Positions 1-32,557 of a stretch of DNA of 32,557 nt are shown one piece after another. Under the pieces are notes generated by a model. It was given only the letters and a program-made list of their open reading frames with translations. It did no database searches and was not told where the DNA came from. Position 1 is the stretch's first letter; each line of letters begins with the position of its first letter. Position numbers and translations under genes: made by a program. Where the stretch lies: the IMG/VR virus record IMGVR_UViG_3300042691_024752, positions 1 through 32,557 of that record; one strand, written 5' to 3'. This DNA is from a virus.

Positions 1-703
1 TAGTCTTCTCGCACTTTTGTCTATCAAACCTGGTGCCCTTTAGGGTTAGCTCTAATAGCACGGGAAAGGAAGCGGTCTCTAGATCGAAGATGGATTCGAC
101 TTCCTCTTGACGCATCTTGATCTTGAAGTGTTGCCAGAGTTTTAAGGTCAGTGCCGCGTCTTGTTCGGCGTACTCTCCGACGTACATGGCGGGGAGTTTC
201 CAGAGCTCTTTCTTTGGATGAACGCCAAAGTCGGCGGCGGCCTGCTTGAGAGCGGCCTCGGACTTAACTTCCTTGAGGTAATCAAAGCCAAGCGCATTGA
301 GGCTGTAGGAGAAGCGGTTCTCGTCCAGTAGTGGAGCGGCGAGCATGGTGTCTAGGATGCGGCCGTTGATGGTGAAGCCACTTGCGCGAAGCCACCCCGC
401 GTCATATGCCGCGTTGTGCATGATCTTGTCTGCGTCAGTGGCTAGGACGTCTTTTATCCACCGCTCAACAATACGTTTATCCATATTGCCGCCACCACCG
501 TGAGCAATAGGATAGTATCCACTCCAACCGTCAACAGCCACAGCGTAACCAGCAATGAAGCCGTCATTGCGGGGCCATCCGGGGCCAAAAGATTCCATAT
601 TCGGGTCACAGGTTTCGAGGTCAATTGCAATCTCCTTTGCGGTAGATAGATTGGGAAAAGTCTGTGGGGGAACCCACTCCGTAATGGTCGGGAACATAGG
701 CAT
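1..703 (-). CDS. Family A DNA polymerase, N-terminal 3'-5' exonuclease part (cut by left edge)
   Basis: The reading frame starts at ATG 703 (a second in-frame ATG lies at 697) and stays open to the window edge, giving 234 residues. It has the three motifs of a DnaQ-like proofreading exonuclease: Exo I D28-L-E30, Exo II with N98 and D101 in a HNAAYDAGWL context, and Exo III Y178 with D182. After these the sequence enters the linker that usually leads to the PolI palm/fingers, which lie outside the window. The likely role is replicative phage DNA polymerase with proofreading. The gene begins five bases after the stop of the upstream helicase gene. An AAAAGGA stretch lies about 17 bases upstream, so ribosome recruitment is probably by coupling. 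Only the exonuclease domain is visible; the polymerase assignment rests on family architecture and context. Confidence 0.88.
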   Translation of the reverse strand, partial: MPMFPTITEWVPPQTFPNLSTAKEIAIDLETCDPNMESFGPGWPRNDGFIAGYAVAVDGWSGYYPIAHGGGGNMDKRIVERWIKDVLATDADKIMHNAAYDAGWLRASGFTINGRILDTMLAAPLLDENRFSYSLNALGFDYLKEVKSEAALKQAAADFGVHPKKELWKLPAMYVGEYAEQDAALTLKLWQHFKIKMRQEEVESIFDLETASFPVLLELTLKGTRFDRQKCEKT

Positions 704-708
704 TGTTT

Positions 709-2211
709 TCACAGACGAAATCCTTTTAATTCATTTTTTGGAAACACATAGTGCAGTGCTTGTTTGGCGCGGGTAAGTCCCACATACAGCAGTCGATTGA
801 CATCATCAGAGTTGCGCTCGTACTCTTTGGCAAAGCGCGTTGAGAGGTCCCCGAGCAGTAGTACGTTGTCTGCTTCTCCGCCTTTGGCGCCGTGGATCGT
901 AGAGAGCTTGATAGGAATGTTGCCCGTGAGCTTTGTGCCGCGTCGCAAGAGGGCGATGATGTAGTCGCGCTTATCCTCACCAATCTTTAGAAGAGCCTCA
1001 TGCCAGACGATATCCGGGGCCAAGAGCCCTTGTTCTTGTCGCAAGCGTTCCATGCTGTACACGCCGTTGGGGTCCGCGAGCCGTAGTCCTTTGTACCCGT
1101 GCTTGACAAAGTCAGCGCCTAAGTATTTGTAGACGTTTTTTATAACGGTCAGCGGCAATTCTTTGCCGCGTCTGAGGTTCTCCCAACCCAGTACAGCGGA
1201 CAAGATGCCTTCGGAGATGCTCCGTTGGCCGTGACGCTCGAACAGCAGGCCCTGGCTCTTGATCCAGGTGTGCATTTCAGAGAGCATGTAGTTGGTGCTT
1301 GCAAGGACGAGCCAGTTGCCGTGGGTAATATCGACGTGAGAGAAGTCGTTGTAGTAGTGAATGTGCCCTTCTTCGGCGCGAGCTTTCCAAACCTTGGGCT
1401 GGCGCTTCTTTATTCGGTGCACGATCTTGTTGGCGATCGCGTGGATTTTGGCAGGCACGCGATAAGATTGATCGAGGATGGTGATTGTGCCGGTAAAGTT
1501 TAAAAAACTATCGACGTCGGCCCCTGCCCAGTTGTAGACGGCCTGGTCATCATCCCCGGCTAAGAAAGAACGCTGTGATCTCTTAGCCAATTCAGTTACT
1601 AATTCCCATTGCAACCTAGAGAGGTCTTGTGCCTCGTCAATGATGAGCGCATCGAGCGTGGGAAGTCTCTCGGGTTGTTGCACTATCTGCTCGAGTAGAT
1701 CAGTGAAATCCAGTAGTGATCGGCTCTCTTTGTAATGTCGATAAGCGCGCTCTACATACTCAAAGTGATACCACTCGATCTCCATGCTGCTTTGGTTGTA
1801 GTGCGTGCGCAGGTCCAGGCCCTTGATCCGTGCAATGTTGATCTCGTTCAGGATGGGGTTGTCCACCTTCACCATGAAATCTTCGTCCCCGTTTTCAATG
1901 GAGAGCTCGATCCCTGCCTCTTTGGCAAAGGCCCGGTAGTCCTCAGGAGACATCATGTCCTTGGTGCCGATGCCCAGACAACGGTAGGCCAGACTATGGA
2001 GCGTGCGAAACCAGGGGAAGTCGAGGTCTGGATTGAGTTGGGGGAATTTTGCAATTGCCCTGTCGCGTGCTTCGTTAGCCGCCTTGCGGGTAAAGGAGAA
2101 GTAGCCTATCTTTAACGAGGGGACGCCGTCGGTTAATTCTTGCTCAACGATATTCAATAAGAACGTCGTTTTGCCGGAACCTGGCGGGCCGAAGATTTTT
2201 CTAATCTCCAT
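709..2211 (-). CDS. UvrD/Rep-like superfamily 1 DNA helicase
   Basis: The product is a 500-residue ATP-dependent DNA helicase. Motif I GPPGSGKT is at residues 8-15, motif II reads LIIDEAQD, motif III has the FLAGDDDQAVYNWAGA form, motif IV holds the QSYR pattern, motif V reads STIHGAKGGEAD and motif VI reads LLYVGLTRAK. The set is complete and in order. The frame is open further upstream to 2307, but I chose ATG 2211 because it has a strong GGAGGAG Shine-Dalgarno just upstream and places the Walker A motif at the N-terminus as usual for the family. The start overlaps the end of the small upstream gene by 11 bases. The usual 2B insertion is short, as in compact phage SF1 helicases. The probable role is strand unwinding with the adjacent polymerase and primase. 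A recombination or repair role is also possible. Confidence 0.9.
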   Translation of the reverse strand: MEIRKIFGPPGSGKTTFLLNIVEQELTDGVPSLKIGYFSFTRKAANEARDRAIAKFPQLNPDLDFPWFRTLHSLAYRCLGIGTKDMMSPEDYRAFAKEAGIELSIENGDEDFMVKVDNPILNEINIARIKGLDLRTHYNQSSMEIEWYHFEYVERAYRHYKESRSLLDFTDLLEQIVQQPERLPTLDALIIDEAQDLSRLQWELVTELAKRSQRSFLAGDDDQAVYNWAGADVDSFLNFTGTITILDQSYRVPAKIHAIANKIVHRIKKRQPKVWKARAEEGHIHYYNDFSHVDITHGNWLVLASTNYMLSEMHTWIKSQGLLFERHGQRSISEGILSAVLGWENLRRGKELPLTVIKNVYKYLGADFVKHGYKGLRLADPNGVYSMERLRQEQGLLAPDIVWHEALLKIGEDKRDYIIALLRRGTKLTGNIPIKLSTIHGAKGGEADNVLLLGDLSTRFAKEYERNSDDVNRLLYVGLTRAKQALHYVFPKNELKGFRL

Positions 2212-2476
2212 ACCGCTCCTCCACGTCATCAAGGGAACACTCCCACAAAATGATGGGGGTGTGTGGTCCGACGTAGGCGCTTTGAATATTGAACTCAATA
2301 TATTCAAGGGCCTCTTCTACTTCCATAGCGTCATCTTTTGTTAGGTTGTCTAACATTTTTTCGCCGCTATAGATCAATCGCTCGACTTGTTGATTGCCGT
2401 GCCAGGTGCAGCACGTTCCTATAAAACAGTCTTCAAAACTGTCCATCTTTAATGGTCTATCTTCATCGTTAATCAA
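2201..2476 (-). CDS. Small acidic conserved-type phage protein, unknown function
   Basis: This is a 91-residue acidic protein with no motif I recognise and no membrane segment. The start is a TTG codon at 2476 that overlaps the primase stop as TTGA. An AGGAG sequence lies six bases upstream, which makes the TTG a better start than the internal ATG at 2446. Two adjacent cysteines and a nearby histidine (CCTWH, about residues 22-26) are visible but do not form an obvious metal site. It is translationally coupled between primase and helicase, so a replication-linked role such as an adaptor is possible. That is inference from position only. Confidence 0.75.
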   Translation of the reverse strand: MINDEDRPLKMDSFEDCFIGTCCTWHGNQQVERLIYSGEKMLDNLTKDDAMEVEEALEYIEFNIQSAYVGPHTPIILWECSLDDVEERYGD

Positions 2477-4002
2477 AATGGGCTCCTCTTCTTTTGCTCA
2501 GGTGTGTTAAAGGGGGCGTCTTGCTTTTTAAATCCAGGCAAGCGCCAGCATCGGGTTGCGCGTCCTTTGAGGAACAGGGGGATAGGTTCACCCCCGAGGT
2601 CTCGCAGGCGTTGCGCCATCTTTGGTGCAGTAAGGCCCACAAAGTTGTTACGCTTTAGGTGTGCTTCAAGGTCTTTCATCCTGAAGTAGGTCTTAGCATC
2701 TTCTTCGTCTGTCCAGGGGCGGCCAAGCAAAATCTCGTCGCGGTCCATGGCCTGTTGTAAGTGCGTACAGAACTCTTCCAACAAATCCACAAAGCGTCCT
2801 GTGATGCTCGTGTCATCCGTTGCCTCGTGAATCTGTTCAGACTCCACCATCTCTTTGAGTAACGCGTTGAGCATCTGCTCCCAGTCCTGCTTGCGCAGGG
2901 TTGGAGGCAAGACGTTGATTTTGTCTACGCATGCCTTTTGAAACATGTTTTGGTTGTAGAGGTGATCGGTATCTAGCTCAATGCGTTTGCCGTTGATATC
3001 TAAGAACCACAGCGGAGGCTCTGAGTTGTATTTGGATAAAGAGGATAGTTGTGGTGCATCAGGTCCGTTGGCCCCGACTCCGTGTTTGCGAGTTCTGCAC
3101 AGGCCTGAATTGCAAAAGCTGTTGAGGGGCGCGTCCTTGCACTTGTACTTGTAATCTTTCTTATTGAGCTGTTTGACGAGTATCTGCACTTCGTTGTTTG
3201 GCAACGGTGGGTGCACGTACTTGAAGTTGTGTTCAATAAGAGGGTTCTCCCAATTTATGGGAAAAACCTTTTTAAGATAAATACCAATGTTGAACAAGGT
3301 ATTGTTGCGGCCCCCTTCGGGAACGCCTTGTGCACATAGGGCCTGCAAGCACGGAGGGCCGTCCGCAAGGGGTTGTTCTGCTTTCTTAGGAGGCTCGGGT
3401 ATTGCTACGTCAGGGTCTTGTATATTGGCCTGGACCAGTTCATAGAACTCCTCTAAGGTAGCGGCACTCCCGTCTTCTTTGATCCCATAGCGCAGGGTTT
3501 GATCCCCTCCGAAATAGGGTAAGTTGAGGAAGTTCCCAGTGTCTCCGCGGTCAACCAAAATCTCAGCTTGCTTGGGGAAGATTTCGCGCCCAGCTTCGCC
3601 CAAGAGTGCGGCAGAGGACTTTAAGTACTCCTGCATGCGTGCGGCAGCAATCGGCTCCTTGGTAAACAAGAAAACGTGCGCGCCACCGGACTTGCTCCTG
3701 CAAACAACAAGAGGCAACTCCAAGCTTTTAATCTTCTTGACTAGGCCAGCATGATCCAGTGGATACTGGTCAATATCAATACAGCCCCAGATACAGGTGT
3801 TATCCGCCCGGATCGGGATAATTCCAAGACTTGGCTCAACACCGGTGAGATGTTTTTCCCAGAGGTCATCGGTGGGTGGTTTACGTACGACAACAGCTTT
3901 ACCTGCTTGTTTTCCGTCCCCTCGAGACCCTTCAATTTTGTATGTTCCATAGGCGATATCTAAACCAGAGAATATGGCCTTGAACCGTTCGATGTCGGTC
4001 AT
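2473..4002 (-). CDS. Archaeo-eukaryotic-type (AEP/TOTE-like) DNA primase
   Basis: The 509-residue protein matches the AEP primase fold pattern. The catalytic acidic pair D76/D78 sits in GCIDIDQY, the nucleotide-binding SGGAH motif is at 105-109, a EIFPKQ segment typical of TOTE-type primases is at about 140-145, and the later D151/N157 region precedes LPYFGG. A helical C-terminal region (about 215-310) follows, with GGRNNTLFN and a cysteine cluster (C288, C297, C302), which may bind zinc. The last 150 residues are not recognisable but look like a helical, winged-helix-type tail. It should make primers for the family A polymerase encoded downstream. A weak GAGAAAG ribosome site and a perfect hairpin (4021-4045) precede the start. 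AEP rather than DnaG-type priming is notable in a podovirus but is known from uncultured aquatic phages. Confidence 0.82.
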   Translation of the reverse strand: MTDIERFKAIFSGLDIAYGTYKIEGSRGDGKQAGKAVVVRKPPTDDLWEKHLTGVEPSLGIIPIRADNTCIWGCIDIDQYPLDHAGLVKKIKSLELPLVVCRSKSGGAHVFLFTKEPIAAARMQEYLKSSAALLGEAGREIFPKQAEILVDRGDTGNFLNLPYFGGDQTLRYGIKEDGSAATLEEFYELVQANIQDPDVAIPEPPKKAEQPLADGPPCLQALCAQGVPEGGRNNTLFNIGIYLKKVFPINWENPLIEHNFKYVHPPLPNNEVQILVKQLNKKDYKYKCKDAPLNSFCNSGLCRTRKHGVGANGPDAPQLSSLSKYNSEPPLWFLDINGKRIELDTDHLYNQNMFQKACVDKINVLPPTLRKQDWEQMLNALLKEMVESEQIHEATDDTSITGRFVDLLEEFCTHLQQAMDRDEILLGRPWTDEEDAKTYFRMKDLEAHLKRNNFVGLTAPKMAQRLRDLGGEPIPLFLKGRATRCWRLPGFKKQDAPFNTPEQKKRSPF

Positions 4003-4020
4003 TATGCTTTCTCAGGTGAT

Positions 4021-4045
4021 GGGGCCTACATAGTTCGTAGGCCCC
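4021..4045. promoter_or_regulatory. Perfect 9-bp hairpin between ssb-like and primase genes
   Basis: GGGGCCTAC (4021-4029) and GTAGGCCCC (4037-4045) form a perfect stem with a 7-base loop. It lies immediately after the stop of the 4052-4822 gene and 18 bases before the primase ATG. No U-tract follows on the minus strand, so it is not a classical intrinsic terminator. It could be an attenuator, an RNA processing or stability element, or a translational control hairpin for the primase. It is the only strong intergenic hairpin in the replication operon. Confidence 0.6.
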
Positions 4046-4051
4046 GAGTTA

Positions 4052-4822
4052 TTAGAATATGGTCTTGTTAGAGGCTTCTAAATCGCCCTCATGTTTTACT
4101 TTGACCTCTCCAACACTCACCTGACTAGCAAAAGCCTTTGCACTCAAATACACCTCGTCTTTGTCAACTTGACCGATACGCTCGATCTCCCAACCAAACC
4201 ACTTGCCTTTGTCGTTTGATTCACCAACGGTGCTCAAGCGGTACATCTGGCTGTACATGGGAGGCGTGAACATACCGTTCGCTCCTTGCATTTTGACTGA
4301 CTGCATCATGGAGTTCCACTTACGCGACTTCTTGAGTTGCGTGGACTTCATCACAATCAATGCAGGGTTTGAGAGACCTTGTTCATCGATCACCATCACG
4401 TAGTGATTGGCGGTGTTCTCGATGTAGTTACCATTCTCCAGGTATTCCTTGTTGTCTCCAGGATCGCGATGCGTCTTAGACAACACATCACTGGTTGCAG
4501 GGTAGATATGCACAGGCGCGCCACTACCTGCACCGCCTCTTGGAGCCCACTCAATGTACTGGCGTACATAAGCGCAAGGCACTACGGTTATGCCCTTCTT
4601 GCCGTCATACAACTCACCTGTCACGGTGTTATAGATCATGCCTGGTAAGGCACCATCGATCTCACCTACTTCGGGAGAAGTGTTGGTGAGCAGTTTTAAA
4701 AACGGAAGAGCAAAGTCTTCCTGCCCCATTCCTGCAAAGCTCGATGCAGCGTCTTGTTCAAAATCGCTCATCAATGCAACAGCAGTTGAAGAGGCCTTGG
4801 GTGCTAGTTCTGTTTTAGCCAT
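4052..4822 (-). CDS. Conserved phage replication-module protein, putative ssDNA-binding protein
   Basis: The product has 256 residues. ATG 4822 was chosen over the in-frame ATG 4885 because AAAGGAAA lies just upstream and because the longer form would run into the preceding coding region. The protein has an N-terminal variable tail, then a beta-rich body with aromatic and basic residues (YIEWAPRGG, SRKWNSMM, KWFGWEIERIG). It ends in an acidic, charged tail. It resembles a family often found beside phage primases and polymerases and sometimes labelled ssDNA-binding. I recognise the family pattern rather than a defining motif, so the function is inferred from context. It sits between a coiled-coil protein gene and the primase gene in one minus-strand operon. 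Confidence 0.6.
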   Translation of the reverse strand: MAKTELAPKASSTAVALMSDFEQDAASSFAGMGQEDFALPFLKLLTNTSPEVGEIDGALPGMIYNTVTGELYDGKKGITVVPCAYVRQYIEWAPRGGAGSGAPVHIYPATSDVLSKTHRDPGDNKEYLENGNYIENTANHYVMVIDEQGLSNPALIVMKSTQLKKSRKWNSMMQSVKMQGANGMFTPPMYSQMYRLSTVGESNDKGKWFGWEIERIGQVDKDEVYLSAKAFASQVSVGEVKVKHEGDLEASNKTIF

Positions 4823-4841
4823 GATAAATTTCCTTTTTTCG

Positions 4842-5396
4842 TTAAGCGGATTTAATGATTGCTTTTTGGCCAATGAATGCGCCAAATAGATCGGTGGGAA
4901 ACTCGTTTCCTCGTTCCACCTGCTCTTTAACCCATGCCTTGAGGGTCATGGGTTCTATCTTCTCAGCTTGTTCAGCAGGGTAGCCAGACTCACCGAGTAG
5001 ATTTATTAGACGAGAACAAAGCTCGTCTTCGCCGCGTCCAAAACGGACGCTGACAGTGTTTTTAATGATGTCATCCATGCCTCTCTCGCGAAGCCATTGA
5101 AAGGCCTCTGCACGGCGAGCTTCTGAGATAGAGGCACTGTAGAAGGGCTTGACTTCAATGGAGGAACCATCTGCCATCTTGAATGACTTCAAATTCATCT
5201 GCGCTAGAAGTTCTGGAATGGACTCTTCGGTCAGTTTCCGAAACTGCGCTTTACGCTCTTTAAGCGTCTCCTCCATGTCTGCAACTTCTTTCTCAAGTTC
5301 CTTGGCGCGTTTTGCTAAAGCAGCAACACCGATAAGGTCCTCGTCTTGTATCTTTAGAGCATCTGCATCTTGTTCAAACTGGGTCGTAAGACTCAT
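4842..5396 (-). CDS. Conserved coiled-coil phage protein in replication operon
   Basis: The product has 184 residues. ATG 5396 is preceded by AAAGGAGAA at good spacing. The frame is open further upstream, but that part lies inside the preceding gene. Residues about 20-60 form a charged heptad-like helix (AKELEKEVADMEETLKERK). A small domain follows, with DGSSIEVKPFYSASIS and a VSVRFGRGEDE segment, and the C-terminus carries an EPMTLKAWVKEQVERG helix. I have seen this architecture repeatedly in phage replication modules, but no biochemical function is known to me. The start overlaps the upstream gene by 23 bases. A role in recombination or nuclease modulation would be guesswork. Confidence 0.78.
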   Translation of the reverse strand: MSLTTQFEQDADALKIQDEDLIGVAALAKRAKELEKEVADMEETLKERKAQFRKLTEESIPELLAQMNLKSFKMADGSSIEVKPFYSASISEARRAEAFQWLRERGMDDIIKNTVSVRFGRGEDELCSRLINLLGESGYPAEQAEKIEPMTLKAWVKEQVERGNEFPTDLFGAFIGQKAIIKSA

Positions 5397-5733
5397 ATAA
5401 TTCTCCTTTCTTAAATAAATCAACCTCAACTGGAATGTAACGCTTTTCGCGCTTATCCCACTTGAGACACTTGAATCGGCCACCATTTTTTGCAGCGGCC
5501 ACTGCACATGCGATACCTATTGCTGAAGGGTCTCCAATGAGCAATAGATAGTCAGCATCGCTGAACTTCTCCAACTTACGTTGGATTCTTCTTACCGTAG
5601 GAACGCTCGAGAAAGATATCTGAGCATTATCCGGAAGTAAGATTTCAATCGCCCCGTATGTCATCGCCCCAGAAATATTGTGCTGCAATGTCTCCTGGAT
5701 TACGTACACGATTGGCTTTTTTTCAATTGACAC
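5374..5733 (-). CDS. Conserved phage hypothetical protein, first gene of leftward replication operon
   Basis: This 119-residue protein starts with GTG at 5733, preceded by AAAGGAGAA at 5-6 bases. It begins with a beta strand (IVYVIQE) and contains the pattern PTVRRIQRKLEKF, then DYLLLIGDPSAIGIACAVAA and FKCLKWDKREKRY. This resembles a widespread small protein of phage replication operons with no assigned function. The LLLIGDP stretch is reminiscent of a nucleotide-handling loop but is not a Walker motif. It is the first gene leftward from the divergent region, so it should be expressed early. Confidence 0.75.
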   Translation of the reverse strand: MSIEKKPIVYVIQETLQHNISGAMTYGAIEILLPDNAQISFSSVPTVRRIQRKLEKFSDADYLLLIGDPSAIGIACAVAAAKNGGRFKCLKWDKREKRYIPVEVDLFKKGELYESYDPV

Positions 5734-5761
5734 AAATTCTCCTTTCTAAAAATGAATGACC

Positions 5762-5790
5762 AGTGTACACTACGAAAACCTGGTCCGCAA
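5762..5790 (-). promoter_or_regulatory. Candidate promoter with overlapping 10-bp palindrome in the divergent region
   Basis: Reading leftward, TTGCGG (complement of 5785-5790) and TACACT (complement of 5762-5767) are separated by exactly 17 bases, a plausible sigma-70 layout for the minus-strand replication operon. The -10 hexamer is part of the perfect palindrome AGTGTACACT (5762-5771), which could serve as an operator seen by both divergent units. The region 5734-5811 is the only divergent intergenic space in the window. The -35 match is weak, so the call is tentative. Confidence 0.4.
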
Positions 5791-5811
5791 CCCCCAGCAA
5801 GAAAGAAAGAA

Positions 5812-7266
5812 ATGACTGATACTTTTTTACAAACTTATCCCTATAGGAACAAGCCTTTTGTGCATCAACAGGCCTATCTTCAACGTCACTGGAACGCTCC
5901 GGTAGCAGCTTTGTTTGCAGATATGGGAACTGGTAAGAGCTACATGCTCATTAACAATTTCTCAATTCTTTACGACAAAGGAATGCTTAACGGAGTACTC
6001 ATAGTAGCACCAAAAGGAGTGTACCGGAACTGGGTTGATACCGAAATTCCTAAGCATATACCCGAACACGTGCAATATCGTATGGCCATTTGGAATCCTC
6101 AGCCGAGAAAGGCGGAGGCCCAGGCGCTTGATCGTTTGTTCGATATAAGCGAAGACTTAAAGATTTTGGTCATGAACATTGAAGCCTTTTCTACAGCAAA
6201 AGGCACTAAATACGCTAGTCGGTTTTTGTTGTGTCACGACGCAATGATGGCGATCGATGAGAGCACCACAATCAAAACACCCACCTCGGCGAGATCAAAA
6301 AACACAGAGAAGGTGGGCCGTGGTGCGCGGTTCAAGCGCATTGCTACAGGCTCTCCGGTGACCAAGTCCCCGATGGATTTGTATCAGCAGTGTGCCTTTC
6401 TATCTCCTAACTGTTTGAATGCCGCGAGCTACTACTCGTTCCAGGCGCGCTACGCGGTTGTGATTGAGCGTAGCGTGGCCACGCACAGCTTTAGACAGGT
6501 TGTTGGATATCGCCGGCTTGACGAGCTCAAAGAAAAGCTTGACCACTTTAGCTTTCGAGTCAAGAAGGAGGAGTGCCTTGACTTGCCAGACAAGCTCTAC
6601 GTGAAGCGGGAAGTGGACTTGACAGACGAGCAGGTGCGCGCGTATAGGCAGATGAAGGATCTAGCCTTGTCCCAGTTCAAAGAGGGCATCACTAGCACTG
6701 TTAATGCGTTGACGCAGTTGATGCGCTTGCATCAAATAGTTTGTGGCCACGTGAAGTTGGACAACGGGGAAGTGATTGAATTGCCCAACAACCGCATCAA
6801 TGAATTGCTGTCCATTGTTGAGGAGACGGACGGCAAGATCATCATCTGGGCCAACTACCGTCATGACATTGAAGCCTTGAAACTTGCCTTGTCCAAAGAG
6901 TACGGCATGAACTCAGTAGGTATGTACTACGGGGGCATACCTGATGATGAGCGCAAGCGGGTTTTAGCAGAATTTCAGAACCCTGATAGCGAGATGCGCT
7001 TCTTTGTTGGTAACCCTAGCACAGGCGGATACGGACTGACGTTGACTGCCGCGCATACCATGATTTACTACAGCAACAGCTTTGACTTGGAGAAGCGTTT
7101 GCAATCGGAAGACCGAGCGCACCGCATTGGCCAAACAAAAAACGTGACCTACATTGACCTGATTGCCGTGGGAACGGTGGACGAGAAGATCGTCAAGGCT
7201 TTGCGGGACAAAATTAATATCGCCACCCAGGTGATGGGAGAGGACTTTAAACAATGGTTGATCTGA
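5812..7266 (+). CDS. SNF2-family superfamily 2 DNA helicase/translocase
   Basis: This 484-residue protein carries a Q-motif-like KPFVHQQAYLQ, motif I ADMGTGKS at 36-43, and motif II as DEST (D149-E150) followed by TIKTPTSARSK. Motif III is ATGSPVTKSP. In the second RecA domain, motif IV reads KIIIWANYR, motif V contains GGYGLTLTAAH, and motif VI SEDRAHRIGQ is at 432-441. The order and the HRIGQ box are diagnostic of SNF2-like translocases. I chose ATG 5812 (purine-rich GAAAGAAAGAA upstream) over the in-frame ATG 5752, which would take in the divergent promoter area and has no ribosome site. It is followed by an overlapping nuclease gene on the same strand, suggesting joint action on DNA. The role could be recombination, fork remodelling or removal of bound proteins. 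Confidence 0.9.
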   Translation: MTDTFLQTYPYRNKPFVHQQAYLQRHWNAPVAALFADMGTGKSYMLINNFSILYDKGMLNGVLIVAPKGVYRNWVDTEIPKHIPEHVQYRMAIWNPQPRKAEAQALDRLFDISEDLKILVMNIEAFSTAKGTKYASRFLLCHDAMMAIDESTTIKTPTSARSKNTEKVGRGARFKRIATGSPVTKSPMDLYQQCAFLSPNCLNAASYYSFQARYAVVIERSVATHSFRQVVGYRRLDELKEKLDHFSFRVKKEECLDLPDKLYVKREVDLTDEQVRAYRQMKDLALSQFKEGITSTVNALTQLMRLHQIVCGHVKLDNGEVIELPNNRINELLSIVEETDGKIIIWANYRHDIEALKLALSKEYGMNSVGMYYGGIPDDERKRVLAEFQNPDSEMRFFVGNPSTGGYGLTLTAAHTMIYYSNSFDLEKRLQSEDRAHRIGQTKNVTYIDLIAVGTVDEKIVKALRDKINIATQVMGEDFKQWLI

Positions 7267-7952
7267 TACCGATTCGCAAGCTCTACGTATACGAAAAGCT
7301 TGAACAAATAAATGAACCAACGGGACGTGTTTACGGCGATGAAAGATTGCCAAGCGTTACCCGGATTCTGTCTGCCACTAAGGACCGAGCGCACCTTGAC
7401 GCGTGGGTCGCGAGGGTTGGTGAAGTAGAAGCGGAACGTATCAAAAACGAAGCATCCACTGTCGGCACCCACATGCACAACGTCATTGAGCGCATGATTG
7501 CTTATAAGAATTTACCTCGTCCAACCAACTGGCTTATGACTAAGGGTTATGAGATGGGCTATAAGTTAGTAAACACTTACTTCTCTCATATCTCTGAGAT
7601 ATGGGGATCAGAGGCTACTCTTTATTATCCCGGGAAATACGCAGGCACAACGGACTTAGTGGGCATATATAGGGGAAAACCCGCTATTGTTGACTTTAAG
7701 CAATCGGTCAAGCCTAAGCGTGCGGAGTGGATTCAAGACTATTTTCAACAACTTGCCGCCTATGCTTTGGCTCATGACATTGTCCACGGCACGAATATCG
7801 ATTTTGGTGCGGTGCTTATCTGTGTGCAAGATGGCACAACGCAAGAATTCACGACCGCCGGCCGTGAATTTCAAAACCACAAAGATGAGTGGCTAAAGCG
7901 CGTGGAGCTGTTTAGGCAGCAGGCTGCTGTCCCTGCGCAAGCATCGGACTGA
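7254..7952 (+). CDS. RecB/Cas4-like PD-(D/E)XK nuclease
   Basis: This 232-residue protein has the features of the RecB-type exonuclease family. A GTHMHNVIE segment (71-79) supplies the upstream histidine/glutamate, GTTDLVG carries D134, the core IVDFKQSVK carries D147 and K149, and QLAAYALA (166-173) gives the QhxxY motif. No iron-sulphur cysteine set is visible, so it is closer to MGME1 or phage single-domain exonucleases than to Cas4. It starts inside the end of the SNF2 helicase gene (13-base overlap, with AGGA upstream), so the two are translationally coupled. A helicase plus processive exonuclease pair fits phage recombination or host DNA processing. The 3' end overlaps the convergent virion gene by 41 bases. 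Confidence 0.87.
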   Translation: MVDLIPIRKLYVYEKLEQINEPTGRVYGDERLPSVTRILSATKDRAHLDAWVARVGEVEAERIKNEASTVGTHMHNVIERMIAYKNLPRPTNWLMTKGYEMGYKLVNTYFSHISEIWGSEATLYYPGKYAGTTDLVGIYRGKPAIVDFKQSVKPKRAEWIQDYFQQLAAYALAHDIVHGTNIDFGAVLICVQDGTTQEFTTAGREFQNHKDEWLKRVELFRQQAAVPAQASD

Positions 7953-10900
7953 TGGTGTCGTTAGGGAACAGCGACTGAAACATCTCTCGACTCACAGACG
8001 ACTGAGAACCGGCCCCTGGTGCTTGCGCACCAGGCTTCTTGTCCAGTAACCCTGGTACACCTTTGGAAGGCGCGGTAGGAGGCAGTTTACGAAGTTGTTG
8101 CGCAGCAGGCCCCGTAGGAGGCCCCGTTTGTATCAAATTCGTCCTAGGCACTTCGCTCTCGTAAATACTCAAAGGCGCTGGAATGCGTGTGGCTATCGTG
8201 CGACCAAGCAATTCGGCAAAGTTTGACGCATAGTTGGCTTCTTGTTTTTTATCTACGCCACGGCGTAACAAGGCCGCCATCATCTGAGGGTCTTGCAAAG
8301 CTTTTTCTATGGTACTGCGCACCATAAAGTTGGGCATTTTGTCAAAGATTTCACGCACATATTTCGAGCCGGCAGAAGCGGCAATCAATGAGCCTGGTCC
8401 ACCGCCAGACACACTAGTGCCGATGTTTGCACCAACGATACGCATGGCCAACTCTTCTACCGCACCAGCGCCGTCCAGGACTTTGTTGAGCTCATTCTTG
8501 TTGCTCAAAGCCTTTTCAACCCGCATCATTGGAATCATTAGACGCTTGAGGTTGTTCACCTCTTGCTGGGTAATGATGTTTTGACTGCGCATGATATTGA
8601 CAATCGAAGGCTGATTAGCGCCTAGAGGCTTTAACAATGCATCATTGAATGCCTGGATGCTGAAGCGGCCATCTCCACCTGCCTTGGTATAGGCGTAATC
8701 AAACAGGGTGGACTTCAATCCGTTGACAGCATCGGGCCCGCCAGCACTTGCAAGTTTGACCAAACCAGAAATGTTCTTGACAGGAAATTTGCTGTTGAGT
8801 GCATCAATAACAGCAGTGGTTGGGTTCTCAAACTTCAACAGTTGTGCAAACGCTGACTGATTTGCAATAGTCTTGTTGATTTCGCTGTTTTCGTCCCGTA
8901 TTGCACGAAAGGCAAGTTCAGCTTTCTTTGCGTCTTGCAAGTCAGCATAGATACCCAGCTTCTCCAGCATAGGTTGATTTTCAGCCGCAAATTTCTCCAA
9001 CATGCGAGGATTCAAACGACCCGTTATAGGGTCAATTGATTTTGCTGCCATCAATCGATACACACGGTCTTGTGCGTCTCGGATAGAGACCACGCTAATA
9101 TCTGCCAAATCGGCTTGCGGCTTTAATGCCAAAGCCAATTTACTGCGCTTACCATATTTGTTGACTGCATCGTCGTATTGAGTACGCATGAATTTCACTG
9201 CGTCTTCAACCTCATTCATACGCATTGCAGTTACATCGGCGTTGGAGCCAAAAGCCTTTGTCACCAGTATCTCTGGGGGCATGCGCTCTTTTCCTGCCAC
9301 TGTCTTTGCTCCGGGGCCCGTGATGCTTGCCTCACTGGCAAAGGTGCGAGTGAACGTATCGTTCAAGGCCTTAGAAAAACCTCTAGCCTGATCGAATGCA
9401 GGAGCCTTTAATGTCTCCAAATCTTTGAGGATTCCCTCAGCAAGCGTGCCATAGAACTTCGCATCGCCCATCTCGCCTTTGCCTGCGGCTTCGCGTGCAA
9501 GAGACAACAGATTGCTTCGATAGTTGACCATCTCGCCAACATCCATATCTTTAAGCCTTGGAACAAATCTGTCAGGCACTTTTCCTGTTTCCATGAACTC
9601 ATCCGTATTTCGGCCAAGTTTGTACTTCATGACGGAGGCATCATCAATGCCAAAAGTGCTTAGGATGTCCTTAACCAACTTTGGCGTGGTGTTCTTGTAA
9701 ACAACATCCGCGATCCCTAAGGTTGCATCTAGGAACGCACGACTTGCGTTAGTAGGTACGATTTCTGCGCCCTTAACCGTTGTTTCACGCAGAGTAATCA
9801 GGGGCCACTTGCCCGTCTTCTCGTAAATGGCTTCGGCCTGTGGGCCTTCCATTGGCACCTTCTTAGGGGGTCCTTGAACACGTTTGACAGGGGCGATCTG
9901 GCGAAGACCCTCGGTCCACAGTTCGTTTTCCATGTCCCGAGCTTGGCGTAATGCAAGCTCTGTTTCAAACTTGACGAGGTCGCCAATCTCTCTACGAGCA
10001 CCGGGCGTATCCTTAGAGATAGCCGCTATCTTTTTAGCAGCAGTCGCATCTGCCGCTGCAAGACGGCCATTGAGCATGGCCGTATAGGCGTCTTGTTCCA
10101 CTTGTGCCGCTTTGCGCAAAGCATCGGGAGTGCCTACTTCTCGCAACCTTTGAACCAACAGCTTATATGCAAGCAAGGAGTCTTCTCCCTGCTTGACTGT
10201 TTGCCCAGAGAACTCCGCATTGGTGCGAGCAAGAGATGTCTCTAGCGCAGACAAAGTGATGTTGCCTGTTTTCTGCGCAGCAGTTGGTGTGGCCCCCGCT
10301 GGAGCGGATTGCTCTAAGCGGCGAATAAGCAGAGGAATATTTTCTCCGGTGCCTTCCAAAATCTCATACAAACGAGCGGCGGCTTTCCCTTCTTTGGCCG
10401 AGGCACTGCGGGAGTTCTTGAGGTTCTTTGCCCAGTCAGTGACGTCACCTACTGAATTAACTACAAAGCGGCCTGGGGCAAAGATGCCTCCGATTACTTC
10501 TGCGCCAAAACGCACACCTTTTTCGCCAGGGAAAAGTTCCTCTGCAAAGAAGGCCCCGGTCCCTGCTCCGGTGGCCGCGACTGTTTCAGCAGCGCCAAAG
10601 CTAATTGGAGTTTTACGCGCTGATTCTCCTATGGAAGAGATGAACCGTGAGACGCGGTTACCGGTAAATTTAGGAAGGAAATAGGCAGAAGGAGAGAAGG
10701 CAATGGAGGTACCAAACGTGCGACCACCTTCTCGTACAGAGACGAGGTCCTCACGAAGGGGAGGCTGTTCGTAATCTTCGAACAGTTTTTCCAGGCCGTA
10801 GTTGACCGCCATACCGCCCAAAAGTCCTGCACCAAAACCCAAAGGAGGACCGAGAGGAGCAAGAGGCCCCATAAAAGGCGCCGCTATAGTACCTGCTCTC

Positions 10901-11160
10901 AGGCCCAACATAGACCCAGCAGAGATAGGAATGCTCTCTCGCATGCCAATCTTGATACCTTGGCCAAGAGCCTCGGCCTTTTCGCCAAGTGTTGGATACT
11001 CCGACTGAGAGATTTGCTCCAGCGCCTTTAACTGATCCGCTGCGTTAGCGGCGGGAACAGTACGACGTCCTTGAAGTAGCGCAGGCGGAGCTGTTCCACC
11101 CCCTGTGTCAGGTAGAGTCAATGCATCAAGTTGCTTTTGAATCTCTTCAGGAGTTGCCAT
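7912..11160 (-). CDS. Very large internal virion (ejection-type) protein
   Basis: The product has 1082 residues and is the last gene of the leftward virion operon. Residues 76-121 are a glycine- and proline-rich hydrophobic stretch. A second small-residue-rich region lies at about 170-220. A long, mostly helical and charged body follows, and the C-terminus is low in complexity and rich in Pro, Gly and Ala. Size, amphipathic helices, hydrophobic glycine-rich segments and position beside other Ala/Gln-rich virion proteins resemble podoviral ejection proteins (the P22 gp16/gp20 and T7 gp15/gp16 functional class). I see no lytic transglycosylase motif. No motif identifies it outright, so the role is inferred. 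Its 3' end overlaps the plus-strand nuclease gene tail to tail. Confidence 0.65.
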   Translation of the reverse strand: MATPEEIQKQLDALTLPDTGGGTAPPALLQGRRTVPAANAADQLKALEQISQSEYPTLGEKAEALGQGIKIGMRESIPISAGSMLGLRAGTIAAPFMGPLAPLGPPLGFGAGLLGGMAVNYGLEKLFEDYEQPPLREDLVSVREGGRTFGTSIAFSPSAYFLPKFTGNRVSRFISSIGESARKTPISFGAAETVAATGAGTGAFFAEELFPGEKGVRFGAEVIGGIFAPGRFVVNSVGDVTDWAKNLKNSRSASAKEGKAAARLYEILEGTGENIPLLIRRLEQSAPAGATPTAAQKTGNITLSALETSLARTNAEFSGQTVKQGEDSLLAYKLLVQRLREVGTPDALRKAAQVEQDAYTAMLNGRLAAADATAAKKIAAISKDTPGARREIGDLVKFETELALRQARDMENELWTEGLRQIAPVKRVQGPPKKVPMEGPQAEAIYEKTGKWPLITLRETTVKGAEIVPTNASRAFLDATLGIADVVYKNTTPKLVKDILSTFGIDDASVMKYKLGRNTDEFMETGKVPDRFVPRLKDMDVGEMVNYRSNLLSLAREAAGKGEMGDAKFYGTLAEGILKDLETLKAPAFDQARGFSKALNDTFTRTFASEASITGPGAKTVAGKERMPPEILVTKAFGSNADVTAMRMNEVEDAVKFMRTQYDDAVNKYGKRSKLALALKPQADLADISVVSIRDAQDRVYRLMAAKSIDPITGRLNPRMLEKFAAENQPMLEKLGIYADLQDAKKAELAFRAIRDENSEINKTIANQSAFAQLLKFENPTTAVIDALNSKFPVKNISGLVKLASAGGPDAVNGLKSTLFDYAYTKAGGDGRFSIQAFNDALLKPLGANQPSIVNIMRSQNIITQQEVNNLKRLMIPMMRVEKALSNKNELNKVLDGAGAVEELAMRIVGANIGTSVSGGGPGSLIAASAGSKYVREIFDKMPNFMVRSTIEKALQDPQMMAALLRRGVDKKQEANYASNFAELLGRTIATRIPAPLSIYESEVPRTNLIQTGPPTGPAAQQLRKLPPTAPSKGVPGLLDKKPGAQAPGAGSQSSVSREMFQSLFPNDTISPMLAQGQQPAA
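8015..8034. terminator. Candidate terminator hairpin downstream of the plus-strand pair
   Basis: CCTGGTGC (8015-8022), loop TTGC, and GCACCAGG (8027-8034) form a perfect 8-bp stem on a tetraloop, 62 bases after the stop of the plus-strand nuclease gene. It is followed on the plus strand by the moderately T-rich CTTCTTGT. It lies inside the convergent virion gene, where it encodes a PGAQAPGA stretch, so it could simply reflect coding sequence. A dual use as terminator for the rightward transcript is plausible. Confidence 0.35.
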
Positions 11161-11163
11161 GGT

Positions 11164-13125
11164 TTATTTCTTCCACTTTGATTGTGTTCCGTTCCACAAG
11201 AAGTTTGTCCCGCTTGGTAGCGCTTGCACTTCCTCAATGGTATATACACGGGGAGGAATCCCTGCCTTCTTTTGGAAGTTGCTTATGTCTCTCGTCACGT
11301 TAAGCGCGTTTCTTCTTGCATCAACAGTATATGAGTCGTTAGTTGCATCTGCCTGAGCGGCTTTCAGCTTTTGCATCAAGAAGTCATCAATACCTACCAT
11401 GCGGCTACCAAGAGAAGCAGGGTTGTCAAAGAACGCTGGACCAATATCCAACTCTTTTTCAATCGCCTTCATCTCCGTAGTGGCGTAATGGGGGTTGTTT
11501 TGCAATGACTTAATAAGGTCTCGCACTGCCGTATCAAAGAACGTACGTGCTTCATCTGCTTTAGCGTCCACTTGGCCAAAGACTCGCAAAACAGGCATTG
11601 TCTTGATGTATGGAATGGGGCCTGCAACTAGGCCTCTTTGATTCCATAACGTCTTTTGGTCTTTAGGTGTATTGAGTGCTACGTATGTATCCTTTGCCTC
11701 AGCAGGTACGTCGGCAGGCACCGTTCCAGGAGCCCCACTGACCACATTTGAAACAGGAGCTTTTTCTGCACCAGGTTTTGTAGCGGCAGCTGGAGCAGCA
11801 GGAGGTGTTCCGCCACGTAGATCAAGTGCAGTTCGTACAAAAGAAGGCAAATCATTGCGCACCTCTACGTAGCTCTTGTTTCCTGTGACGGGGTCCACTC
11901 TTTCCACCATTTGTGCTTGCGTATAGTTTGTCACGGCAGACAGGAAAACTCGTTCTTGTTCTGGAGTGAGTTTTCCAGCAGCGTAGTCCGGTGCCATTGT
12001 GGAGAAGATGTTTAAAGTTGCGCCAGTTACTCCTGCACCAAAGGGCCCTTTGCCCTCTGCCGCGGTCTTTTTCGCCTCTTGTTTGATGATCTCTCCAAAC
12101 AGCGCTCTCTTTTGCTTTAGAAGCTCATTGTTTGCTGCTTGGATTTGATCAACATCTTTCTCAGATGCCTGCAACGCGGCCATCTTGATAGCGCGCTCGC
12201 CCTTATCAATCTCCGCTACGCGGGCCATCATGTCTTGCGGTAGTGTTCTGGCAGCACCTGCCAAACGAGACACAAAACTTCCACGCAATGGACGGCCTTG
12301 ATCATCCACATTAGAGCCAAAACCAAAGGCCCGTTGGCCGAGAGACATCAACAGTTGTGCCTCACTCGCGCCTTTGGTGTCTCCCAAAATTGTCCGATAA
12401 GCAGGCTCACGTGCACGTGTCAGTGATGCCAAATCAGGCAAGCGCTGGGGTTGTTTTGCAATTAACTCTTGCATGCCTTGTTTGGCAGCAGTAACTACTT
12501 CTTGAGGATATTTCAGCAAAGGCTCGTCTTTTTCAGCAGGGGTTACACCGTCCTCACCGGACCCCGCTTGAAAATTTTGGACATAGCCTCCTCTTGCCAT
12601 AGCAATAGGAGGAGCGCCAGCAATACCCCCTGTCTCAGGAGGTGGAGGGCCAGTCATGTCTTGTGGGCCGCCACCCATCATTGCCGCCATCATTTCAGGA
12701 GGCATTTCAGAAGCGCCTGGGGCCATTGGAGGAGCCATTGGTGCGCCTGGAGGCATAGGAGGTGGAGCCATTGGAAGCTGTGGCCCTTGCATCAATTCAG
12801 CCGAAGCAGGAGCAGCACCAATGCCTTGCTGTTGAGCAAGCACAGGCTGCAAAAGGGCAAGCACTTCTTGTGGGGTATCTTTGGCCGCACGATATCCGAC
12901 CATGTCGGCTAGTTCGTCCACACGGGCATCGATGGAGCGCATATCCCCACGTAAGTTGTTCATCAAGATTTCAGGAGACTTTGGAGAACGGCCCATGACC
13001 TCGGAGGCAACACGGTCTTCTTCGTCCATGTCCTCCATGTCATCATCTTCCATCTCCATCATGTCCTTAAACCCGGCCATGATGCCGACGTTTTCAACAT
13101 CATTTTCTACCATTTTGTTTTTCAT
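11164..13125 (-). CDS. Pro/Met-rich virion-associated protein with coiled coil
   Basis: This 653-residue protein starts at ATG 13125 with GAGGG five bases upstream. The N-terminus (about 20-40) is a strongly acidic Met/Asp/Glu cluster. Residues about 105-170 are a Pro/Met/Ala/Gly low-complexity linker. A MARGGYVQNFQAG motif then begins a helical region with a long charged coiled coil (about 310-370). A second Pro/Ala linker lies in the middle, and the C-terminus is a compact domain with IEEVQALPSGTNF. The MARGG-type motif is a pattern I associate with structural proteins of uncultured aquatic phages. A role as an internal or tail-associated virion protein fits the operon, but no function is proven. 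Confidence 0.62.
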   Translation of the reverse strand: MKNKMVENDVENVGIMAGFKDMMEMEDDDMEDMDEEDRVASEVMGRSPKSPEILMNNLRGDMRSIDARVDELADMVGYRAAKDTPQEVLALLQPVLAQQQGIGAAPASAELMQGPQLPMAPPPMPPGAPMAPPMAPGASEMPPEMMAAMMGGGPQDMTGPPPPETGGIAGAPPIAMARGGYVQNFQAGSGEDGVTPAEKDEPLLKYPQEVVTAAKQGMQELIAKQPQRLPDLASLTRAREPAYRTILGDTKGASEAQLLMSLGQRAFGFGSNVDDQGRPLRGSFVSRLAGAARTLPQDMMARVAEIDKGERAIKMAALQASEKDVDQIQAANNELLKQKRALFGEIIKQEAKKTAAEGKGPFGAGVTGATLNIFSTMAPDYAAGKLTPEQERVFLSAVTNYTQAQMVERVDPVTGNKSYVEVRNDLPSFVRTALDLRGGTPPAAPAAATKPGAEKAPVSNVVSGAPGTVPADVPAEAKDTYVALNTPKDQKTLWNQRGLVAGPIPYIKTMPVLRVFGQVDAKADEARTFFDTAVRDLIKSLQNNPHYATTEMKAIEKELDIGPAFFDNPASLGSRMVGIDDFLMQKLKAAQADATNDSYTVDARRNALNVTRDISNFQKKAGIPPRVYTIEEVQALPSGTNFLWNGTQSKWKK

Positions 13126-13134
13126 ATTGCCCTC

Positions 13135-14244
13135 TTAAAAGAGTCCTGCTTTCTTTGCACCAGCCGCAGTGGCCAAAGTACCTAAACCGATTCCCAAAGC
13201 CTGTTGGAAGGGACTAGCGGAGGGCTGGCTTGCCACTGCTGTAGACATTTGTGTAGACGGCGCGCCCTTGTAGATGTCCGACAAGAAGCCTGCCTGTTGA
13301 TAGGGGGAGTAGACTTTTTGCAGTTCAGTGGCACGTTGAGCGTCAAGCTGTTGTTGGTTGAGCGCTTGTTGAGACTGGCCAACGTTGTACAAGAAGTTAA
13401 CATCACCTTGACGCATAGCCTGTGCTGTCTGACCCAGAGCACCTTGTTGGATACCCAGCTGACCCATTTGAGCGCCTAGTTGCCCTAATCCAGAAGACAT
13501 TTGCGCGCCTTGACCAAACTCCTGCCCAGCAAGAGAGCCGATGCCCGCGGCTGACTGGCCTAGTCCCTGGCCTAGTGCCAGTTGTCTTTGCTTGGCTGCT
13601 TCAAAAGTACCCATGCCGGCCTGTTGGGCCTGAGCATAGTTTTGTGCGTAATCTTGCATGATGCGCTGAGACATGACGTCTTGCAGGCCTCGCTCCATCT
13701 CTGCGCGCTGTACGCCCTCACGGGTGCTACCAAAGGCCCCGGATTTAACTGCCTGAGCCGCCGCACCTTGACGTGCAATATCGCCTTGACGGCGCATTTC
13801 TGCCAGGCTTTGCTGGGTAACAAGCGCCTGATAGGGGTTCATGAACTGTGCGGCCATGGTGGGGTCATATTGACCAGCACCCTGTGTCATTGCTCCGATG
13901 CCCGCGGTTAGGACATTTTGAGCTTCTCCATATTGGTCCCGTGTATCCGCACCGCGAAGCACGTTAGCCGCTTCTCCGGTAGTGCCATAGGCCTGTGTAA
14001 CCGCTTGATTGGCAGAGGTTAGGTAAGGATCAAAAGCACCAATCCCTTGGCCGATAGCCGCGTTCATTGCTGTTTGTTGAGCAGGCGCAAAGCCCGCTAC
14101 GTTGTAGCCAGGGAGTTGCTCTGCTAAGGGCGTTCTTCCCTCGTTAAGCGCCAAACCTTTTGCTTGCTTTAATAGGTCAAGTTTATAGGCTTCAATCTCC
14201 GGGGCTTCCCGGACAATTTGTTGTGTTGTTGTGGTTTCTGCCAT
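13135..14244 (-). CDS. Ala/Gln/Gly-rich internal virion protein
   Basis: The 369-residue protein is almost wholly predicted helix, rich in Ala, Gln and Gly. It contains FMNPYQALVTQQSLAEMRR followed by KSGAFGSTREGVQR (about residues 125-175), a conserved stretch common in phage internal or DNA-ejection proteins. The middle is a quasi-repeated GxGLGQ/LGQ region (about 220-280). The C-terminus has a small hydrophobic glycine-rich segment. An AAGGGC ribosome site precedes ATG 14244. It sits between two larger low-complexity virion genes, which supports a joint ejectosome role. This is inference from composition and neighbours. Confidence 0.62.
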   Translation of the reverse strand: MAETTTTQQIVREAPEIEAYKLDLLKQAKGLALNEGRTPLAEQLPGYNVAGFAPAQQTAMNAAIGQGIGAFDPYLTSANQAVTQAYGTTGEAANVLRGADTRDQYGEAQNVLTAGIGAMTQGAGQYDPTMAAQFMNPYQALVTQQSLAEMRRQGDIARQGAAAQAVKSGAFGSTREGVQRAEMERGLQDVMSQRIMQDYAQNYAQAQQAGMGTFEAAKQRQLALGQGLGQSAAGIGSLAGQEFGQGAQMSSGLGQLGAQMGQLGIQQGALGQTAQAMRQGDVNFLYNVGQSQQALNQQQLDAQRATELQKVYSPYQQAGFLSDIYKGAPSTQMSTAVASQPSASPFQQALGIGLGTLATAAGAKKAGLF

Positions 14245-14246
14245 GA

Positions 14247-16538
14247 TCAGCCCTTCACCATTCCGCCTTTTTCAAGCGATTTCATAAGTTTGTACATTCT
14301 TGCTGCCCCTTTGCGTCGGCTTCCTCCGCCCGCATTGCGCACGGCCTTGGCGGTAAATACAAACTCCCCATCTGACAGCATTGCAGGAATGTCGTCCGAA
14401 GTGCCTGTACCCGGCCCATTGATTGGTCCTGTCTTACGAGGGAATTCCCTGATAGAACCACCTTTTGCGGCCATTACGGGCTCCTCCGTACCAATAAAGG
14501 GAGAGTAGTACTGTTGGCGGCGTTGGGCACGGCGACCGTAGTAAGGAGAATACTCTGCCTGCATGATGCCCGTAGGAGTGACAACCCCTGACGGGTCAGC
14601 ACCTTGAGTGCCTGAATAATAAGTCTCACGGTAAGGGTTGTATGCCTGCGCACCGGGGGACTGGTAGTTGTATAAACGTCCACTAAACTGACTTGGGTTA
14701 TCCCGCATGTAGTCCTGTCCTGTGTAGTTGCGTTCAAAGGCAGGAGCCTGCGTACCGGGATCTCTTTTAAATCCACCAGAGGCGGCTGTAACCCCTAGAC
14801 CTGCTGCTGCTAATGGCGTATATCTAGAAAAAATACCTGGTTTGTTTGCGTTGTATGCGGTTTCATAAGCAGCGTTTGCCTCCGCCGTAGTCGGAGTAAG
14901 ACCTTCTGCTCTGGCCGCTCGTACGTACTCCGATCGTGCTCTACTTCCTTCAAGAATAGCCTTTTGATTTTCCGCTTGGACACTTGGACGGTCTGGAGAG
15001 AGATATTCCTTGTACCCAGTTTTTAGAGCATCAACACCTCTGTCGTACCCGGTTTTTACAGTGTCAATACCTCTGTTGACTACTTGTCGTGCAGTGTCCA
15101 TAGGGCCTGTTCTACCTAAAATATCGCGTTCAATCGCAACATTGCTAGGTGAAGGTCCAAGACTATTAGGGCTCACAGAATCAGGGCGCATTCCAATACT
15201 TCTAAGATAGTCTGTCTCATACCTGTTTTGTAATCCTATCGCATCTACATCACTCGCGTAAGCTGAATCAATGCCAGGAGGGATATTAGTGGGGGTTACA
15301 TTTGCGGGAGGAGGTATGCCCGCAGTAGATACATTAGCTCCAGACTGATCGGTAGCAGTTCCGACGGCCTGTACCGGGCCGGAAGCATTTACCTGAGAAA
15401 TAGGAATACCCCCTTCTGCAATAGACCCGCCGCTTACAGGAATAGACCTGTCTTCTACAGGAACATCCGACGGCCGCTGTGGAGAAGTTGCAGTGGGTTT
15501 TGGAAAATAGCCCTGTTGCTGACCATAGGCAACGCCTGCCCCTGTAAGGCCACTGACTGCTCCTGTCCTTATTGCATTTTTAAGGGACATGCCCGAGGCC
15601 AAACCAAAACCAGTACCAAGCGCGCCGGCGGTCAAACCTTGATTTAATATGCTACCTGTCGCACCAGGCAAATACTCACCTACCGAAGGAGCGATAGTGC
15701 CCCCAATGTAGCCCAGGGCCGCACTCTTGAGAGTGTCTGTTAAATTACCGCCAGTCAAGGCCGTTATACCACCGCTCACAAGCGCCGCAGTGCCAGCAGT
15801 ACCAATACCAAAACCAGCCACAGCCGGTCCAAGGACCATGGTCGCACCGATTGTTAGAGCAATACGTCCAATAGGACTTGAGGCTACTTCTTTTACAACG
15901 TTTACAACAGCTTTTGCTGGAGCAGTAACGGCTTTCCATACACTGCTAAAGAACCCATATTCCATCAATCCTGTATACGGATTGCGAGTTCCCATGCCGC
16001 CCGCCTGTCGCAGCATTTCTGCTTCTTGAGGAGTAATGTGCGCAAGCATTGTGTCGCCGTGACGTCCCATCCCTTGAAGGGCTTGAGCAGCATCCGCTAG
16101 GCCGCCGTTCTTCATCGCCATAGGCTCTTGTGATCCGGGAGCCATGGCCTCTGGAGCGACGTTCTGTGCGCGCTGAATGCGCTGCTCATTTACAGCAGCA
16201 AGCATCGTAGAAATAAAGTTTGGATCAAACTGGGCAGGGAAGTCCCCTTCCTCAATTGCTCCAGCTTCTATGCCTTGACGAATCATTTCTCCATATTGCT
16301 CTGGGTACTGCAACATGTATTCAAGTAAGGTAATGAAAGCTTCAATCTCACTAGGCTTTAAATTTAACCCACCTAGACTTTGGCTAATAGCCGATTTATA
16401 GTCATTAAAAGCCTGTGGGTCTGTCTCTTGCAGCGCAGAAGATGCGGCGTTATACGCGTCTAAACTTGAGACGTAGCCCTGTGGGGGTTCCTTTTTTTGC
16501 ATGGGCAGGGGAGCCGCCATGATGCCTTCATTCGCCAT
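14247..16538 (-). CDS. Large virion protein with hydrophobic core and conserved LSDGEFV C-terminal motif
   Basis: The product has 763 residues, with AAAGGA upstream of ATG 16538. The N-terminal 1-125 is helical. A segment at about 160-195 (MLAHITPQEAEMLRQAGG, then TRNPYTGLMEYG) and a C-terminal segment (GPINGPGTGTSDDIP followed by AMLSDGEFVFTAKAV, about residues 710-745) are motifs I recognise from many uncultured phage structural proteins. Residues about 225-265 and 270-320 are hydrophobic and glycine-rich and could insert in or cross a membrane. The middle is low complexity with Tyr-rich stretches. The C-terminus is basic and ends in a GGMVKG tail. It is likely an ejection or tape-like virion component. 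The motif functions are unknown. Confidence 0.65.
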   Translation of the reverse strand: MANEGIMAAPLPMQKKEPPQGYVSSLDAYNAASSALQETDPQAFNDYKSAISQSLGGLNLKPSEIEAFITLLEYMLQYPEQYGEMIRQGIEAGAIEEGDFPAQFDPNFISTMLAAVNEQRIQRAQNVAPEAMAPGSQEPMAMKNGGLADAAQALQGMGRHGDTMLAHITPQEAEMLRQAGGMGTRNPYTGLMEYGFFSSVWKAVTAPAKAVVNVVKEVASSPIGRIALTIGATMVLGPAVAGFGIGTAGTAALVSGGITALTGGNLTDTLKSAALGYIGGTIAPSVGEYLPGATGSILNQGLTAGALGTGFGLASGMSLKNAIRTGAVSGLTGAGVAYGQQQGYFPKPTATSPQRPSDVPVEDRSIPVSGGSIAEGGIPISQVNASGPVQAVGTATDQSGANVSTAGIPPPANVTPTNIPPGIDSAYASDVDAIGLQNRYETDYLRSIGMRPDSVSPNSLGPSPSNVAIERDILGRTGPMDTARQVVNRGIDTVKTGYDRGVDALKTGYKEYLSPDRPSVQAENQKAILEGSRARSEYVRAARAEGLTPTTAEANAAYETAYNANKPGIFSRYTPLAAAGLGVTAASGGFKRDPGTQAPAFERNYTGQDYMRDNPSQFSGRLYNYQSPGAQAYNPYRETYYSGTQGADPSGVVTPTGIMQAEYSPYYGRRAQRRQQYYSPFIGTEEPVMAAKGGSIREFPRKTGPINGPGTGTSDDIPAMLSDGEFVFTAKAVRNAGGGSRRKGAARMYKLMKSLEKGGMVKG

Positions 16539-16540
16539 GA

Positions 16541-16621
16541 TTATCCTTTCCAGTTATTGCCAAAGGCCTCATGGGCCGCGCGTCGGGAAAGGACGCGAAT
16601 ATGGCTGTAATTATGTCGCAT
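16541..16621 (-). CDS. Candidate 26-residue basic micro-protein
   Basis: This frame fills the 87-base gap between two virion genes. It starts at ATG 16621, five bases after the upstream stop at 16626, with AGGA nine bases before. It ends in TAA at 16541, two bases before the next ATG. The translation is MRHNYSHIRVLSRRAAHEAF plus GNNWKG: basic and aromatic. Exact packing between neighbours supports it. A 6-bp stem hairpin (16579-16597) in the same stretch offers a non-coding alternative. No function is known to me. Confidence 0.5.
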   Translation of the reverse strand: MRHNYSHIRVLSRRAAHEAFGNNWKG

Positions 16622-16625
16622 TTCA

Positions 16626-16958
16626 CTAGTTCCTGTCTATCTCTAGATAGGATAAGTAGAAATGAACGGTTGCAACGCTAGACTCCACCCGGAGCTCGTC
16701 CAAATCATCCAAAACAAGCGGTACGCCATTGAATACATCAATGGTTGCATTTGGGGCCAGAATGTAGCCTTTGAGCAGGAAATGCTCTGCGCCTGCGCCA
16801 TCGTCATACTGTGAGACAGTAAGCGTGGCCCGTGCGGCGTTGGCATTGGTCACTCGTAGCGACTTTGCAATTGTCATGTTTCCTGTAGGAACAGCGTATA
16901 TCAACGTCTCAGTGGCCGCGCTTGGTATCAGTGCTTTTCTAAAATATTTATTGGCCAT
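16626..16958 (-). CDS. Small beta-rich virion structural protein
   Basis: This 110-residue protein has alternating hydrophobic strands, including ETLIYAVPTGNMTIAKSLRV and a late VHFYLSYLEI strand. The pattern is that of a small beta-sandwich with a YxVPxG turn, common in phage tail or decoration proteins. A GGGG ribosome site precedes ATG 16958. It sits just downstream of the C1q-like gene in the structural operon. The exact virion location is unknown. Confidence 0.6.
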   Translation of the reverse strand: MANKYFRKALIPSAATETLIYAVPTGNMTIAKSLRVTNANAARATLTVSQYDDGAGAEHFLLKGYILAPNATIDVFNGVPLVLDDLDELRVESSVATVHFYLSYLEIDRN

Positions 16959-16960
16959 GT

Positions 16961-17626
16961 TTACCCCAGTGCGGATTCATAAGTAGCGGTCAAAATAACC
17001 GAAGGAATAGATGGGCAAAACGCCGTGGCAGCCTCTGCTTGAATATGGATATTCGTATCATCCACTGCCCACATCAACTCAAAGTAGTCCCCTCCGTTGA
17101 GGTCCAACAAGAAATTCCATGCTGGAACAACCTCTGCCGCCGTGCCTTGAATAGATAGTCGCGTGGCGCTGGCAGGAACATCTATGCCGTTGACTCTTGC
17201 CCATACAAAAATAACTCCTGTAGCGCCTGATACTTTATCAAGCTGCATTGAGAACTCAAAGTTGTATACGCCTGCTACATCAACATAGACCCGGGATGTT
17301 GGAGTTCCTACGTAGACAGCATAGGCGTGATCCGTTGTATTAAGCGTAACCGCATATGCCGTGTTAACTGCGGCCGCGGTTTGTGTAGTCGTATCGTGAA
17401 ACGCTCCGTGAGGAAGCAAGGCACTCTGTCCAACGCTGACTGCCAGGTTACTGCCCCCACCTTCATAGAACGAAACCGCCTGGTTAAAGTTGTCGCTCGT
17501 AGTAGGCGTGTACGTGTTGTTAAGCTGGAGAATGATCTGCTCAAGCGAACGAACAAGTTGGTTGAACTGCGACGCATCGTAGGTTGCCGATGCGTTGGGC
17601 AGGCGAACGTTGGTGATCTTGCTCAT
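16961..17626 (-). CDS. C1q/TNF-like jelly-roll virion protein (receptor or tail decoration)
   Basis: The 221-residue protein has a short N-terminal helix with LVRSLEQIILQLNN (about 25-40), able to trimerise. A beta-rich domain follows from about residue 70 with GAFHDTTTQTAA, YVDVAGVYNFEFSMQ, FVWARVNGIDVP, AWNFLLDLNGGDYFELMW and a closing SVILTATYE strand. This is the layout of C1q-like domains seen in many aquatic phages. The likely role is surface binding or tail decoration. The ATG overlaps the stop of the upstream tail hub gene (ATGA). Confidence 0.65.
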   Translation of the reverse strand: MSKITNVRLPNASATYDASQFNQLVRSLEQIILQLNNTYTPTTSDNFNQAVSFYEGGGSNLAVSVGQSALLPHGAFHDTTTQTAAAVNTAYAVTLNTTDHAYAVYVGTPTSRVYVDVAGVYNFEFSMQLDKVSGATGVIFVWARVNGIDVPASATRLSIQGTAAEVVPAWNFLLDLNGGDYFELMWAVDDTNIHIQAEAATAFCPSIPSVILTATYESALG

Positions 17627-19476
17627 CGCAAACCATCAGGCTGAATGTCAACACGCAGTGTTCCGTAGCGCCAGTTGGTGTCTATTTCATTGCTCTCAAT
17701 ACGCAAGCTGATTTGCCTTCCCCTTGCACGAGTGTCCACCTTCTCCGTGTTTGGAGCGATGATGTACGGGTCCAAAGAGCTTGGGCTGGCTGTGGCCTGT
17801 GGGTAGGGACGCAACAGCAAATGCACGGTCAAGTTGCCCTCTTGGTTCTTGAAGTCAGGAATAAACCGCTTCATAAACAGCATCTGATCCCCATCTCCAA
17901 TATCAAAGTAGCCCGACTTGACCAGGGCCGTTATTGCCGCCCCGTTGCCGTTCTTCCCGTCTTCTTGGTTGTATATCAAAGAGCGACCGGCTGTAAGCCC
18001 GTTGATCGTGCTAATAGTTGCCTCAGTACTCTCGGGCGAGTATTCAGCAGCAGTTGGTTTAGCGTAAGTACCTAAGTCAGTCCATGCAGTACGCGCCATA
18101 GTGCCAATAGACCAGACATTCTCCAAGTAATTGAACGTGACAAACCTGTCGATGTAGTCGGAGGTGTACGAGCAATACCACCAGGTGACCTCATTGAACT
18201 GCGTATTGACACCAATATTTACTTTGGTGTTTTGTACGACGTTAAGGTCTTTGAAGACGTAGTCCTGCACAGTACATGCGAGCTTTTTCACTGTTCCGTC
18301 GAACATGAAGAACGCATCTTTGCCCATCCAAAAGGCCACGCCATTCACGTCCGCAGAAGCATGCGGGCCAATCAGGCCGCAATTAGAGCCGAGCTGTTGG
18401 AAGCCAAAGGTATAGGGCGGACCAATGTACTGCATGCCATGCAAAGCAGTATCTGTCCATATAAGAATCTGTCCCCTGGAACGGTCAGCAGAGACGATGT
18501 GATTGCCATCCGTGAGCCGTTGTCCGCCGGCCGTGTTGGTTGCACTCTCAACAAAACTGTTGATGTCCTCCTGATTGGAGAAGCGCACAAACATAGGGTC
18601 CTGGGTAGCAGGCGTTCCAATCGTGGACTCCGTGCCAAAACACACCAAGTGCCTGTCAGGTGTAGACACCAAGGCATACGTACTCTTTGTTGGAGCGCCA
18701 GAAATAGCCGTTACGCGGGTACTAATACCTGCACTGGTATCAAACAAATAAATGCCGCCGTTCGCGATCTGGCATACAACGTCTTCCCCAAAATTGTCAA
18801 ACTGCCATACCCGCGAATCAAGGGATACGGAAGTAGAGGGAGGCCGTGGTGTTCCCCAGGTGCTCGCGCCCCACGTTCCTATGCCCCAACCATAGTCCAC
18901 CGTACTGACCGCGGTTCCTACGTTGATTTGATATGCAGCATCCGCAGTACCTGCGGCGTTAACTGTTGACGTGGCAGCAGCAGGAGAGACAATGGTGTAT
19001 TCATTGGCGTTTGTAATGAATTGAATCTCAAACTCACCCGTCAAACTGGCATTAGTAATGCCTCCAGGGTTTCCTGTAACGCTCGAAAACGTTACAAAAT
19101 CTCCAATAATGCAACCGTGAGCAGTGTCATTTACTGTGACGGTAGTGGACGTATTGATTGTGTCAAAAGTGACGCCAACTGCTGTTCTACGGATAGGAGT
19201 AACGTCTCCCCACAAAGCACCATACAAGGCATACAGCTTTCTATTGGTGCCCACAATCATGTAGGGCGAACCATCCAAAGCATTCCATGTATATATCTCA
19301 CTGATCATGCCCACCAGATAAGACGGGGACTCATTGAACTGGGTCCAGCCGCCTATCTTCTCAGGCAGGCCATAGCGAAAGCGCACGTAGTCCGAGTCAA
19401 TCCAGCCGCCTTCAGCGCCGTACTCTGTGTTTTGTTTGTCTACACCAGGTTTGAGAACTATTCGTGCAAGTGCCAT
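17623..19476 (-). CDS. P22 gp10-like tail hub/nozzle (DNA stabilisation) protein
   Basis: This 617-residue beta-rich protein opens with a GVDKQNTEYGAEGGWIDSDY segment followed by VRFRYGLPEKIGGW, the hallmark start of podoviral tail hub/packaged DNA stabilisation proteins. Further signs are LVSTPDRHLVCFG, FSNQEDINSF, DRSRGQILIWTDTALH, then KDAFFMFDGTVKKL, consistent with propeller blades. It ends in SLRIESNEIDTNWRYG and RVDIQPDG, a typical C-terminal pattern for this family. It should form the tail nozzle below the adaptors encoded at 28837-30509. The start at ATG 19476 follows an AGGA about ten bases upstream. Length is in the family range, and it marks the phage as a podovirus. Confidence 0.82.
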   Translation of the reverse strand: MALARIVLKPGVDKQNTEYGAEGGWIDSDYVRFRYGLPEKIGGWTQFNESPSYLVGMISEIYTWNALDGSPYMIVGTNRKLYALYGALWGDVTPIRRTAVGVTFDTINTSTTVTVNDTAHGCIIGDFVTFSSVTGNPGGITNASLTGEFEIQFITNANEYTIVSPAAATSTVNAAGTADAAYQINVGTAVSTVDYGWGIGTWGASTWGTPRPPSTSVSLDSRVWQFDNFGEDVVCQIANGGIYLFDTSAGISTRVTAISGAPTKSTYALVSTPDRHLVCFGTESTIGTPATQDPMFVRFSNQEDINSFVESATNTAGGQRLTDGNHIVSADRSRGQILIWTDTALHGMQYIGPPYTFGFQQLGSNCGLIGPHASADVNGVAFWMGKDAFFMFDGTVKKLACTVQDYVFKDLNVVQNTKVNIGVNTQFNEVTWWYCSYTSDYIDRFVTFNYLENVWSIGTMARTAWTDLGTYAKPTAAEYSPESTEATISTINGLTAGRSLIYNQEDGKNGNGAAITALVKSGYFDIGDGDQMLFMKRFIPDFKNQEGNLTVHLLLRPYPQATASPSSLDPYIIAPNTEKVDTRARGRQISLRIESNEIDTNWRYGTLRVDIQPDGLR

Positions 19477-19479
19477 GGC

Positions 19480-19713
19480 TTATCTAAATCCTGCGGTTTT
19501 TTTTGCTATCTTTTTTGGTTGAGCCACAAACTGTTTTCCTTTTGCCTTGCCTACTCGCTTGGCCTTGGTTGTTACAGCATACTCCGCCGGGCTTAGACTT
19601 TTGATCGCAGCCTCTGGGAGATACCGCTCACCCGTTTTAGACGAGGGCTTTCCTGATTTGGTGCGCCATTTCTGGTCGCCCCAATCTTTTAGGGATTTCT
19701 GTGGAGCTTTCAA
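19480..19713 (-). CDS. Small basic DUF5872-like protein
   Basis: The product has 77 residues and is strongly basic, with KWRTKSGKPSSKTGERYLPE, AIKSLSPAEYAVTTKAKR and KGKQFVAQPKKIAKKTA. This fits the DUF5872 pattern, found in phages and large eukaryotic viruses. The start is TTG at 19713, overlapping the upstream stop as TTGA, with a G-rich GGGGG about ten bases upstream. The basic character suggests nucleic acid contact, perhaps packaged with the genome. That is inference. Confidence 0.72.
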   Translation of the reverse strand: MKAPQKSLKDWGDQKWRTKSGKPSSKTGERYLPEAAIKSLSPAEYAVTTKAKRVGKAKGKQFVAQPKKIAKKTAGFR

Positions 19714-19901
19714 TCTTTATAACCCCCGCCTGCTGCCTTGTATTTCTTGGCTACAAGTTGAGCTTTGCGTGCTGACCACTGGCCTGCGCCAGTTCCTTGA
19801 GTTGCTGCGGCTTTTACCTGAGACACAATCTTCTTACGTAGAGTTGGTTTTGTATAGTTACCCGCGGCGTTAACAGTAGATTTCTTGGCTGTTGTCTTCA
19901 T
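19710..19901 (-). CDS. Small basic conserved phage protein (KPTLRKKI...QWSARKAQL type)
   Basis: This 63-residue Lys-rich protein contains GNYTKPTLRKKIVSQVKA and GAGQWSARKAQLVAKKYKAA with a GGGY C-terminus, a pattern I have seen in phages and giant viruses near the DUF5872-like gene. GAGGG precedes ATG 19901 at good spacing. It overlaps the next gene by four bases. A DNA-associated role is likely from charge but unproven. Confidence 0.7.
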   Translation of the reverse strand: MKTTAKKSTVNAAGNYTKPTLRKKIVSQVKAAATQGTGAGQWSARKAQLVAKKYKAAGGGYKD

Positions 19902-19912
19902 TTAAGGCCCTC

Positions 19913-20125
19913 TTACATTGTCGCCCCTGCCGCCGCAGGAATGGTTGTAATCTCAATAGCTATTGAACGCCGAAGGTTCAAGGCCTGTCCACAGTCCGAA
20001 CAGGTATCAGCTTCTAGCTCAGATTCATCTAAGTCATATCCACACGCAGCACAAAGCACCTCTATTGCATGCGCCGGCTCAATAAGACCATCAGACAGTG
20101 TTCGTGAAACGTTTTGTAATCTCAT
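19913..20125 (-). CDS. Small zinc-ribbon protein
   Basis: The 70-residue protein has two CxxC pairs, in CAACGYDL and in TCSDCG, separated by about 15 residues: a classical zinc ribbon. The N-terminus is a short helix and the C-terminus a hydrophobic strand (SIAIEITTIP). AGGA precedes ATG 20125. It lies between the basic small proteins and the endolysin gene. It may bind nucleic acid or protein. No named family is recognised. Confidence 0.7.
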   Translation of the reverse strand: MRLQNVSRTLSDGLIEPAHAIEVLCAACGYDLDESELEADTCSDCGQALNLRRSIAIEITTIPAAAGATM

Positions 20126-20128
20126 GTT

Positions 20129-20605
20129 TTATCCTAAAAATAGGGCGCGTTCATCTTTTCTACGATTCTCCAGCCCTTTAAGTATTTTGCCACCCGCCTT
20201 GCAATACTTCAAGAGTTCTTCTGCAGCGCCTTCCATATCCCCGCGCAAAACCTTCTGACGGAGGGTTGAACGCTGTAGTGTTCCCAGACCAACATTAAAA
20301 CTAAAAGAGATAAGAGCATCGTACTGACCCTGAGTGAGGGGAACAGGACAGAACTGAACCACACCTCGCTCAAACCTAGCCAAATCTGCTTTAAGAATTC
20401 CATCGACTTCTTCCATGCTGAATGTGCGGTTGTCTGCGTCTTTGAGGCCAAACCCATCACGCTCTTCTATCTTCATCTTGCCTTGTTCTGGATATAAAAC
20501 ATGGCCGACACCAACAGTCCAAAGACGCGCCGGGCATCTATAGGGCTTTTGTCTTAAACCCTCATGATGCTGGATCATCTTGAGGGCTTTGTCAGAGATG
20601 TTCAT
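20129..20605 (-). CDS. Endolysin: GH24 phage lysozyme (muramidase)
   Basis: The 158-residue protein matches T4/R21-type lysozymes that cleave the MurNAc-GlcNAc bond of peptidoglycan. The catalytic pattern E-x8-[DC]-x5-T is present as E15, C24 and T30, with cysteine at the position often held by aspartate. WTVGVGH follows, and the later QYDALISFSFNVGLG and LENRRKDERALF segments are family signatures. No signal peptide or SAR segment is visible at the N-terminus, so release should depend on the holin encoded immediately upstream. Its ATG overlaps the holin stop (ATGA). The length is normal for a single-domain endolysin. Confidence 0.9.
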   Translation of the reverse strand: MNISDKALKMIQHHEGLRQKPYRCPARLWTVGVGHVLYPEQGKMKIEERDGFGLKDADNRTFSMEEVDGILKADLARFERGVVQFCPVPLTQGQYDALISFSFNVGLGTLQRSTLRQKVLRGDMEGAAEELLKYCKAGGKILKGLENRRKDERALFLG

Positions 20606-21108
20606 TTCTTCCCAAATGCCTGTGTACCAAACCAGAACGACACTACAGATGCCCAGATGATTTGAGTCTCGTTATCCCACAGCAGGTCTAGAGCAACTTC
20701 AAACGGAACTTCTTTGTAGAACGCAAACCAAAAGCCAAAAATCTCTACAAAGGCGAACAGAATAAACAAGCCATAGGTTATGGCAGGACGCACCATAGCA
20801 CGGGCGTTTACTACCCACTGGCTAGCCCCTTGACCGATAGCAATGTCGTGCGCGTACAGGGCTTGACGCTCTTGCATGGCCGTCTGTGCGTTGGTTACTT
20901 CAGCGTTAATCTGAATCTGTTCCGTCTGGATATGCTCAATCTTTTCTTGCGCTTCTAGGCCAGCTTTCTTTAGGGTCAACTCACGCTCAGTCTGCATCTG
21001 CGCCAAGGCTAGTTCATGCGACTTGTCAGCACGGTCTTGGAAGAAGTCAAACAGTTTGGGTAGCCCGCCCATCAAGAAAGACAATAGGGTTGAGAATAGT
21101 GTCATCAT
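20602..21108 (-). CDS. Holin of the 3-TM (GTA_holin_3TM-like) type
   Basis: This 168-residue membrane protein has an N-terminal hydrophobic or amphipathic segment (1-20) and a charged helical coiled-coil middle (about 25-85). Two membrane segments follow, in the region starting VVNARAMVRPAITYGLFILF and in IIWASVVSFWFGTQAF. The ARxxVRP motif and the WDNETQ-IIWASVVSFWFG ending are typical of this holin family. It should form inner-membrane lesions that release the endolysin encoded just downstream. Two ATGs stand in tandem at 21108, preceded by GGGAG, and the start overlaps the upstream gene stop. Confidence 0.82.
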   Translation of the reverse strand: MMTLFSTLLSFLMGGLPKLFDFFQDRADKSHELALAQMQTERELTLKKAGLEAQEKIEHIQTEQIQINAEVTNAQTAMQERQALYAHDIAIGQGASQWVVNARAMVRPAITYGLFILFAFVEIFGFWFAFYKEVPFEVALDLLWDNETQIIWASVVSFWFGTQAFGKK

Positions 21109-21377
21109 TTTTTAGCTCCCATTTTTTCACGTTCTTCCAGCAGTTGAACCTTAACTTGAAGCTGGTGGATATCCTTGTAGATTTCTTCTTTCAAAGTATG
21201 ACGGCGCTCGGCTGAAAGCGGGGAATCGGTGGGGACACCCTCTTTGGTAATCAATGCAGGCATAGCGCCTTCAATTCGTGTCAGGCGCGTGGAGAAATCG
21301 TTGACCTGCCCCAAGAGCCAAGCAAGGGATGCCACGATGATAGGAATGACCGCTTTTAATACATCTGCCCAATTCAT
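21105..21377 (-). CDS. Small membrane-anchored coiled-coil protein of the lysis cassette
   Basis: The 90-residue protein has one N-terminal membrane segment (about 5-24, VLKAVIPIIVASLAWLLG) followed by a charged helix with HTLKEEIYKDIHQLQVKVQL. This N-in, single-pass, coiled-coil layout resembles inner-membrane spanins, but I see no partner lipoprotein. It could also be a holin accessory or antiholin. AAAGGAG lies six bases before ATG 21377. It overlaps both neighbours by four bases. Confidence 0.65.
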   Translation of the reverse strand: MNWADVLKAVIPIIVASLAWLLGQVNDFSTRLTRIEGAMPALITKEGVPTDSPLSAERRHTLKEEIYKDIHQLQVKVQLLEEREKMGAKK

Positions 21378-21541
21378 TTTGACTCCTTTAATTCACGTTT
21401 CAACTTACGCAACTCTTTGATTTCTTGCTTGAGTTGCGCTCGCATGTATAAGGTTTCTACATACGCCATCGAGGTTACTCCTACAACAACACATATAGCG
21501 ACCCCTATCAAAATCCACCAGACAAGCTTCGTAGTTGCCAC
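21374..21541 (-). CDS. Candidate 55-residue single-pass membrane protein
   Basis: This frame covers the space between two lysis-region genes. It begins at GTG 21541 (a second in-frame GTG lies at 21553) and ends in TGA at 21374, overlapping the next ATG. The translation has a clear membrane segment (LVWWILIGVAICVVVGV, residues about 6-22) and then a Lys/Glu/Leu coiled coil (QLKQEIKELRKLKRELKESK). This is a spanin-like layout, and it carries the ribosome site for the following gene. GGGTGG lies five bases upstream of the GTG. Start choice is uncertain. Confidence 0.55.
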   Translation of the reverse strand: MATTKLVWWILIGVAICVVVGVTSMAYVETLYMRAQLKQEIKELRKLKRELKESK

Positions 21542-22212
21542 ATCAGCCACCCAAAAAACATAGATATGAACATCACGGCAGTTACTCCACTTATTGTTTC
21601 AATGACCTGAATCTCGTCTTGCTCTTTACGCCACCTTGCTAATCTAGTCCTGCGGATCATCTCTGACCTCGCCCATGCTTGCTCTTGTTCTATCCTGCCG
21701 TGCATCTTGAGAAACCTGCTGTACAGGTCTTTCAACTCTGCTGGCGCATACACCATTGCCTCACGAACCTGTTCTAGCAACTTCTCCATTTGAAGCTCTA
21801 TAAGCACCCGCTCCACCGCTTTCTTGCTGGTGTTCTGGGTTGGGTCGTAGTTAGTCTTGGACTCCTCTTCTAGTTCAAGGTAGTGGTTTGTAATCTGCTG
21901 TTGGATATCGAAGAGCGACCCAAGGCTTTCGCCGATATCCTTAATAAGTTTGAGTTCGAGGGCTTCGTAGGACTGCTGCTGTTTGGCTTTCGTTTGCGCC
22001 ACAGGCTTTGCTTCTGACTTGGCTGGTTTACTAGCGAATAAACCAACGAACCAATCAAAAATGCCCTTGATTGCTTTGACATCGGAGATGACTCCCTCGA
22101 CTGTCTTCTTTGCGCCCTCCAGCTCCATACGCCCCTCATGGAGCATAGAACATCCCTGCTTAATAAAGCCAACAGCGGCCTGCGCCGCCATAAGTAGGGA
22201 GAATGGGTCAAT
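21508..22212 (-). CDS. Membrane-tailed coiled-coil protein, likely ATT start
   Basis: From the first ATG (22191) the protein is 227 residues. It has an N-terminal small-residue helix, an amphipathic IFDWFVGLFA stretch (about 44-53), a long charged helical body (about 75-200) and a C-terminal membrane segment (VTAVMFISMFFGWLMW). No Shine-Dalgarno precedes that ATG. Seven codons upstream an in-frame ATT (22212-22210) follows ACGGAG-TAAGCC at ideal spacing and three bases after the preceding stop. It would give the start MDPFSLLMAAQ, which looks like other phage proteins of this type. I therefore extend the gene to the ATT. Function is unknown; position suggests a lysis or membrane role. Confidence 0.65.
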   Translation of the reverse strand: MDPFSLLMAAQAAVGFIKQGCSMLHEGRMELEGAKKTVEGVISDVKAIKGIFDWFVGLFASKPAKSEAKPVAQTKAKQQQSYEALELKLIKDIGESLGSLFDIQQQITNHYLELEEESKTNYDPTQNTSKKAVERVLIELQMEKLLEQVREAMVYAPAELKDLYSRFLKMHGRIEQEQAWARSEMIRRTRLARWRKEQDEIQVIETISGVTAVMFISMFFGWLMWQLRSLSGGF

Positions 22213-22215
22213 GGC

Positions 22216-22368
22216 TTACTCCGTAGGCTCTGGCTTTGGCAACTGTGGCTCCACCTGACTACGCAACTTTGTGTACAACGGATGAGCGTTGGACTGGGTT
22301 GGTAATTGACCGATGATGTTAATTACGTCAACGGCTTCTTGTGCGGTCAGAGTTATTGTTACTTCCAT
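22216..22368 (-). CDS. 50-residue small protein between fibre and lysis modules
   Basis: ATG 22368 directly follows the stop of the preceding gene and has AAGGTGG at five bases. The frame ends in TAA at 22216. The translation begins MEVTITLTAQEAVDVINIIG and ends in a Pro/Gln/Glu-rich PQLPKPEPTE tail. It resembles short helical phage proteins with a TxQEAxxVxxII pattern. No function is known. The ribosome site and exact packing between genes support it as real. Confidence 0.7.
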   Translation of the reverse strand: MEVTITLTAQEAVDVINIIGQLPTQSNAHPLYTKLRSQVEPQLPKPEPTE

Positions 22369-22674
22369 TTATGCCACCTTTGGATATTTAACCTTAACTG
22401 CTTGGCAGTCGGCTATGTATTTGTCAATCTGTGCTTGGTCACCTTTGGCTATTCCATCCAAATAGTCAGTCATGGGTGGGTACTCTGACTTACGTTTGCG
22501 TTGGTAGTCTTTTGCGTCATATTCCGCTTGAAGGCGAACAATTTCCGCGTCAATTTCTGCGTCTGTCGGGCGTTCTTGACTGTTAGTTTCAAACCAATCA
22601 ACAGAACCGTCTTCTTTAATCCCAAATCCACAAGTTGGGCGTAAAGAATGTATAGCATTAAATTTATCTGTCAT
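22369..22674 (-). CDS. Tail-fibre-associated small protein (assembly chaperone-like)
   Basis: The 101-residue protein has DAEIDAEIVRLQAEYDAKDY, then RKSEYPPMTDYLDGIAKGD and IDKYIADCQAVKVKYP. This YPPxxDYLDG plus VKxKYP pattern is a common small protein encoded directly after phage tail fibre genes, related in layout to tail fibre assembly chaperones and the XkdW-like group. The ATG overlaps the fibre stop (ATGA), with GGAG inside the fibre gene end. The likely role is fibre folding or attachment, by inference. Confidence 0.7.
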   Translation of the reverse strand: MTDKFNAIHSLRPTCGFGIKEDGSVDWFETNSQERPTDAEIDAEIVRLQAEYDAKDYQRKRKSEYPPMTDYLDGIAKGDQAQIDKYIADCQAVKVKYPKVA

Positions 22675-23276
22675 GCCGCAATCTCCATCAAAATAACAGT
22701 GCTTGAACTTGTATAAGTACTATCAACACCTCTTCTGTTGTAATACAGTGTTCTTGGTGAATTAGGTAACGCCATTAATTTATAGGTTGTTGCGCTTGTT
22801 GTTGCTGGTGAATCAAGATACATAAAGCCAGCAGTAAAAGCATCTGCGGAACCTTGGTTCATTAAAGGAATAAAACTAGCATTAGTAGAACTTGCACCTG
22901 TACCAGCGGCTATTGCAGTTGAATTTCTATAAAGTTGCACACCTATATCTGCCGCCGCATCCGAACTACAGCACCCTAAATTTACACAAACTAAAATTTT
23001 ACTAGTAGCACTTGTTGGAGTAATTGCAGTGTTTAAATAAACAATATAGTCCCCCCTAGGGAATTGGGCTTGCGTTGTATCCCAAGTTTGCACTACTTGC
23101 AACACAGACCCCGTAGGCAATCTAGCAGAAGCAATAGTTCCTGTTAACTGTGTAGCAACTATGCTTTTATTAGTCAGTGTCTGGGTATCAGTTGTACCCA
23201 CCACTGCACCAGCAGGGTTACCTACCCCACCAGCAGGGAATGTAACCCCAGTTGTTCCATCTACGATTGTTGTCAT
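22671..23276 (-). CDS. Short tail fibre/receptor-binding protein
   Basis: The 201-residue protein starts with TTIVDGTTGVTFPAGGVGNP and a TLTNKSI collagen-like fibre motif, then a beta-rich distal domain (from GSVLQVVQTW, about residue 57) ending in a SSTVILMEIAA strand. Thr/Ser/Ala/Gly-rich composition and position mark it as a fibre tip or short fibre. GGAGAG precedes the ATG from within the upstream micro-gene. It is the last of four fibre-type genes and is followed by the chaperone-like gene. Confidence 0.7.
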   Translation of the reverse strand: MTTIVDGTTGVTFPAGGVGNPAGAVVGTTDTQTLTNKSIVATQLTGTIASARLPTGSVLQVVQTWDTTQAQFPRGDYIVYLNTAITPTSATSKILVCVNLGCCSSDAAADIGVQLYRNSTAIAAGTGASSTNASFIPLMNQGSADAFTAGFMYLDSPATTSATTYKLMALPNSPRTLYYNRRGVDSTYTSSSTVILMEIAA

Positions 23277-23347
23277 GCTTTACTCTCCAGCGCCACGATT
23301 CGGGCGGTTAGTGCGTTGATTGTTTCGGCTTGTGTGTCGTTCATCAT
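23273..23347 (-). CDS. 24-residue micro-protein between fibre genes
   Basis: ATGATG at 23347 has a strong AAGGAG three bases upstream. The frame encodes MMNDTQAETINALTARIVAL followed by ESKA and stops with TGA overlapping the next fibre ATG. It is a single amphipathic helix with heptad spacing. It may be a true peptide or a leader whose translation couples the two fibre genes. I have seen similar short 'ALTARIxALE' peptides near phage fibre genes. Confidence 0.6.
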   Translation of the reverse strand: MMNDTQAETINALTARIVALESKA

Positions 23348-23354
23348 TAACTCC

Positions 23355-24635
23355 TTAACAAGCCATTAGCACACAAGGCACACAGTAAGAACCATCTTCG
23401 TATGTGCAAGTTACATGATTGGAAGTGACCTTTGCAATAGTTTTAGACCGCACAATATCATCACCTTGAGCCTTGGCAGTTCCATCGCCAGCAGACATTA
23501 GTAAATCACCACGCTGAACAGTTACGCCTTGTGCAATACGAATAATCATGTCGCCTGTCATAGCCATGTTAATTTCGTCTACTTGGTGGGCTTCGTCATA
23601 ATCCCAGTTAACAAACACACCAGCGACATTTGCATCGCCTTCAACATCAGATACTTTGACTTTGTTTAACTGTTCGTTGTCAACAGGGTTGCCTTCAGCA
23701 TCTGTGTAAACATTCATTGCATCAAGGTTTGACAACACAGTTCCTTTGACAAGTGATTCGTCTTTGGCTGTGGTGGTTTGTGCGTATCGTGCTAAGTGTC
23801 CACCATTGTATGAAACAGTAGTACCTGATACAGAAATATTACCTTCCTCTGCGCCGTCTTGAGCAAATCTTACTAATTGACCATCGTTTGTAATTCTATT
23901 TACAAGTAAAGCAACTTCTCCGCTTCTGGCTACTTGAATTGCGTTTGGCTCAATAACAACACCCGGGCTTGTTGTGTTCCAGACATTACTAGCGGTAGTC
24001 CCTATCAGCACACTACCACCAGAGGTGATACGCATACGCTCTGCTGATGTTGCGCTTGTAGTCGTATTAAATTTTAAATATCCAGACTGTGAGCCGCCAC
24101 CTACGTTCTCAATAACTAAGTCCATGCCACAGTAATTAGAAAAACTACCAGCAGTTGCATAAATAGAACCTGCAGTTCCCGTGCTTCCATTTCTTATAAA
24201 TTGCAACTGTTTAGATGTTGCGGTGCTACTTGAGCCAATGTCAACGCCAGTAGTGGCAGTAAAGTTTGATGCAGTACCAGAATATGGAGATGTAGCCCCT
24301 ACCAGCACATTACCGCCCTCGTCAATGTACATCATAGTTTGATTGTTCTGTCTTTCATAAAACCCAAGACCGCCAGATGATGCAGAGTCAGCATAAATTT
24401 CCCAACTACCCGCACCAGTTGTTGTTGAACTAAGTCTTAATGCTGGTTTAAGTCCAGAAATCATTACACCATTTGAGCCAGCAGTAAATGATGGAGATGC
24501 AGTACCAATCCCCACATTCTGTGAAGCGTCTATCGTAACTGCCGCTGTAGATGCAGTTTGTAGTTGCAAAATTCCCGAAGTATCCGCAGTTTGAACCAGC
24601 CCTGCTGATGTTGATGCATTGATTGTTGTAGTCAT
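23355..24635 (-). CDS. Tail fibre with C-terminal self-cleaving/chaperone-type domain
   Basis: The 426-residue fibre has an N-terminal TTTINASTSAGLVQTADTSG attachment region and repetitive NVGIGTASP / GNVLVGATS fibre motifs. Its C-terminal part (about 300-426) contains GDMIIRIAQGVTVQRGDLLM, SKTIAKVTS and a DGSYCVPCVLMAC end. The C-terminal pattern resembles the Peptidase_G2/intramolecular chaperone type that trimerises and often cleaves itself. No active site can be fixed by eye. AAGGA precedes ATG 24635. It likely recognises the host surface. Confidence 0.72.
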   Translation of the reverse strand: MTTTINASTSAGLVQTADTSGILQLQTASTAAVTIDASQNVGIGTASPSFTAGSNGVMISGLKPALRLSSTTTGAGSWEIYADSASSGGLGFYERQNNQTMMYIDEGGNVLVGATSPYSGTASNFTATTGVDIGSSSTATSKQLQFIRNGSTGTAGSIYATAGSFSNYCGMDLVIENVGGGSQSGYLKFNTTTSATSAERMRITSGGSVLIGTTASNVWNTTSPGVVIEPNAIQVARSGEVALLVNRITNDGQLVRFAQDGAEEGNISVSGTTVSYNGGHLARYAQTTTAKDESLVKGTVLSNLDAMNVYTDAEGNPVDNEQLNKVKVSDVEGDANVAGVFVNWDYDEAHQVDEINMAMTGDMIIRIAQGVTVQRGDLLMSAGDGTAKAQGDDIVRSKTIAKVTSNHVTCTYEDGSYCVPCVLMAC

Positions 24636-24638
24636 GTC

Positions 24639-24809
24639 TTATCCTTGTGCAGGTTCGTCAGCAGGTGTAGGCGTGTTGCCTTCAGCCACCCACTTTAAAT
24701 AGGCTTGGTAGTCTGTGTTGTCTTCATGCACGGGAAAACTGGTTACTGAACCATCTTCGTTTGTACGAATTATTCTGTTATAAAAATTTGATAATTTGTA
24801 TGTTGTCAT
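24639..24809 (-). CDS. 56-residue fibre-linked small protein
   Basis: ATG 24809 overlaps the upstream fibre stop as TAATG. The frame ends in TAA at 24639, four bases before the next fibre ATG. The translation contains RIIRTNEDGSVTSFPVHEDN followed by TDYQAYLKWVAEGNTPTPA, a pattern common in small proteins encoded beside phage fibres. The DNTDYQAYLxWVAEGNTP motif is close to that of tail fibre assembly or attachment proteins. Function is inferred from context. Confidence 0.75.
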   Translation of the reverse strand: MTTYKLSNFYNRIIRTNEDGSVTSFPVHEDNTDYQAYLKWVAEGNTPTPADEPAQG

Positions 24810-26071
24810 TACAGCTCCGCAGAAACATCAACGTAAGAAGATGAAATTTGTAGATAGAAAAGGTTTGGGTTTGGTGACCAAGTTGCACCCGTTAAAACTA
24901 ATGTTACAGACGAAGCCGATGCAGTAGTATTGATTCCAACAGTTCCTGTTTTTGTTACATTACCCGTCACAAACGCAGAATCTAACGTCCAAGATGTTGG
25001 GTAATTGGCGTTTGTCAAATTTGTTGTTACGGATGTTGCGGTTGTACGCATCACAACAGGTAAAGATGGCGTGATTGCAATATTTCCAGTTGTTCCTGAT
25101 TGAACAGGTGACATTTGCGGATTCCATGCAAGACCATCAGAAGAAGATGAGTTTTTCCAACGCACAAAATACCGCTGACAAAGTTGTATTTCGGTAGTTA
25201 TAGGGCGGTAGTCAAACGATGTTGCTGTTGAGCCTACCTCTAATTGTGTACCCGTGATATACCAATTAGCACCATTGGTAGCGACTAATTTGGTTTCACC
25301 AGTAACTGAATAATAATCTCCAGAAGCCCAAGCGTTTGCCGTATTTAAATAATTAGACCCAACTCCAAGTGACCAACGAATAATAATTCCTCGGCCGTTA
25401 TCGGTTAACCAAGTGCCAGTAGTTTCACCAGCAATAGTTATTGTTTTTTGTTCCCAAGTATTTGCAGAAGAAATTGTGTAACTAAAAGGATATGCTCTTG
25501 TGTTTCCACTATTTTCTAATGTTCCACCAAAAGTCCCAGTTAGTGAACTACGCACCCAAAATGATAATGTTACAGTTTTAGCGGATGCAGTTCCCCACCC
25601 AAAATCTGCAATGTTATATCCTTCAATTTGCTGGCTTAATTCATAAGCCTCTGCCGCACCAACAGTTGTAGCCGCCAAAGATGTAGCCAAAATAGAATTT
25701 ACAAATCCTGTTGGCGCAGTTGTGCTTTGTGATAAATTAACTTTACTACTATTAGATACAGCTAACCTAAATCTATCTGCTGGATACCAAAGGTTAGTGC
25801 TAGTTGCAGTTGTTCCTCTTTGTGCAATCACCATTGCGCCATTGATGATGCGGTTCTTGAAGCCGTAGTAACCAGTACTTGTTCCAGTGCCACCATAAGC
25901 CTCTGCAACCGTGCCAGAAGATATTGCGCTACCACTAACGCCTGTGCTAGATGCTGTAGTCAACATCGTGCCACTTGTGGCGGGTAGTGTGACTGTGACT
26001 GTCCCCGCTGTAGCAGGTGCAGATAGGGTTACTGCCCCAGATGTGTCGCCATTAACAACAATGCTTGCCAT
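24809..26071 (-). CDS. Tail fibre/receptor-binding protein
   Basis: The 420-residue protein has an N-terminal VVNGDTSGAVTLSAPATAG segment and a GGTGTSTGYYGFKNRIINGA motif. A large beta-rich module follows: EGYNIADFGWGTASAKTVTL, SFWVRSSLTGTFGG, TWEQKTITIAG, then YITGTQLEVGSTATSFDYRP and LCQRYF. This is a carbohydrate-binding-like fibre module widespread in aquatic phages. The distal 100 residues differ in style and may be the exchangeable tip. AAGGA precedes ATG 26071. The DNA here looks more AT-rich than neighbouring structural genes. Confidence 0.8.
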   Translation of the reverse strand: MASIVVNGDTSGAVTLSAPATAGTVTVTLPATSGTMLTTASSTGVSGSAISSGTVAEAYGGTGTSTGYYGFKNRIINGAMVIAQRGTTATSTNLWYPADRFRLAVSNSSKVNLSQSTTAPTGFVNSILATSLAATTVGAAEAYELSQQIEGYNIADFGWGTASAKTVTLSFWVRSSLTGTFGGTLENSGNTRAYPFSYTISSANTWEQKTITIAGETTGTWLTDNGRGIIIRWSLGVGSNYLNTANAWASGDYYSVTGETKLVATNGANWYITGTQLEVGSTATSFDYRPITTEIQLCQRYFVRWKNSSSSDGLAWNPQMSPVQSGTTGNIAITPSLPVVMRTTATSVTTNLTNANYPTSWTLDSAFVTGNVTKTGTVGINTTASASSVTLVLTGATWSPNPNLFYLQISSSYVDVSAEL

Positions 26072-26080
26072 AATTTTTCC

Positions 26081-27196
26081 TTAAACGACTACCCAGCGAC
26101 TACCGCTAGATACTGTTACTGCTTGACCACTCGCCACCGTGACGGGGCCAGATGACATGGCACTATACCCAGCGGCGATTGTGTAGCTTGTAGCCACCGT
26201 CTGGCTGTTCACCACAATACCGTTTAATGCCACGGGGACTGATGCTTGCAATTCACCAGTGCTTGGCTTGTACAGTAGTTTAGCGTTGCCTGTGTATAAA
26301 GTGGTTGCAGTGCCTGATGTAGCACTTGCAAATAATGGGTACAAATTACTTGCTGTACTTGTATCATTGCTTAGGCTTGCACCACCCACTGGGTTCCATG
26401 CGGCGGATGATCCACTGTAGCCTTCAAACTGATTGGTAGTAGTGTTGTAGCGCAACATGCCAGTAACAGGACTGCCCGGCTGTTGGCCTGTAGTACCCTT
26501 GCTAATTAGCAACGCACCTGTTGAGCTAAATGTTGAGTCTAGCGTTGCCGTTAAAGCACCAGTGACAGCCGCCGTTCCAGTCACGGCTAAAGATGTGCCG
26601 TTCCAAGTCAGGTTAGAAGACTGTGCAATTACGCTAGTTGACGAGGCAAAGAAAATACCAGAATTAGTAAACGTTGTAAGGTTTGTACCGCCATTGGCCG
26701 TGCCTAAAGTTCCGGCAAGGGTAATAGCACCAGTTGTTGCTGTGCTTGGGGTAAATCCAGTTGTTCCAGCACTAAACGAAGATGCCGTGGCCGTGGTTGA
26801 AACTTTAACAAAGTCAACCCCATTCCAAGCGCAAACCGCAGACTCGTTAGCAACAATGGTCACGCCCGTTGTTGGCCCTACGCCCACCAACTTAATAGAC
26901 TGGGTGCTTCCTGTTTTGTTAATGACGATGTAGGTCTTAGACTGTGCTGGCGCTGTGATAGTCCTTGTCACTGTTCCGCTTGCTGTCCATAAGAGGATAG
27001 CCTGCCTAGATGTATTGGCCGCCCCGGTTGTGGTGGTCAGGGTTACATCTGCATCAGAGGAGATGGTAGTAGTACCTGCTACGGCCGTGTCTAAAAGGCT
27101 AGTAATCTCATCGTTGACTACTGTTCCCCATGTATTGGCCTCCGTCCCTGTAACGGGTTTGGCTAGGCCAAGAAGAGTGGTGTAATTGATTGTCAT
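26081..27196 (-). CDS. Tail fibre protein with virion-attachment N-terminus
   Basis: The 371-residue protein opens with INYTTLLGLAKPVTGTEANT and WGTVVNDEITSLLDTAVAGT, an N-terminus typical of phage fibres. A beta-rich Thr/Ser repeat region follows, then GTTGQQPGSPVTGMLRYNTT with FEGYSGSSAAWNPVGG, a shaft-to-tip junction seen in many fibres, and a small C-terminal domain ending GSRWVVV. GAGGA lies upstream of ATG 27196. As first of the four fibre genes transcribed it may be the proximal fibre or adaptor. Confidence 0.78.
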   Translation of the reverse strand: MTINYTTLLGLAKPVTGTEANTWGTVVNDEITSLLDTAVAGTTTISSDADVTLTTTTGAANTSRQAILLWTASGTVTRTITAPAQSKTYIVINKTGSTQSIKLVGVGPTTGVTIVANESAVCAWNGVDFVKVSTTATASSFSAGTTGFTPSTATTGAITLAGTLGTANGGTNLTTFTNSGIFFASSTSVIAQSSNLTWNGTSLAVTGTAAVTGALTATLDSTFSSTGALLISKGTTGQQPGSPVTGMLRYNTTTNQFEGYSGSSAAWNPVGGASLSNDTSTASNLYPLFASATSGTATTLYTGNAKLLYKPSTGELQASVPVALNGIVVNSQTVATSYTIAAGYSAMSSGPVTVASGQAVTVSSGSRWVVV

Positions 27197-27206
27197 CTTG
27201 TTTTCC

Positions 27207-28103
27207 TCATGCCGCTATGCGTGTCCATACATTTGTTTGTGCGTCATTAACTTGGACCCAATTAGAAGACTGCGAATCATTGACATTTTGCCAGTTAACT
27301 GATTGACTGTCATCCACAATTGTCCAAACCAAGAGGCTACCAACCTGGCCAACCCCCTGTACGCCTGTGACGTTAACTTCAACGCCAATTCCAACCAATA
27401 CTGTCCCAACGCTGCCCGTGGCCAAAAGGCCTGTAACCGGGACATTTGTTGTAACTTCCACTTGAGGAGTGCCAACCTGGCCAGTTCCTTGAACACCTGT
27501 AAGAGATACCGCAGCGTCCCCAGTAGACGTAACCGATCCAACCTGGCCAGTTGCCTCCACTCCTGTCGCAAAGACATCAGCATTCGCAGCAACCGTAGTT
27601 GCCCCAACAAAGCCTGTTGCTTCCACTCCCGTGAGGACCACCGTTGTTGCGGTGCTAATAGAGACTGATCCAACTTGACCCGTCCCCTGTACTCCGGTGG
27701 GCTCGACGTTTGCGCCTCCCGTCGCTGTGGCAACGCCAACAAAGCCTGTAGCGGATACCCCCGTGAGAGATACATCAGCACCTGCTTCAACAGTAACTGA
27801 TCCAACTTGGCCTGTGGCAGATACCCCAGTGAGGCTGACGTCAGCTGTACCAACAACAGTGGCTGTACCGACCGATCCTGTAGCCTGTAGCCCAGTAACG
27901 GAGACATCGGCCCCCGCTTCGACACTGACCGATCCAATCTGCCCTGTTGCAGACACTCCGGTAACACTGACATTGGCATCTGCCGTTGTTGTAACTGATC
28001 CAACCTGCCCTGTTGCAGACAGCGTGACCGCACCCTCGCCCCACGGGGCCTCTCCCCAGGCTTGACTACCAAATCCGCCAAGTGCAATCCGTACATCAGC
28101 CAC
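27207..28103 (-). CDS. 22-residue tandem-repeat virion protein with Trp-rich C-terminal repeats
   Basis: The 298-residue protein starts with GTG at 28103, with GAGG five bases upstream. After a 27-residue GGFGSQAWGEAPWGEG head come ten exact-length 22-residue units of type VSATGQVGSVTVEAGADVSL plus TG (residues 28-247) and a partial eleventh. Three 11-residue units of type DSQSVNWQNVN follow (265-297). The repeats predict a beta-solenoid or stacked beta-hairpin shaft. Composition (Val/Thr/Gly/Ala, almost no Lys) suggests an extended extracellular fibre or collar. No catalytic motif is visible. It lies between a structural gene and the fibre cluster. Confidence 0.7.
   Translation of the reverse strand: MADVRIALGGFGSQAWGEAPWGEGAVTLSATGQVGSVTTTADANVSVTGVSATGQIGSVSVEAGADVSVTGLQATGSVGTATVVGTADVSLTGVSATGQVGSVTVEAGADVSLTGVSATGFVGVATATGGANVEPTGVQGTGQVGSVSISTATTVVLTGVEATGFVGATTVAANADVFATGVEATGQVGSVTSTGDAAVSLTGVQGTGQVGTPQVEVTTNVPVTGLLATGSVGTVLVGIGVEVNVTGVQGVGQVGSLLVWTIVDDSQSVNWQNVNDSQSSNWVQVNDAQTNVWTRIAA
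27213..27311 (-). repeat. Three 33-bp units encoding 11-residue Trp repeats
   Basis: The C-terminal end of the repeat protein holds three consecutive 11-residue units (DSQSVNWQNVN, DSQSSNWVQVN, DAQTNVWTRIA). Each has one tryptophan. Such D-x-Q-x-x-W tails are seen at the ends of phage fibre-like proteins and may cap the solenoid or bind a partner. Confidence 0.7.
27363..28022 (-). repeat. Ten tandem 66-bp degenerate repeats inside a virion gene
   Basis: Ten in-phase 66-base units encode 22-residue repeats with conserved (A/G)TG-x-VG and (T)G positions. Unit length is constant while bases vary, so they are old repeats under protein selection. Because 66 is divisible by three, long open frames appear on both strands here and are shadows. 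The array offers scope for copy-number change by recombination. Confidence 0.85.
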
Positions 28104-28112
28104 TTACGCCTC

Positions 28113-28550
28113 TTAGGCAATACGAAGTATTGCGTTTGTTGCGTCTGCTGTTGGGAAAATAATGGTGAAAGTGCCCGCTGTGGAGGTCTTTGCTCCACCA
28201 AAATCCAAAATACACACTGAAGGGTCACCTGCGGCACTATCGTTATAAATCATCGCTCCATAGGCCGTGATCGTGGCACTTGTGAAGGACAAATCAGCAA
28301 AGTCCGTGAAAGCAGTTGTGCTAGAAGAGGTTGGAGTCACGTTTGTTAACGCACCACCGCCCGCAGAGTATGTGCCAGAGGCGGCCACTTCATTGGTGGC
28401 TGTATACGCTGTTGTTGCCGCAGTAAAAGAGGCACTGTTATCGTATAAAGCCAGTTTAAAAGTGTTTCCTGTACTGGTTGTAAAGTTGTGCACAGCCCTC
28501 ATCAGCTCTACTTTGAAGCTGGTACACATGAAATTTCCTGAAAATGCCAT
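28113..28550 (-). CDS. Conserved small virion structural protein
   Basis: The 145-residue protein reads MAFSGNFMCTSFKVELMRAV, then TFKLALYDNSASF, a beta-rich core with DFADLSFTSATITAYGAMIY, and a DFGGAKTSTAGTFTIIFPTA segment before the NAILRIA end. This is a common phage structural protein. AGGAG precedes ATG 28550. It has no defined location; head decoration or collar is possible. Confidence 0.7.
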   Translation of the reverse strand: MAFSGNFMCTSFKVELMRAVHNFTTSTGNTFKLALYDNSASFTAATTAYTATNEVAASGTYSAGGGALTNVTPTSSSTTAFTDFADLSFTSATITAYGAMIYNDSAAGDPSVCILDFGGAKTSTAGTFTIIFPTADATNAILRIA

Positions 28551-28552
28551 TT

Positions 28553-28840
28553 TTAATCTCCTAACAAATGAACGAGGTTGGAATGACCTGCTTCGCGCAG
28601 GCGAATTGCGATAGTTGCTCTATCCTGATTTACGGCTTCTTCAAGATAGGTCTTAATTACGGAGCGCACAGCGCCACGAAAAGCAATGGCCTGATCCCGA
28701 ATTGCAGGATGAGACTCACTTCCAACGTAAAGAATCTTCTCGATGGCCCGATCGGCCAACTCATCAGGAGTCCAGCCCCGCCGATTGGTAGTGGCGACGC
28801 CTACGCTGCCTAATAACACAGGAGATTGAGTGCCTATCAT
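28553..28840 (-). CDS. Small helical conserved phage protein
   Basis: The 95-residue protein has RRGWTPDELADRAIEKIL and HPAIRDQAIAFRGAVRSVI segments, with a basic helical end. I recognise the RGWTPxELAxRA pattern from phage structural operons, without known function. Its ATG overlaps the upstream adaptor stop (ATGA). It may be a head-tail assembly factor. Confidence 0.65.
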   Translation of the reverse strand: MIGTQSPVLLGSVGVATTNRRGWTPDELADRAIEKILYVGSESHPAIRDQAIAFRGAVRSVIKTYLEEAVNQDRATIAIRLREAGHSNLVHLLGD

Positions 28841-29493
28841 GGTCCTGGTGACTCCGATTTAAGTTGAATACGTACCATGCCATCACGGTATTCATCACGA
28901 CGGCGACGACCTTGTTGCTCGATGCCAAGTCCTTGGAGAGCCTGCTTGTAACTTGCGTCAAAAGTAGCCATCATGTCAGGCGGCCCCTTAGTGTAGCTAT
29001 ACGCCTGGATTAAACAAGCGTAAAACAACGCTTCAGGAGCGTTTGTGCTAATCCACGTTGTAGTATTCGTGGAGGAAAGTTGAGGAGGACGATAGATGTA
29101 GCCCAGTTCAACTGCCAACGCAGAACTTGGAGTAGGAGCAATGTAGAAAGTGTTTTCATCCCACACAGAATAGTATTTTGGAATACCCGTCGTAGCCCCA
29201 TTAGGCCAGTACTCTTTCATAAAAGAAGTATCCCGAAACTCCAAGAAGATTTGATCTGTTCCTGAAGTAACGATAAGATATCGATGAGTCAAAATATCAC
29301 TGGGAGCAGTTAGAAATTTGTTGTTAGCCGTTAAATTGGCCGTCACTTCAAGCTTAAACACATCCAAGTCAATATCCCGCAAAATACGGTTCTCTGCAAA
29401 AGTAATAAACACGTTTATTACCGCATCAGTGAAGACGTTTGCGCCTACTTCCGTGTAGTTACGTATATTTGTTACAAGTTCGTTGTACGTCAT
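28837..29493 (-). CDS. Head-tail adaptor-like protein (SU10 adaptor type)
   Basis: The 218-residue protein begins TYNELVTNIRNYTEVGANVF, with FAENRILRDIDLDVFK following, and includes IPKYYSVWDENTFYIAPTP and LGYIYRPPQLS with a helical C-terminus (YKQALQGLGIEQQGRRR). This N-terminal helix, beta middle and basic helical tail is the pattern of phage adaptor proteins that sit below the portal. It is coupled with the genes on both sides by ATGA overlaps. Confidence 0.7.
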   Translation of the reverse strand: MTYNELVTNIRNYTEVGANVFTDAVINVFITFAENRILRDIDLDVFKLEVTANLTANNKFLTAPSDILTHRYLIVTSGTDQIFLEFRDTSFMKEYWPNGATTGIPKYYSVWDENTFYIAPTPSSALAVELGYIYRPPQLSSTNTTTWISTNAPEALFYACLIQAYSYTKGPPDMMATFDASYKQALQGLGIEQQGRRRRDEYRDGMVRIQLKSESPGP

Positions 29494-29840
29494 GAGGTCA
29501 CCACTGTTACAGAACCCACCACGCCTTGAGCAATCAAAGCCTGGTCTTGAATGTATGGACGCATGTCGTTGGTGTTTCTGACTGTTCCAAAGCTTTGAAA
29601 TGCAGTAAAACCAGGCGCACCAACAAACACCGATACAGGCTCAATTCTATCTGGCCTAGGCTCATAAAGGGCAATTGCATCGCCTCTATATTTCAAAGGC
29701 TCAAGTTGTGGCTCTTTGGGCTCGTAGTCATCGGGACACACCTTAAAGCCTCGCCAGTTCTTGCGAAGCACGTTGTATTCGTATCGCTGTCCGCAATAGT
29801 CACACAGGCCATATGAGAATTTACCTGTTGCGAAGGCCAT
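29490..29840 (-). CDS. Small zinc-finger-like structural protein
   Basis: The 116-residue protein has LCDYCGQRYEYNVLRKNWRG then VCPDDYEPKEPQ, a CxxC plus downstream C/D arrangement likely to bind zinc. The rest is Pro-rich and extended. I know the pattern from adaptor-neighbouring genes of aquatic phages. GGGG precedes ATG 29840. It may stabilise the head-tail joint. Confidence 0.65.
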   Translation of the reverse strand: MAFATGKFSYGLCDYCGQRYEYNVLRKNWRGFKVCPDDYEPKEPQLEPLKYRGDAIALYEPRPDRIEPVSVFVGAPGFTAFQSFGTVRNTNDMRPYIQDQALIAQGVVGSVTVVTS

Positions 29841-29843
29841 GCG

Positions 29844-30509
29844 TTACACCCCTAGGTCAGGAACGAAGTTAACGCTGGCAGTGTCTCTATCTTCCATCGC
29901 GGCACGCAAGAAGTCTTCTTCGTAGATCGCCTTGAGCGCACCCGTACGCTCAGGAGAGTACTTGAGAGATATGTAATACGCCAGTCCTGATGTCAGGCAT
30001 GGCAAGAATCTAAAGTTAACGTCTGATGTATTGGTGTATGCACCAGCATCTTGGATACGACGAATGCGGTAATACACAAACGTGTAGTTTTGATCCGCCG
30101 CCGGGTAGAAAAACACCTTTGGCACATTCGTTCTCTGTACATAGTACTGAGCAGGCCGCGCTTGAGAATTCTTATCCGGGATATTTAAATACTCAGAACG
30201 GCTGATACGGTCAATTGTGATATCTGTCAAGATTCCCTGTGACGGGTCTCGTATAACAGCGGACAAAACATTAACCGTGTCAGTATCCAAAGATATTTCT
30301 TTAATACCCTGGGTTATGGCATAGGTGGCTTGCTCGATTGTCCAAAGATTAAGCCCCCTATTTGCCCAATCCAGGAACAACAAATTGAGAGAGCGACGCG
30401 CAGACTTGAGCTGGTAGCCGTTTGTGCTACGTATGCCGCATCTCTCAAATGCTTCTTCGATCAGATCGTCTATCGACAGATCAAAGGTTGTTGTTCCTGA
30501 GGTGGTCAT
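29844..30509 (-). CDS. Head-tail connector/tail accessory factor (P22 gp4-like)
   Basis: The 221-residue protein begins with FDLSIDDLIEEAFERCGI, LKSARRSLNLLFLDWANRGL and LNLWTIEQATYAI, a signature of podoviral tail accessory/connector proteins. A beta middle with PAQYYVQRTNVPKVFFYPAA and a helical tail (ERTGALKAIYEEDFLRAAME) complete the fold pattern. It should join portal and tail hub. A weak ribosome site precedes ATG 30509, which overlaps the previous gene. Confidence 0.78.
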   Translation of the reverse strand: MTTSGTTTFDLSIDDLIEEAFERCGIRSTNGYQLKSARRSLNLLFLDWANRGLNLWTIEQATYAITQGIKEISLDTDTVNVLSAVIRDPSQGILTDITIDRISRSEYLNIPDKNSQARPAQYYVQRTNVPKVFFYPAADQNYTFVYYRIRRIQDAGAYTNTSDVNFRFLPCLTSGLAYYISLKYSPERTGALKAIYEEDFLRAAMEDRDTASVNFVPDLGV

Positions 30510-31174
30510 TCTTTGTATAAATTATTAAAGGTTTGAGCCGCATCCATATACGAATCATCTTGCTCTGCACAGTGAATCCACTGGCCAGGCCTAAAATCAG
30601 GGGCACCCTCTCCGGTCTGCCAAAAAGCAGGGCTCGTTGCTCGAACTCTATTGTTTGGCAGTGCCACAATATTTCCTGTCCATTTCCCTGCATCCGTCAA
30701 AGTCAAAACATGACTTTGTTTGTGCTGTGCAGGGCAGTCCGCTACTTCGCTCTCCGTGTAGTCCACCGTGAACATATATCTTCCGGTGTAAAACTCTCCA
30801 TCAATCTTACATAACCACGGACTAGGGCTTGTGCGCGCAAATTTTATTACTGTGTGGGTGTGAGAAGGACAATCCCAAGGCTGTGCCAAATGCGTAGGCA
30901 TACGCTCTGGCCACTCCTCCAAAGGGATATCCCCCACCAACGCAGTAATAGGCATTCTTGCCCACATTGCCCCACCATGAACGTTCTCTGACCCGTCTAC
31001 GTGGCTTTCACACCCTGTAAAAACAAGTTGAAAACTCAAGCAACGATCCGGCATGACATTTACTGCAATAGCGTTTGCATGTAAATACTCGCCTTGGTAC
31101 TTCTGATGCATGTGCGTAAACTCACGTCTAACCCAGCATTTGAAATACGGAATGTTGCTTATCAGATAAGACAT
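30506..31174 (-). CDS. Conserved HMO-2011/pelagiphage-type protein, unknown function
   Basis: The 222-residue protein begins YLISNIPYFKCWVRREFTHM and is rich in Trp, His and Cys, with repeated HxH and CPSHTHT patterns that could bind metal. The LISNIPxFKCWVRREY start is one I associate with a conserved protein of HMO-2011-like and pelagiphage genomes encoded near the portal/adaptors. No function is known to me. It may be an assembly factor. It lies immediately upstream of the connector gene in transcription order. Confidence 0.62.
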   Translation of the reverse strand: MSYLISNIPYFKCWVRREFTHMHQKYQGEYLHANAIAVNVMPDRCLSFQLVFTGCESHVDGSENVHGGAMWARMPITALVGDIPLEEWPERMPTHLAQPWDCPSHTHTVIKFARTSPSPWLCKIDGEFYTGRYMFTVDYTESEVADCPAQHKQSHVLTLTDAGKWTGNIVALPNNRVRATSPAFWQTGEGAPDFRPGQWIHCAEQDDSYMDAAQTFNNLYKE

Positions 31175-31455
31175 TACTTAGCGACTTTACCGCCAGACAT
31201 CATGCCTTTAGACATTTTCTTGGCAGCACCGCCGGCCGCGTAGCCCTTGGACATCATGCCCCCGCCCATCTTGCCAACGGGTTTACCCATGGCCATGCGC
31301 TTGTGCTCATTGATGTTGCCCTTGTTGGCCATGCCACCTTTAGCCATCATAGGAATACCAGTAGTTTTGCTAGGCTCAGAGATCATTTTGTTTGCAGGGC
31401 CGCTCTCAACAGCACCACCACCGCGCGTAGCGGCACCCATTCCACGTCCAGCCAT
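31174..31455 (-). CDS. Met/Gly/Lys-rich small virion-associated protein
   Basis: The 93-residue protein is low in complexity with MMAKGGMANKGN, KMGGGMMSKGYAAGGAAKKM and a GGKVAK end. AAGGGG precedes ATG 31455. The M-x-K-G-G motif recurs in other virion genes of this window. Such proteins are frequent in uncultured aquatic phages. No function is known; being basic, it could contact DNA or act as a linker. Confidence 0.65.
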   Translation of the reverse strand: MAGRGMGAATRGGGAVESGPANKMISEPSKTTGIPMMAKGGMANKGNINEHKRMAMGKPVGKMGGGMMSKGYAAGGAAKKMSKGMMSGGKVAK

Positions 31456-31456
31456 A

Positions 31457-31627
31457 TTATTTCCCCTTTTTCATTGCGCGACCCATAGAGTCACTGGTTT
31501 TAGTCTTCATAGCACGACCTGCTTTATCGGCCATGCCCCCCTTCTTCATCTTGCCCATGCCATCCGCAGCAAAAGCCGGCACTTTTTTGCCGTTTTTCAT
31601 TACCATTTTTAGTTTAGATGTTGCCAT
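31457..31627 (-). CDS. 56-residue basic Met/Lys-rich protein
   Basis: ATG 31627 has AAGGAG six bases upstream, and the frame ends in TAA at 31457. The product contains KMVMKNGKKVPAFAADGMGK and MKKGGMADKAGRAMKTKTSD. The GKKVPAFAADG-KMKKGG pattern is a known style for small phage proteins. It exactly fills the gap between two genes. It is basic and unstructured and shares the GGMA motif with the next gene. Confidence 0.75.
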   Translation of the reverse strand: MATSKLKMVMKNGKKVPAFAADGMGKMKKGGMADKAGRAMKTKTSDSMGRAMKKGK

Positions 31628-31636
31628 TACTACTCC

Positions 31637-31876
31637 TTACTTTGCTTGTTGAATAAGTCTGTCAATCTTTTCTTCCAGCTTGTTAAAACGCTGGTCAATG
31701 TGGTCCATAATTTTGTCAACTTCTGCTTGAGTAACGTTATCACGCGCTACCTCCTCTCTTGTTTTGTTAAGAAGAATGCTTATGCGAGATAACTCCTGAA
31801 ACTTTTCATGCATTACGTAGCCGAGAATTCCAATTAAAAGAGTTAGTCCGCCTGCCCATACTTCAACAACTTGCAT
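31637..31876 (-). CDS. Small single-pass membrane coiled-coil protein
   Basis: From ATG 31876 the protein has 79 residues: a membrane segment (WAGGLTLLIGILGYVMH, about 7-23) then a charged coiled coil (QRFNKLEEKIDRLIQQ). I prefer this start to the ATG at 31882 because GGAG is six bases before it and it overlaps the previous stop as TAATG. The layout resembles spanin or holin-like accessory proteins and the lysis-region protein at 21105-21377. Confidence 0.65.
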   Translation of the reverse strand: MQVVEVWAGGLTLLIGILGYVMHEKFQELSRISILLNKTREEVARDNVTQAEVDKIMDHIDQRFNKLEEKIDRLIQQAK

Positions 31877-32160
31877 TAGCATCTCCAGCGCTTACGCGCC
31901 TGACGCAGGCGACTGTTTGGATCCTTGGCAGCTTCAGGGAAATCCTTCATCTGGCCTTCGGACCGCGCACAATACGATGCACGGCGTTTTGCTTCTGCGG
32001 GAGACGGTTTCTTAGTAGTCACCGCCGTTTTAAGCTTGCTTCCAGGGTTAGCTTTGCGAAAAGCCTCTACGCCTTTTTTGGTCATGCCTGCACCAGCCTT
32101 GGTAGGGCGGAAATTTCCGCTCTTGACCGAGGTTTTGATGCCCATGCCCTTGGCGGCCAT
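31876..32160 (-). CDS. Small basic DUF6321-like protein
   Basis: The 94-residue basic protein has AGMTKKGVEAFRKANPGSKL, KTAVTTKKPSPAEAKRRASY and CARSEG, then DPNSRLRQARKRWRC. This matches a very common phage family whose motif runs GMTxxGVxAxRxxNPGSKLKTAVT. It is likely DNA- or RNA-associated from charge. It belongs to the group of small basic genes at the right end of the window. Confidence 0.75.
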   Translation of the reverse strand: MAAKGMGIKTSVKSGNFRPTKAGAGMTKKGVEAFRKANPGSKLKTAVTTKKPSPAEAKRRASYCARSEGQMKDFPEAAKDPNSRLRQARKRWRC

Positions 32161-32462
32161 TACTGCGCGGCTCCACCATAGAAGAAGAGCGTCACACTGG
32201 TAACTTCAGCACTGGAGACATCAATAAACACTCCCGAGTCAAAGAGAATTCCCATATCCGGAAGGATAAGGTCAGTGGCTCCTGCCGCAGCAGGCGTATT
32301 AATGGTCACCAAGGCTGTGCCTGCGGTAGTGCTGCCGTTCTTTAGGGTAAAGGATGCGGCTGTTGCCGTATTTGTAAAATAAATGCCGGCTACCCGGGTG
32401 CGGCCCCCAACTGCATGACCATCGGCAGTCTTTGTGACTGCCTGAATATTGCTGTTGCTCAT
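32160..32462 (-). CDS. Small beta-rich virion protein
   Basis: The 100-residue protein has a VAGIYFTNTATAASFTLKNG segment and regular beta strands, ending SVTLFFYGGAAQ. AGGAG lies five bases before ATG 32462. It resembles the small beta-sandwich at 16626-16958 in overall style. Such proteins are common near structural genes of aquatic phages. Confidence 0.62.
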   Translation of the reverse strand: MSNSNIQAVTKTADGHAVGGRTRVAGIYFTNTATAASFTLKNGSTTAGTALVTINTPAAAGATDLILPDMGILFDSGVFIDVSSAEVTSVTLFFYGGAAQ

Positions 32463-32474
32463 GTCCGCTCCTAA

Positions 32475-32557
32475 TTAAGCAGTGCGTGTGAAGACGTATG
32501 CTGTGGCGCTTGAAAACATGAGGGTAAAACGGGCAAGACCCGTTGCGCCAGAGGCAA
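32475..32557 (-). CDS. C-terminal end of an upstream virion gene (cut by right edge)
   Basis: The last 26 codons of a gene entering from the right are visible before TAA at 32475: ASGATGLARFTLMFSSATAY followed by VFTRTA. The beta-strand style resembles other small structural proteins. Only the end is present, so no function can be given. Confidence 0.6.
   Translation of the reverse strand, partial: ASGATGLARFTLMFSSATAYVFTRTA

Follow-up and report, generated by a model that had tools for sequence, protein, structure and literature searches.

A family of 22-residue repeat proteins in the tail-fibre region of aquatic phages changes its unit number mainly in steps of three

We analysed a 32,557-nucleotide stretch of viral DNA (IMG/VR record IMGVR_UViG_3300042691_024752, hereafter the window) that encodes a repeat protein within a tail-fibre/adaptor cluster. 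Gene order in the window lineage is SU10-type adaptor, 95-aa protein, 145-aa protein, repeat protein and tail-fibre genes (Table 1). The repeat gene had been described in the initial annotation as a neighbour of fibre genes, and it does lie in the tail-fibre region, downstream of the adaptor gene.

Table 1. Features of the repeat protein gene and its neighbours in the window
Feature	Position	Strand	Remarks
298-aa repeat protein gene	27207-28103	minus	GTG start; AGAGG RBS-like stretch between preceding stop codon and GTG
N-terminal aromatic-Gly cap, residues 9-24	28032-28079	minus	GGFGSQAWGEAPWGEG; well kept in relatives of the window's class
Worn first 22-residue unit, residues 23-44	27972-28037	minus	Profile match; first two residues are the cap end
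Ten exact 22-residue units, residues 45-264	27312-27971	minus	Family consensus VSVTGVQATGQVGSVTVTADAN; two predicted strands per unit
C-terminal Trp ladder, W260/W271/W282/W293, 11-residue spacing	27210-27326	minus	Partly overlaps the last unit
Conserved 145-aa partner gene, upstream	28113-28550	minus	In 152/154 WG-cap loci
Conserved 95-aa gene, flanked by the adaptor and 145-aa genes	28553-28840	minus	In 135/154 WG-cap loci
SU10-type adaptor protein (PF24175)	28837-29493	minus	In 148/154 WG-cap loci
Tail-fibre-like gene downstream	26081-27196	minus	N-terminal 'GTEANTWGT' domain resembles HTVC023P gp69
Tail fibre protein (phrog_4492)	24809-26071	minus	E 6e-46

Homologues of the 145-aa gene were found in Pelagibacter, Roseobacter, Microcystis and, in part, Gordonia phages, and several of them adjoin a tail-fibre gene. 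The gene 3' of the repeat protein often carries a 'TGENxGTWG' type N-terminal domain; phrog_31104 was detected in this gene at four sampled loci and in HTVC023P gp69, whose gene directly follows the repeat protein gene of that phage. In phage SU10, gp11 is the adaptor to which the long tail fibres gp12/gp13 are fixed, and their gene region likewise lies just downstream of the SU10-type adaptor; a 22-residue repeat plan or a 66-residue step is not described for these fibres in the text examined (PMC9509320). By sequence, the window protein matched none of the fibres in PHROG or the PDB.

Elsewhere in the window, a 222-aa protein encoded just upstream of the adaptor region (30506-31174, minus) matched phrog_3704 'ferredoxin' (E 3e-27) and is a possible auxiliary metabolic gene product. 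The window also encodes, at 2473-4002 (minus) and 5752-7266 (plus), a primase-like protein whose domain is of the AEP-TOTE primase type (PF22548; phrog_21866), and a helicase of the SNF2 type. Proteins of 1082 aa (7912-11160, minus) and 653 aa (11164-13125, minus), with no PHROG or Pfam match, adjoin a DNA-ejection-like protein (phrog_4287) and are possibly ejected virion proteins.

Comparison of the window gene with orthologues at 76-91% DNA identity placed most differences at codon position 3, with dN/dS of 0.15-0.23, and the frame at 27207-28103 is therefore a coding gene under purifying selection. The overlapping 340-aa ORF (27215-28237) received no such support. The GTG start reported earlier was confirmed, and the protein, at first called nearly lysine-free, contains no lysine at all. 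Its ten units of exactly 22 residues were also recovered as annotated; the degenerate unit before them had not been counted, and the array amounts to 11 units by profile. The three 11-residue Trp units placed after the array are a fair description of the C-terminus, which has four Trp 11 residues apart, the first of them (W260) inside the last 22-mer. Self-identity of the protein at shifts of 22, 44 and 66 residues was 0.41-0.44, as compared with a maximum of 0.21 over 1000 shuffles. The unit DNA is well diverged, with the best pair 74% identical and a mean of ∼53%.

AlphaFold2 predicted strands of 8-9 residues about every 11 residues, two per unit, which falls within the two or three regular short strands per ∼22-residue repeat that we took to mark a beta-solenoid. 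The monomer prediction proposed in the initial annotation is regular and confident in the middle of the protein (pLDDT 85-94 over residues 60-180), whereas the N-cap and the Trp ladder stay below 50; the mean over the whole model is 72. The 22:11 length relation, read at first as one structural rise shared by array and cap, agrees with two predicted strand-turn halves of ∼11 residues in each unit; an equal rise in the cap stays conjectural, the ladder being of low pLDDT and its Trp number varying independently of the array (2-6 in relatives). Foldseek against solved structures returned weak matches only (best E 0.28), mostly beta-helices, and one uncharacterised protein of an uncultured phage in BFVD matched at TM 0.80. 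Three units per turn were not visible in the AlphaFold model output. Covariation between units showed coupling at shifts 1-3 that declines with distance, with nothing special at shift three, a test that is not decisive between a two-sided solenoid and three units per turn.

The window protein belongs to a large phage family that is undescribed in the libraries searched, as the initial annotation had supposed. It gave chance-level scores only and no match in Pfam, PHROG or NCBIfam, and no tail-fibre family match in these libraries or among PDB sequences. PDB sequence and profile searches hit designed proteins only, which matched through composition; Escherichia phage Goslar 'tail fiber repeat protein' (E 6e-4) was dropped as a weak low-complexity match, and the single stretch of it that was translated contained stops in its frame. 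No account of tail-fibre repeats of 22 residues or of solenoid type came up in the literature searches. Scans of IMG/VR yielded several hundred loci, and a bacterial and archaeal genome collection gave just two MAG contigs with family matches. Most members follow one plan: an N-cap, which is mainly of two kinds (aromatic-Gly, 'WG', or MxGFxP), precedes the units and the Trp ladder. Modules similar to the aromatic-Gly cap also occur inside the arrays of other members. Arrays with the MxGFxP cap belong to other phages and, at the loci sampled, adjoin tail-fibre, tail-spike or baseplate genes.

Among named phages, HTVC023P gp68 (QGZ17697.1), a hypothetical protein of a cultured ocean Pelagibacter phage, is a clear member: like the window protein it has units in near register (eight of them), a Trp ladder with 11-residue spacing and a tail protein gene next to it, but its cap is of the MxGF type and its gene lies away from the 145-aa gene of that phage. 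The hypothetical protein gp68 of Pelagibacter phage HTVC027P (QGZ17849.1) is a probable member by synteny; it has WG modules and its gene sits between a 145-aa homologue and a tail protein gene, whereas its units are degenerate and were read by eye only. Identity for these two proteins is ∼33% or less, and no description of them as repeat proteins was found in the literature examined. Phage DSL-LC04, of the proposed 'Dishuiviridae' (PMC10611076), shares with the window the gene order adaptor, 95-aa, 145-aa and repeat protein; the latter (WJZ48131.1, 39.5% identity, 99% query coverage, annotated as hypothetical only) differs by several WG modules ahead of and within the array. In Manatee Spring contig MW202675 (L475:1-642), a 7-unit array ends in a WNGSAW-type Trp module, common to Rhodobacter phage proteins, instead of an 11-residue ladder, and the C-terminal module therefore appears swappable. 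Two further arrays are long: L138 has 25 units with a 198-bp period, and L080:2467-5142 has ∼380 aa of unmatched sequence followed by 22 units with an internal WG module.

The number of repeats in a protein is generally expected to drift one unit at a time. We counted units in a sample that after expansion held 242 complete distinct ORFs and 185 gap-free arrays. The comparison of repeat number among relatives, which the initial annotation had suggested, showed that the number varies, with 8 (59 arrays), 11 (75), 14 (8), 17 (1) and 20 units (1) together making up 144 of the 185 gap-free arrays. The length change foreseen by that annotation through recombination of 66-bp units was borne out in that relatives differ in repeat number, but length usually changes by three units (198 bp) at once. 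The distance from the N-cap to the first ladder Trp fell in main classes of 171/237/303/369 or 189/255/321 aa, i.e., at 66-aa spacing, and 146 of the 154 arrays with a WG cap share two phases modulo 66. Within the largest cap cluster (68 members) every difference in unit number is a multiple of three, and the same is true of 26 of 27 members of the window's own cap cluster (8, 11, 14 and 17 units, and one array of 16, L044). Other cap classes occupy other phases, again mostly with three-unit steps. Arrays off this series are L044, L074 (10 units), L257, L544 and many with the MxGFxP cap, including many members of a mixed cluster of 52, where the rule is weakest; some of the latter are off it perhaps because their caps differ in length. 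L132 was rejected as an exception: it has a second internal WG cap, and measured from there its array is on the series. The HTVC023P-type pelagiphage set was fetched separately, after the three-unit rule had been noticed; of the 31 scored distinct sequences 29 fit (8 units in 19 of them, 11 in the other 10) and two had other numbers, while 31 further loci were unscored, some being truncated and most having an N-terminus outside the cap pattern.

Copy-number changes were placed by Fitch parsimony on a neighbour-gene tree (FastTree, adaptor and 145-aa proteins, 136 taxa). We obtained 40 changes, comprising 14 of -3, 17 of +3, one of -6, one of +9 and seven others. Multiples of three therefore account for 33 of 40 inferred changes (p = 2e-10 against an expectation of 1/3, for events that are not fully independent); a switch from one cap class to another may lie behind several of the seven non-three changes. 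Assembly collapse of repeats is unlikely for most arrays, since their units are too diverged, and is possible for L293, L044, L094 and L138.

The step of three could be mutational in origin, if ancient three-unit super-repeats recombine so that 198-bp blocks come and go and the protein tolerates any number. Recent duplications fit this: near-identical DNA blocks within arrays were found in four cases, all strongest at the three-unit shift, and L293 contains a near-exact 66-residue block in three copies. Most arrays, however, lack such a super-repeat, their units being no more similar at shift 3 than at shift 2, so that homology alone does not explain the step. In the window array mean unit identity is flat across shifts 1-7, and the same series recurs across separate lineages whose unit sequences differ considerably. 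We regard a purely mutational cause as quite improbable. We are equally sceptical that the preference is mere history, with ancient alleles of 8, 11 and 14 units shuffled among phages by recombination and few independent events behind the counts. Recombination may indeed make the neighbour-gene tree and the array number disagree, some branches have low support, and a count made by hand, with one step for each class, placed just 15 of 22 on the series (p = 9e-4, the mixed MxGFxP cluster being excluded). Yet three-unit steps arise separately in cap classes of distant sequence (9/12, 12/15, 13/16 and 8/11/14), and the recent three-unit duplications are visible in the DNA.

Other readings concern what the protein does. 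Many phage fibres are trimers, and the initial annotation pictured a shaft or collar fibre; in a homotrimeric shaft with one rise per 22-residue unit, copy number would merely set fibre length. Adenovirus-type triple beta-spiral shafts are trimeric, with ∼15-residue beta repeats, a conserved Gly and a repeat number that sets shaft length; the window protein shares the beta repeats with conserved Gly, but its units are of 22 residues. The adjoining fibre genes and the beta-rich repeats of the predicted model favour a homotrimeric shaft. C3 symmetry, however, would not be expected to favour steps of three, as any unit number leaves a symmetric end, and we consider this reading rather unlikely. 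Slightly more doubtful is a receptor-binding or decoy surface, in which function would lie in the variable outward side of the units, length being secondary. Among orthologues, variability is twice as high at outward as at inward positions (1.40 vs. 0.71 bits), but dN/dS of ∼0.2 gives overall no sign of diversifying selection, and the conserved parts are the unit spacing and the caps, the N-cap and the Trp ladder being better conserved than the array in the orthologue comparison. A secreted curli-like amyloid outside the virion is very unlikely. The curlin repeat of CsgA/CsgB (PF07012) likewise has ∼22 residues per unit and a strand-turn-strand plan, and curli systems were reported in HTVC023P-type phages (PMC9599517). 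Against this, PF07012 had no match in the window record at E <= 1 and none in Pfam scans of the proteins, the secretion pore CsgG (PF03783) had none in the possibly incomplete 32.6-kb record, and the gene stands in a structural cluster, adjoining the adaptor in nearly all WG-cap loci.

We think it somewhat probable that the protein is structural and belongs to the tail-fibre apparatus, forming a modular arm or spacer of beta repeats that has a structural period of 66 residues and changes length mostly in whole turns. In the virion, this arm would lie with the tail adaptor on one side and the more distal fibre proteins on the other. Each 22-residue unit would consist of two strand-turn halves with a hydrophobic/Gly face buried and a variable polar face on the other side; the WG or MxGFxP cap would open the array and the Trp ladder would close it. 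If the chain regains its orientation only every three units (66 residues), the arm would mostly tolerate length changes by whole three-unit turns, through gain or loss of 198-bp blocks, and the step would have a structural cause. More tentatively, and with doubt outweighing confidence, we propose that one chain, not a symmetric trimer, turns once per three 22-residue beta units, so that arm length is quantised in 66-residue turns; this would be an undescribed fibre architecture common to several phage lineages, including that of HTVC023P. The three-step preference, kept across diverged phage lineages, is a clue, drawn from sequence only, to an unsolved structure, whose period it predicts in advance.
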